This document shows positions 1-64,000 of a DNA stretch of 64,000 bases, piece after piece. A program made the translations under genes and the position numbers. The notes under the pieces were generated by a model that did no database searches, was not told the origin of the DNA, and worked only from the letters and a program-made list of their open reading frames with translations. The stretch is taken from assembly GCA_951802425.1 (NCBI GenBank), contig OX637806.1:1054001-1118000 (forward strand), in the 5' to 3' direction. The stretch comes from Clavaria fumosa (Eukaryota > Basidiomycota > Agaricomycetes > Agaricales > Clavariaceae). Every line of letters begins with the position of its first letter. The first letter of the stretch is position 1.

Positions 1-297
1 GCTTGCGATAGGCGCTGTGCGGTGATGACCAGTCTGCCAACGACGATAGGTGATGGTGACGAGAGTGGTGGAAGGGTGCGGCCATCGGCGGGGACGAGGT
101 GGAGCACCGTCGTTGGGACGGTACGGGTGTGGAGGGAAAGGGAAAGGGTGGGTGTTTGCTGTGAAATGTTAATGTTGGACCGTGGAAGGTTGGAGGTGAA
201 AGTGCAGACGGGGTCTCCATTCACCGTAATAATAGTCACATGAACAGCGACACTTATGTCTTTTGGGACTTGCGCACTTCCTCCTCTTTTTCTTCAT
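1..297 (-). CDS. possible 5' part of an unrecognised gene running off the window
   Basis: On the minus strand a frame stays open from an ATG at 295-297 to the window edge, about 99 codons. It begins MKKKRRKCASPKDIS and continues with a Thr/Pro/Leu-rich stretch containing TVNGDPVCTF and VVGRLVITAQ. I do not recognise a domain. The region has normal CpG content, unlike the next 700 bp. The plus-strand 73-residue ORF at 22-243 lies opposite it. It could be a first exon of a gene whose body lies to the left, or chance openness in GC-rich DNA. Confidence 0.3.
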
Positions 298-339
298 CTC
301 CCACTTTCCCTTTTCTTTTTTCTTTTTTTTGTCATGACT

Positions 340-1060
340 AACTAATTGCTGTTAAGTTGCATGCTTTTTTAACAAGTACCATTGCTGTATCACCTATCGT
401 TTTCATTTTTTTTGGCTGACAATACACATGTTATGACAATCAAACTTCACCTTATGCTGAGGTCCAATCCTAGGTCCCAGGAAGTTCTGAGGAGTTCTCA
501 CCAACATGCCAATCAAGTTAATAAGGGACCTGCTCTGGTACAATATTGTCAATACATTCATGACAGTGAATGTCATAATTATTTGTAAACACCCAACTTG
601 GCAGAGGGCAGATCCCTCTACATAGAACTACTACTCAATATACTGTTGAGTCTGGTTCTTTTGAGGGATAAGTCATAATAATACTGGTGTGGAAATATAC
701 AACCCCTTTGAGAACTGCAAGAGCATTCTGGAGCTGATAAAGGTCATGAACATTACTTGAACATTGAAATATTGAAAGCTTATGTCATCTTCAGGATCTC
801 AGCCCCTCATTATCAATTGTCTGGGGTGGTGTTGAAAGTTTTGCACATAGCAGTGATACTAGCAGGAGATTGATGAACTTGAAGCTGCACAGGTCAGTGT
901 TTGGTGTGATTGAGTTACAGGTCACAAGTAATAATGTCAGATACCACTCTTGACTCGGAGGCAAGGGTGTAAATAGCTATTGTGCCTCTTTTTCTGTAGC
1001 CATTGCACATTGATACATTCTCACTTGTGTCCATTATTTTCCCCTTGGGCCGACATTTGC
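340..1060. repeat. AT-rich, CpG-free relic island
   Basis: No gene is visible here. From about 400 to 955 I find no CG dinucleotide, while sequence on both sides has normal CpG. The text has the same flavour as the 29.6-41.3 kb island, including a ctgaggag-type motif near 488-495. Inferred to be an old, methylation-decayed transposon fragment, but no protein or terminal repeat was identified. Confidence 0.5.
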
Positions 1061-1212
1061 CAACTTTCACATCCTTAAACGAAGGCATTGCTCTTATCGT
1101 ATTTGCTCTCTGTCAAGAGACTTCGTGATTCATACTCAAGACCATGCAACGACATATTCACTATAATGCAACAGTGTACCGTGATACTGGTCAGCGACCA
1201 GTGTCGGGTTTG

Positions 1213-2368
1213 TCACAGCTTCGCCAGTCTCGCCTTCGCCTCGGCATCCTCAATAAACGGATTGGTTTTCCTCCAGTATTTCCGGATAAACTCCAACACG
1301 TCGGAATAGACATCCCTCTATTCACAAGTCAGCGAAAATAAAATAATAAAGACTAGAGCCAACACGTAAGTCACCTTAATCAAACCCCACACGCCCCCCT
1401 TCGCAAACGCCGCTTTAGTCATCGCAACCTCTTCCGCCTTGGCCATGACCTCCCGCGTCCCGCCGGCGACGACGTAATCAACGATGCCCGCGTCTAGTGC
1501 CTCTGCGGGCGTGAAGCGGTAGCCCTCCAATGCGATCTTACGATGCAGGCGGAGGTCGCCCCACTTAGCGCGCAAGACGGCGGCAAACGAGAGGGGCCAG
1601 ACCGCCCCGAAATGGACCTGCCAATTTGCAAACGACCAATCGTTTCGGGAGAGCGGAAACGGGGAGTAGGTATACCTCGTTCATGCATAGCCAGATGTTA
1701 CGTTTGCTTGGGTCTCGCACGATGCGATAGTCGCACGTCATAGCCAAAATGAACCCCGCAGCGAAGCAGTGGCCATTGATGGCGGCGACAGTCGGAACTG
1801 AGAATAAATTTACAGATGAAACGCTTGGCTTTGAAAAAGCGATCAACTCACTCGGGAACTCTAGCAGACGTGCGAGGAAAGGATTGAAGATGTCTGTGGA
1901 GAGTCGTTCAGCATGAACACGTAGATAACAAGGGCAATACCTGGGAAGAAGGAGTCATCGTCGCGGATACTTGGGAAGTCCAAGCCTGACCTGGGTTAGA
2001 CCGCTACTCCGTAGAGACTATGGAGAGCGCACCGTTGCTGAAGAACTTGTCCTGGTCTGTTCTGCCGACGATGATCAATGCTCCTTGGCCGCCACGGTCA
2101 TCGTTGGCAGCGTGGGCGGCACGCCACCGCTCCCGCCATTCCTTCTCGACAAAGTTCAAGGCAGGCATCAGCCCGTCTCTGACGAGGACGTGCGTTAGCC
2201 TGTTGTCTTGGCCATTGTGCAGCTCGATGATCCATAGAGAGGGGTTTGCTGCAGCAGGACGGGTTTGTGAGTCCGAACGAACTTGCTTTAAAAGTGGTGA
2301 CGACACGCACGGTTCGTTATGGTTAAGAGATGGTTCTCGACGGAGGGCAGCTTGAATGGATATGACAT
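1213..2368 (-). CDS. enoyl-CoA hydratase/isomerase (crotonase) family, peroxisomal
   Basis: Crotonase-fold enzyme acting on enoyl-CoA. The start ATG is at 2366-2368 (MSYPFKLPSVENHLL). A first intron of about 60 bp, from GTGCGTGT to CTGCAG with branch-like ctcac, joins ITNPNPSLWIIELHNGQDNRLT. Later exons show the family core VPTVAAINGHCFAAGF, then CDYRIV, then LRAKWGDLRLHRKIALEGYR and ALDAGIVDYVV. The last exon ends EAKARLAKL followed by TGA at 1213-1215. The C-terminal AKL is a PTS1 variant, so a peroxisomal site is likely. Whether it is a hydratase or a delta3,delta2-isomerase cannot be told from sight. Its start lies 63 bp from that of the divergent gene at 2432, so the two share a promoter region. 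Confidence 0.8.
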
Positions 2369-2431
2369 TATAGAAGTGTTGCAGTGTGTCTCAATGCCCA
2401 CGGTGGTACTTGCAACCGGTAACACTGTACC

Positions 2432-3378
2432 ATGGTAAGCGGTATGTATTCAGATGCCTCATCCAGTCCTTATAAGGAATGGTGGGAACAACAAACTGAT
2501 TGCAGTAATATCAACCCTGCTGCCGGCGCCCAGAACCAGATTCTCCGTAGCTTTCGCGGAGGCGGAGGCCGATACCACCGTGACACAGCGGGCAGCCAAA
2601 GCATCGTGATGAACAAGTTGAGGAAGAAACGGCTCATCAGCGACGACTGCGAATCGACCCCATCGTTTCCCGCGCCATATTCATCTCTGAACTCGGCGCG
2701 ACCGCCCTCCGTGGCTCTCAGTCAGTCCCGGACGATGGCCTATGCCCGGGCTAATGTCACATATCCATCTTTCCCCAAGGGGCTGCAACCTTCGCGCCCA
2801 GCGGAGCAGTATTGGGCAGCACGCGCCTTGACGGCCGAGACGCTTTTGTCTGCGCGGGATGAACACCAAGAAGAAGTACGTCAATTGACGCATAAATTTG
2901 CGGAGGCGATACAACGGTCGGTCAGTGAACGACATCTGATCGTCTGATCGTTTGAAGAAGCTATCTGACTCCGCCGTTAAGAAACACCCAGGAAATGATA
3001 CCAATCAAACCCGTGTGGAAAATCTACTGGTGAGCAGAGTACGTGAGCGATATCAAAATACTAAGCATTGCCCAGATGATCATACTGGCCGTTCTTCTCC
3101 TCTGCGTGCTCTATTTCCTTGGTCGTCTGTCACATACCCATGTACAGCCAAAGTCTTCAGCATCACACTTCACTATACCTATCCTATCCCCCTTCACATC
3201 TGTGGTGAGTTATGCTCATCAACAAGAATCCTACCCAAGCTTAATGTTCCAGTAGGTGGAGCACGAGGCATCTGTGTTAGGGACACGCACTATTGCATTA
3301 CTTGCGGTCATTATGATGGCTGGCGCCTATGCTGCCTTTCGCTTCTGGTATTCGCGCCATCAATGGCAAGTCAGATAA
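2432..3378 (+). CDS. unrecognised protein with a charged N-terminus and two C-terminal membrane segments
   Basis: The opening exon (ATG 2432) encodes a Ser/Arg-rich region and a charged, probably helical stretch (LLSARDEHQEEVRQLTHKF). Reconstruction then needs three short introns: one near 2921-2957, one of about 38 bp (GTACGTGAG to GCCCAG, ending near 3076), and one from 3204 to the AG before GTGGAGCAC. These join a first hydrophobic segment (MIILAVLLLCVLYFLG) to a second (TRTIALLAVIMMAGAYAAF) and a basic end WYSRHQWQVR with stop TAA at 3376-3378. The two hairpin-like segments suggest a membrane anchor. No family recognised. The first intron is the least certain part of the model. Confidence 0.5.
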
Positions 3379-4388
3379 AATCACAAACAAAGCGGTGGTG
3401 TTGCTGCATTTTAGATCGGTTCAGTTCAGAGGAGAAAGGCAAATTTCAATTTGCGTAATCGTAGGCGTCACTGAGCTTTTTGCATTAACTGTAATAAAAA
3501 TCTGAGATCACCGTGCAATTTAGCAAGCCGTCAACGCTCCATTGTGCTTTTTCTCATGCGTGGCACAATATAACATATACGATCCGACCCAGCACGGACG
3601 TCCATCCGACCATCCCAGGCAATCTGACGGCAGATTGAACGACTGCCCCGTCAAGAATGTCTCCAACAGCATGACATCCTCCAAGCGTACAATGGAATCT
3701 GGACATCATCACTGGAACGCTCACAAAGAACCTCTCTTTTGCACCAGCTTACCCTATTCACGTTCTTGGGACAAAGGTGTGATGAGTTTGACCCACGGCC
3801 AGACCGTCAGAGTATTATCCTCTCACTCGACTATTTTATGCGTTGGGAGCCCTACCCCAGTCTCCAGTCACGGTTGATCTATGGTGGCCCCAGTTTCTGC
3901 CTTCGTCACGGTTTTGAATGGCTATCACTACGCTTTGGTGATAGAACGATCCATTGCTCACATCTTCCACCGTCTCCGACTGGTAACAACAATTATTGGT
4001 TCGTTGATAAAAATTGTCATGACGTTGATCTTCTGTCTCTTGAGATATCACTGCCTACAATGCCCTACATGAATACAGCTGAAGTCACATTCTGTAATGA
4101 TCCCCTCAAGACTGGAGTGACAGTAATCGGAACGTTTCGCGTTCCTGGTTCGTTCTGTGTCTGGGATCCTTTCTTTCTAACAGCATCGGAACATCGTACT
4201 TAGAATGCACAATTTGACATGATGCGTTATCGTAGGGAAGTAATTATGGGCCTAGATATCTGCCGTCGTATGAGAAATACTGCCGTCAGACTGCAGTTGT
4301 ACATAATTTACTAAACAAGATGAAAATAACGGCAGGTGATACACTCTGCTGTAGTAAGAGGATTCATTCATCCACCCGTCTGGCGCCC
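3379..4388. other. intergenic stretch, no convincing gene
   Basis: Plus-strand open frames at 3542-3877 and 3739-4203 (154 residues) overlap in different frames, have no recognisable motif and lack clear splice partners. I see no RNA gene or repeat. It separates the 3' end of the plus-strand gene at 2432-3378 from the 3' end of the minus-strand Tag1-like gene. Confidence 0.4.
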
Positions 4389-6455
4389 TCACCCCCACCA
4401 GGGGCGCGTGGACGGCATCGTCCCTTTGCCGACGCGTACAATTCCGTGAAACGGGAGACCCACCAGCTCGATCTCGTGTCCATCATCGCCAGACGTCAGT
4501 CCGGGTACGTCCACACTGACGGCCACCGTTCCCTTTATGCCAGCCAGTGCACCCTGCTTGCCAAAGATGACCTGGAGCATGGGGACGGTCAGCCGAGTTC
4601 TAGAGTAACGAAAAGGAAAAGAAAGGAGGGATTTTACCTTGGTCACGAAGTTCCTAAAGTCCTTCGCACGCCCCGGAAGCACCTCTAAAGGAACGTCAGA
4701 GACCCGGGCCGTCACGACATACACCAAGCCCTCGTCTTCTCCGTCGGGGACATCCTGCATGCTCTCAGACAGCACCCAGTCGTCCGGCCGGAGCCGCGCA
4801 AAGGCTCGTTTGGGCAGCGGGTCCGGCAGCGGGTCCGCCGGCGGAACAGATGGCGGGTCCTCATGACTTCGCCGCCGTTCGTATACCCTCTCGCTATTGT
4901 CATCGTCACCACCACTATCATTATCGCCATCATCGCCATTGCCAGTATTGCCCGGGGGCGGCCCATCGAAGACGAGCACGTCCGGCCAAACACGCCGCAC
5001 GGTGGCGTCAACATCAATGCCTTTTGGCAGAACCACCCGCGCGAATACCGTTCCGCTCGCCAGGAACGCGCCACTCACAGTCGTGCGTATCCGCATGTCG
5101 TGGATGGTCACGTTTCGCAGCAGGTTGGGGGGCGGATGCGGGCTCGGGACGAGCCCTTTGAAGGTGTTGCCCGGGAAGATTGGCGTGGATAATTCGATAG
5201 GGTTGTCCTGGGATGACAGGAAGCGCGAGACAAAAGATGAGAGGACGGGTGCGGCGGAGGAAGGCATAGGAGAGAGTTCGCCCCGAATGGAGAGGGAGAT
5301 GTTGGGATGACTGAGCGCGAATGCTTCGTTGTGGACCGTAGCAACGGGTATCGCCGGCGAGTGTGAATCGAGAGATGGGATTGACACTAAAAAGGGTATG
5401 TTGGGTGTGGTGAAACTGAAGGTCTTTGGGAACGGATTGACGGTAGTAGCTTCGACATATAGGGTGAGATAATCTGAGTGATGGCTGACACCATATGACT
5501 GCACAGTCACAAGTTTGGCGATATCCGGAAAGGGAGAGTTGGGTCCAGGAGGGGGCCATCCGGGTAATGAAGGGACTGGACTGGTCGTTAGACATTCGTG
5601 TGTACAGAGCAAAACAGTGAGCTATTACGCACTCGGTAGACGAACGGTGGTCTCGATGTCTGAGCGTTGAATGGAGAAGGTTCGCCTCCACGTTCGATCA
5701 TCCAAATCTCCGCCACGGACGGATGCCTGCCGAACAGTCGTTCGCAGGGAAAACTTACCGTGGGACCAGGAGTCACGTAAGAATTCGAGAATGTCAGTGG
5801 TATTCTGAGAGGGGCGAATTAGCAGAGGTATTGAGATGCGTGTCAACCAGGACGTGTCGGATGGTGGGTTTGTTGTGAGAGGAAGTTGTAGTGGTGGGAC
5901 GTTCGCAACAAATAGTTCGCGATCTTCGTCTGAAGTAAGGCGGACCGTGTCGAGCTCAACGGAAACGGACTTCATGGCATGCACACCCCACCTGCCGATG
6001 GCTTTCATTGGTGCAAGTAGAAGCCCGTCATCGTCCTCGGCGTTCACACCGATCAAGCCACCCGCGTTCAATCCTATCCTTCCTTCAATCTCGAGCCATA
6101 TTCCTCCATCCCCAGTGTCATTCAAAACATCTAGACGGTCTATTCCTCCCACTACCAAGGCACGATCCAGAATGTCATCTGTCGAAATGGTGGATGCACG
6201 TGCGGCATATAAGTACGCAAAAACAGCGAGCGTAACAAGGAACACAGAGGAGACAGCAAGCGAAATGAGATAGACACGGATGAGTTTGGAGCGAAGCCTC
6301 CGTCGGCCCAGAGCAGATATTTGGTCGTCTTCAGGTCGGGAAGTGCCAGAATGGGAGGCCAACAACGGTGTGCACTCGTTATCCTCGGGCGACGACGCAT
6401 TAGCTTTCCCCTTCCCTTTCCCTGCGGTGCTGTTCGGTGGCGAGACGGCGCTCAT
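4389..6455 (-). CDS. Tag1/DUF3712-type vacuolar membrane protein
   Basis: The N-terminal exon starts at ATG 6453-6455. It has a cytosolic tail with an acidic dileucine-type motif (ECTPLLASHS), then one signal-anchor segment near residues 60-82 (VYLISLAVSSVFLVTLAVFA). A long lumenal region with DUF3712-like beta-rich text follows: LNAGGLIGVNAEDD, ATTVNPFPKTFSF, and late in the protein VTARVSDVPLEVLPGRAKDF and LAGIKGTVAVSVDVPG. One intron lies near 5600-5636. An acidic Gly/Asp low-complexity insert sits at about 4900-4970. In yeast, Tag1 (Ylr173w) is a vacuolar membrane protein involved in ending autophagy. That role is family knowledge, not shown here. The gene is in tandem with the GH5 gene upstream. 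Confidence 0.7.
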
Positions 6456-6704
6456 CCCTAGGCCTCCAGAGGTCGTACAAGTCCTAGAGTCAAGTGTATA
6501 GTTTTAGTCACCATCCACGTGATGCATACATATGAGGCTGATTATTCTGATATGCAATATACAGTAATTGGATCTTCACCTTGAGCTAATCCATCTACGA
6601 AGTTGCTAAGGAAGGCAAGTACAAGGAGCTGTAACACTATCGCACTCTTCAGTGGCAAATCAGAGTCCGAATCCAAGTTCGACATACAAGTAATCAACGG
6701 AAAA

Positions 6705-9700
6705 TTATGCGAGGAAAGGATATACAATTACCGCCAGGACGATCATGACCAAAGCAATGATCCATGACCCGAAATCTCCCCAGAAATCGTTGACCTCAAA
6801 AATGGGCTGCGGTGGTGGGTCGAATGTGATCGTGACCTTCCGTCCTGGGCCCAGCTTAGAGTCCCGCGCGACGATGAACAGCGTCTGCCGTGCCTGATCG
6901 TAACGATGATTATCCTGAAACAGAAGCCCGCTGACGATGATCTTTCTGCCAAGCGCTAAGGCTGAGGGCAAGAAGATCTCCGTCTCTCGCGATGTGAGTG
7001 GAGGCAGGCCGGCTGTGTGAGGCAGCGGAGCCTGAGTCGCATCACCGGAAGGTGCGTGGGCGCTGGTCCATTCGAACTCGATGCGGCCAGTTGTGACTTC
7101 ATATTGAAATCGCAGGGGAACACCTGCCACTTTGGCCGGGTACGGCCGTACGACAACAGGCAGTATCCGGCATCCATTATCCAAGGAGGGTGAATCTTGG
7201 TCGTAGTACAGTAGCGACGCGGGCAAGGCCCGCTTGCGGCTGAACCACGAAAAATTCTCGCCATTCCAGTCGTCGCCTTTCCTATCATCGTTCTCCGGGT
7301 TGTAATTCCAAAGGCTACATGCGAACGTGTTGAGTGCCGTGAAAGCGTCACGTTCGAGAAACATACGTGAAGGGGACGATAGAGCGCTCCAAAGCCCAGA
7401 TGACTGCATCCATCATTCGCGCTTGCCATGTCCAATCGTCTGTCTCCATGGCCTGTGCCTTACTAAACCCAACAGAGATTAATTTTGTCGTTTGGCTTGT
7501 CTAAGACAAGGAGACTAACTTCATGTCCATAGGCACCCCACATTCACCTACAAAGACTGGGGCATCCCCTAGCGCCTTATGTGCGGCTTGAACAATGTTA
7601 CTGATCTGCAGAGCGTAGTTTTCGCGTGCGCCTCTTTGACCCCAATAGAAGCTCCTCAAGACTGACATGCCCTGTATGGGGAGGATACATCAGCGAGACA
7701 CATCATCCCATTTAATTAGCTCATTTACCCTGGAGAGACCTTGGACATTCACGGTGAAGTTCCCGAAGGCCTTTGCAAATAATGCATTGAGGTCATACCT
7801 GTTCGAGCATGTCAAGTACATATCTCCGCAGCCAGAATTGAACAGAGCCTGACCAGTGAGGACTGAATACCATGTTCGGTAACCGCCATTCTGGAGTCCA
7901 AGAGGCAGGACAATACTACGAACGGACATGGGTTTAGTTTTAGGAGTTTGTGAGTGCTCCATGAAATGACTACCTCGTTGGGGATGGGTTCTACGAAAAA
8001 CAACTTCTGTCGAGGGCATCCGGCGCTTACCCGACGGGCCCAGTCTCGGAGGAAAGGAAAATAAAAGTCTTGATACCATTCTATCTAAGAACTCTTTAGT
8101 GCACGAGCGGGAGAAATGTCTGGGGATGTACTATACCTTCCGCCCAGTTGAAGGATGTCTAGTGAAATAATTCTCTCTCAACACCACACCTGCGCCTTTA
8201 CTTTTGTCCCAACCCCAGACTCCATGCATTTCCCAGAGGCACTGACCCTTAGTTGGGCCATCGGGACTCCATGCTTTCACCCCTTTAGGATTGAGCACCT
8301 TATGAGAAGTCAGGCGAGTTGGCATTGGAAAAGACCGCGACCAGAAAGGCACTGCGGTCGGATGGCCAGCTCCCAACATAAATGATTGAAAAGCAGAAGC
8401 TGAAGGCCAGTGACATAAGCGACTCTTGTTTTTCTAATGTGTAACACTCACGAACGTAGGATAGGTGGAGATCCGTATTATAGTCATAGCTGTGAAGAGA
8501 TGGCAGATCTATGAAGCCTCGATGAGGCTCATTCATCATCTGTACCTCTTCTTCGGTCAAATGCTGAGAATGCAGTGTGAAAAACTCGTACCTCGAATCC
8601 CAGCACCCCATCTAAATCTCCAACCGCTTGAACTAACTGGTCATACATATCCAAAAAGGCATTTTGTAGAAATTGTTGATAGGAGACCTCTTTTCCGTCA
8701 TGCCCTTTAACGCGCAGCTTTGCAGCGAAAGTGTCGCCTGCCCAGAACAAAGTGCTGAGGGACATATGTCACGCAAGCTCACTAAAAAACAGTAACAAAT
8801 TCTTACGCCAGGGTGGAGGCAGCGAGGCGTTGATAACCACAAGGCCACACGCCTCGTTCGTCCTCCGTGTGACCTCCTCCTTTAACCCCTAACAACCATG
8901 CCGCGGCGGAGTCGTGCAAATTGTGCAGGTCAAATCCAGCTACCTCTAACGTCCAAGCAGGGGCCCCAGAGCCACCGGAATACCGGGACCATACGTCTTG
9001 ATGAACTTCGACGATGGCACACATGCCATAGCTTGGAAGAAATGAAAGCAGTTTTCGCACGTAGGCGAGGTACTCGAAGTCGTATATGCCACTAACTTGA
9101 CGTATCAGAACCTAGAAAAGTGCTCAATGATTGCACGTACGGCCCGGCATGTTCGATCGCCTCCCAAGTGACGAGAAAACGTACTGTTGTGCCAAAACAT
9201 GAAAACGGAGGCGTTGGGGATATAAATCGGAACGTACTAAATGTGAAACCCCACCTTCGCAAGCGCGAGAAGTGTTCGTGTGCTTCTTCCAAGGGGAAAG
9301 GTCGCCCGACAAAGGTCACATTTTCTGGGTCAGCGGGAAACAGGTCATGGTTGTCATTCGTTGGCCTTTTGTTGGGCCGTCAGTTATATCAGAGTTAAAA
9401 TTGGTTCAATGCACACGTTTTACTCGCTCCTCCCAAGTTCACGCCCCGAGGGTTACAAACTCGCCCAAAAGCATCGATGAAATAACGCCCATGGATCCGG
9501 AACTTCCCGCCAGTGCCTTTGCTTGACCAGTCGTGCGCAAAAGAAGCCGACGACCCTGGAACATAATCATGGCTATTCGAAGGATGGCGGCTAGCCTGAG
9601 AAGCGTTAACACGGCTGGATTAAGGAGGCATACGCGCTGACGGTACCTGTGTTTCCGCGTGAAAGACGTCCGGCGTGCGAGGCGCGGCTGGATTTCCCTC

Positions 9701-9754
9701 GGCTTCCCTATTGACAAGGACAAACGAGGTGTCCAAACCGAAGGAACTCGACAT
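6705..9754 (-). CDS. GH5 steryl-beta-glucosidase / glucocerebrosidase-type enzyme (EGCrP-like)
   Basis: Retaining beta-glucosidase of the fungal GH5_12 type, acting on glucosylated lipids. The start ATG at 9752-9754 gives MSSSFGLDTSFVLVNREAEG. Exons then show the family landmarks in order: RIHGRYFIDAFGRVCNPRG, FVGRPFPLEEAHEHFSRLRR, VEVHQDVWSRYSGGSGAPAW, the acid/base motif FMNEPHRGFID (Glu in NEP), FFVEPIPNE, the nucleophile motif VFVGECGVPMD, and the downstream LWNYNPEND and GDDWNGENFSWFS. The C-terminus carries one membrane segment (WIIALVMIVLAVIVYPFLA) before TAA at 6705-6707. About ten short introns are implied. The first ATG after an in-frame stop was taken as start. It is transcribed divergently from the GBBH gene. 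Confidence 0.85.
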
Positions 9755-10195
9755 AGACTCCTGGGGAAGGTCAACTAGTTTGGTGATGGATGGAGACTCG
9801 ACTCATTCGGACACGGACGCGTTCTTGTCGGAGCTTGAAGTTGAGGTTGAACGTGTTACAACGGCTTCTCGGCAACGCTTGAAGGGGCGCCTATTTGTAT
9901 GCACAGCGTAAAAGCGTGGACGCGTTTCGGACAAGCGACAACTAACCAGGACAGCGCGCTATCTCAAGTGGCCGGTGCGCGCACACCGCTGAGTCTTTGG
10001 TGAGCAATCTAACGGCCCTAAACGCGCACTCGCTCATTGACAACAATATCCGATGGTGCGATAGCTGTAATCACGGGCTCTTCGTTTGTCTGCTGTGAAA
10101 GTACCGGGCCAAGGTCGAACTCGTGTGAACTATGGGATAGGATCAATAACTTCCGTCTCCTCCGTTCCGTATCGAGGTGACGGTCAACCTCCACT
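9755..10195. promoter_or_regulatory. divergent intergenic region between GH5 and GBBH
   Basis: This 441-bp gap separates two start codons pointing away from each other. It must hold both promoters. I see no clear TATA box and no further gene. A short open frame at 9675-9911 is the antisense shadow of the GH5 first exon. Confidence 0.5.
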
Positions 10196-11572
10196 ATGGC
10201 TGTAGCACCACTGCGTGGCGCCCTTGCTCGACTCTTGCCTACACGTGCTATCCACGCACGCAGAAGCTATGCGACTCTCAAGCACGCTTTCACGGTCGAC
10301 AAAGGAGGCATCACTATCAACATCGGCTCTCTCAACACCTCGTTTGGGAACAGGTGGCTCCGCGACGCGTGTCAGTGTCCAAAATGCATTCACCCGTCGA
10401 CTCGCCAGAAGCTTCAATACACCGCCGACATTCCGGCCGACATCACTCCCAACGATACACGCGTAAGACTGGCAACCGAAGGCTTAGAGGTCGAATGGGC
10501 GGACGGACATAAATCCTACTACCCCATCTCCTTCCTGCAAACTCATTCATCCAGGGGACATCTGGCAGCTTTTCACAAAGATTCTAGCCCAGTATTATGG
10601 AACTTGGACAAAATCATGCATGCACCCCACCTCTTTCTGCCGTACCCTACACTAAAGGAGCCGCATGGTTTGCTAAAAGCGATGACCCAACTTTTGCAAT
10701 ACGGCCTGTTATTCATCTCCGGCGTCCCCAACACAGAAATGTTGGATGACGCATGCGAATTGCCTGTACTAGCCAATCATTTCGGTGAAATTCGTGAAAC
10801 CTTTTACGGTCAGCTGTTCGACGTGAAGAATGTTCGTCACAGCGCAAACATTGCATACACAAATCTCGACCTTGGCCTGCACATGGATTTACTGTTAGTT
10901 CTGCGAACCCCTCTGTAATGGGTGATGGCTGAAGTTACTTGGATTACCAGATACTTTAAACACCCGCCCCGCTATCAAGTTTTACATTGTCTTCGAAACC
11001 GCGTCGTCGGTGGCGCCTCTATCTTTGTCGATGCCCTTTACGCCGCGGACGAGCTTCGTCGTACTCAGAAAGCAGATTTCGAGACGCTGGTCAATACCCC
11101 CATATCATTTCACTACATCAACGATGGCCATCACCTTCACCACGAGCACTACACTATCGAGCTCTCTCCCATCGAAGCCCCGCAGGACATCTCTCATTCT
11201 ATTACCGGCACCCCACCAGTTATGCAGAAGCCAATCATCCACGTCAACTATTCCCCGCCGTTCATGGCGCCTTTATTCACTGACACCCCGACCGAATTTT
11301 ACGGGGCTTTCCGGGAATTCACCCGCCTACTGCGTCGGCCCCAGAGTACGTACATATATACACTCAAGGAAGGCGACGCGGTTTTGTTCGACAATCGTCG
11401 AGTGCTGCATGCGAGGACAGCATTCAGGAATCTTGATAGTGATGAAAGGACGGAGGGTGAGACTAAAGTCGGGGAAACTAACCGATGGTTGAAGGGATGC
11501 TACCTTCAGGAGGACGCCTTATTAGATCGCATCCGAGTGTTGAAAGGTAAGTTGGACGTTGTGCAACCATAA
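10196..11572 (+). CDS. gamma-butyrobetaine dioxygenase (carnitine synthesis)
   Basis: Fe(II)/2-oxoglutarate dioxygenase of the TauD/TfdA family that hydroxylates gamma-butyrobetaine to carnitine. The N-terminus (MAVAPLRGALARLLPTRA) is Arg-rich without acids, as in a mitochondrial presequence. The Zn-binding N-domain shows RDACQCPKCIHPSTRQK. The HxD iron ligand pair (GLHMDLLYF) is split by a 57-bp intron at 10894-10950, which restores frame. The distal His is in RRVLHARTAFRN, and the end is GCYLQEDALLDRIRVLKGK before TAA. The length, about 440 residues, suits the family. Trimethyllysine dioxygenase is the close alternative. Confidence 0.85.
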
Positions 11573-11745
11573 GTGATGTCTCGGTAGTAGAGAACAGTCT
11601 CTGTATATTCATAGGTTTTGCGTTGTCTCGAAATGAGGCAACACAGTTTGCATTTCATTCCCAGACTGCGATAATCCAATATCTCTTCATGAGTGAAATG
11701 TTGTGCATATGTACTTCGCCGGGGTTCTGAAGCACACAGCTACGC

Positions 11746-13180
11746 CTACATCTTGCTCTTCGCTCCCTTTTTAATGTAAGCGAGGCCCTCTCCCAATACA
11801 ACCTGTACGCAGTCAGGACTGGTGCGGTGAACAAAGGAACTTGGTAGCACACCTTGCCACTGCTGAGATTAATGGTAACGAAGGCAATTTCCGTCGACCC
11901 ATTGGGGCCGGGACCGAGCTCCCACGCATGAGTCTCAATTGCTTCGCCAGGCTTAACAGGGGCAGTGAACTTGGCGCTGAACAATTTAAGTGCCTTGGCA
12001 TCTCCCTTCGCGATAGTCGATATTAGAGCGCGAGCAGCGAATCCATACGTCGACAATCCATGAAGAATGGGCCCGCCAAAGCTGGACGCGGTTTTATTTG
12101 CGGGGTCTAAAACGGATACAACGTGCTGAATTATTCACCATGAATTGAGTCAGCAGGGGCGCAAAGGACATACCAATATGCAGGGGGTTGTAATCACCGC
12201 TCAGGCGATAGATAACGGCTTGTTCTGGGGTCGTTTGGTCTTTATAGACGTAATCGGGTTTCCGATCCTTTGGGACGGGCTTGCTTTGGGACGGAGGACC
12301 TGCAATAAATTTCGCAAACTTCTCTCCAGTGGCTTTGGCGCCGAGATTGAAATTGGCACTCTGTCACGTCGAATGGTCTTCAGTAGTCGTTAGACATTGA
12401 GGAAGCTACTCACGTATAGCCGAGCGTACGGAGTGCCCTTGGGATCAAGAAGCATGAGTTCCGTCATGACGACGATACCGCTCTCTAGAGACGAAATCAT
12501 AAGTCATGCCCTGCGATATGTAAGAAATCTGCACACTATTCTCATTAATACCGGTAACCCTTCTAGAGAGTTGCCATCCTTCGCCGCTAGTATGGGGAAG
12601 GTCTTTGAGAACCTCAACTGACATACTTCCATGTACCTGCGAGGGTGATGTTGGGTCGAATGATAATAGATCAACAGCGTGTAACTTACAAGTCGCCGAG
12701 GGTCCATCTGCGGTAGACCAGGAATGGAATCGGAAGGCATGTTTGATTCAAAATGCGTCACATCCCCAGAGTTGCCTAATGCGAATGGTGCTTAGCGATA
12801 AGGAGTAAGTACCAGCGAGAAGTCAGCCTCGCCTTTGAGCATCAATACCGCTGCGAAAGTCGGAAGAGGGGCCCAATTTGCATCTTACTGAAATTCAGAC
12901 GGCAAGCGTAACTTGGCGAAAATCCAATCTAACCTCGTTCTGTCCATACAGTATGATAGAGTTCAGCGTGCTAAATGCAAACGCAAAAATTACTTACCAT
13001 ATACCAATGACAGGTCGTTGCTCTTGGCGCCTACGCCTACGGCGTAGAGCAAGAGGTCCCGTTTATTCCATGAAACCTAAAGTATTGAGTAATCAGGTGA
13101 AGGCTTGCGGAGAAATGGAATGACAATACTGGAATTGGTGCCTTTTTGTGGCCAAGGGACCCAGCTAAAGATGTTGCCAT
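11746..13180 (-). CDS. MaoC-like double hot-dog enoyl-CoA hydratase 2, peroxisomal
   Basis: (R)-specific enoyl-CoA hydratase similar to the hydratase-2 part of Fox2. The start at 13178-13180 gives MATSLAGSLGHKKAPIPVSW across an intron, then KRDLLLYAVGVGAKSNDL. An N-terminal hot-dog region follows (WAPLPTFAAVLMLKGEADFS). The second domain has the catalytic Asp/His motif in YRLSGDYNPLHI and GGPILHGLSTYGFAARAL. The last intron is 11803-11852. The final exon reads VVLGEGLAYIKKGAKSKM and stops at 11746-11748. SKM is a PTS1, so peroxisomal import is likely. No dehydrogenase domain precedes it, so it is a stand-alone hydratase. It is divergent from the ZCCHC9-like gene with about 156 bp between starts. 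Confidence 0.85.
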
Positions 13181-13336
13181 TTCGCAGTGACGGAAAGGCG
13201 ACGTACAGCTCCGAGGTCCGGGTATTCTCTTCCTACCCCTACCCGATCATGGCCACTCGTGATTGACGACTGGCTGGCTCACGTGATCGCAGAAAAGAAT
13301 GAAGGCCGCGCAGGGTCTTTTCAGAGTTGGCGCTAT

Positions 13337-14452
13337 ATGACCAGGGCAACGAACTTTGGTCGCAAACGCACCTACCTTGAAGCAGGTTCTGAACGTTGTG
13401 TTGAGAACCCGAAGGAGCATGAAGTTACCCAGGCGTCTATGCTGGACTCCGGTGCGTCTCGATCACCCAAGAAACGAAAACGAGGCAAGAACGATCTCCA
13501 CGCTGTCAACTCGATCGCTGTAACACCTGACACCCGAGGCGAGGGAACGGCCTCTGAGGACGCGAACGCCGCTGAAGACGATTGCACGCTACGCGGCTCT
13601 TCTAAGCTAGGCAAACTGAAGTGGAGGCGGGATGACAATGAAATGCCCCAAGGTTGGTCAAGGCATACCGTTATCTTCTGTGTTGAACAGTCTTCTGCAG
13701 AAAAGCAAAAGAAATCCAAGATCCGTTCGGAAAAAAGGCGTCAGAAACGGGTCGCAGGGCGGCTGAAGAATACGACCTGCTTCGCGTGCCGCAAGACAGG
13801 TCATGCTGCAAAGGACTGTCCGGAGGCTACCACAATTGAAGATGACGCATCTCGCACCAAAGTTAAGCAGATGGTAGGGATATGCTACCGGTCCGTTGCA
13901 CGATTCTCTTGTGCACCAGGAAGCGTATATTGAATGTTATATCAGCTGCGGTTCCACCAAGCACACACTTTCGCGGTGCCGAACAGCCCTAGACCCTGAT
14001 AATCCCCTCCCGTTCGCCTCATGCTTTATGTGTAAATCATTGGGGCACCTTGTGTCTAACTGCCCACAAAACAAGGGCAAGGGTGTCTATCCGAATGGAG
14101 GAAGCTGCAAGCTGTGCGGTGATACGTCGCACTTGGCGAAAGATTGTGCGCTGCGAAATTCAGGTACGGCGACTACATTAAGAGTACCAAGTAGGACCGA
14201 GGCTTACGATGGGGAACAAAAGCATCCGCTAACAGAGCTGTGGATCTTATGGGCGTTGGACGGCAGGAAGTGGGGGCTGATGAAGATGATTTTCATGCAT
14301 TCAAGAGGCGAAAAGTCACGATTGAAAGAGACGAAAAGAGGGCGGCCAGAGCATTTCATTTGGTTAGCTCTCAACCAAACCTCCATTCCCATGCATTCCG
14401 GCAGCCTGTAACGCCTACCGCGCGCCGAACGAAGAAAGTCGTGCAATTTTAA
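13337..14452 (+). CDS. ZCCHC9-like zinc-knuckle protein
   Basis: Nucleolar-type CCHC protein expected to bind RNA. ATG 13337 (MTRATNFGRKRTYLEAG) was chosen over an in-frame upstream ATG at 13187 because this opening is typical of fungal orthologues. A Lys/Arg-rich central region precedes four CCHC knuckles: CFACRKTGHAAKDC, CYRCGSTKHTLSRC (restored by an intron near 13903-13950), CFMCKSLGHLVSNC and CKLCGDTSHLAKDC. A second intron, GTACGG to AACAGAG, leads to the tail VDLMGVGRQEVGADEDDFHA with a basic end and TAA at 14450-14452. Spacing and order of the knuckles match ZCCHC9. Confidence 0.85.
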
Positions 14453-14847
14453 CTTCGGTCACTCGGAAACCGTATTATAGCCAGGGCAAATTTGACTGGA
14501 GCTTGCATCTCGCATCATGTTGGCGAATGGTCTCCGTCCGAGGACGAGGCTTTAATCGGTACCAGGTCTGCGTAACAGCAAGATGCGAGATCCGCCAAGT
14601 GTACATGTTGATGAATCTATCGTGCGCTGGATAGTTTAACGTGGCGGGCTCCTGACCTTGGGTCAAGTGAGTGGAGGCTGATGTGATCACTTGCGGATAA
14701 ATGTGTCTTCATAAACTTGTATTCAGAGACTTATTGTCCGAAATGAGAACTCACAAAAATCAGATATCAGGCATTATTTATATAGGCATGCCGCAAACTG
14801 CGTGTCCTAGATACAGACAGCCTTTCGAAACGTGGTTGATGAAGCAA
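14453..14847. other. convergent 3' intergenic region
   Basis: This lies between the stop of the plus-strand ZCCHC9-like gene and the stop of the minus-strand Kelch gene. I see no gene, RNA or repeat in it. It should contain both 3' ends. Confidence 0.4.
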
Positions 14848-16273
14848 TTACTCGGAAATTTCCAGATTGTCCAGCTGAATCTCGACGACAACGTTCCAAA
14901 ATGGAGGCTCGCGAGCTTCGTCTCCGTCGAAACCCATCAAGAAAGCCCTGCCGTTTACTACTACAAAGGCCTGCAAGTCCAGGTTCAGCGCCCACAGCTT
15001 GTCGCGCAGGTTCAGACACTTGCACTCCTCGCGTGGCGGGAGCAGGTACAGGTAGATCTCCGGTACAAGGAACTCCGGTTGTTCCGGATGTGGGGACCAT
15101 GCGCAGAGTAAGGCTGATTCGTCGAGCCTCGTTGAAGAATTCAGTGGGTGTGAACGGGAAGATGATGATGACGACACTGTTCCGATTCTGCGGCGCTTCA
15201 TCGCAGAGACACCACCATGAACGACTGGAGACACGCTGGACCGCAGCCGGTACCAGTGACATTCTTGTGGGAATTCTCCCACAGTCGCTGATTGGACTTG
15301 AAATGTGAGGTGTCGAGTGTGGATTAAGATGAAACTGTCGCTGGATAGAGAGGGCGCCTAGATAACAGGAAGACTTGGGACTCAGTTTCTCGGGGATGCG
15401 AGTGTACAGGAAAGACTAACGTGGCAGTCGTACTCGCGCCCTTGACAGAAGAGGATCTTCTGCCCGTCGTATACCGCTATCGCACCACAGTCATATCCCA
15501 TTATTGGAATATTGTCAGGGTATTTCTGCTCTCTCACAGCCCAGTTCCAAGCCCCAGTGTCCCCATCTGAGTCGTACTGTGCTATTGAGAAGGTCTGGAC
15601 ACCATTGTCACGGAGATGGGTTTCTTGGCCTATGCAGCCACCAAACAGGAAGACACGATTTTCCACCACAACCATACGTGCAGATTCGCGCGGGATACCT
15701 GGTTCGAGAGGAACGAAGAACCAGATGTAGCTCTGGAGGTCGACCGCTATGAAGTCTGAACAGACTACATTGTCTGCATTCACTTCCTGCTTGCGCCCAC
15801 CATAAACAAGCATGAAATTTCGAGAGTTCAGGGTCAATAAGGAGCAAGCTGGCTTGTGCCGCGCAGGGATGGGGCGGGGAGCATGTGCAGAAAATGGATT
15901 AGTCAGTGACTTGACATGCCGTACTCTATCCTGTAGACTATGTCAGAGACTTTGGCATACCGGCATATGGAAGATTGCTCACTGTCAGGTTCTCCCAATG
16001 CATTGTTTTGATATCACAGCGGTAGAAGTCCGAGCAAGGGCTGTCATCATTTTTGGCGCAACCACCAAAGATATAGAAAGCGTCATTCTGATTGTCGGCG
16101 ATGATAGAATGCCAATCGTTGAACGAAGGAAGGGTGCCTGTGAAAGCCACCTTCCTGAGCGGGGACGCATTTTTTGACTTTGGCCGTCCTCGACCGGAGG
16201 ACTGAGGTGGTGAAATTTGGCGCTGGATTCTCTTTGACCCGGACGGTCTGCGACGACCATTTCGCGAACTCAT
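14848..16273 (-). CDS. Kelch-repeat beta-propeller protein
   Basis: ATG at 16271-16273 opens a basic tail (MSSRNGRRRPSGSKRIQRQ). Kelch blades follow: LPSFNDWHSIIADNQNDAFY then IFGGCAKNDD; NFMLVYGGRKQEVNAD; RMVVVENRVFLFGGCIGQET; and MGYDCGAIAVYDGQKILFCQ. The Gly-Gly pairs after hydrophobic strands and the spaced Trp/Tyr are the Kelch signature. Exons are joined by short introns near 15920-15960 and 15300-15420. The last exon ends VEIQLDNLEISE, stop at 14848-14850. Function is probably protein binding. No extra domain (F-box, BTB) is seen. Confidence 0.75.
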
Positions 16274-16565
16274 AACTGGTGTTGCCGTGATCAGCAAGAG
16301 GAGATCAGCACACGTGGGCCGGCGTATTCCGAAAAGGACAGTGAACAATTCGGCTATTCAAAATTAGCTAAGGCTAAGGATTGGTGGTAGACTTCGCCAC
16401 TGCCTCGGGCATGTTGTAACAAGGTGGGCCAGGTATTCTCAAGCGTCGAACAAGACGCCTAAAACTGACAACGGCGTCCGCTTGGCCTTACGACAAGTGA
16501 GGAAGACAGAAATTGGCAGTTTGGAGGGAATGTGTAACATGCGTGTGTACAGTAACCAACGCCGC

Positions 16566-17237
16566 TCAGAACTGTGGGTAAACGGTTTCGGGTAAGTCAC
16601 AGGCATCGTAGCACATAAGGTTCCGAAAACGTACTCTCAGAGGTGTAAAGAACCATTTATTTTTTCCACTCAAATATCTATCTTCCAGCAGCTTTTTAAT
16701 AGTCTTCTTAGCATCTTCCCGCTGTGACGGTTCTTTGAAGGTCGTTGGTTGCACCGAACCCTTGAGACCTTCCAGCTCAATCGCGTATCGGGTGGGGAAC
16801 AAGTGCGAATAGTTGACAATCTGCGCGTCAGTATCCGGGAGTTTGTAAGCAGGAGTACGAAAGAGAAAGATGGAGACGACATGAAGCGTGAAAAAACGCG
16901 GGCACGCACTTTGATGAAAGGCTTGACCTTATTCCTCCTGGCTAGCTTCTTCTGACCCATACGTTTGGTCACTTTCCGCGGGTACCGTTCAATTCCGGCA
17001 ACGAGAGCGTGCGGGTACGGACGCTCTTTGGTTCCCTCGTCTACTTGTTTTATGACAACAACTTTCTTGCCAGCCTGACGTCCTTGCAAGACAATGGCGA
17101 CCTGTGGCCGTGGACGCTCAACAGATGAAATGATTGAGGACGAAACGAAGTGACACACTTTCCCAGGCTTGTATACTGTACGCGCAAGACGTGAGTCTGG
17201 ATTAAGAGGCATACCGTCAGAGCGTACCTTTGACCAT
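16566..17237 (-). CDS. RPL27: 60S ribosomal protein eL27
   Basis: Cytosolic large-subunit ribosomal protein. Exon 1 is only 10 nt (ATGGTCAAAG, 17228-17237). Splicing gives [20 protein letters not shown], then [44 protein letters not shown] and [12 protein letters not shown]. The last intron runs from GTACGTTTTC to TTTACCCACAG and leaves a terminal exon coding only Phe and TGA (16566-16568), giving the conserved end FFTPLRF. At least four introns split a protein of about 135 residues, typical for ribosomal genes in basidiomycetes. A TATA-like tttata on the opposite strand lies at 17469-17474, but its link to this gene is unsure. Confidence 0.9.
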
Positions 17238-17587
17238 CTTGAAGGCGGCGGCACCACTACGATTTCTGTAGATGCTCAGGACAACGGATGAGAATGACGG
17301 CGGCAATCGCCGACGATGACTGTACAGTTCTTCCCACGCTGCACTGCCACGATGCGTCATACAGAAGGATTTCTTGGTAGTAGTACAGATACAGACAGTA
17401 CAGAAGGAAGAGGAGTAAACAAGGCTACAGCACAAGGAAAGTAAGAAACCGGCAGTAGAAAAGCGTGCTTTATACAGAAAAGCGAAGTCAAAAGGAAAGA
17501 AATATCCAGCATCAACGAAAAACCATACAGTATACAGTATCGCCAAATTGGCGTTCACCGTATTGCATCGGCTTGGGACCTCTTCGT
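17238..17587. promoter_or_regulatory. upstream region of eL27
   Basis: This gap holds the promoter of the minus-strand eL27 gene and the 3' flank of the next minus-strand gene. A TATA-like element sits near 17469-17474. I see no gene in it. Confidence 0.4.
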
Positions 17588-17893
17588 TTACCCGGCCACT
17601 GCAGCCGCTGCACCGGCTGCGCCAACCGCACCAAGTACATAGTAGGGAGTGGCCGGATGCGCGGCCAAGACTGCCTGTGCGACGCTCGTCCCTGCAGACT
17701 CGCAGATCTTTTGCGCGACGAGGTTGCCCGCGTTAGCGATGCCGTGTGTGGAGACGGCTTGGGTAGCACCGGCAAGTGCACCATGCACTGCCCCAGCAGC
17801 GCCGTGCGCAGCGTAGTACGCAGCACCGGCTGAGAGCTTGGCCAACAGGATGTGTCCCGCACCCATGAGAAGGGTAAGTGTGATAATGGGCAT
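17588..17893 (-). CDS. small Ala/Gly-rich hydrophobic protein, unrecognised
   Basis: A continuous 101-codon frame from ATG 17891-17893 (MPIITLTLLMGAGHILLAKL) to TAG at 17588. It has a hydrophobic N-terminus, an amphipathic Ala-rich middle (AAYYAAHGAAGAVHGALAG), a Cys-containing segment (VAQKICESAGTSVAQAVL) and a glycine/alanine-rich hydrophobic end. Two or three membrane-associated helices are likely. The pattern recalls small IFI6/IFI27-like membrane proteins found in some fungi, but I cannot confirm that. It is divergent from the alpha/beta hydrolase gene at 18102. Confidence 0.5.
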   Translation of the reverse strand: MPIITLTLLMGAGHILLAKLSAGAAYYAAHGAAGAVHGALAGATQAVSTHGIANAGNLVAQKICESAGTSVAQAVLAAHPATPYYVLGAVGAAGAAAAVAG

Positions 17894-18101
17894 AGCGTTC
17901 AAGGGTGTTCTGCTGAGTCTTGCAATAAAGGTGAGTGCAAGGTTGAATATAGTGAATACAGGATGAAGGACGACAGCATTTGTAGCTCGACGATTTACAG
18001 CTCGGCGGTTTACAGCATCATCGATCGAGACTCTGAGGTCATGTGGACAACATAATCAGTCACGTGAGCCCTCTTGGCCGTGACAGATGTGGTGTAGAGT
18101 A

Positions 18102-20016
18102 ATGGAGTTATCCATGCAGACAGCAGTGCATCTGATCTATATTCACGGATTTCAAGGTAAACTTCCCATCCGCTTCTTCCCGGTCATTGTAATAAACAGT
18201 TCACCCGAAGGAAACGATACCACATTTCAGGTTAATTTCGCTCGTCTAGTTTTGTGTTGTCATTGAACAAGAGAATTGCAGTCATTTCCGACGGACCTCC
18301 AACGACATCTGGCATCCCTGACGACGGTCCCGAACCGTTTCCAAATTCGCAGTTCTATCTATCCAACGTACAAGAGCGTGAAACCCATATCTCACGCAAC
18401 TCACAACTTCCTCGAATGGTTAAGTTATCACCGAGTTATAATCGCCTCTACTTCCGTGATATCGTGGATTGACGAACATTAAATGCAGGCTGTCATTGCA
18501 GCAACAAGGTCCTGTCATCTTGCTTGGTCATTCTATGGGTGGCCTTTTGGCTGCCGAGGCAGCTACGCATGCCTCTCCAGATCCCAAGAAACGCAGAATT
18601 GTGGCTGTGATAGCATTTGACACCCCATATCTTGGTTTACATCCACATGTCGTTGTACGTCTCCGTATACCATCGTCATGATCGGTTTATCTTTTTTTCT
18701 AATATTCGCTTCTGCAGATATCAGGTATCGCTTCTTTGTTCCCAAAGCCCTCGAAAAAAGGCGCGAACAGCGAGAATAAAGAGAAGACTCCCCGCGATAT
18801 GAACGACGAGCGTTTCGTGCAGATAGTTAACGATGACGTGACCGATCATTGGGAGGAATGGAAGAAGAAATGGGATAGGGGACGTACGTTACTTTCTCGA
18901 AATCTGGAATAGCCAGATGCGACATTCGCTCACCCCGTGAAAAGCAGTCCCTTCTTCGCGCTCGGATACTTCTCAGTCTCTACCTTCGTCTCTGTCCAGC
19001 TCCATTTCGACATCCGCGTCTAGCCTGGCAGTGCCAAGCGCCACCACTCAGGCGACCTACCGACTGCCTGATACGAACAGCACGACCTACGGCGCCCTTG
19101 AATCGTGGCCGCTCGTCGTGTCGTCCCCTCTCCTCATGCGCATCGCCTCCACGCCCGCGGTGTCCAGGTACGTCGCCAAGCATGCCGATGACCCCTTCTT
19201 GCGCTGGATCCACAAACACTCAGACGATCTCGTGGGCAACGGGAAGAAATGGGCGAGTGGCGCCCGCTTGCGACTTCTCCAGATCGCCCTCACACTGCTG
19301 ACGATGCCTCCGTCATTTGTCATGTATAGATCATCGAGCACTTCCAGTTCGGCGCGTGCATGTTCGACCCGCCTGGCTTGGGCGCGCGATACAAGGCCCT
19401 CGCACAGTGGAGCGGTCGGTGGATCAATTACTGGACGGTTACAACGCGTGGCGGCGGCAATGAGCAGGAGCAGCGGGAAGATGAAGACGACAAAGAGATG
19501 ACGAAAGAGAACAACTTGGCGCTGCTGGCGAGCGGCGTCGTCCAGCAAGAGGATCTACAGGCGATGGAGATGGTACTACCATCCTCTCCCTCATCCTCGA
19601 TCTCACCCTCTCCGTCTGCATCAATATCCTCCCTCGTGTCACCTGCCGTCGCTTGTCCGCCCTCCACGCCTCCATCACGCTCTCCATCACGTTCTCCACC
19701 TCTGTCTCCATCTCCATCTCCATCTTCATCTCCATCCCCATCTCCGTACCTCGGTCCCCCGTCTCCTTCCTCGCCCGCGAAGCCGCCGAAGAATGCGCAC
19801 AGGCACAAACACAAGCACCACTTCATCACGCTTCCGCTCGGGCTGAACGACCACTGCGCGCGGTGGGTGCGGGTCCCGATCGCGGGCGCCGAAGACGAAG
19901 TCGCAGCGCACACGGGCATCTTTGCGCGTTCCAAGAACGTCGAGTACGACGCCTTCGTAGCGCGCGTAGGTGATTGGGTGGTGGACTTACTCAAGGAGTT
20001 GGAGGCGAGTGCGTAG
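18102..20016 (+). CDS. alpha/beta hydrolase (DUF676/lipase-like)
   Basis: Serine hydrolase of the lipase-like alpha/beta fold. ATG 18102 gives MELSMQTAVHLIYIHGFQG, with the oxyanion-loop HGF. Introns 18160-18210 and the next two restore NDTTFQSFPTDLQRHLASL and LEWLSLQQQGPVILLGHSMG, where Ser of GHSMGG is the nucleophile. Downstream exons show RRIVAVIAFDTPYLGLHPH, a Ser/Thr-rich linker, RYVAKHADDPFLRWIHKH and EHFQFGACMFDPPGL. A Ser/Pro-rich low-complexity block near 19580-19780 and a His/Lys cluster precede the C-terminus (DWVVDLLKELEASA). A probable catalytic His is in HKHHFITL or nearby, not proven. Substrate unknown. Confidence 0.75.
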
Positions 20017-20457
20017 AAAAAGTGGGAGGTGACAAATGCGTGTCGTGTGTTATCGAATACGGCGAAGTTTCTCGCCAATAGAGGAATGTTCAAATAGAAG
20101 AATGTTCAATGTCCTCAACTAAGGTGTATTAGCCCTGGTGAGTGCTTTGCCCCGAACAGATAACAGGACTCTGTTCGTGCCAACGCCAATCTACATTTCT
20201 GGTACGTGAACGTGGGCAAAATATAAAGCTTGACCCAGACTCCATAGAGAAGAAATCTACCAATCTCCAACATTTCCAGCGAGCAGCTCTACTCATCATC
20301 GGGCAGGATACGTGGAATACGAGAAACCCTTTTCTTTGTCGCGTTTTGCTCAGATATATGGATAGGCAAGCGACTGACCGCGGAACCGCGCTCGGCATGA
20401 GTGGGGTGCCACACACATGAGCCACAAATGGGGGTGGGCACTAAAGTGGCCCATTTT
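20017..20457. other. convergent 3' intergenic region
   Basis: Between the stop of the alpha/beta hydrolase (+) and the stop of RPB9 (-). A duplicated short motif (gaatgttcaa near 20085 and 20101) is visible. The 92-98 residue frames here on both strands show no domain, so I call no gene. Confidence 0.4.
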
Positions 20458-21097
20458 TCACACTTCGTCGCCGCCTGCGTCTGGCCGGTTGTCGCTCGGG
20501 AGACTCGGATCGACAAAGGTGTGGTTGCACTTCGTGCAGACGAAAAAGAGGATCATACGCGTTTCCTTGCGTTTCGACTGGTCTTGGAAGAAGACAGCGC
20601 TATGTGAGGAAAAGGAGAGCTGGGTCAATCGGATGGACGCGCTGGTAGTGAGATACCGACTCTTCGTGCCCGCATTTTGGACATGTAATGTTAGAGTGGG
20701 CCTTGGGATCCGGGTGTCAGTGATCAGCGCGTGTCACAGCAGAGAGAGCTACGCAGAGAAACGGACGTACAAGCGTGGGGTCCAAGCCCAAGTCAGTAGT
20801 GATACCGACCTGCTCCCTACAAGAAACGAAAAATAAAAGAGATCCATGCTAAGCGTCCCAACAAGAGCAGGACACTATACGACGCACTTGGTGACGGTCA
20901 GCAAATCGTTCCGATAAACACATTTGTTGGCCCCAATCTCGTCGTACGCACAGATGCGGCAAGCGTAGACCATAACGCGCCGCTGTTGGTCCGCCTTGGG
21001 GTATAGGAGATTGTTGCACTCTGAACAGAAATGCAAAGAGGCCTAGTTGTAAAGTGGTGGGTTAGATGGTAAAGGAGCGGAACACTCTGCTCACCAT
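20458..21097 (-). CDS. RPB9: RNA polymerase II subunit RPB9
   Basis: Small zinc-ribbon subunit of RNA polymerase II. Exon 1 holds only the ATG (21095-21097), followed by a 52-bp intron (21043-21094, GTGAGC to AACTAG). Exon 2 gives ASLHFCSECNNLLYPKADQQ and YACRICAYDEIGANKCVYRN, the N-terminal zinc ribbon. Further exons give EQVGITTDLGLDPTL, then the C-terminal TFIIS-like ribbon SNITCPKCGHEES and VFFQDQSKRKETRMILFFVC with TKCNHTFVDPSLP. The protein ends RPDAGGDEV, TGA at 20458-20460. All eight zinc-ligand cysteines are present. It is divergent from the copper transporter gene. Confidence 0.9.
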
Positions 21098-21362
21098 GTT
21101 GAGGGTTGGAGCTTTAGAGCCAAAAATTGAAAACGATGATTAGTAATGCTATTATTAGGTAAGCCAAACACGTTTTTGCAAAAGGCTGCCGCTGAACTGC
21201 GAACGGCGTTGTGGTCGACTTCAGCAATAATGGACCAATATCTGAGTGGCTGAAGCCAACCCGAACCTGAGTTGATATACAGAGTCCCATAGGCGACGTG
21301 CAAAGTAGCATCCGTCACCGTGGGAATGACCAGGCAGGGGACAAGTTATCGGATTCCGCGGA

Positions 21363-22075
21363 ATGCCTCCGATGCTACATCAAACAACGATGACCCCAGG
21401 TCTCCTCCTCCTCATCGTATCCACTCTGGTTATAACCCGCGCGTGCGCGCACAACCATGGCAACCCCATGAGCGGGATGAATATGAGCATGGACCAAGGC
21501 ATGGGGCTCGCAGGCGGGTCGATGCTGCCCATGCTGCATATGAGACCCATGCAGGACACGCTCTGGTTCCAGGGCTGGGTCCCGCAGAGTATCGGCGCGG
21601 TCGCGGGCGCCTCCATCGGCCTCTTCCTCCTAGCACTCTTCGACCGGTTTGTCGCCGCTTGTCGGGCGCTCGAGGACTTCCATTGGAAGAAGCGGCGCGT
21701 GTGATAGAGTTTTCCATCAGACGCAACCTTTCTAACCTCGGGGACTTGTAGGCGTCACGTCTTCCCAAAGGATGAACCAGACATTTCCAACCCCACGAGA
21801 CGGGCATCGCTCCGCCGCCGCTTACGCCAGCTGTCGCTCGTGCAACCGTTCCTGTTCACACACGATATCCCTCGCGGATTTATACAAGTTACGCAGTCTG
21901 CGCTCATGTTCGCGTTCATGTTGGCCGTGATGTGCGCGCATTTTAGTGTGCCCTTGATAGACGCTTATGCTTGTATAGGACGTTTCAGATTGCCTTTATC
22001 TTTGCAATAGTGATTGGCCTCGGAGTCGGAGAGGCACTTTACGGGCGATACTCCGTCCCTCCTTTATACGAGTGA
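21363..22075 (+). CDS. Ctr-family copper transporter
   Basis: High-affinity copper importer. In-frame ATGs at 21363, 21372 and 21390 are all possible. The last gives a tidy signal peptide (MTPGLLLLIVSTLVITRACA). A Met-rich lumenal segment follows (NPMSGMNMSMDQGMGL and LPMLHMRPMQ). TM1 is VPQSIGAVAGASIGLFLLAL. A first intron with donor GTGATAGAG restores VRHVFPKDEPDISNPTRR. TM2 holds the MxxxM copper motif (MLAVM), and the second intron (GTGCGCGC to TTGTATAG) leads to TM3 FQIAFIFAIVIGLGVGEALY with GxxxG. Stop TGA at 22073-22075. Confidence 0.85.
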
Positions 22076-22423
22076 ATCCAGGAGCTCACAACTAACAGCC
22101 ACCTCACGCCAGCAGCTTGTATCTATTGTACCTTTGCTTGTGCCGCAATCATGCTACGTGCTAACCTTGGGCTAGCGTTCGGTTCCCTTTCGGTGATATG
22201 GCCGTTCTGGCCCTTGCGAGAGGGCCTGAGTCGTTAAAGATATTTCGACCACGCGGCAAGTGCAATCCGGAGAAATAATAAAAACATCGGAACGAATACA
22301 ATAGTATACACTTCAGCAGGGTTATTCAGTTGCGATGGTCACGGCAAACGTCTGAGAGAGCTTCCAAACACTTCTTACAACAGACCCAGCATCCAACAAG
22401 GTCCCACCCAACGAGTATGTTTA
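22076..22423. other. convergent 3' intergenic region
   Basis: Between the stop of the copper transporter (+) and the stop of the HABP4-like gene (-). I see no gene or repeat. Confidence 0.4.
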
Positions 22424-22688
22424 TCATGCCCTTTCTGCTTTCTCGGCTGCGGTAGACGTTAGCCACACCCCGCGTATCGAGAGAGGGTGCCTACTTACTC
22501 ATCACTTCCGCTAGGGCGTCCAGTTCTGCTTCCTCCACCAGGCGTCCGTCGAAGGGGCAACCCCAGTTACCCCTGCCGAATCCAGCCTTGCTACCATCCT
22601 TGTAGTTGCCCTTGCGGAGGGGGTGCCTGGACACAGAGCGATCTCTGTCTACCGCGCGTCGGTGGGATGCACGTTTTGTATGCGACAT
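22424..22688 (-). CDS. short HABP4/PAI-RBP1 (Stm1-type) domain-like protein
   Basis: ATG at 22686-22688 opens MSHTKRASHRRAVDRDRSVS, then a Gly/Lys-rich stretch ending GKGxxGRGNWG-like (GFGRGNWGCPFDGRLVEEAE). A canonical intron GTAAGT to ACCGCAG joins ALAEVM to TEKAERA, stop at 22424-22426. The basic start with RDRS-S and the K-G-GNWG core recall the short fungal members of the hyaluronan/mRNA-binding family, which associate with ribosomes. The match is by motif memory and the protein is only about 70 residues, so the family is tentative although the gene looks real. Confidence 0.55.
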
Positions 22689-22780
22689 AGGGAGATACGT
22701 ATATGTAGATAAGCCGAGCTGCTGGTGGTAGACTGCTGAGATACGAATATGGAGTGTGGGGCAAGTCCCTGCACCCCGGC

Positions 22781-22790
22781 TTTTATATAA
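22781..22790 (-). promoter_or_regulatory. TATA box of the HABP4-like gene
   Basis: On the minus strand the sequence reads TTATATAAAA, about 93 bp upstream of the ATG at 22688. Position and sequence fit a fungal TATA element. Confidence 0.5.
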
Positions 22791-23472
22791 CACTCGCGTG
22801 ACCAAGGCGGTACAGAAGGAGGGTCGGTCACAAGACGTGTCCCAACAAATTAGGTAATATATATATGAAAATCTCCCTTTTTGGCCAGAGCATTAGTGTT
22901 CTGTTCTACCATGTTCTCTCGGTAATCGAACGGAATAAGCACTGGAGTAGGGCGTTCAACCTCAACGGGGCGGTGTAGAACCGCAGAAATCCCTTAAGCT
23001 TAAGAGAATCAGTTACGTTGAAAAGAGAGCTTTTCTCCACGAATGTCGTGGTTCACCAGAAGAATTCAGAGCAGTGGAACCAGGGCAAGTACAAAGCCGA
23101 CGGTTTGCGGGCCTTCCTTCTGCTCATGGAACCAGGAGAAGAGTTCGGGACTCGAGCGGATCGGGGTATAAGCTCTCTTTCGACTGCACACGAAACAACG
23201 CAAAGCATGATGCGTGATGTCGGAAGCGGAGACACGGTCGAGAGAAGCGCCCTAGGAGGAGGTGTATGCGAGACGGAGGCGGGGAGTCGATCGATCGATC
23301 CGAAGCGATGAATGATTGGCTTTTGGCTCGATTGCCATACAGAGCAGGTCCTTGCGAGACCCTTCCCGGGTTTTAGGGCCAGTCAAAGGAAGCTCGGTTA
23401 AAAAAGGCAAGCAGAGCATCTGTGAGTCGCGTTGTACTTTGAAGGGGCTACGTGCCAAGCCTCTGACTGGCC
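22791..23472. other. intergenic stretch, nothing recognised
   Basis: Short frames on both strands without motifs. No repeat or RNA gene is seen. Composition is like the neighbouring gene-rich DNA. Confidence 0.35.
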
Positions 23473-23810
23473 GACGCACAGGAAAAACTTGCATGCCAGG
23501 CGCCTCTGATCCGAAGCGGTACGACAAGCACCGCGAATGCCGGAAACACGAGGGCGATCTGGAGCTGGCCACCTGGTCGTTGCGCCAAAGAGGGGGCCGG
23601 CTGGGGGTGCTGCTTCGAAGACGAGTCGGACGACCTCAAGCGCAGATTCGAGGCCGAGTTCGGCGGTGACGAAGAGGAGTTTCACGAGTATTGGTCGGAG
23701 AGGTTCCGGCGGACGTGCTGCGACGCGCACGCGAGGATGGATTATGGGTGTGATGATCACTATGGATTGGGGTCTTGTGATTTCTGCAGGCTCGTCGTTT
23801 GGCTCGCCCT
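23473..23810 (+). pseudogene. unrecognised acidic Cys-containing reading frame, possibly frame-shifted
   Basis: A frame without stop runs from about 23473 through 23800. It encodes GAGWGCCFEDESDDLKRRFE, then AEFGGDEEEFHEYWSERFRR, TCCDAHARMDYGCDDHYGLG and SCDF. This acidic, Cys-rich, coding-like text has its only ATG at 23737. The upstream part of a plausible protein (HRECRKHEGDLELATWSLRQ) lies in a different frame from the ORF starting at 23316, so a one-base shift near 23590-23600 may divide one gene. A T22/G8 homopolymer run at about 23839-23868 follows directly. A possible last exon (SFKARCTRCGWD) ends near 24090. I do not know the family. Confidence 0.3.
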
Positions 23811-24775
23811 ACCATGTTTGGACTGTAGAATCGACTTCGTTTTTTTTTTTTTTTTTTTTTTGGGGGGGGCGCGATCTGACAGGATGGGCAAACTGTTACC
23901 GGATAGTTTATACGGCGAGCCGACGGCGTCGCGCACGGGATTGGACTTGCGCACGCTCCCTTTGCAGCTATGGCCCCGACGTGACTGCTTTCGTCATGTC
24001 GACCTTCTTTTCTACCTCGCAAGGGCTCTCCCTGACTGAGTGAGGAAAGCTTCAAAGCCCGGTGCACGCGGTGCGGTTGGGACTGAGGTTTTGCGACGAA
24101 GGGGGCAAAAATAAAAAGGCGGCTCGTATGTCCGATAGCGGCCGTTCCAATAAAGCGAGCGCCAAGTACCCTCATGTTGGCGAGGACGCGCTGAAGCGAA
24201 AGAATAGCCCTGCGCGCCATGCAGGCACGACAACGGCTGTGGGCTAGCCGATACCAGAAACAGAAAGAGAATAGGTGAGACCGGCGGCTCTCAACTTCAC
24301 CTGCCTTTGATCAAAGTTGAATGCCTTTTCTAGAGCATTTACTAACAATTTGAAATGCGCTAAATGCAGATTTCGTCCTGGATTGATGTTACAGCAAGGG
24401 TCCATATGTCAAAAACGACCTGTTGTCAAACTTGACTCAAGCATTGTTCTGGCTGGGTATGAAGAATATGAAGGCGCCACTAAGACCTCACTTTTTGAAA
24501 TTTTCAGGAACCGATTTCGCAAATTTCGTGCGTGCGTTGTACGACTCAGGCTGTATGCCCGTGTTACTATGGTATATCATTGTTCGCACGAGAGCCCGAT
24601 ATTGGTATAGCCACGCGGAGAAAGGGTGGAGTAGTCACGGTCGACGGATATACAATAACGAACGGACGAATCGAAAGGAACGGACGTATTGACGGGACGA
24701 GCTACCAAAGAAAAAGGAAAGAAAAAAGGAGGTATCGACGGGATCGTCCTTTGCCCTTGGGGGACGGCGAGAAGC
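23811..24775. other. intergenic stretch with a T/G homopolymer tract
   Basis: It contains the poly-T then poly-G tract at about 23839-23868. It also holds several overlapping frames on both strands (up to 194 residues on the minus strand) with no motif. I support no gene between here and the hydrophobin. Confidence 0.35.
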
Positions 24776-25395
24776 TTAGAGAAGATTGACTGCGGGAGCA
24801 GTATTACATGAGATACGCAATGACAACGATGAGAAAGAAAGTTAGGATATGCGTACTGTTCGTGCATCCGACGGCGATAAACCCGTTGAAATGGTTGCTT
24901 TGACAGCATACCGGATGCTGGTTGCTACACAGAAAACGAAAGAGCAAGAAAGGCGGATAAAACAAAAAGCAAAACAGCACGGCGCACAGAGACAACATAC
25001 CACTGGGAACCCAGCGGGGAGCAAGTCACGCCCACCTGAGTGCTTGGGGACAAAATGACACCCAACTCCTCTAGAATGATGCTGACCAGGGGATTGCCTG
25101 AGTTCGTTATGCTATTGCAGCATTGCGCGCTTCCGGTATTGCACTGGTTTCCGGGAGTGTTAGACGGGGTGCTAGGATCGGCGCCTAAAGCGGGCGTGGG
25201 GTCAGTTGTGAGCCAAGATTGGTGAGGAGTGCACTTGCCTTGAGTTTGGCTTCGGTGCCTCTTATAGTGCCTCTTGCGTGGGGGCAGAGGTGGCAAGCCA
25301 CGGGCGAAACGGCGAGCGTTGGAGTCCCGAGCGTGAACCGTAGCCATAGTCCAGAACACGGTAGCAAGAACAGCGAAAAGAGCGGATAACTTCAT
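24776..25395 (-). CDS. class I hydrophobin
   Basis: Secreted surface-active cell-wall protein. ATG 25393-25395 opens a signal peptide (MKLSALFAVLATVFWTMATV). A basic linker (RRFARGLPPLPPRKRHYKRH) and a Pro/Thr stretch follow. The eight-Cys core is spread over three exons: NQCNTGSAQCCN; VGVTCSPLGSQ with the fifth Cys rebuilt across an intron (GTATGT to GTGTAG); then NQHPVCCQSNHFNGFIAVGC. A last intron (GTACGC to CCCGCAG) leads to the end TNINLL, TAA at 24776-24778. C1-C2 spacing is 6, C3-C4 is 31, C5-C6 is 5. The C4-C5 loop is only 6 residues, shorter than the usual 8 or more. The KRKRH-type linker may be a Kex2-like processing site. Confidence 0.85.
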
Positions 25396-25470
25396 TATTA
25401 TTGTTGATTGAGAGCGAGATAAGCAATGCGACACGCAGAGAAGAAGAGTCGCCAATGACGAGAGACAGAA

Positions 25471-25476
25471 TTTATA
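25471..25476 (-). promoter_or_regulatory. TATA box of the hydrophobin gene
   Basis: The minus strand reads TATAAA 76 bp upstream of the hydrophobin ATG, inside a TA-rich patch. Distance suits a strongly expressed fungal gene. Confidence 0.55.
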
Positions 25477-25830
25477 ATACAACGTTGCTGCCAGTTTGTG
25501 CCCTTGTTTTTACTTCTTTGTAGCTGACGACGGGGGGGGGGGGAAAGTGAGCGAATAGCGGCAATCCGTGCATCAGCGCTTCACTATGTCTGCTTCCGAA
25601 ACGATGATGGAAAGCTTATTACCATCGATGCAGCCGTTGAATCAGATAAACTTCAAAGAGGACGAATTATACTCTCAAATCACGGCGGACGTCAATCTTT
25701 GCATTTTTACTTTGCAATGAAAGATTCCCTGTAAAGTTTTATCATTACATTCTCCCGTTAATGGCAATCAGGAATGGGCTGGCTGACTTCTTTTTTCTTC
25801 GTCTTTCTTTTGTACAGTGTACACCCCCTC

Positions 25831-26180
25831 CTATACAAACCAATCTCGGATGTTCTCAAATGACATGGGTTTATAGGAGATAACGCGTTGCACAGTGATG
25901 AAGGCGACGGTCGTCCAAGAACTGTACCCTGCAAAAGAGCAACGCCAATCGGTGCCTGAATGAATCACGTGCAACAAAGTTCAACTTCAAACGACAACAC
26001 AACACAACACACAACACACTTGTGATGAGACGCGCTCATCGACACGCTCGATCTTTTCTTCCAAATCGCTGCCGCCTAATCTCTTTACCCAGCGATCAAA
26101 TCGATCAAAGCCCAGCCCTGAAAGGGAAATGACTGCGATTACATAGATATTCTGACTTCAGACCTTTGGAATCGTCGCGA
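25831..26180 (-). pseudogene. possible two-exon gene fragment; carries an echo of the ribokinase 3' end
   Basis: On the minus strand one exon encodes LGFDRFDRWVKRLGGSDLEE then KIERVDERVSSQ. An intron (GTGTGTTG to CTTTTGCAG) keeps frame into GYSSWTTVAFITVQRVISYK and PMSFENIRDWFV, stop TAG at 25831-25833. This text looks coding, but the upstream exon cannot be joined in frame. The stretch TTTGATCGC-GGG-AAA-GA-TTAG-GC-GCAGCGAT near 26060-26100 closely resembles the ribokinase intron end and last-exon start near 27155-27195. It may be a decayed gene or a small segmental copy. Confidence 0.3.
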
Positions 26181-27082
26181 GGGATGTCCAATATTCAGCT
26201 GAGGCTGCTGTTCTGCGTCTGTTGGTCCAGCAGCGTAACGTATAGGCAAAACTCCATGCAATCGTTTCCCAGGAAAAAATGATTGGATTGTGGATACGAT
26301 AATATGAAAAGAGCCTCATCAATCAGAGTTGGTCTACGTGATTAATCAGCTCGAGTTCTAAACATGTAAAACCTGACCAGGATATTTTCGCCAAGTTCAC
26401 TCTTCGTTCAACATCTGGTATGTATACTAAGTGCTCATATAGTGTATCCAAAGAATAGAACAGGGAGTCCAAAGACACAACAAAATATCTACTCTTGTAT
26501 GGTGTGGCTGTCATAAAGAAAAAGGCGTTAGCAAGGACGCTGAAGCAAACAAACACAGGACACAAGGCCAGGGAGAGCTCGCACTAATAAAGCTGCGACT
26601 AGAGCCGAGTTGGTCGTTTGCAGCCAAAGTGATGCCAAAGAGGCTATCAGTCACCTGGATGGAAGCATAACATGACATGTATTCCCAGGAGTCTTAGATG
26701 GGGTGGTGTCACTTGTCCCTGGGGGATCGGGGAAGGCGTAAGGAGTGCAGTGGGTGGGGGGACAAGAGTGAGTTCAGTTCGACAACTAGTGCGTCTCAAG
26801 TTCCGAGGAGGAAAAGACGGCCTAGTGTTTTGATCAAACCGTGACAGAACTCCTGGGACGCAAAAGAGAGTCGGGACCAGGAACCAGCCTGCCATCAACT
26901 GCTGGCATATTTTACTCACAATCTGACGAGTGCATTGTGCAGATGTAACTTGCACAAGCTTCAAAGTAAGTTGGTTGCTGATGATCGGTGCCTGATTTCC
27001 TTCACAGAGTCACGCGGGTAGGGAAACTAAAGCAGTGGATCAGAATTCAGCACGGCAGGTTCACGGTAAGTTACAACCGTGG
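26181..27082. other. intergenic stretch, no convincing gene
   Basis: Minus-strand frames at 26323-26565 and 26647-26964 have no motif. The sequence is moderately AT-rich. I see no RNA gene. It contains the downstream flank of the ribokinase gene. Confidence 0.35.
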
Positions 27083-28491
27083 CTATCTACCCATCCTCGC
27101 CGACACCTCTTCTCTGGTAGGGACGCTCTCCATCGCACCTGGCCTCTCCACACACATCGCTGCTGCCTAATTCATTTGCCCTGCGATCAAAGACCCGCTT
27201 ATAAGGGTAAACGAACAAGAATGAAGCACACCTGGACGCAGTCCCGTAACAGCGCCGTGTACGTATCTCTGACATCTGCGCCCGCAACCAGGCCTGGGCC
27301 TGGTCTCCGAGCGTCTTCCCAGAGGCGCATTAGCCCCTGCACAAAATACCCAGTGAAGCAGTCCCCGGCACCAGTGCTATCACGCACGGTACCCTGCAGC
27401 GCAGCTGCCGGCACGTAAATTAACGCCGCCGAAGAGCAGTCTGCGGTAGCTGCGACACTGGCGCTGCCCAGAGGGTCATGGATGACATGCGCCAGCACGC
27501 CTCGAGCACCAAGCGTGCATATTGTGTTCGTTTGCGCGAGGGCCGGGAGGCTTGTCAGAGCACGTAGCGTCCGAAGGACTTCTCGGGCTACCGGGGGTTC
27601 CGACCACGGGGCGGGCGGATCATTCTCCTGTTGTGTGGCTCCCGCCACAGGCACCTCTGTCGCCCCAGCGAACGGGGACAGGAGAGTCAGCAGTTCTTCC
27701 GCTTCGTGCACATTCACAATCAGCCAAGCCACGTTCTTCCAAGGGATCTGGGAGGCCTGTGCCGGGCTGGGAAGTGGGGAGGGGTTGAAGATACGTAGCG
27801 GCGGCGGTGCTGGCGCGAGCGTCGGGTGCGAACCAGGGGGAGAGTCAGCCAGATATGCCAGAGTGTTGCTAAACAAGATCTCGTTCTGCAAGAGGACGTG
27901 TGTGTAAGGTAGTATCGCCGAGTCCGCAGGAGACGAATCGGCATGATTAGCACCCGGAAACAATACTGGGGGGGGGGGGAACAACGTAAACGCGGGGGGA
28001 CGCGAGCGAGCGCAGGAAAAACGCACTGATGCAGTTTTCTCCGTCTTCCGTGAGCTGTATCGTCGCGCGTCCAGTTGGCTCACGCACGGTGTGCACCCCG
28101 GAGACGTCCACGCCGTACTCGCCGATCAAGCGCACGACCCACTCACCATCGGCGCCGACCGCGCCGACGAGGCGCACGCGACCCCCCGCCCTCGCGACGG
28201 CGACCGCCTGGTTCGCGCCCTTGCCTCCCGCCCGCCTCACGAGCTCTGTAGAAGAGATGGTCTGCCCGGGACGCACAATCGAGGGAACTGGGAGAGACAA
28301 TCAATGACGATCATTTGCGTTTTGAGTGTCCGACACAGAGCATTAGCTCGAGGCGTATTCCTTCCTCCTTCGACCTACCTTGGAAGAATTCATCGATATC
28401 TGTGTGTGTGGTTGGAGAACTGGCTCCCTAATAGTCATGGTGTTGACGTACTGATAGAACCTGGGACAAGGCAGCTTGCCTGGCAAGACAT
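27083..28491 (-). CDS. ribokinase (PfkB family)
   Basis: Sugar kinase that phosphorylates ribose at O5. ATG 28489-28491 gives MSCQASCLVPGSI, then introns join NIDEFFQVPSIVRPGQT and ELVRRAGGKGANQAVAVARA. Here GGKGANQ is the PfkB signature 1 sugar-binding segment. Next come VREPTGRATIQLTEDGENCI and, after an intron ending in a run of C residues before AG, ILFPGANHAD. The anion hole and catalytic Asp are in DSTGAGDCFTGYFVQGLMRL. The last intron (GTGTGC to GAATTAG) joins CVQ to AAAMCVERPGAMESVPTREE, ending SARMGR, TAG at 27083-27085. A Pro/Ala-rich insert sits near 27780-27860. All key residues are present. Confidence 0.85.
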
Positions 28492-28579
28492 GATTCCACG
28501 GTCTGCTGCGACGATGGTCACATCGTGCGAATCCCACGGCCAACCACACCTGGACGCAATCCCCGCTCAATACATCACC

Positions 28580-28965
28580 GGCCTTCACCCATCCTGCCAG
28601 CTCACCGGCGCTACCACCTACACATCACCTGTGATTGGAGGACCTGCAAGCGCCAGTACGTCTTCTGCCAATTTGCTACCTACACTTCCCCCATGATCAG
28701 AAGACCTGCAAGCGCCCATATGTCTTCTGCAAGTTTGCCACCCACCTACACATCGGAAGACCTGCAAGTGCCAATATGTCTACAAGTTCGCCACCTACCT
28801 ACACATTGCCCACGATTGGAAGATCCACAAGTGCCAATATGTCTTCTGCAAGTTCACCACCTACCTACACATCGCCTGCGACCAGAAGACCTGCAAGTGC
28901 CAATAAGTTGTCTACAAGTTCACCACCTACCTACACATCACCTACGAGCAGAAGACCCACCATTA
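28580..28965 (+). repeat. 63-bp tandem repeat, coding-compatible
   Basis: About five to six imperfect copies of a 63-bp unit built on cctacacatc, agaagacctgcaagtgccaa and tctacaagttcaccac. In one frame it reads as 21-residue units such as SPPTYTSPATRRPASANK. The period is a multiple of three and the frame stays open through 29015. Copies at the left end are more diverged. Confidence 0.7.
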
Positions 28966-28969
28966 TTGC

Positions 28970-29565
28970 CAATCTCAGAGCCTTTGGCTGGTTTTGGGGA
29001 GCCATTTGCCAATGATGCGAGGCAAACGACATACAGTAAGCATCTTTGGTTTCTTCCAGTTCTGCTCAAAGAACATTATCAGTCTACTACCGTCTGTATA
29101 CCGAATATGGGGCTGTGATGCCGAGGGCCAGTCTGCCTTCGCATGTTTCTAGTGATCCATCCCTAAGTCATCCCTTCAAGTCGTTAGCACCACCATGCAA
29201 TATTACCTCCTTGAAGCGCTGCCTTTGCAAATATGAAGGCATTGATGTTCAAGATTACACCAATGTGATGTTGTACTTCGCCATTTCAGGCCATGTTCCT
29301 CAAGACGATGGTCGATTGACCTCAATCTTTGCCAACACTGGTGTCGGTGATATGCCTGAACATCCTCTTTTTGCCGTCATCAACTCAGACTCACTTCGTT
29401 GCCAGCGTGTGCTTTCCTTCCTATCATGTGACGACCCATCTATGGAGCCAAGATATGGTAAGCAATTTTGACCAGGGCACCTCTATTCCTTTGATCCACT
29501 TGTCTCCCAGTCTATTATCAAACTTTCGATGCGACTGGAGCAATATCGTCAAGAAACCCCTTCGA
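28970..29565 (+). CDS. possible exons of an unrecognised gene after the 63-bp repeat
   Basis: The frame at 29046-29471 (141 residues) contains protein-like text: CLCKYEGIDVQDYTNVMLYF, GHVPQDDGRLTSIFANTGVG, and DMPEHPLFAVINSD. Just upstream another frame reads ISEPLAGFGEPFANDARQTT. The pieces could be exons of a gene that begins in the 63-bp repeat, but no convincing intron joins them (the apparent GTAAGC to TTCCAG gap is only about 25 bp). No family recognised. CpG content is still fairly normal here, unlike the DNA that follows. Confidence 0.3.
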
Positions 29566-29999
29566 CCCAGGTGATATATTTATTGCATGCTTAAACATCA
29601 GCAAAACCATCTTTGGCCCATAGCAAGATGCCAAATCTAAAGTAGCCATAGGGTTTCCATAGCACAATCATAGCTTCATAACACCTGCCTTATCTATAAA
29701 GTGCAACATAGTGCTATATAGTATGGCCCTGAATTATACAGCTCTAACCACTGCCATTGCCACTGCTGCCGCTGGTTGCTGCCACCACTACCATCAGCAA
29801 AACCTGTTTTTGGATTGTAGAAGCCATAGAAGGCCATAGACACCATAGAATTGGGTGTATCTATGCAGGCCTCTGCAGCTCTTCATAGACTAAGGTGCAT
29901 CTATGCAGTACTATGTAGATGAGGCCTTTCTGGAGCTGCAGTCTGGCCCTTGTTCAAGTTGTAGAACATGGTGCTATGTACCACTAGTAGAGCTGCCCA

Positions 30000-30740
30000 C
30001 CATCATTGTCATGGTGGTGGTCACGGTGGGGGTCACGGTGGTGGTCACTGCTGTGGCCATCATTGTCATGCACCACTGCCACCCTCGTCATCACTGTGCA
30101 CCACCGCCACCCTTGTTGTCATTGTGCATTGTGCCTGCTGCCACTGCCACTGCCACCCTCATCACTGTCCACCACCCTTGTCATCACTGTCCGCTGCCAT
30201 CCTTGTCACTGCCCGCCACCACTGTCCTCGTCACTGTCCACTGCCACCCTCATCAATGTCCACTGCCAATGCTGCACCACCACCCTTGTCATCTCTGTCT
30301 GCCGCCGTCATTGTCACTGCCTGCCACCGCTGCTGCCATCCCCATCACTGTCCGCCACCCTCGTCGTCACTGTCTGTCACCGCCGCCACCCTCATCACTG
30401 TCTGCTGCCGACGATGCGCTGCCGCCCTTGTCATCACTGTCTGCCACCGTCGTCATCACTGCCTGCTGCCACCACTGCCACTGCTGCCCTCATCACTGTC
30501 CACCACCCTCATCGTCACTGTCCGTCGCTGCCGCCCTCGTCATCACTGTCTGTCGCTGCCACCGCCGCTGCCCTTGTCATCACTGTCCGTTGCCACCACC
30601 GCCACCGCCGCTGCCTCATCACTGTCCACCGCAGATGATGCGCCACTGCCCTTGCCATCACTGCCCACTGCCATCGTCCTCCCTGCTTGCACTCACTGTC
30701 ACTGCTGTCATGCTCACTGCCACTGGTATTATGTAATCTG
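30000..30740. repeat. CCNCTGCC / TCATCACTGTC minisatellite
   Basis: Degenerate tandem units made of ccaccgctgcc, cttgtcatcactgtc and ctcatcactgtccacc. All three plus frames stay open, giving Cys/His/Pro/Leu low-complexity ORFs of up to 277 residues. These are by-products of the repeat and not real proteins. Confidence 0.85.
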
Positions 30741-30779
30741 AAATATTACCATGTGATCATGTTGAACATGACACATCAC

Positions 30780-31025
30780 TCTCAGCACCCTCCATACTCT
30801 CTCCTCCCTCTCTTTCCTCCCTCTCCCTCTCCTTCAGCAGCAGTGGCGGTGCAATGATGGCAATGACGACAACAGGAGCGGCAGCGGCGGCACCCGCACC
30901 CCCCTCTCTCCCCTCCCTCTCCTCCCCCTCTCCCTCTCCTCCCCCTCTCCCTCTCCTCCCCCTCTCCCTCTCATCTCTCCCTCTCCCTCTCCCCTCCTTC
31001 TCTCCTCCCTCTCTCCTCTCTCCTC
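30780..31025. repeat. pyrimidine-rich (CTCCCTCT)n tract
   Basis: Nearly pure C/T on the plus strand in ctccctctcc units. A second copy of the same tract lies at about 31350-31460, a third at about 32770-32885 and a short one at about 33310-33355. Such homopurine-homopyrimidine tracts can form triplex (H-DNA). Confidence 0.85.
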
Positions 31026-31459
31026 TTCTCCCACCCCCCAGAGATGATAATGGCGGCGATGGGTGGGAACCACCAGGTGTGCCCCCCCCACCTTTTTTTC
31101 GTTTCTGTTTTCTTTTTTTTGTTGTAAATTTACTATTTACAGGGTAATGGACAATGGCGGTAATGACAGACAGCAACCATGGCAATGATGGCAGTGGCTC
31201 TCCCTCTCCCTCTTTTCCCTCTCCCTCTCCTTCAGTGGCAGCAGCAGCAGCAACACCGGGTGCGCCCTCCCCTGTCTTGTTTCATTTTCATTTCAATTTT
31301 TTTTTTCCATTCCACTATTTACAGGTCAACAGACGGCAGTGGCACCCTCACCCCACTCTCTCACCCCTCCTCCCTCTTTCTCCTCCCTCCCTCTCCTCCT
31401 CCCTCTCCTCCCTCTCCTCCCTCCCTCTCTCCTCCCTCTTCCTTTCCCTCTCTCTCTCC

Positions 31460-31900
31460 TCCAGCAATGACGATGATGGTGGTGGCAGCAACAGCAGCAG
31501 CATTGGCAGTGGCAGCAACAGTGATGGTGGCGGTAGCAGTGGACAATGACGATGATGGCAGCATCAGCAGCAGCGGACAATGGCAGCAGCAGTAGCAGCG
31601 GATGACAGCAGCAGCAGTAGCAGCGGATGACAGCAGCAGCAGCAGCGACAGTGGCAGGCGGTGGCGGCAGTGGTAGCAACAGCAACAGCAGCGGGCGGCA
31701 GCAGCAGCGACAACAGTGGTGGGTGGTGGTGGCAGCAGTGGCAGCAGCAACAACAGCGACGGGCAGCAGTGGCGGCATCAGCAGCAATAGTGGCAGGCAG
31801 TGGTGACGGGCAGCGGCAGTGGCATCAGCAACAACAGCGGCAGGCGGCGGTGGCGGCAGCAGCAGCAACAGCAGCAGCAACAATGGCCCAGGCCCCCCAC
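31460..31900. repeat. CAG/TGG trinucleotide-type array
   Basis: Long run of cag, cgg and tgg units (agcagcagcggcagtggcag and relatives) with all frames open. Similar shorter stretches occur at 32480-32640, 32700-32760, 32890-33000, 33060-33145 and 33215-33300, interleaved with the intron-like modules. Confidence 0.85.
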
Positions 31901-31989
31901 TGCAGTCACAGACCGATGATGGGGACCTGGGCCATTGATTTTCAGCAGCTGGTGTGCAAAGGAAGGGAGGGGTGGTGGTGGCAGGCTGG

Positions 31990-32160
31990 AAGCACCATCT
32001 ACATAGTTCTACATAGTTCTACATAGAAAGGCCTGTATCTATGTAGTTCTACATAGAAAGGCCTGTATCTATGTAGTTCTACATAGACCAGGAAGTTGTC
32101 TATAGGTTCTATGGGTTCTACAGGGTCTATGTAGATCTACACAGTCTACTGCAGTATCAC
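31990..32160. repeat. palindromic ctatgtag/ctacatag array
   Basis: Repeats of gttctacatagaaaggcctg and tatctatgtagttctacata, in which ctacatag and ctatgtag form short inverted repeats and aggcct is itself palindromic. Related text (ctatgcagtactatgtag) appears near 29900-29930, on the other side of the array block. Confidence 0.7.
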
Positions 32161-34739
32161 CCCTGGTTTGCTGATGACTGCTGGTCACTGCCACTGGTCA
32201 CTGCTGCCACTGTCACTGGTCACTGCCACTGCCACCACTGGTCACTGCTGCCATCACTTGTTGCTGGTCATTGTGGTGTGTTGGACTTCAAAGAAATTCC
32301 AATGTGAGATCACATGATCCCATGTTGAACTTTGTTGAAGTCTGATGCTTGCTTGTTCACACTCTGCCCCTTGCTCCTCCCCATTCTTCCCTTGCTGCCC
32401 ACCATCTCTGATTCTCTATGTTTGGTTGCACTCACTCCCCACCAAACCTGAGGAACCACTAGAGAGTGGCTGCAGCACCCAACAGTGAGTGGTGGTGATG
32501 GCAACAAGCAACAGTGGTGGCAGCGGTGACCAGCAGCAGTGGCACAGCAGCAGCAACAGCCACAGTAGCAGCAATGGTGGGCAGCAGCAACAGTGGCAGC
32601 AGCAACAGTGGTGGTGGTGGCAGTGGCAGTGTCGGCAGTGGGTGGGAATCACCAGGTGCACCCTCCCCCTTAGCTTATTTACAGGGTAACAGATGGCAGC
32701 AGACGATGACAGTGGCAGTGGGTGCAGCAGTGGCAGCAGTGGCAATGACATGGGTGACAACGATGGCTGGCAGTGCCCTCTCTCCCCCTCTCCCTCTCTC
32801 CTTCTCTCCCTCTCCCTCTCTTCTCTCTCTCCCTCTCCCTCTCTCCCTCTCCCTCTCTTCTTTCTCCCCCTCTCTCCCTTCAAGCAATGACAGCAATGGT
32901 GATGGCAGTGGCGGCTGTGACCAGCAACCAATGACAGCAGCGGCAGTGGCAGTGGTGGTATGACCAGTGATGGTGACCAGTGATGGCAGTGGCAGTGACA
33001 GGTGGGAATCACCAGGTGCACCCTCCCCCATAGTTTCATTTCACTATTTACAGGGTAATGGACAGTGGTGGATGATGACAGATGACAATGACAATGGCAA
33101 CAACAATGATGGTGGCAGTGGGTGTGGCAGCAGCAGCAGTGGCAATGGGTGGGAATCACCAGGTGCACCCTCCCCCATTTTCATTTTCATTTTCATTTCA
33201 CTATTTACAGGGTAACAGACAGCAGCAGACAATGACAGATGATGATGGCAACAGCAACAATGACAACAGCAGCAGCAACAACATGGGCGATGACAATGGC
33301 TGGTGGTGCCCCCTCTCCCTCTCTTCTCTCTCCCCCCTCTCCCCCTTCCCCCAAGCAATGATGGCGATGATGACAGCAGCAGTAGCAGCAGTGACCAGCA
33401 ACAGTGGCCTCTTGCTTCCCACATGTCTTCAAACCTGAGGCTCCATGTGGAGTAGTAGCCCTTGTAGTGACTGCAGTGTGAATCTCTCCATATTTTGGTG
33501 ACTGACTCCTGATATCTCCATCTCTGAAGATCAAATGTTGTCTGAATGTGTATCAGCTAGGTTATTAGGATGACAAGCATGTGTTCATGGCAGAGGGGTA
33601 CTCAGACAGTTATGATGCTGTTTTGAGGCTGATTGAGGAGATGAAGGGAAATAAGTATCATTGGGATAAGTTCTGTTCGGCACAAAAGACTTGGGTGCAG
33701 AATGCAGGGTATGTATTTTATTATAATGACCTTCACTGTTCTGGTCTTGTTTTGCCAGAGTCTGAACTGGTTTGAGGAAGAAGCATGGAGATTCTGGAAT
33801 GGCCCTCATTTTGAATTGAATATTACTGCATATACATATGCCTTGTACATACATATGCCTCATACACAGTCCCTTTGAAATTGGAGGCAATTTTCTCTAT
33901 TATTGGTTGGGATATCAATCTAAAAAGTGAGGGTGTGGTGAGCACCTGCAGGTGTGATTGACTATAAGGCCACTATGAAGTGCTATAGAGGGTAGCTGTA
34001 ACTATGTACCACTCTATAGATGATGTGGACACTATAAATTGCTCTAAATTTGAGACCTCTCTAGGGCTGCTATGCTGCTATGATAGCTATAGTGAACCTA
34101 TATAGTACTGAATAGGTAAGTCAGTTTTGCTGATGAATGTTGATATTGTTCCCCCAGTGCAGTTTGGACTAATCTGAGCTAGCAAGGTTCAAGACCACAA
34201 CTAATGCTTACTAAGAAAGTGATGGGAATGAGGATGTGCACATCTGCTTCCCCATTCCCACCATGTCAGCTACCTGTCTTTTCATAAAAAGTGAGCTTTT
34301 CGTGGCAGCATTGTAGTATTTACTTGTCAAATAGCTTGCTGTTGAATTTATACACAGATCTTTGTCTCTACCACCAGTTTTGGTCATGGTTCAACTCACT
34401 GAGGCTGAAGCCTTGCAATGCATGGAACTTCTGTCATGGAACATGGTGTGTGCTGTCAGACATGCAGACCCTCAGCATAACGACCCAGTGTCTGATGATG
34501 AAAATGAGGGCAAACCCCCAGCTGATGTGGATCTGGGCGAAGATGGAGGTGAGGATGACATAAGTGTTTTGCACAGGCTCCTGTTAGAGGCCCTCAGAGC
34601 TGTAATGAGACTTGCAGTGCTAAAGGACCATGAGGTCTTGCCCAGCATGGGTAGTAAGGAAGGTATAAACCTTGGGGATTATGTAATCTGACCCTCAGCC
34701 ACAGGTCATGTGACCTTCCAACAGCTCCTCTTTGGGATG

Positions 34740-35500
34740 GCTTTATGTAAGCAGTCCTAACAGGGCCAACACAAACCAACTTATGGATAGTGTCTAGGCT
34801 GATCCCTCCATAATAACTCATCCACATGAATAGCATGTTGGCCAACATGAACCAGCAAATGGATAGTGTCTAGGCCAATCTTTCCATAATAACTCATCCA
34901 TGTGAATAGCATGTGGGCCAGCATAAGTCATCCAGATGAGTAGCATGTGGGCCAACACAAACCAACTTATGGATAGCATCTAGGCCAATCCCTCCATAAT
35001 AACTCATCCATGTGAATAGCACGTGGGCCACTCTGTAATAATGCTCTGATGTGAATAACATGATGGCAAGCATGAAGTGGATGATGCTATTCACATCATC
35101 ATGCTATTACATAGGGGTTGGCCTTGACACTATCCATAAGCTGATTTATGCCAGCCTTTATGTTACATACATGCAAGGTTTTTTATGGAGGGATGGGCCT
35201 AGATCCTATCCATAATTCAGTCCATGCTGGCCATTATGCTATACACATGGACATTTTATTATGGAGGGATTGGCCTAGATGCTATCCATGTTGGCCCACA
35301 TGCTATTCATGTGGGTGAGTTATTATGGCAGGATTGGTCTAGATGCTATCCATAGCTTGTTTTTTGTTGGCCCACATGCTACTCATGTGGGTGAGTTATT
35401 ATGGAGGGATTAACCTAGATGCTATCCATGAGTTGGATCATGTTGGCCAACACACTATCCACATAGTTGCATTATCATAGAAGTAGAAGGGTTGGTCTAG
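34740..35500. repeat. inverted tandem array (two arms, opposite orientation)
   Basis: The left arm (about 34740-35050) repeats a unit with taactcatccatgtgaatag, catgtgggcca and tggatagtgtctaggccaat, at spacings of roughly 75-110 bp. The right arm (about 35100-35500) repeats the reverse complement: tggcccacatgctattcatg, tgggtgagttattatgg and agatgctatcc. The turn lies near 35060-35100, where gatgtgaataacatgatg faces ctattcacatcatcatgc. Transcripts through it would fold into long hairpins. Confidence 0.8.
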
Positions 35501-36125
35501 ATGCTAAACCATTCATAGTGCTTCTATGCCATTCTGTGTGCCATTTTCCCATTCAGAATTAAACTGCTGTCATGTGCTCAACTCTGTTTCTGTTGTCCCT
35601 CTACACTTCATTTCTTCACTCCTCAGACACTTCAACACTTCATTTCTTCACTCATCACTCCTCACTTTTACATCATGAAGCAGTCAAAATGCAGAACAAA
35701 GATCCTTGTGGAAGAAGTTGAATGGGTTCCCTACACCAACTGATGTGGATTCCAGCACCATAAACCAGAAACTGTGAAAAGAGTTCAAAACAAACCTCCC
35801 TCTGCAAGTCCCTCAAAACACAGCTGCCATGTTTCTCCAATCCCCTCCCCCACATTTCTGGACCAGCCCATGCATGATGGTGTTGCAGAAGAACACATAC
35901 CTGGCTGGAAAACTAAAGTAAGGGAGACCCAATAAATTGAGGACTAGTTAAAGACCCATGGCATTGCCACTTAGCAAAGCACAGAATGATCATCAATAAT
36001 TTATTGATAAAATTATTATTTGAAACACAACAAAACAATTACATATCCAGACATGATTTAACAATAGAATACCTGAAGTTTACTTGTTAGTCTTAGAAAT
36101 ATTTGACAACTTACTGAGCTTCAAG

Positions 36126-36600
36126 TTACTCATATGATCCCAGCCCATATTTCTGGATAGCAGTTTGGGTGTTCCTTTGGTCAGGTGGAAAGATGACTTT
36201 AATTCTTTTACCATTGGTGCACCTGGTTAGTCCAACATAAAGCTGTCCATGGGAGAAGACTGGAGTTCTGAGGTCAAGCGCAACATGTTTAACTGACCAT
36301 ATTGATGGTCATGGCAAATACAAGGCAAACAGGGGATTGGTGATGCCTGAGTTTGATGGGCAATTGCTCATTTGAGGGTTCCAGGATGACCCTTGGAATG
36401 AAGGTGGTCTGACCTGCATGGTCCCCTCCCAGTATGCAACACTCCAGGACATGCTGACTCATCCTTACCAAAATCAAATGGATGCCATTGCAAAGACCAT
36501 TGTAGTGTCCAGATTTCATATGAGCATGAGTGGGCAACCCTTCTTCAAGGCTAAATGAGCCAAAGACAATTCTGAGGATTTGATAGAGTTCAAAAATTCA
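36126..36600 (-). pseudogene. decayed Helitron PIF1-like helicase C-terminus
   Basis: Minus-strand text follows the conserved end of Helitron/PIF1 helicases: LAHLALKKGCPLMLI; then in the next frame LCNGIHLILVRMSQHVLECC, FIPRVILEPSN, LPIKLRHHQSPVCLVFAMTI; then after another shift VKHVALDLRTPVFSHGQLYV and GLTRCTNGKRIKVIFP, stop TAA at 36126-36128. The SxGQS-like motif after AMTIN is damaged at the second shift. At least two frameshifts make it inactive. No Rep domain was found nearby. Confidence 0.7.
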
Positions 36601-36639
36601 ACTGGGTATGGATCAAAGTTTGCATCTGCTTCTCTCTCC

Positions 36640-37300
36640 ACATTGACAGAGTCAGCACTGTGGTAGACCTTCTCCTCCCCTGGAAATTCATGAAAGAGTC
36701 CATAGCTCCAGAGTCTATGAGTGCATTCATCCAGATATTTTTGTGCATGTCCATTGTTATGAGTTTAACCAGTAGGGTGAGCTTGCACTTCTCCCCTTTT
36801 TCTATAGTCCTGGCTAGGGGTTTGTCCCACTCTTCCTCTATGTGCCTTTCCAGTCCCTTTGTTATCAAAACCTTTTCATTTGTATCAATTACATTTCTGC
36901 CTGCCCTGCAAGCAGGGACTAGAAACTTGGGTCCCATTTTGGTACTCAGTTGGACCCATCTAGAAAATCCTGTTTGACCTTTCTTCACCTTGGCTGCATA
37001 CTTTGCTGCTTCCACTTCTTGCTTCTGCTAGATCTCCAAGTGATCCCTCATTGCTGCCACTTCCTCCATCTTTTCATAGTCTGGGCATCCTTGGTTACTC
37101 TGGGTATCCATCTCTGAGCACTTTGTGTCATCATCCAGATCAATGAGTGATCCTGGGTTCTGCATCAGACCTCCTGCTGCTGGCATTTGTTGGGGAGGGG
37201 GCATTCATTGGCATAGTGTCTCAGCTTGTCACAGTTGAAACATTTGATGTTTGCCTTGGAGCCCTTGTTTTGGTCCACTTGCATCAAATCACTGTATCCT
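36640..37300 (-). pseudogene. retroelement gag-like zinc knuckle and protease-like relic
   Basis: On the minus strand a CCHC knuckle CFNCDKLRHYANEC lies at 37201-37242. Downstream come a Lys-rich stretch (AKVKKGQTGFSRWVQ) and an aspartic-protease-like active site, IWMNALIDSGAMDSFMN, with DSG near 36708-36716. The order knuckle then DSG is that of Ty3/Gypsy-type gag-pol proteins. No reverse transcriptase or LTR was recognised, and the frame ends at about 36590, against the Helitron relic on the same strand. Confidence 0.55.
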
Positions 37301-37549
37301 TGGGGTCACCACAGTATTTTGGACACTGGCTCCTGCCTTCTCAAATTCACACTTGCTGAGGCAGAGGCACAATCTATGTGTTGGGTTGCCAAGCTTTTGG
37401 TGGTACCTGTTGTAGGTACCACAGTTTATTCAGGAGGGGCTGCTGTTTTGGCATCAGGTTTGCTGTAAGTGCTGTTTCAAAATATATTACAGAAGCTGAT
37501 TATGGTCTTATAGCACTGCTATCCCCCTCATTGATAATATCAGGGCTGT

Positions 37550-38345
37550 CTTGGGAGGTCAACCACAGCATCCCAACTGGGAACCTGTCCCTACTCAGGC
37601 AGCTTTTCATATGGTTCAAGCCAGGGGCCTGTGTACATTCCACCCAAAGGAATTGTCTCACCGAAGGGGTGAATATGCAGCATTGTCAATGGGTCCTTCA
37701 TATGGTGGAGGACAACAGGTGCCTTGTAACCTGCAGATCTCTGAGCCAACAAGAATTGCTCACTTCAAGCCCTGCTATAAAAAGGATTGCAGGCTTTGCA
37801 TCAAGTATGTGTTTGTATCATGACAAAGTCTATTCTAATCATTCCCTAGGTGTCTTTGCCATATGGGCCCCAAAGCTTTATAGATATTATGAGGAACACC
37901 AAGATGCTCTATTCAAGAATCACCCTACCTTGATGAAGAATTTCCCAAACAGCATATGGACAACCTGCACATTCAACTTTGGTCCCAGGACTGTCACTTT
38001 TGACCAAACTGTGATGTTGCAAATCTGGCTTTTGATTGGTGTGCTGTTACAGCCCTTGGAGACTTCAACCCACAACTTGGTGGACATCTTGTTCTCTGGG
38101 ACCTCAAGACTGTAGTCCAATTTCCACCAGGAGCTACTATCCTCATTCCTTCTGCAACATTTTGACATTCAAATGTGGACATTGCACCAGGTGACACAAG
38201 AATGTCTTTCACTCAATACACAGCTGGTGGTTTATTTTGATGGATGGACTGTAATTTCCAGACTCTTTCAAACTTCAGGAACATCCCATTAATAGTCTTG
38301 CCTATGATGAAGCATCAAAACATAGGTGGAAAATGGGTTTAGGTC
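37550..38345 (+). pseudogene. decayed TET/JBP-type dioxygenase (transposon cargo)
   Basis: Reading across frames gives the fungal TET/JBP-like pattern common next to KDZ transposons in Agaricomycetes. It shows RRGEYAALSMGPSYGGGQQV; IKRIAGFAS joined by an intact intron (37808-37858, GTATGT to CCCTAG) to VFAIWAPKLYRYYEE; SIWTTCTFNFGPRTVTFD; then WCAVTALGDFNPQLGGHLVL, WDLKTVVQFPPGATILIPSA and MSFTQYTAGG. The iron HxD site is damaged: Gln stands in for His and two extra bases shift the frame. In-frame TGA codons at 38163-38165 and 38238-38240 stand where relatives have Arg. The family call is from memory of the pattern. Confidence 0.65.
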
Positions 38346-38582
38346 TCTTTTCTCACTTACATGACCTTGTTAAGTAATATGGATACATACTTCTTGTGCA
38401 AGTCTATAGTCCTTTAAGTGTGGCTATGAGGCATAATAATCAAACCACTGATTTGGTTTTAATTGGTTGTGCTGTATTATGCCTTATTCATGTCTATTAT
38501 TCAACCAAGGGTTCTGCTGATGTTAGTCAGCTTTTCCTAGTCACTTTTGGGTCTTATAATCTAACAAACAATCAGAACTTTA

Positions 38583-39475
38583 CACTCTCCCACCCATTCC
38601 TCAGGAGTCCTCAGGAGTCCTCAGTACTCCTCAGTACTCCTCAGGAGTCCCCCAGGGTCTTCATCCACTCCTCAGGACTCCTCACCCACTCCTCAGGACT
38701 CCTCATTCACTCCTCAGGACTCCTTGCTGCTCCTAGGGACTCCTGAGGAGCAGTAAGGACTCCTGAGGAGCAGTGAGGAGTACCAGGGAGTCCTGAGGAC
38801 TCCTCACTACTCCTTACTACTCCTCACTACTCCTCACTACTCCTCACTACTCCTCACTACTCCTCACCACTCCTTACTACTCCTTCCTCACCACTCCTCA
38901 GGGCTCCTCACTACTCCTCACTACTCCTCAGGACTCCTTACTCTTCCTCAGGACTCCTGAATGGTCCTTGGTCCTCCCTGTCATTCCTCATGGTTCCAAG
39001 GACTTAGTATATAAATGACAAAGCATAGAATGGCATCTGAATGCAATTGATTGCCTTTAGTATGTGCTCCATGTTTTGCATTTGGTCACAAATACAATCT
39101 ATTATGAGAATGACCATTTAGCTTAGTGGTAATGTATATGGCTTGGTTTGTCTGGAGGCATGAGTTCAATTCTGAGAGTTGCCAAAACATTTATGACTCC
39201 TGACTGCTCCTCAGGACTCCTTACTACTCCTCACTACTCCTCACAGAGCACTGAGGACTCCTGACTGAGTTGGGACTCCTGAGGAATAGTGAGGAGTCCT
39301 CACAGCAATTTGGCTGGGAGGAGTCCTGACTGGCTCCTCAGGAGTCCCAACTCACTCCTCAGGAGTCCCAACTCACTCCTCAGGAGTCCTCACTACTCCT
39401 CACCTGCTCCTCACTACTCCTCAGTACTCCTCACTCACTCCTCAGGAGTACTGAGGACTCCTGAGGAATGGGTGG
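38583..39475. repeat. CTCCTCAGGAGT palindromic satellite in two blocks
   Basis: Blocks at about 38583-38970 and 39190-39475 are built of actcctcaggagtcc and cactactcct units. The core ctcctgaggag is an interrupted palindrome, so both orientations occur within each block (cctgaggagcagtgaggag near 38745). The DNA between the blocks (38980-39185) is unique and holds the tRNA-like sequence. Confidence 0.8.
39112..39183 (+). pseudogene. tRNA-like relic (possible SINE head)
   Basis: The stretch contains an A-box-like tagcttagtggtaa and, about 40 bp further, a B-box-like gagttcaattc, which differs from the GTTCGANTC consensus by the change expected from CpG decay. Length and spacing fit a tRNA, but the ends (gacca, gagagttgcc) do not pair into a good acceptor stem. 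It sits between two satellite blocks inside the CpG-poor island. Confidence 0.45.
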
Positions 39476-41511
39476 GTGAGTGTAAAGTTCTCATAATATT
39501 AGGGCACATACCTGGAGTTCACACAAAAGATGTGAGGCTCCAGATACAGTGATGTGAGGGATATTCAAGCAGGTGGTGCACCAACAGGCACCAATTGAAA
39601 TGGAGTTTAAAGTAAATGTACTAGTCTGCAAATGGTTGGATGTTAGCCAAACATGCTAAATGTCCATCAATATTTTAGAGATGAAGAAATGTTAGAAGTG
39701 TGTATCTCCTTTCTCCTGTCTACATAGCCTTTGTGCTGATGATACCAACTGTAGGTAAAACTGCACTACAGATCCTGTGAGTGTACTGTGAAATGAGGAA
39801 CTCATTTTCTGACAATTTGAGCTGCTACTAGGGGATGAATGGACTGATTGCTTTAAGCTGGAGAAAATCAAGCTACCTGGATCACTGTACCTCAGCATTA
39901 CAATGATGACAGGAGAAGTGGTGGACCACCATGAGTAAGTTCTTTGACACCCATCTCATGGTCAAACATATAAGTAATTATGCACACTAATTTCTCTCTG
40001 TTCAGCATCATATCTATCACATCACACACCACAATCCTCTCCTCTGCTGACATGCCACTGAACAAACACAACAAACCCATTTTCACAGTGTCTTTTCCAC
40101 TGCCAATGTCACAGGTTGGCTCAGTCACTGGGCCTGGCACCTGTTGTGGTTGTCATTCTTCCTTGTGGCAGGTTGGTAGGGGTGGAGCCAATGGACAGGT
40201 CATGGATGCAGAGCAGGAGCCTGGTATGGGACACACAGACTCAAGCACAGACATGGTGGTTGGGACAGTGGCAGGACATGGCCTGGTAGTGACAAGGAAG
40301 TATACCAACTACAGGATGAAGATGGGATCTGATGAGTACAAAAATTAAACTACTAACTGTAATTGTTCAGATGTTTCTCAAGTTCATCAGCTGTCCAGAT
40401 GATGAGTCCAGGCCAGAGTTAGTTTCTGAGTTGCCCAAGGCAACCAGGAACTGGTGTGGACATCAGTTGGTGCCTTCTAAGGTACACTCTTTGAGTCTGC
40501 ATCAGATTGTACAATCAAAGTCCAGCTCACCAGACCTAAGCCCAAAGTGCCAGAACCACATATGAAGGTCTAGAGACTGCTGGAGAATACTTTAGTGGCA
40601 CAGGCATGACAAACTGTAGAGGAGTTCATGAAATGAAGATTGAAACCAGCAATCATGCAATAGAAACAAGACACAAGTGAAAGAAACAATATTACAACCC
40701 AACTCAAAACAGATACTGTGGCTGTGAATTTCAGCTACTGTACCTCCCTCTATCAGGGCCACACCACTAGATCTGCTAGTAGACCCATTGCTTGTCTTCT
40801 TACTGGTATTGACCAGCTTATTAGCTCTTGACTACTTGGCATGTCTCTATTACAATTTAACATGGATCTTGTGGTATAAATGACAAACCCATACATGGCA
40901 CAAAGACAGACTGAAAACCTCAATAAAGGCTCAAATCACCCACTCTCATCACACATTGGCAGGGTCCCCCAAGCATAACAAAGGTGGCAGGATCTGGATA
41001 ACTACACACATAACATAGCACAGGTCAACTGTAAATCTATTCAGCTGTAGTGTAGTACAGGTTACAGTAACTGTTAGTCCTTGACTACAATACTCTACAA
41101 GAAAGTATGTCTTGATTTTCTTGACTGTCTTGACCAATTTGTCAAGATGATCAAGATGCTTCAATGTTTGCTGATGCAACCTAAATATATGCATTTTTGA
41201 TGGGATCTAGAATGGCTCCAGATCTGAGGACATTGCACATCATGCATCACAAAATAAGTGTTGTGGAATGGCAGGACGCAGGGTGGTGAGCTGCAAGTTA
41301 GCATCACCACCGCAGCTCATTTGTTAATAATGCATACAGACACTTGCATCAGGTATTCCCACCAATATCCTCCAATTTCATTGGTCATAGGTGGTGTTAC
41401 ACTCAACAAGGGCCTGGAGATGAGAGACTAGAGTACAACATAAACAAATTTCTTGGATGCAATCATACTTCTCCGCTTTTTTCATTTGTTGCCTTTCAAC
41501 AGTGCGAACAC

Positions 41512-41575
41512 GCACAATGCAGCTATATTCCAGAGTGGGTCAGGCACAATGCAGCTATATTCCAGAGTGGGTCAG
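41512..41575. repeat. 32-bp perfect tandem duplication
   Basis: The 32-bp unit at 41512-41543 (gcacaatgcagctatattcc and on to gggtcag) is repeated exactly at 41544-41575. The second copy contains the predicted stop codon (tca at 41572-41574) of the minus-strand hexokinase-like gene. Confidence 0.9.
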
Positions 41576-43375
41576 GCATCAGATTGTGTGAAGGCCAACT
41601 GATTATACCAACCTCCAATAGCTTCGTGCCAGCGGTCGGCATCAGTCAATAACTCGACTTGCCTCTCGACATCACTACCAAGAATGGCACTCAGTGACTG
41701 TCGTAAGCGGGTCTCAAACTGATGATAGAACATAGCCATCCTGGAGATGGGATATAGTCAGGGTGAATGGTAGAGAAATCCAGATGTTTACTGACGTACT
41801 CGCCATTGATAACCACACGGAACCTTTTCTCCCCTCCTTCTGAAAATCCAACCCTCGGCTGTGCATAGCCGTATTGGATAATAGCAGCAGCGATCGCGCA
41901 ACCGCCAAGCTTAGCTGCCCGAGTTGAAACCTGTTCACATGCCCATCGCACAATCTCCGCATCTTGGTCAGATATAGCATCCGATTCGAAGCCAAGAGAG
42001 TCCACAAGAACCTGCTTGACAACTTCAAGTGAGTTTGCCTTCTCGATCAAGGACATGTGCAGCGCGTGAAATCCGCCATGGGCATAAGGCACATTAAGCT
42101 GAGCTGTAGACAAGCCATTGAAGAGTATTGGTGGAGAGTGGTTGACCAAGGACATAATGAGACTTCGTGTGATTTCACCGATATACATCCAAGAAGTCAT
42201 TTTCTCGAATATGTGGAAACCTGGGTCTCCGGATTCTCGGTCAACTTCGTCATCGTAGGGGGTGATCGGCAGGACTGTTCGCTGAATTAGAGAAATCAGC
42301 ATGTTATTTAGTTTGCACGATTGCGAGGACCCACATTATTAAAAGCACCCCATTCTGTGTTGACGACCATTTGACCGCGCTCGTTGGAATTCAATTTTGT
42401 TATTTTGATAATATCTTCCAAATATGCAGCATTTGTTCCAGCTCCAAATATCACCGCTGGGATCATTTCAGTATACTTGAAAAAGTGATAATATTGTTGA
42501 GTTCACCAAGATCGCAACTCCCATATTTATAACATTGGGATAGCCATATTGCAACAGTCTATTAAAACATAAGGATTAAGAAGGCTCTTTTTCGCACCTG
42601 ATAACTTACATCGTTCACCAGTGCGGCGCATCGCACGTGTACTTGTTTGCGGTCGAACGCATCTTGAAGGAGCCTTACAACGTCTTCACCTTCACCATTC
42701 TTTACCTTCAACCCTTTGGCCCAAGCAATAAGTTTTGCCTGGTTCAACGATGTCATTTCTACGGGAAAGGGGAAGACCAGTCCAATGGGCAACGCCTCAT
42801 TGGCATTTCCTGAGAGGTTGTTTTCCTTCAAGAACCCATCGACACAATCGGCCATGAAATCTGCGCACGATTAGAAAATAGATCAGTGTGAAATTCATAA
42901 CCAACCGAACAAATCATGGGCATCTCCACTCGTCAAGTGTTTTGGAATATTGAATAACTTGTGCAGTTGCCTGACCTTCCTCTGACCGTCCAAATTGACC
43001 TCCGAAACTCGACTAAATTGTTTCGACGTGTTACGAATAGCAGTTGAAGAGTCTGCTTGTTTCTTACATCGTAGTCAAATTAAGACCTAGAGTAAGAAAA
43101 GTGCTGTAGACAATTTCAGCGGCGGCATTGCTCGTGAGTCGTGAAGAGTCGTACCCTTTCTCAGTCCCATCAGGGATATGAGTGACGAAGCTCGGCCTGA
43201 ATCATCCCTCGGTATGGCATAAGTACTAGAATACTAGACTTACTTACCCCATGGTCACTTCATGATGCCACTCTCCCAGTCCAACGCGAAAGTCTTCGAC
43301 AATTTGCTCAGTGATTTCAATGAGGCGATTATCGGGCACTTCAAATAGCCTAGTTATCTGGTCCGGTATGCTCAT
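41572..43375 (-). CDS. hexokinase-like protein with degenerate active-site motifs
   Basis: ATG 43373-43375 gives MSIPDQITRLFEVPDNRLIE and a normal hexokinase start. Splicing gives PSFVTHIPDGTEKG, then TFLTLGLNLTTIRVSEV where hexokinases have TFLALDLGGTNLRV. Next come ADCVDGFLKEN, GLVFPFPVE, AALVNDTVAIWLS (catalytic Asp kept, following GT lost), VIFGAGTNAAYLED, VVNTEWGAFNN and KMTSWMYIGEITR. The C-terminus reads VELLTDADRWHEAIGG where the adenosine loop DGSGxGAA is expected. Stop TGA at 41572-41574. Fold and length are kept, so it is likely expressed as a non-catalytic or regulatory hexokinase-like protein. It adjoins the transposon island. Confidence 0.8.
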
Positions 43376-44823
43376 TGCGGGTATGTGGTATATTGGAGAA
43401 AGCAAGCCGTGCCCATCCGTCTAGAATTTCGGGTCAAAAAGAACGCTGGAATGACATAAGAGTATCTGCCTGTTTTAACGGGAGAGACTGTAATAGATGA
43501 GAGGACGAGCATTATGAGATACGAAAAGATGCTTACACCTCAGGTCGAAAAGAACTTTGAGGTGTGCACCACGGATTGCGCCATAAGCCTAAGGCGCAGC
43601 TGACTAAGCGTGGTACAATGTTGTGTGCCTGTCATGTGCTGCGATCCGTGCAAAAGTCTGCCAGTGCGGGAACTAATTCGGTTCGAACTAGACGCTCTCT
43701 CGGTACCGCAAGCCCTACCACGTCTGGCTCAGCAGAGCGCTGGAGCCCTTCACATGTACCTTCTCACTTGAACTGCATGACCTTGACACTAGACTCTGCG
43801 TTTAAGGTCTTACTGCACATAACTCCTTTTATTTGAGTCACGCAGGCCATCAGCAGAAAGTACAGCACGAGAGGTGACGCAGAAATGGCGCCAGAACCGG
43901 CCTGTTGTAGCGCGACTAATTCCTGTCTTTCAGAATGAGGTCGTGCCAAAGAGATGAGAAGGCAAAGACATGAAATTCTTTAACTCATACTCGGGGTATG
44001 CAAGACGAATACGGATACTATGCGCCAGGCGTAGGTGGGCTTCAGGATGCCGCTTGAGAACGACAAGGAATTGGGGACAGCTCACGGAATTATGGTTTTG
44101 CTGACATGTACTCGGTTTGTGGAAGGGCGAGCGTAATGGTGGGATGCCCGGGCGATCAGAAACACGCCAGGCAGCGGCTCATGCGGTAGCGGTGGAGCTG
44201 GCTGAGCTGGCCGAAATCATAGGTGAGACGTGCGGTGGCAGAAAGTGCAGAGCAAGACATGCAGCGGCGCTGGGATGTGCTAGAATCTGCAGCGGATTTG
44301 GCGATGGAGGGCACCGTGCAGGCGCAGGAAGAGGCCGAGGCAGCGTGGTGGGCACAGTTAAGGCTCACAACAGTGTGTACACTCTTTTCATTTTCATCAG
44401 GTTCAAGAGAATATAGGAATGCGCTTGGTGAAAGCGGCGTCCTTGCGAGGTGCCGCGTTCGTTGGTGACTGGTTATACCATTACAAGTACAGTGGTATAT
44501 CCAGCCGTGTTTTGTACGCCGCTGCAAGGCTTGAAGCAAGCATGTTGCTCGTGATGCATGACGATTCACTGATTTTCATAGCGCCTCCTGTATGCAGTAT
44601 ATGTTTGAACCTTGTAAAACGTACACTTGCACCGACAGACAGACGTAACCGATATCCATCTAAGCAATTCAAGAAAGAAATAAGATGATGACTACAGCAA
44701 CAAGTAATATACAGGTACATTCAGCCAAGATCGTCGAGATCGTCAAGTTCGAACAACGGTGTTCTGTATGTGGGAAGAGACCAGCAAAGCAACAAAAAAA
44801 AAGGGCACCTACACGCCTACCAC
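43376..44823. other. intergenic stretch with a possible unplaced exon
   Basis: A plus-strand frame from ATG 44117 ends in an Ala/Glu-rich helix-like text (AVAVELAELAEII) at a good donor (GTGAGACG, 44222). Further on another frame reads EQDMQRRWDVLESAADLAME. They could be exons of one small coiled-coil protein, but I cannot build a model. The rest (43440-44110, 44420-44800) shows no gene. Confidence 0.3.
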
Positions 44824-46434
44824 TCAGCCCCTCGCGTCCGTCCAATTCGTGCTTAGGGCGATGCCGACGCCAACCCCGACACAGAACCCGCTTAATACAC
44901 CCCAGACGATGGGGTTCACGCTGCGCCACGCGCGCCGGCCCAGTCCCCCGACCATCCCGAGGGAAAGCGCGATCAGCGAGGGGAGGTGCAGCGGGTCGAG
45001 CGCGGGCGTCCACGCCGAGTCTGTGCAGCGCAGCGCGCGCGCACGGCGGCTGCTGCGGTGCGCGGGCGCGTCGTCATTTTCGGCAGCGTCGTTATTTTCA
45101 TTTCCGTTGCTGGAGGCTTGAGCCTGGCGTTGTGGTGACGCCTGGGGCCGGCGGCGGCGCAGCGCGGCGGCGACGTCTCGCGAGAGGGTAAGTTCGACCT
45201 CGTGCTCCCACTGCGCCTTGCTCCAGCGGGCCTCACCAGACATATCCAAGCATTCGCCGGCATCGGTTGGTCGCAACAGCTGCGCGTCCGCATCCGCGTC
45301 CGCTTCCAAGACGCGTACAGCGCGCTGCACCTCGCGCCAGCGGAGGAAGCGTTCGACGGCCTCAGTGCGGAGCGCCGCGGCGACCTCGGGCGTGCGGAAG
45401 AGGCCCGCGCGTAGCGCGATGGGCGTGCGCGGGTGGAAGCTGCTTAGAGGGATGCTCCGGGGAGGCGAGAGGGGCGGGGGGAGGCCCGTGGTGCGCGGAG
45501 GCTGGCGGGCCAGCGGGACGAGGACGATCGGCACGAGCGGGGCGAGCGAGGAGAGGAGGGTTTGCTCGAGCGGAGAGGGCGCTATGGTGGTTGTGAACTT
45601 CGCTGTGAAGAAGAAAGGGACGGAATGCATGACATACCGGAGGGGAGGAGAAATATGAGCGCGCTAAAGAGAGGAGAGGAGGGGCTTGCTAGGAGATTAG
45701 TGAGCAACTGGGTTGGGCTGCGCGTGGGATGGAGAACGGGGGAGATCGCAAGGAAGGGAGTGAAGATGAGCGTCTCGATGGATTCGATGATCTTGTGCGG
45801 CTGTCATCGTGGAGGGGTTGTGTTGGCACGATTTGTGAGCCATGGCAAGAGTGACACTCACATCGTCGGTGTGGTCGTAACCAGCGATCTCGTGCACCTC
45901 GACGTTGCGCGCTGGCTCGAACTTTTCCTGCCCGTGCAGATCGCTCTGCTCCACCCAGTCCGTGGATGCCCTGGTCCATCTGCCCCCGCCCTCGACTTCC
46001 ACCCAATCGCCGGTCTCGACGACGTCGTCGTTCTGGTCGAGCAGGAGCTCGCACAGCGCGGTCTTGCCAGATCCACGGGCGCCGACGATCACGATCCTAA
46101 GATCTCCAAGCGTCTGTCCCCAAACGGTGGGATGGCGGAGGACGGCGGGGAGGGTGAGGGAGGGGATGATGAGCTCTCTGGTATGATCTCTGCCCGAGTC
46201 GCCTGAATGCGAGCTGGGATGCGGCGGACTAGCAGGGCCCGAGGAGAAGAAGTACGAGGACGACACAGATGGGAAGGACGACACCGATCCGGAGGGGCTG
46301 TTTGGCGACGAGGCCAGGGCGCTTCGACTTGAACGGGGTGAAGACGACGAAGACGACGAGGTCGATGTCGCGGTGAAGACGTCTTCCGACGACGGCGACC
46401 CATAAGGCTGTCTGACGGTGGATGCGCTGGTCAT
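44824..46434 (-). CDS. P-loop NTPase-like membrane protein, function unknown
   Basis: ATG 46432-46434 opens a Ser-rich region of about 90 residues. Then comes LRIVIVGARGSGKTALCELL, a Walker A motif (GxxxxGKT), followed by NDDVVETGDWVEVEGGGRW and VHEIAGYDHTDD. Introns (GTGAGTGTC to GATGACAG, and GTATGTCATG to TTCACAG) lead to PHKIIESIETLIFTPFLAIS, FTTTIAPSPLEQTLLSSLAP, a long Arg/Ala-rich region, and two C-terminal hydrophobic stretches (LIALSLGMVGGL; IVWGVLSGFCVGVGVGIALS). No clear Walker B or NKxD was seen, so GTPase activity is not established. Probably a tail-anchored fungal-specific protein. Confidence 0.65.
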
Positions 46435-46549
46435 GTCGTACGACCAATACGAGTTATGGCCGAAGCAAAGTCTGTCTCCCAGCAGCTCTGCGCACAGCGC
46501 TCAGTCTTGCCACTCTCGCGTGACCTTCAAACCTTTCAGTCTGGTCACC
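46435..46549. promoter_or_regulatory. upstream flank of the P-loop gene
   Basis: Short GC-normal flank before CpG disappears at about 46550. No TATA element recognised. Confidence 0.3.
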
Positions 46550-47125
46550 ACATCATTCTCCTGGTTAGCTCAGCTCAGAACCTACTACATCAATGCATTT
46601 CTAGAAATAAGTTTACTGAGCCAAAATAATTTATGCTACATCATTATTCAAGTAATTATGTGTCAATTATTGAGGACAGCTCTCAGTGTACTATCATCAG
46701 AATCTGAGCTGGTCTCCTCATCATAATCAATGGTATCCTCAAGCCTGGGCCTGAGCATGGCCTTTTCTAACCTTTGCTGCATCATGCCACATGTGCCAGT
46801 GAGTCAGATAAAGTGTGTGATGTGACATGATAACAGCCACTTTGCAAGAGATGGTCTCTCCCCTCTCTTTAGAAGTGTTTCCTTAGTCCAAATTGCAGTG
46901 GACCATGTAGAGTATTATCACAGTTCAATGTATGATTTTTTTTTTCAAAAATTTATTATGAGACCAAGAATGCAAATTTACAAAAATTATGCAATAAATT
47001 CAATCTCACTTGAGATCCAAGCATTGCAACTGGCAAATCCAATTTTACCTTTATGTACAAGACTATGTAGGCCAAGCTAGTACCATTTTTGAGGTCATGA
47101 GTTTGTTATGAGTGCTGGTTCAGGG
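46550..47125. repeat. CpG-free AT-rich relic island
   Basis: I find no CG dinucleotide between about 46552 and 47124, while both flanks are CpG-normal. No protein relic is recognised. Near 47070-47105 the text ggccaagctagtaccatttttgaggtcatgag faintly recalls the tRNA-like relic at 39112. Confidence 0.5.
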
Positions 47126-48135
47126 GACCGTGTTTAGTCTTGTGATTTACTGTGTGACCGACTCGGGCATCAATATTGCATCAATCCTGACGCTCGCGTC
47201 ATCCATATCTCGATTATCCTCGGCAAGCATGACGAGCCAATATCTTGCTTGCGCTCGGCAGGCAACAAGTAATCAATCAAAACGGTCAATCTACGCAGTT
47301 CATCATCACGCGCAACACACCATGCGGTCAGTTGTTCCAAAATGTAGTAAATTACAGTAATAAAACGAGAAGAAAAAAGAAAGAAAAAAAACGGTTGCGG
47401 TGGTCCGGGTCACGGCGTCAGTGATAGGAGGTAGTTACAGTGGCAGCCCGAATCCCAAAAACCAAAAACGTCTGATGAGTCCACGCAGCAAGAGCGACTC
47501 TGCAAGGAGAGAGTCCCGGGGGAAAAAGGAAAAGTGTACAAGACGTGGCACGGAAGTAAAGAGAGGGACAACGAAGAATGCACAAAGAAAGAGCAACGAA
47601 CGAAAACGATTGGCTTTTCCTTGTTTTTCTTGCTTTTTTAACAAAAAAGATGCGAGCATTGTACGTCCGAGTGCGTGCGTAGATGGACACTAAATTAGAA
47701 CGAGGACGGTACCAGCCCAAAAGGAAGAGTACTGTAGAGGTTACGAAGTGAAGGCGAAACGTGCAGTGGGAGAAGGAAAAAGGGAGTCCGAGAGTCCAAG
47801 TGGTTCCCCATAGTGGTGTGGGTTGTACATCACGTCGCCGTTGCTGCTGCTGCTGGGTCCCTCTAGGTCGCCACTCTGCTGCCCACAGGTCGCTGGTCCA
47901 GACCATCGTTAAGGATACAGGGGCAAGAGAGAACGGATAGACCGCGGCGCGGTGCGCTGCAAGCACATATGGAACGCGCGTGCCCGCAATACGGGGCGGG
48001 GGTCCGTCCGTCCAGTCAATGTAGTAGTCTTCTTCATTCTTCTTTCTTTGTCTTCTTTCATCTTCGTCGTCATCGTCGCTGACGCGTGTCGTCGACATCT
48101 CGCGGTGCACATGTGGACGTGGCGATAGCATTTGG
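47126..48135. other. region without a convincing gene
   Basis: A minus-strand frame of 317 codons (47418-48371) spans it. It is made of repeat-encoded Arg/Gln/Ala text at its start and Phe/Leu-rich text later, without a motif. It may be 3' flank of the gene at 48649. Confidence 0.3.
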
Positions 48136-48139
48136 GTCT

Positions 48140-48300
48140 TGCTGCATTTGCGATCTGCGTTTGCGTCTTGCGATCTGCGTTTGCGTTCTGCGTTTGCGTC
48201 TTGCGTTCTGCGTCTTGCGTTCTGCGTCTTGCGTTCTGCGTCTTGCGTTTGCGTTCTGCGTCTTGCGTTTGCGTTTTGCGTTCTGCGTTGCATGTAGGCG
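48140..48300. repeat. 14-bp tandem repeat (cttgcgttctgcgt)n
   Basis: Units cttgcgttctgcgt and shortened forms ttgcgt and tctgcgt repeat for about 150 bp, with an ordered higher pattern. CpG-rich, unlike the transposon island. Confidence 0.85.
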
Positions 48301-48648
48301 TTTGGTGCGCATATATGCGCTCGCGTTATGCGTTTGCGTGCATGTGACGTGGGCGTGGCGAGGATGTGCATGGCTGGCGGTGAAGGGCGACGTAGAGCAG
48401 GGGGGGGAGTGGTGACGAGAGGGAGAGCGAAAGGGCGAAAGGGCGAAACAATAAAGATACAGAGACATTCAAAGGCCCAAAATAGTTGCTAGGAGTTGAA
48501 ATAGCAAGATCTCTCTAGTGAAAGCTCAGCGGGGGAGGCGGGGTGGGAGTTGTGCGGAAAGTGCGGGGTCTATCGAAGGTGGCAAAGTGAAGAGTGACGA
48601 AGTGACAAGCGGCCTATTAGAGAGAAAAAAAGGGCGAGGTGTTTGTGC

Positions 48649-49576
48649 CTAGACCATCGACTGCAGACGCTGCTGTGGCGGTAGCGGGGCGCGGCGCTGC
48701 TGGGGGCGCACCGTTGGCGGTTTGCGCTGCATCTGTGGGTGGGGGCCGTTAGGGGGAAGAATAAAGCGAGTGGAGCGGTGTGGAGCGAAAAACGCACCTG
48801 CCGCGAGATGATGATCTTCGCCATCGACACCGGTACGTCCGACTCGTACAGCGCAGGTGCTATATAAATATCACACGTTCCAATCGCAATGAGCAAACCC
48901 ACCCCTAACGCGGAGCACAACATGAAAAAAAAAAAAAAAAAGCCGACTCACGCGGACGTTCCCAGCCCACTTTCGCCGACGCCGACTGGCGCGGGCCCCA
49001 GCTCTGGCTGCCGCCGTTGCCGTTGCTGCTCCCGTGCCCGTGCCCGTTCATCTGTGCGGTGAGCATGGCCTGTCTCGATGCGCCGAGTCCGCGCCCGCCG
49101 CCCGAACGCACCATGGATGCGGCCATGGCGGCGCGCATATGCTGCGTAGCGTCGGTGAGGGAGAGCGAAACGGGGAGAGCGAGGGTGTCCCAGTGCAGCT
49201 TTGGGTGCCAGGACGGGGGCCAAGCCCAGGAGGTCCAGGTGGGATGCCAGGATGGGGGCCAGCTCGGGAGCCGGAGGAGACGCCTTGGTGTTGCTGGGCC
49301 GGACGGCATGCTTGGCGGTAGTGTCGACGAGGGGTGTTTTTCGCTGGGTTTCGTATCTGCTGCTGCTGTCGTCGTCACCGATACGGTGGACGACACTACT
49401 GATAAAGGCTTGGACGACCCCAAGAGCTTGGGGAGGCGCGAGAGAAAGCACCAGGCGAAGACGCCACCGAGAGCGAGGAAGAAACAGCAGAGGAAGGGAA
49501 GTACGAGCGGCGGAGATACGACGGCTTTAGCGTTGATGGAGTTGTACCCGCGGAGGTGCAGGGAGAAGGCGCTCAT
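48649..49576 (-). CDS. single-TM fungal protein, unknown function
   Basis: ATG 49574-49576 gives MSAFSLHLRGYNSINAKAVV, then one membrane segment (LVLPFLCCFFLALGGVFAWC). A Ser/Thr and Trp/Pro-rich region follows, then LPVSLSLTDATQHMRAAMAA, SMVRSGGG and a Gly/Asn/Ser linker. An intron (GTGAGTCGG to TATATAG), containing a 17-base T run on this strand, rebuilds WERPPPALYESDVPVSMAKI. The last exon encodes MQRKPPTVRPQQRRAPLPPQ and QRLQSMV, stop TAG at 48649-48651. The YES-VPVSMAK motif seems conserved in basidiomycete hypothetical proteins, but I cannot name the family. Confidence 0.55.
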
Positions 49577-50308
49577 TGTTTGGACGTTGTGAGTGTGCAG
49601 GTCGACTGCTAAATTGTAGCGGTGATGGTGATGGGGAGAGGGAGAAAGAGAGGGGGAGGGGAAGGGGGAGAGAGAAGAGGGGGAGAAGTGCTGAAAGGTG
49701 GAGCGGTGAGAGAGAGAGAAAAGTGGTGTGTTGTGTGTGTGTGAGGTGTGTTAGATGCGGTGAGAGTGTATTTGGTGTTGTTGTGTGCGGTCGGTAAGGA
49801 GTGATGTGGCTGTGTAGCAATTTTATAGAGTGAGTGAGAGAAGTGTGTGTTACCGTATGGGTGTTGCTACGGTCCATTGTAAAGGGATACACGGGTAATT
49901 CGGTCTCTCTCATCACCCGTACTTCACTACAACCATTTGCTAGTTAGCCAGTTAACGTAGATACCCTTGCAAGTACCACCAACGGAAGTATTGATGAGTG
50001 ATCTTAATCAACAAGAACCGACTCAAAGGCGTGTATCAGGGGCAATTGTATTGGGCGGGGTAAGATCACGTAACACACACTTACACCAAAGCGCTTAGTC
50101 TCTGTCACAGCGAAAGAAAAAAAAAAGGTGTTTCATTCTTGTGGGAGAGGGGAAAGGAGGAGAAACACGAACCGTGTGCAATCTCAGCCAGAAAGAAGAC
50201 AGAAAGAAAAAAAAAGGAAAGGAAAATGCAGGAGGAAGATAAAAAGAAAACGAAGCAAACGAAACAGAACAAAGAAAAATGACGAGACGAAAAACAAAGG
50301 CAGGACAA
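49577..50308. other. flank with GA- and GT-rich simple sequence
   Basis: 49620-49740 is purine-rich (gggagagggagaaagagagg) and 49725-49800 is GT-rich (gtgttgtgtgtgtgtgagg). They lie in the upstream region of the gene at 48649-49576. 50110-50290 is A-rich 3' flank of the hexokinase gene. No gene seen. Confidence 0.5.
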
Positions 50309-52710
50309 CTACAAATCAGGATACCGCTTCGCTTCTTTTCTCGCCGATGTCATGGCTTCATTCATCACAAAATGCGTATCAGGGCAGTTGGAAAAGAAAT
50401 AAAGAAAACAACGCACCCGCGATGATCGCGCTCCCGACGCCGCTCCCGTCCTCTGCGTGGTGGAGCATAATATTTCTGGGAGCACATTCAGACTACAAGG
50501 AGGATGTGTGAAGTAAGGACACCCACCGCGCCTTGTCACCAAAGATGTCCTGCAACCCTTCATGTATCCTATCCGCAAAGCCCGGATATTTCTAAACCCC
50601 CCCCCAAAAATCAAAAAAAAAAAAAGATAATAAATCAGCCACACACAAAAGCCAGTGTCTAAAAAAAGACCCTGACGTTATACAATGACCCGTCGGCGCC
50701 AACACGGCAGCCGCCCTCTAGATAGCCTTTACGCGCAACGATCGCCGCAATGCCGCAGGCGCTCAGCCGCGCGGCGCGGCGCCCAATCAGCTTCGCTAGC
50801 GCCCGGAAGAACTGCCGCTCCGCAAGCGTCGTCTCCAGCGCGAAGAAGTAGTTGAAGATCCCGATAATCAGAAGCAGTTCGTCCGTCGGGTCGCTGTGTG
50901 TCATCAGAACCATTCCGACATGAGAAGAGAGCTTTTAAAGTAGGAGACCACACCTCTCCATGAGAGACAAGAATGCTGTGTCGAACGAGAACGGGTTCTC
51001 GAGCTTGTACGTGTTCTGCCCCAGGAAGAGCACCCCCTCGTCGATCAACTCGCAAATCACGAGCCTGAGGATCTCCCCAAGGTACCTGCCAGAAACGAGT
51101 TTCTGCAGCGAACATATGATTGAGAGAGGTGTTGGACTAAAAGCGTGAGGCGCACCTCGAAGGCCTGCTCGCCCGGCTTGTTTGACGTCTCGTCCACGAT
51201 CACGTCATATTTCGTCTGCGGGAGGTGTTCGTGCTCGAACGAGTCGAACGCGCCCTACCCTCACATATCAAACCAGCGCCAACGACCAAACAAACAAAAA
51301 AAAAGAAACCCACCCATTCGCAGTTAATGACCATACTCTCCTCCGGGCTGATCCCGAGCGAGGCGATCTTCTCGATCTCGCCGACGCGCTCCATGTACGC
51401 CGCGTTGCACCCCGTTCCGAACACGACCGCGATCTTCGTCGCCGGGTCCAAGTAATGCGACGCGATCAGCGTGCCCGTCGTGTCGTTGATCAGCGCGGTG
51501 AGTCGCACGGGCAGGTTCTGCCGCGACAAGACGATGAATGGTGGGATAAAAAGCGACAGCGAGCGGGACGCACATATTTGGCGAGCGACTTGCGCAGCAT
51601 CTCGGCCACGTCGCGCCCCTCTGTGTTGGGCGCGCCGAACCCTTTTGTCCAGCGTATTAGTGCACCGTGGTCGATCCGTTCCTGTCTGGAGAGAGGGGGT
51701 GGAAGTAGAAGCGGGACGACGGGTGAGAAAGAAGGTCTTGCATGTCCGATACTCACGTGCAAGGATAAGAGAACTGTGTCATCAAAGTTGAGGGTGAATC
51801 CATCAATCACCACACGAGACCAAAACCAGAAACAGAGAGGAGGAGCGTGAGACGCACCGTGAACCCAAGTGGCAGATAGTCCTGGCCAGAGCGCGAGACG
51901 AGCCCGTGCTCGCCGAGGTTCGAGTCGATGAACACCTTGAGACACTCGGCGCAGAAGTCGAACAGCTTCTGGCCATCGTCGTGCTTTTGCTCCTCCGTGA
52001 GGCGGTACTTGGACTGCGTGATTTCGAACTTGCCCGCGCCCTGCAGCGTCACGAGACATACGCGCAGGTTGGTCCCACCTGTGTGGGGGGGGGGGGGGGG
52101 AATTGGGCGTTAGTTTGGCAAGCGCGAAGAGGGGGGCTGGTGTAGGGGGTTGGCGTTAAGCCAGGGCCGCACCGAGATCGATGGCGAGGAAATCGCCTGT
52201 TTCATTGCCCGTGGGCCAGCCGAAGACGAAGGTGGGTATCATCGGCTGGTAGCATAATCGATTCAGCAGTGTATTGGGGGAGGGTTCGTTCCGGCGGGGG
52301 ATGATCAACTGGGCATGTTTACGCACCACGATCTGGTCTGGCTTCTGCAGACCCAATTCAAGGGAATCCTTGAATGCCTCCACGATTATTCGCATCCGCT
52401 GAGGCGTCAGCGTGAAGCTAGAAGATGTGAAAGGGGTGGGGTCGTATCGTTCAGGCCCCCAAAGGCCGGAGGAGCGCACGGCGCACGCACAGATTCTCGT
52501 ACTTCCGCAGATGGTCCGCCATTGTCCTTATCAGAGCGCACACGGGGTCGGTCTCGCGGGCCTAGCGGAAAAGGGGGGGGGGGGGACGCGCGGGGCGGGG
52601 GGCATGACGCACCTCTTGGTTGCGTGCGGGAGTTCCGGCTCATCGGACGTCCTGGTGTGGATGGCGAGGGTCTGCCCGGTGGGCAGGCTTTCTCGACGAG
52701 ACGTAGGCAT
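50309..52710 (-). CDS. hexokinase
   Basis: ATP-dependent glucose kinase of the cytosol. ATG 52708-52710 opens a short unique leader (MPTSRRESLPTGQ). After an intron come MADHLRKYENL-type text and LTPQRMRIIVEAFKDSLELG, then IPTFVFGWPTGNETGDFLAI. The phosphate-1 motif DLGGTNLRVC is divided by an intron exactly in GG. Further on are ALINDTTGTLIASHY (catalytic Asp), VVFGTGCNAAYMERV, EWGAFDSFEHEHLPQTKYD, CGIAAIVARKGY and the adenosine loop HAEDGSGVGSAIIAAMTSAR. It ends KEAKRYPDL, TAG at 50309-50311. All active-site motifs are intact, in contrast to the paralogue at 41572-43375. About ten introns, one with a 16-base C run before its AG. Confidence 0.9.
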
Positions 52711-52929
52711 GGCGGAGACGACGAGGAAGGGGGGGGGAAGGGGGAAGGGATGGAAGGGGGGGCAGAGCAGATGGTGATTTGGGTTGTGTGCAAACAGGAA
52801 ATATTTATTATTCAAAGGCGACGGTTTTTTTTCTTTTTTGCCTCTGTGCTCTGCTCAGCTGACCCACAAGGCAAACGGTGAGACCGCCACAACAGCAGGG
52901 CGTCGTTCGTCGACACCTCGTTCACCGCG
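52711..52929. promoter_or_regulatory. divergent promoter region, hexokinase / uL14m
   Basis: 219 bp between two opposite start codons. An AT patch (aaatatttattattc, 52800-52815) may act as the hexokinase TATA element on the minus strand. Confidence 0.4.
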
Positions 52930-53458
52930 ATGATTGGCCTCAAGACCACCCTTAACGTGCGTTTGAGCTCCCTATCTCTCCCACACCCCAACCCCATGTG
53001 ACGAAAAAAAACTCACACACAAGGTCATCGACAACTCGGGCGCGCTCCTCATTGAGTGCATCAACATACTCAAGCGCAAGGTAAACAACGGGTGGGGCAC
53101 CGTCGGCGACGAGATCGTGTGCGTCGTCAAGCACGCGCGGCCCGTGTCCGCTGCCGTGCAGGCGTCCGCAACTGCGGTCAAGGTGCGTCGCGGCGACGTG
53201 TGGCGCGCAGTCATCGTGCGCACACGCAAACCCGTGCGCCGCCCCGACGGCCGCCTCGTCCGCTTCGACGACAACGCTGCGGTGCTCCTGAACAACAAGC
53301 GCGAGATGCTCGGCACGCGCGTAGGCGGTGTCGTCAGCGCCGACTTGCGAATGAGGGGCTGGGGCAAGATCGTCAGCTTGGCTCCTAGAGTGGGTCTCTC
53401 TTGTGGAATCTCTTTTGCCTCCAAAGTTCCCTCTGATGTCCTAGTCTAGGTTATTTGA
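52930..53458 (+). CDS. mitochondrial ribosomal protein uL14m
   Basis: Large-subunit mitoribosomal protein. ATG 52930 gives MIGLKTTLN, an intron, then [79 protein letters not shown] and [15 protein letters not shown] last intron (53392-53449, GTGGGTC to AGTCTAG) adds Val-Ile and TGA at 53456-53458, restoring the conserved end LAPRVI. The simple read-through frame to 53449 is therefore less likely. The extended insert (NNGWGT) and lack of a long presequence fit fungal uL14m. Confidence 0.85.
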
Positions 53459-53659
53459 GCGATACAATCATGGGCAGTCTGCGGTGATGGCTACCTACGT
53501 TGCTGCTCAGCCATGTTATACTGTACTCGTGACTTGTGAGGCACTTATCATCCTCAGGGGCAGTGTGAGAAAGTTTTGATTTGTTTGTACTTTGTGGCAA
53601 GTAAACGTAAGCAAAGGTCCAACCCTACCTGGCTTATTGCGTTGCAACTGTGCTAAGCG

Positions 53660-54085
53660 ATGTCGCTGCCTGGATTCTTTGCCTGGGCTTGGGAGCTCGG
53701 CGAGCATCCAGCCGGGCTACATCTCATCGCAGTCAAGCTGGAATCTTGCGAGCTGGATGTTTGCGACCTAGCTTATCCAGATGTACCAGCGTACATGATC
53801 AAACAGAAACTCAAAACACAGCTGGCAACAAACAGACCTTTTCGGCTCTGGAAAGTTGCCCTCCCTATTGACGACGACCTCGACGACCGTCTCGAAGAGA
53901 TTACGCTGGACCTCCATGCAACGGCAGAGCCACTACGCCTTGAGAAGGTCGTTTGTAGAAATGATCAGCAAGAAGAGACCTTTCATCGGCTTAGCCTCAT
54001 TGCTGAATATATGGATGGTGAGGATGGTGAGTCCATGCTGCCTCTAATGCAGGTGCTGTTCCCTGAGGCTTTAGAAGACTCTTGA
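53660..54085 (+). CDS. short protein resembling the Crinkler N-terminal domain
   Basis: A 141-codon single exon from ATG 53660. The core reads VKLESCELDVCDLAYPDVPA, then KTQLATNRPFRLWKVALPID, DDLDDRLEEITLDLHATAEP and LRLEKVV. The LWKV-LPIDDDL segment with an upstream ubiquitin-like layout is the hallmark of Crinkler (CRN) N-terminal domains, which are widespread in basidiomycetes. No C-terminal effector domain follows. The remainder (MDGEDGESMLPLMQVLFPEA) is acidic. Family assignment is by motif only, and role unknown. Confidence 0.45.
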   Translation: MSLPGFFAWAWELGEHPAGLHLIAVKLESCELDVCDLAYPDVPAYMIKQKLKTQLATNRPFRLWKVALPIDDDLDDRLEEITLDLHATAEPLRLEKVVCRNDQQEETFHRLSLIAEYMDGEDGESMLPLMQVLFPEALEDS

Positions 54086-54555
54086 GTCCGAGGAGGAATC
54101 CGAACCTTGATACAAGTCGTAGCGGCAGTGCAGGAGATACTCAGAGTGCCGCGACTGGAGCGTTATCACTGTATCCGACCGTAGTGGGTCGAGGGAAAGC
54201 ATTTGTTGATTGATTTTTGAATTCAAAGCGTGTACCGCATTCCTTACCCTGGGTATAACAAAACTGGTCGATGCGTGCTGTGATATCGGAATTGTCGATC
54301 CGAATGGTGTTGGCCAAAAGGCCTCAGCATCGAAATGTAGCCAACCCTGGCCACGCCAGCGCGGTACAAACGAGCGCGTGGGGGGGGGGGCAGAGGGGTC
54401 CGCTGCTGTACTGTATCGTGAGCAAACGCGCTATCAAAGCTATTCCAATTCGGTCACAGATGCTGTCTCGTGTTGCGGATTCCCGATGAGCGGAGTCATC
54501 TCTGGACCCCTCATAAAAAGTGGCCGCCGTCTATCCCAGCTCGAGGAATCGGAGT
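54086..54555. promoter_or_regulatory. upstream region of the first Zn2Cys6 gene
   Basis: No gene recognised. It contains a 10-base G run near 54381-54390 and a frame overlapping the N-terminus of the next gene in another phase. Confidence 0.35.
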
Positions 54556-57500
54556 ATGAGACGCGCGGAGCCGTCTCGCTCGTTGAAGCCTCGAGGCAAG
54601 GGCGTCTATAAGCGCGCTTGTAATGTTTGTCGAAGAAGGCAAGTCTATGCCAGGCTTGGGAAGTGTACGTATTCCTCATGAGGCACCTCTGTTCAGGAAG
54701 ATTAGATGCGATGGAGAAAACCCTTGCGCTCCGTGCCAAACATCCAGCTGTGAGGTGTGTAGTATGTCCTGATAACTCATCATCTACCTCATTCCTCCCC
54801 AAGTGCGCCTGGGGATCTCTACCCGCCAAGAAAGGAGCCACACAGCAGCACGTCGAGTCCTTGAACAAGCACATCATTGCGCTAGAAACGTACGTCTCCA
54901 CGCTCGAGGCCCAGCTCGAACGATGTAGAGCCCTTCACGGTGGTTTGGACGGCGCCGACCAGCAAGCGCGACCCATTTACGCGGAGAATTTCTTCTCTGC
55001 ACACTATGATGGCCAAGACGAGGAAAGCTACCCTTGGGATTCTACTTCCAATGCAGAGCAAGAAGATGACATCGAAATTCTCACAGCTCCCACGAAGCAG
55101 CTAAAGGTAGGCTGGCTCGAAATCGCCCTTCCTTGATTTAGGCCATCTCACGCAGCCGCTTCTGCTGGGGCAGCTCGAGTGCGAGGATCTGTACCTCTAT
55201 GGACCGACGTCCATCTTCAGGCTGGCCTCCCGAATTCCGAGGAGCAGCCCCCGCTTACCGCAGATTGTCAGCAATTCCAATAAACGCTACGAACTGCTGC
55301 TCGATGGCGTCGAGCCTGTGTCATTCGACCCCAACTTCAACTGGTCTCGGCATTTGCCCGTGGAAGTCCCTTTGACGCGGGGAGAGCACGATCGGTGGGC
55401 TAGCATTTCCTTCCTCCCTCGCTTGTTATTGAGTCTTGTAGTTGTCTGGACCTCCTGTTCAAGTTTTCCACGTCATGGTGTCTTAGGGTCATGCCTCCCC
55501 TGTGTAAGCTTGTCCCTTGATGGGGGGCTTGTGGATGCTCATCGCAATTTTGGTTCTGTAAGTCCTCAGAGACATGTACCTCGCACTGTCAGGCCCTGCA
55601 ACGCAGAAGCCTGTAAGGACACCACACTATTCTGCTATGCTGCACAATGCACTTCTGGCGCTAGCAACAGCACTGTCAGACGATCCTACAATCCGTGACT
55701 TCCGCTCGCGCCAGTATTTTGCGCAGAAGGCGAAAGGATATATGGATGCAGAATGTGCGAAGCCCAGCATCTCTGTGGTCAACGCACTGTCTCTCCTCGC
55801 CAGTTATCATTCGTCCATAGGGGATCAAACCCTAGGATATGTATACTGCGGTATGGCGGGTCGAATTTAGCAAATTTTGTCGACCCTGATAGACGTCTTT
55901 CTCAGGCATCTCAGTTCGGTTGGCTCAAGCGCGTAAGAGATGTTGTTGCCCTGTGGAGCTGCATGTAACGCTGCTCATTTTTAGTTGGCCTTTATATTGA
56001 CTGTTCTCCGTGGGTGAAGAGAGGACTTATTAGCCACGAGGACATGCTCGACCGCAATATGTGTTATTGGACGACATTCAACGGGGTAACATTTAGTCAT
56101 GCGATGCTCATTACAAAGTGATGACAGTATTCCAGGAAGTTTGTTGGTCATTGTACGTGGGTCGAGACGTACATCTGCCCCTGCCCGAGGGACACAACAT
56201 CAAAGTCCCGTATGTGGATTCCGAATTTGACCAGCTCCCTTGGCACTATCCGCCAAGTGGTCTCGAGCCGCAGCCGGGCCTTCTTTGGAAGACGTTTGCT
56301 GAGACGTGCGCATTGTTCCGTCTGGCGTGTCGTATTATGGATGCCGTGTAAGTCTTGGAGTAGCGCATAAGTCGTAAACTTGATGCTCATTAGTATGTAG
56401 AAATCGCCTTGGCGCTTCTCGGGTCAAGTCAGATGCCAATGATCTTCTCATCAGCAAGCTCAAGTGAGACTCAGTGATAACGCAGATTGCCAATGCTGAA
56501 TCTCGTGGGATCTGACAGTGTTGAGCTCAATGCATGGCAGAATAGTTTACCCCCAGAACTCGCTGACACTCCATCAGGTCGCGCGATTATGCTTCCTCAT
56601 CGAATCATGCTTCATCTTACCTACTGGTGGCTCTTCGTGCTCCTACACCGTCCCCTCTATTATCGGACAGCGCACATCCCACCCTCTGCGAGAAATATCG
56701 ACCATGTTAAGGTCAGCATTTACACCCTTTACATACAATCCATTGCTAACCAATGACTATCGCTCAAGCTCTGCAACAGAGCTGCAGAGAACACCATGAG
56801 TCTGCTCGATACATGGCGTTCCTTGTACGGCTTCCGCTGCGTGCCAATTGCAATTGTGCAAATCATCTTCTCCGCTGCGACGATCTACATCCTCGCGGCC
56901 GCACAAGCCGTGTCGGGTGCGCGGCTTGCTGCCGAGTCGCTCAGCTACTCGCTCTCCCAGCTTGATCTGTGCCTCCAACACCTGTCCGACATCGGAAAGC
57001 ACTGGGCATGCGCCCATCGGTGTGCCGGCATTCTGAATCACATCGTTCGCGAGCAGCTGACGCCTCGCCTGGAAAGACGATCATCTAAAGTTCCGGCGCA
57101 TCCGCTGCCTCACCCAACAGCACCCGCCGACGATGAGCCGCGTCTGCCGGCGGAGCCCTCCTTGACGCAACAGTCGCATCTTCCTCCAGGATCCCCATCC
57201 CCTACGGATAGTATGGCAGACTTTCATTGGGAGCACCATTTTGGTGGGAATCTGCCGGATTGGAGTTTGACCTTCCAAGCGCCCGTCGCAGCGGAGACCG
57301 GAGTGGCACCTCGGGGATTTGGCGTGTCTGGTTATCCTGAGCCTATCCCTGGTACCGTGATGTTTGCAGATGAATTTACCATACAGACGATGCCGGCGCG
57401 CTTCGACTCTGTGCAAATGCAGCCAAATGATGATGACGAAGACGACCAGAAGCAGCAGCAGCCGGAGCAGCACTTCATGCCAATTTACAGCAACGCAGGT

Positions 57501-57680
57501 GAAGTAGCGCACCGAGCCGAAGTCATTCAAATCGAAGGCGGTGCGATTGACTCAGCTAACTTGGGGTATAGGGGAATGGAGCAGGCGGCAGTGGCGGATC
57601 CCGATTATCAATTGACGGATGAAGAATTAGAGTGCATGGAATTATTTTGGAAGCGTCAGGCCCAATGGAGATGGGTTTAG
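54556..57680 (+). CDS. Zn2Cys6 transcription factor, xylanolytic-activator type (copy 1)
   Basis: Nuclear DNA-binding regulator. ATG 54556 gives MRRAEPSRSLKPRGKGVYKR, then the zinc cluster CNVCRRRKIRCDGENPCAPC completed by QTSSCEC across two introns. A coiled-coil dimerisation segment follows (SLNKHIIALETYVSTLEAQL). The fungal_trans middle domain shows RCLDLLFKFSTSWCLRV, YMDAECAKPSISVVNALSLL, ASYHSSIGDQTLGYVYCG, EVCWSLYVGRDVHLPLPEG and LPHRIMLHLTYWWLFVLLHR. The C-terminus is Gln/acid-rich with PDYQLTDEELECMELFWKRQ at the end. The first intron has a GC donor. Copy 2 lies 1.6 kb downstream in the same orientation. Confidence 0.85.
54639..54696 (+). other. GC-AG intron in the zinc-cluster exon (copy 1)
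   Basis: Joining CGAAGAAG to GAAGATTAG restores RRRKIRC. The donor reads AAG/GCAAGT, the standard GC-type donor, and the acceptor is TTCAG. Length 58 bp. No GT within the exon end gives the conserved frame. Confidence 0.75.
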
Positions 57681-57890
57681 CAGTCTTGGGCTTAGATGTA
57701 CGGATAGGCCAGATGGACTGCTCGCGATGTAGGCTCCGTTGACTTGCACGGATGATGCCTGCCTTTCGTTCTTAGACGCTGGCTTCCTGGACTCTTTGGG
57801 TACTGTTTGCAGCTTGTTCGTATCTTCTTTCAGATGATATCGATGACTGAGGGCCATAGCCTGGTGCACGCATATATATTTAGCGATATT

Positions 57891-58486
57891 TCAGCGGAGC
57901 AGAGAGATGAGAGCGCACCCAAGGAGGTTGAGAAGCGCTTGGATACCAGCCCACAGAAGCGGCACCCATCTGTAAATATGCGTGACCCACGTCATACGCT
58001 TGTTGCGAAGAGGGGACTCACGTAGACATGTTATAATGCCCGGCGCGAAAAAGCACCACCAAGACGTATCCTATCACGACACTTCCCAACACGATGCCGC
58101 TGAAACTGAGAACCAAACACACTGTTCCGACAAGGACTGCAAGTGCAAACGACTCGCGCCCACTCTTTTGAGAAGCCTGTGGGAGCTGAACAAGAGTTTG
58201 GGAACGCGCATTCGGTGTCGGGCGATGCAAGGCCGAGTTGTCATTTAGGAATGCGTAAAGGCCGTACAGGAAAAAAATGGGTGTGTTGAATATCAAGCTC
58301 CAGTATATAGTAAAGCGAACGACGTCTGTGGACGAGAGATATTTGAGTGAGACGCCAAGATGTGTGATGGGCGTACTCACCTCGAGAATCATAAAGATAG
58401 TGCGCCTTTGGCTGAACTGGGCTATGCTGTTGAATATTCAGAATTTCTAGACCTGGGTTGTAAAGCGATGGCCAGGTGATGTGCAT
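57891..58486 (-). CDS. TMEM170-like small membrane protein
   Basis: ATG 58484-58486 gives MHITWPSLYNPGLEILNIQQ. An intron (GTGAGTACG to GTCCACAG) joins DSR to DVVRFTIYWSLIFNTPIFFL, the first membrane segment, followed by YGLYAFLNDN and a polar loop. A second and third segment follow (ESFALAVLVGTVCLVLSFSG; VLGSVVIGYVLVVLF). A last intron (58022 to about 57971, GTGAGTCCC to TTTACAG) joins NMST to WVPLLWAGIQALLNLLGCAL, the fourth segment, with TGA at 57891-57893. The R-F-T-YW and YNMSTWVPLLW motifs fit the TMEM170 family, linked to ER/nuclear-envelope shape. It lies between, and opposite to, the two Zn2Cys6 genes. Confidence 0.7.
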
Positions 58487-59252
58487 TGGAAATGTCGTTT
58501 TTGCAAAGCGCCGTTGGCAGTGGGAGAGGCAGTTCACGTGGCTGTCGGAGCATTGCCTCTTTCAACGCCCCCTCGGCTCGGAATCAACGTCAGTCTATCG
58601 AACTACTCGAGTTTGCCATCTCTGCGCTGTTTGCAGCGCCCTCGGTCTTGGTTTCGCGAAAAATTTGTCGCCAATCAATGCGCTGTAGGACACGTTAGCC
58701 TTTGCCGTGCCTGTCATTCGCTCTCCACGCGAGTGCTGCCCTCAGCGTGACCGCTGAAATTGACACGTCTGAACCTGGCATCTGTTGGCAGACCTGGGCC
58801 CCTCGATGTCTTGATCGAACGCTTGCAATGCGGTGTCAATTTGTATGTTATCTCGTCACTCACAGATATTGGAAGCTGTTGTTTCATCAATGTATCGAAT
58901 CTTCAGAGTCAGAAAAGTGAGGAGACTTGTTGGAGACACCGTTTGCCAGGACTCATAATATGACTTCTATTAACAAAGGGAGCAGCCCAGCGTCAACCTC
59001 CTGTCGGCGCTATCTATACTGCAATCGTTCTTGGCGTCAAAGATTAGATTTTTGGTTGGCTTATTCTCGCACTACCGGCACCGAGCGCTGGGTCATCCCC
59101 ACCACGGGTTACCGCTTCCCCGGATTCTACCTCACAGCCACAAGCTTATGAACTGCTGATGTGCTGTGCCAGCGCCACAGATGGCCTTCATAAGACGTCC
59201 TCTGCGATGGGAACTAGACCCTCAATCTAACCTCATCGTCCGACCATCTGTC
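58487..59252. promoter_or_regulatory. divergent upstream region of TMEM170-like gene and Zn2Cys6 copy 2
   Basis: Short frames in all phases with no motif. In-frame ATGs at 59166 and 59184 could extend the following gene at its N-terminus by up to 29 residues. Confidence 0.35.
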
Positions 59253-62221
59253 ATGGGTCGCAACGACTCGTCTCAGTCATTGAAGTCGAGAAGCAGAGGT
59301 GTATACTATCGCGCTTGCGACGTATGTCGAAAGAGGCAAGGCGTACCTTGTCTTGCGCTGAAATTTGCGCATAACTTATTGTCCCTTGTTCAGGAAGGTC
59401 AAATGTGATGGGAAGAAGCCATGTAACCCATGCAAGATATTCCGCTCCGAGGTTGGCGACGATTTTGTCTTGTGATCACATTACTGTGGAACTCAATCCT
59501 TCCCTGTGTAGGAGCAATGTACTTGGAGCCCGATACCCGCGAAGAAAGGCATCGCACAGAACGTCGAAGCCTTGAACAAACACATTCAGAACCTGGAGAA
59601 CTACGTGACTGTGTTAGAAGCTCAGCAAGAGCAATGCCGTGACCTTCATGGTGGTTTGAGCAGTTACGGCCATCAGATGGGGCGACCAGTCTACTTGTCG
59701 GATTCTTCTTCTAGTCTACAGCCTCAAGACGACGAGTTGGAAGAAGACTCTTCCTCCAATCCAGATCAGGGTGACATAAATGAGCAGCTCATAGCTTCGA
59801 CGATGCATTTGAAGGCAATCAAGTTTGGCTCCCACTTTTTGCTCCGACTTACCTCGCACTCTAGCTAGAGTGCCAGGATCTGTACCTTTATGGTCCAACA
59901 TCTATCTTCCGGATCCCCTCCAGAGGGCCTAGCAGCCGGCCTCGAACGTCACAAAGTGCGGATAGTTCTCATCTACACTATGAACTCTGGGTCGAAGGAC
60001 CAGAACCAGCTTCCTTCGACCCTACTTTTGCCTGGTCTCGACATCTTCCTGTAGATGTCTCGCTGACGAGGAAGGAACACGATAGGTGAGCGAACCGCCG
60101 TTGACCCGCGTGGTCACTATGTCAATTCCCACAGGTGTCTCGATCTTCTGTTCAAGTTCTCCATGTCATGGTGCCTTCGCATTGTACCCGCTACTTGTAA
60201 GCGTCCTTCTCCTTTTGCTTTCGACACTGATCTAGGTTCTATCCAAGTCCTAAAGGACATGTATGAAGCACTATCGGGACCTGCCGCTCCAAAGCCCCCG
60301 AGAACTCCGAATTACTCTCCTATGCTGCACAATGCAGCTCTAGCGCTTGCCATGGCTCTTTCGGACGACCCCGCGCTTCGCGACTCCAGACACCGCTTTG
60401 TCGAGAAGGCTAAGGGCTACATGGATGCGGAATGTGCAAAGCCCGCCATATCAACTGTCAATGCGTTTTCCCTTCTTGCTAGCTACTACTCTTCTATGGG
60501 GGACCAGACATTGGGATATGTGTATTGCGGTATGATTTCCTCACGCAATGCAAAACATCGCGCTAACTTTCACATTTCCAGGCATCTCAGCCAGATTGTC
60601 TCAAGCACGTAAGAGTGTCTCGTCTCAGCTGTTTCTGATCTCATCCTTTGCCTTTCACAGTCGGCCTCCACATCGACTGCTCCCCCTGGTTTAAAAGCGA
60701 GCGCATCGGCTATGCAGATATGCTCGGTCGCAATTTGTGTTATTGGACAACGTTTAGAGTGGTACTGTCGGGCGGATCTGCAGTTGGTGATGGCTTGCTA
60801 ATTTCCCACAGGAAGTCAGCTGGGCCCTATATGTGGGCCGCGACATCCACCTCCCTTTGCCTGAAGGAAGCAATGCGCCAGCTCCACACGTTGATCCTGA
60901 ATTGGATCAGATTCTGTGGCACCATCCACCATGCGGTCTGGCACCGCAACCCAGCTTCATGTCAAGGGTCTTTTCGGAGTCTTGCGTGTTATTCCGTATT
61001 GCGCGGCGCATCTTGGATGTCGTGTAAGCCCTCACTCACAGCTTGTCATGCTTTCCGCTCTCATTTCGGCTAGAAATCGCCCTGGGATCAAGGCGGACAC
61101 CAATGACCTTCTCATCAGCAAGCTGGAGTAAGTTTTAAACGTAGAGTCAGATTTCCGGTACCAACTCTCACTGCACTCGGCAGTGTCGAGCTCAATGCGT
61201 GGCACATGAGTCTGCCCACAGAACTCGCTGATACTCTTGCAAGCCGCCAGACGATGCTTCCACACCGCATCATGCTGCATATCACGTATTGGTGGCTCTT
61301 CATGCTCCTCCACAGCCCTTTCTATCGCCGAACCCCATATTTCCCCTCGTCTGAGCAACAGGTCAATCACGTCAAGGTTTGCGTTGTCTGAATCCCCATT
61401 TATTGTCACTGATTGCCGTTCGGCAGATTTGTAACAAAGCAGCAGACAATATCATGGGCCTTCTTGACACTTGGCGGTCTTTGTATACGCTGCGCTGCGT
61501 GCCGATCATGATGGTGCAAGTCATCTTCTCCACCGCTACTTCTCATATGCTATCAGCAGTTCAAGCCGTCTCAGGGCTACGCATTGCCACCCTCTCGCTC
61601 CGACAGTCGCTCGCCCGGCTTGAATTCTGCTTCCAGTATTTGTCCGAGATCGGTAGAGCGTGGGACTCTGCGCATCGCTGCGCGGCGATCCTGAGCAACC
61701 TCATCCGGGAGCAACTGATGCCTCACCTGGCGACGCGGTCGCCAACGCAATTCACAATGAAAGAAAGTGGCCCATCGAGTTCTTCAAGCCTGGCTTCCAC
61801 GGATATAGCCGCGCAAGTTCTGTCTCCTTCGATGCATCCGTCGCAGCAGTCGGAAACATTTCCATCACTCCCTGAAAGCCCCGCAAGCCCTCTCTGCGAG
61901 CAGTATCTGGGTGGGGAACTGCTTGATTGGCTTCCCATGTCTAGTCTAGAAATGGGCATCAGATCGCAGTCGTTTGATCCTTCAGCTGCTTTTCATGGTC
62001 CGTCGGCTTTGGCAGAGGACTCGGCGGGGATGACAGACTTCGGCTCACCAGGTCAGCACATACTTCCTGTACAGCAGCAGTACTTCATGCCGTTCGACGC
62101 ATCAGAACTCGAGACATGGGGTGATAGCGGTGTACCCGACCCCAACTTTGTATTGACAGAGGAGGATTTAGAGTGTTTGGGCCTATTTTTTAAGCGCCAG
62201 GCGCAATACGGCTGGGAATAG
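59253..62221 (+). CDS. Zn2Cys6 transcription factor, xylanolytic-activator type (copy 2)
   Basis: Paralogue of the gene at 54556. ATG 59253 (MGRNDSSQSLKSRSRGVYYR) was chosen by alignment with copy 1. The zinc cluster CDVCRKRKVKCDGKKPCNPC is completed by KIFRSEEQC over introns, the first again with a GC donor. Then come LNKHIQNLENYVTVLEAQQE, RCLDLLFKFSMSWCLRIVPA, YMDAECAKPAISTVNAFSLL, LYVGRDIHLPLPEGSNA-type text and LPHRIMLHITYWWLFMLLHS. A long last exon has LLDTWRSLYTLRCVPIMMVQ and the shared end LTEEDLECLGLFFKRQAQYG. The middle domain is much better conserved between copies than the linker, as expected for functional paralogues. Confidence 0.85.
59336..59393 (+). other. GC-AG intron in the zinc-cluster exon (copy 2)
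   Basis: The donor reads AGAG/GCAAGG and the acceptor TTCAG. Splicing restores RKRKVKC. Same position, phase and length (58 bp) as in copy 1, so it predates the duplication. Confidence 0.75.
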
Positions 62222-62433
62222 GATGCATGAAACAAAGCGAATACAGGCAGTTGAGATATTCACGCCGCTGTGTAATGTAATTCTTATTATGTCGGCTTCA
62301 AAGGTTGCAAATATTTTGAGTCGTGCTTGTGATTCGTGAGCGCGTTCTTCCGAAATAATTTAAATGATCGGATGCCATTCTATTATGACTACGAAACAGG
62401 CAATAGTTCTGACCAACAAACCGCTTGGGAAAT

Positions 62434-63630
62434 TTATAGAGCGCTTGCACCTACGGACAGATGAATCAATACAAGAATGGGGCATAACTGGAGAAAAGAA
62501 CGCGCCGGTGATGATGTCAACTAGTTCGTTGGTGATGGCGGCCTGTCGGCCACGGTTGTATTTCATCTGGAGCGAGGATATCATGTCAGAGGCATTCTTA
62601 GACGCATTGTCCATTGCATTTCGACTATAGCAAGGAGTTGAAGAAATTCAGAGTTTGTCTGCTATAGGCCATTCAAATGAACGTACCGAGAGCTCTGTTC
62701 GCAAGCGTGGCCTTCTACTAGCGCAGCGTAAATCGCATTAGCCAGAGAAAACTCAGCAAAGTCTTTAGTAACATCGTCTTCCATTTCGTACGCCTTGAAG
62801 CCGGCTGTAGCAAGAGAGTTGAGTCGCCACACTCGGCAGTGGGAATAGCTTTTTGACACGGGTATAAGGAAACTGAAACTCACGTGCTTCCTTAAGGGCG
62901 TCGTGATTGAGCACGCGCATGGAGGCATGCTCATACGAGATGGCAGAGACAAATTTGTTGTACACGATGACAACGTTGTCGTATTGGACGCCACTGCGGA
63001 CAATGAGGTCCGCGACGCCGGCCGCGTCGGCGAAGGTGGGGATGTCGCGGCCGATCTGGTTGAACGTGAGCGAGAGGTTGCGCGGGACCGCGCGTGAGAG
63101 CTGCGACTTGGATTTGTCGCCGACGACCATGACGGGCGCGTCAGGTGCCTCGGCAAGCGCACGCCGCGTCGCTTTGCTAACGGACGAGTGGATCCCGCCA
63201 CAAAGGCCCTTGTCGGAGGAGATGACTAAGAAGAGGGTGCGTTTCCCTTGGCCTTCCTCGTCCAAATTCTTGAATATCTCTGAGACAAGGTAGGTTTACA
63301 CACGGACGTCGAGATGCGGCGTCATATCGCGTCTGACTGACCAGAGTTGGCAAGACCATATTGCTTCCCGCTTTGCATAGCCCGCTGGGCCTTGGCTAGT
63401 TTTGTTGAAGCAATCATCTTCATGGACTATTCATCGGATATGTGAGCTTTCTACGTCAAGACATTACCAAAGTTGGTATTAATTACCTTTGTGATTTTTT
63501 CAATGTTTTTGACGGACTTGAGTCGCATCTCAATTTCTCGGAGTGTGGCCATGTTCCTTGCAGCGGACGGGCCTGCACCCAGCCTTTGAGGCTGGGCAGC
63601 AGAACGAGCAAGCACACTCCGAGCAAGCAT
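62434..63630 (-). CDS. ATP3: mitochondrial F1 ATP synthase gamma subunit
   Basis: Central-stalk rotor of ATP synthase. ATG 63628-63630 gives the presequence [20 protein letters not shown], then [20 protein letters not shown] and [17 protein letters not shown], the N-terminal helix. Further exons give [44 protein letters not shown]-like text ([20 protein letters not shown]) and [20 protein letters not shown]. The C-terminal helix is [20 protein letters not shown] then [20 protein letters not shown], with a last intron before the final residues (ASAL or AAL), TAA at 62434-62436. An in-frame ATG at 63720 would only add an unlikely leader. Divergent from eIF2 beta. Confidence 0.9.
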
Positions 63631-63773
63631 TATGGGCGGAAACAGACAACGACGATCACACTGTTGGCGGGGATGACCGGGTGAGGGTGACCGTGAGATA
63701 TTATCTCCTTTTGTGGCCAACGATCACCTTAGTCACGACTTTGTAACGGCAACTTTTTGTCTTGGGCCAAAAG
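63631..63773. promoter_or_regulatory. bidirectional promoter, ATP3 / eIF2 beta
   Basis: Only 143 bp separate the two start codons. There is no clear TATA box. Housekeeping genes on both sides suggest a shared promoter. Confidence 0.5.
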
Positions 63774-64000
63774 ATGTCCACTGAAGAACCACTATTCGAC
63801 CCTTCGCTTAAAAAGCGAAAGAAAAAGACTGTTGCGTTTTCTGAGGATCCACTCGGGGCGGAGGCGGACCCCACGCAGCCGGGGCCGGCGACGATCGACG
63901 ACCGCGCGACCAATGGCGAACCAGTCGACCTAGGGCCCGCTACGGTGCATGAGCAGATGAAGCGGAGCGACAATGGCCAGGAGACAAAGCCTGATGAGGA
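63774..64000 (+). CDS. translation initiation factor eIF2 subunit beta (5' part)
   Basis: ATG 63774 gives MSTEEPLFDPSLKKRKKKTV then AFSEDPLGAEADPTQPGPAT, and the frame is open to the window end (75 codons). The early FDP motif and a lysine block are typical of eIF2 beta, where lysine blocks contact eIF5 and eIF2B. The conserved zinc-binding C-terminal domain lies beyond the window, so the call rests on the N-terminus only. Confidence 0.65.
   Translation, partial: MSTEEPLFDPSLKKRKKKTVAFSEDPLGAEADPTQPGPATIDDRATNGEPVDLGPATVHEQMKRSDNGQETKPDE

Follow-up and report, generated by a model that had tools for sequence, protein, structure and literature searches.

A Helitron-like relic carrying a TET-like dioxygenase pseudogene whose stop codons probably arose by CpG decay

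Organization of the pseudogene and its carrier

The window, the whole stretch of 64,000 nucleotides analyzed here, carries on its plus strand a pseudogene at 37464–38541 that forms the 3′-terminal relic of a Helitron-like element with a TET-like dioxygenase gene. Similarity to other copies in the genome covers this entire span, which extends on both sides beyond the limits of 37550–38345 given in a preliminary description of this DNA. The dioxygenase copy is truncated at its 5′ end and, compared with other copies, is interrupted by three frameshifts (37744–37752, ~38006, and after 38279); a frameshift had been recorded previously, but only one. The features discussed below are as follows.

37464–38541, plus strand: Helitron-like relic with TET-like pseudogene; similarity starts at ~37464 and stops at CTAG (38538–38541), with T as the next base
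37465–37513, plus strand: 49-bp intron (GTAAGT...TATAG) ahead of the TAIPLID exon, from alignment with the C10, C3, C1, and C12 copies
37514–37804, plus strand: exon TAIPLID...RIAGFAS, frame shifted by the loss of 11 bp, split between gaps after 37744 and 37751
37805–37849, plus strand: 45-bp intron with intact GT..AG, also 45 bp in C10
37850–38377, plus strand: final exon, where 2 additional bases disrupt HxD (~38006); it also contains two TGA codons and has lost 1 bp past 38279
38163–38165, plus strand: TGA at the Arg position before HSN; CGA in four of four close copies
38238–38240, plus strand: TGA at the Arg position before Trp; in the four close copies CGA twice, TGA once, and CAA once
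38511–38541, plus strand: Helitron-type 3′ terminus, with hairpin GCTGATGTTAGTCAGC, TTTTC, CTAG, then T; the same in C12
32001–41276, unstranded: CpG-depleted block with 15 CpGs versus 473 expected

Relatives were sought in the genome (48.8 Mb in 17 contigs) and are named here by contig and position. A DNA search returned the window itself, three copies at 87% identity each (C1:3051981, C10:2905558, and C3:2231725), two matches on C12 (787483 and 788347, 93% and 95%) that belong to a single, interrupted copy, and, at C3:4221663, a fragment of 173 bp. Three further relatives with 48–49% identity emerged from a protein search (C1:5119196, C3:329355, and C9:2962852). The C12 copy, which spans 787483–788546, harbors an insert of ~250 bp, on either side of which a short stretch of gene sequence is repeated.

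A translated match to the TET-like dioxygenase family was recovered using the C10 conceptual protein as a tblastn query, which aligned to 37515–38288 (62% identity, 1.2e-95, with the segment that separates the frameshifts translated out of frame) and again to 38270–38374 (74%, 1.9e-12). The counterpart of the first intron is 53 bp long in C10, where splicing yields one open frame, and the gene's original stop position corresponds to TAA at 38375–38377. The second intron is intact, as initially reported, but with the length listed above rather than 51 bp. Breakage of the HxD site is likewise evident: the two extra bases leave Asp-Gln-Thr where the copies have Asp-His-Cys-Asp, and the HxD...H triad is absent from the window copy itself, a pseudogene.

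A Helitron 3′ end consists of a hairpin followed by CTRR and T. This arrangement is found at the end of the window relic and in C12, and the flanks of these two copies diverge directly past the hairpin-CTAG terminus. The C10 element contains an open RepHel frame of 2102 aa that combines a Helitron Rep with a PIF1 helicase (a scan of 1842 aa identified DUF6570, Helitron_like_N, and PIF1), and its dioxygenase gene lies 3′ of RepHel, close to the element's 3′ end. The C10, C3, and C1 elements terminate in a different hairpin, followed by GCCTTA-T. No stretch matching the C10 RepHel was found within the window using the C10 protein as query (E 1e-3). The carrier of the window copy looks like a Helitron, an identity limited by what supports it, namely a 31-bp terminus and relatives with a different 3′ end. 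Given the two types of termini, CTAG-T in the window and C12 and GCCTTA-T in C10, C3, and C1, the dioxygenase gene may be common to two Helitron-like carriers. The link to KDZ transposons suggested earlier is not supported for this copy, whose relatives sit in a Helitron, as judged from Helitron features alone (the C10 RepHel and the hairpin-CTAG end).

With up to three mismatches, the window terminus occurs at 39 sites genome-wide, 18 of which lie 6.1–7.7 kb downstream of a Tet_JBP match on the same strand. Five of the 39 fall within 12 kb upstream of Tet_JBP matches. The downstream flank is identical at eight of 12 terminus sites inspected; there, the terminus therefore sits inside a larger repeat. 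Two other features adjoin the relic in the window. Beside the pseudogene, a minus-strand frame (36590–37027) contains a DSGA-type stretch, which we take to resemble a retroelement aspartic protease, and degenerate tandem repeats with a TCCTCAGGAC-like 10-bp unit (38598–39467) follow directly 3′ of the Helitron-like terminus.

Family identity and evolutionary constraint

The preliminary description had read a fungal TET/JBP pattern across the pseudogene. A Pfam scan of three window pieces identified no family (Tet_JBP in none of the three), and what stands of this claim is the fold of the family. The predicted structure matches CcTet, NgTET1, and TET2 better than other dioxygenases, with TET-type enzymes and CMD1 ranked above FTO, PHD2, and AlkB relatives, a modeling result that supports a TET/JBP-type fold. 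The iron triad HxD...H is present almost throughout 62 homologues (first His in 62/62, Asp in 61/62 with Asn in one, distal His in 62/62). Species-named entries among the best 120 of 1784 homologue matches belong to what we take to be Agaricomycetes.

Among the 62 homologues, 18 match Tet_JBP (E up to 1, best 9.5e-7), and 20 weakly match PF13640 (best 6.3e-4). A genome-wide Tet_JBP search returned 64 places, none at copies of the window gene. The family profile had no match to CcTet at E 10, and a control Tet_JBP protein from the same genome matched CcTet with an E of 1e-21. Aligning the family with the genome's Tet_JBP protein in hhalign paired the HxD and distal His regions, but at a probability of only 55% (E 1.2e-4). 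In a PDB sequence search, the family profile retrieved two matches, both unrelated proteins (E 0.0024 and 0.13), and tblastn with frames from 30 Tet_JBP loci, about half of them in the wrong orientation, gave only weak, chance-level matches to the pseudogene, which we do not count as evidence.

To quantify constraint, dN/dS was computed by the Nei-Gojobori method, leaving out gapped and stop codons, and amounted to 0.128 between C10 and C12, a copy that is itself broken, and 0.163 between C10 and the window. At these values, the dioxygenase gene appears to have been under constraint for much of its divergence, although the C12 and window copies are now broken. Constraint of this order (dN/dS 0.13) argues against a 2OG-Fe(II) oxygenase of general type that acts on a substrate other than DNA and was captured by a Helitron by chance, as do the fold ranking and the better best E-value for Tet_JBP than for PF13640. 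Such a capture would fit the slightly larger number of PF13640 matches, the solely predicted activity of the TET-like family, and the known capture of host genes by Helitrons; overall, we consider it unlikely.

CpG loss in the block and at the two TGA codons

Within the CpG-depleted block, 37663–41276 has 0 CpGs (175 expected), and both flanks of the pseudogene are CpG-free (0 in 36500–37463 and 0 in 38542–41276). The CpG observed/expected ratio is 1.01 in 1000–29000 and also in 43000–64000. CpG reappears sharply at 41277 (region 41277–42335), close to a gene with five homologues carrying PF03727, a hexokinase domain. At the left edge of the block, 30008–31900 contains trinucleotide-like and CT-rich repeats.

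A young pair of copies reveals how CpGs are lost in this genome. C10 and C3 share a 12,365-bp element, located on different contigs and 99.5% identical, with 54 differences over 12,360 aligned bases. Among these differences, 38 are CpG transitions (22 C/T and 16 G/A), which, with 241 CpGs present in either copy, corresponds to an odds ratio of 63; when changes are counted again by sequence context, 37 of these are recovered. The losses are unevenly distributed, with 30 in C3 (15 C-to-T and 15 G-to-A, interspersed) and 7–8 in C10. The C3 element has thus suffered ~4 times the CpG losses of its near-identical sister, as if decay were location-dependent. The C3 RepHel frame contains two stops, both CGA-to-TGA. 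This comparison provides strong genome-internal evidence, at the sequence level, for CpG hypermutation of repeats, and a clean internal measure of the process in an apparent agaricomycete.

We rejected a decay aimed specifically at TET genes, considering the CpG-free flanks on either side of the pseudogene and the stops of the same kind in the C3 RepHel. The earlier proposal that a TET-type gene was destroyed by CpG decay is therefore retained in part: the stops are CpG transitions, but the whole 32–41 kb block lost its CpGs, and the loss is not gene-specific.

Both TGA codons, at 38163 and 38238, lie exactly where the preliminary description placed them and share one frame. It had further placed Arg at both positions in family members, which is nearly a rule before Trp (57/62 homologues) and is no family rule directly before HSN (23/62). 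The close copies confirm that each stop is a single C-to-T step from CGA. In three distant copies, the codon at the first stop is CGC once and CAC twice, a CpG-to-CpA relation. The second stop is covered by eight copies, counting the window: C10, C12, and C1:5119196 have CGA, the window shares TGA with C1:3051981 and C9:2962852, and C3:2231725 and C3:329355 have CAA. The CpG is hence gone in five of the eight genomic copies, and each of the five CpG-less codons would be one C-to-T step, on either strand, from CGA if the latter is ancestral. Another stop in the C9 copy, TGA versus GGA in a relative, involves no CpG change and counts against the CpG reading.

Alignment with the genome copies, which had been proposed as a check, assigned 13 changes over 796 sites to the window branch, two of them at CpG. 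Changes thus hit 2/5 CpG-context sites versus 11/791 other sites (Fisher p = 0.0024). These comparisons indicate that both window stops arose by CpG-to-TpG transition. CpG decay is only part of this copy's death, as none of the three frameshifts is a CpG event, and neither is the 5′ truncation. Ordinary neutral pseudogene decay, with two CGA-to-TGA changes by chance, could draw on the small number of substitutions in the window lineage (13) and on the frameshifts and truncation, lethal to the gene on their own. We regard it as highly improbable in view of the excess at CpG-context sites, the repeated loss of one CGA's CpG in a manner explicable by single CpG transitions, the predominance of CpG transitions in the C10/C3 pair, and the block-wide extent of CpG loss.

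The CpGs that survive in better-preserved copies are also informative. In exons 2–3 of C10, the only CpGs are those of the two CGA codons, and the C1 copy retains, in the same exons, one CpG spanning two codons and one CGT. Within the C10 element, the observed/expected ratio is 0.07 in the dioxygenase region (4 versus 55 expected) and 0.39 in RepHel (96 versus 248). The family's last CpGs appear to be largely CGA arginine codons, which are stop-codon risks. On the simplest interpretation, CpG disappeared where this was tolerated and persisted where a CGA-to-TGA change would be lethal. The purge is no trait of the whole family, since the distant relative C1:5119196 has a ratio of 0.63. Extra CpG loss as a general trait of TET genes was likewise not seen: the cores of 30 of the 64 Tet_JBP loci span 0.00–0.71, alongside the value of C1:5119196. 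We give little credence to an adaptive version, in which an anti-silencing TET-like gene of a Helitron, stripped of CpG under constraint, would stay expressible when its element is methylated and withstand further CpG decay, with CGA codons as its main weak points.

Proposed history and comparison with known systems

We consider it likely that the locus is a decayed Helitron-like 3′ end with a divergent TET/JBP-type 2-oxoglutarate dioxygenase, whose stops came from CpG decay, probably through repeat methylation and deamination. The best-preserved relative, C10, lies in a Helitron of the same genome, and the gene copies diverged under purifying selection. We infer that the enzyme most likely oxidises methylated bases in the transposon, helping it escape from silencing. 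Repeat copies lose CpGs by C-to-T changes on either strand with odds ~60-fold higher than elsewhere, as estimated from one copy pair. This would most likely reflect the activity of the genome's C5-methyltransferases, with methylated cytosines in repeats subsequently being deaminated. Repeat methylation is plausible since C5-methyltransferase matches occur at C8:3160171 and at C3:3896599–3898470, where an adjacent frame encodes a BAH domain. According to PMC4352252, Masc2-like enzymes and deamination are connected with repeat mutation of the CpG type in basidiomycetes. By comparison with the copies, both window stops changed from CGA to TGA; because better-preserved copies are nearly CpG-free except for arginine CGA, the first CpG changes after selection relaxes tend to be of this kind. 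Frameshifts and truncation were separate, non-CpG events.

A RIP-like process aimed at CpG in repeats, rather than slow deamination of standing methylation, is an unlikely alternative. The changes are located in repeats, and CpG or TpCpG hypermutation is described for other basidiomycetes in PMC4352252 and PMC4014442. In the C10/C3 pair, however, we found no TpCpG preference (12/165 versus 25/317), the interspersed changes of the C3 copy form no long one-strand tracts, and transitions at CpA account for only 2 of the 54 differences, counting both strands, unlike classical RIP; a strand-mixed CpG-specific process would be compatible with all this. The locus also provides an example of TET-like enzymes with HxD that are borne by Helitrons and exposed to CpG hypermutation. 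Two questions become testable: whether transposons are protected from methylation-driven decay by the TET-like enzymes they carry, and whether selection purges CpG from transposon TET-like genes.

The HxD TET-like type appears new, being neither the PE nor the AG type of Kojima 2025, and we found no description of an HxD Helitron-borne TET-like type in the literature searched, outside which most subscription papers lie. According to PMC12730594, the AG-type TET/JBP proteins of Kyakuja/Zisupton transposons, which include CcTET, resemble the present family in their HxD...H triad, TET fold, and transposon-borne occurrence in Agaricomycetes. The family differs in being carried by Helitrons and in its profile, which does not reach CcTet. 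The same source describes PE-type TET/JBP proteins, including Helitron2 of Agaricus bisporus, which are similarly very divergent and in Agaricales can likewise reside on Helitrons. Their hallmark there is HxE, whereas the present family has HxD in 61 of 62 homologues and HxN in one.

The mutation pattern shares C-to-T change at CpG with the CpG-type repeat mutation of Microbotryum and Rhizoctonia solani AG8. It differs by the absence of a TpCpG preference and by near-complete CpG loss over 9 kb. For AG8 (PMC4014442), an excess of TGA among stop codons is discussed, and changes are reported equally in genes and repeats, unlike in the window genome.
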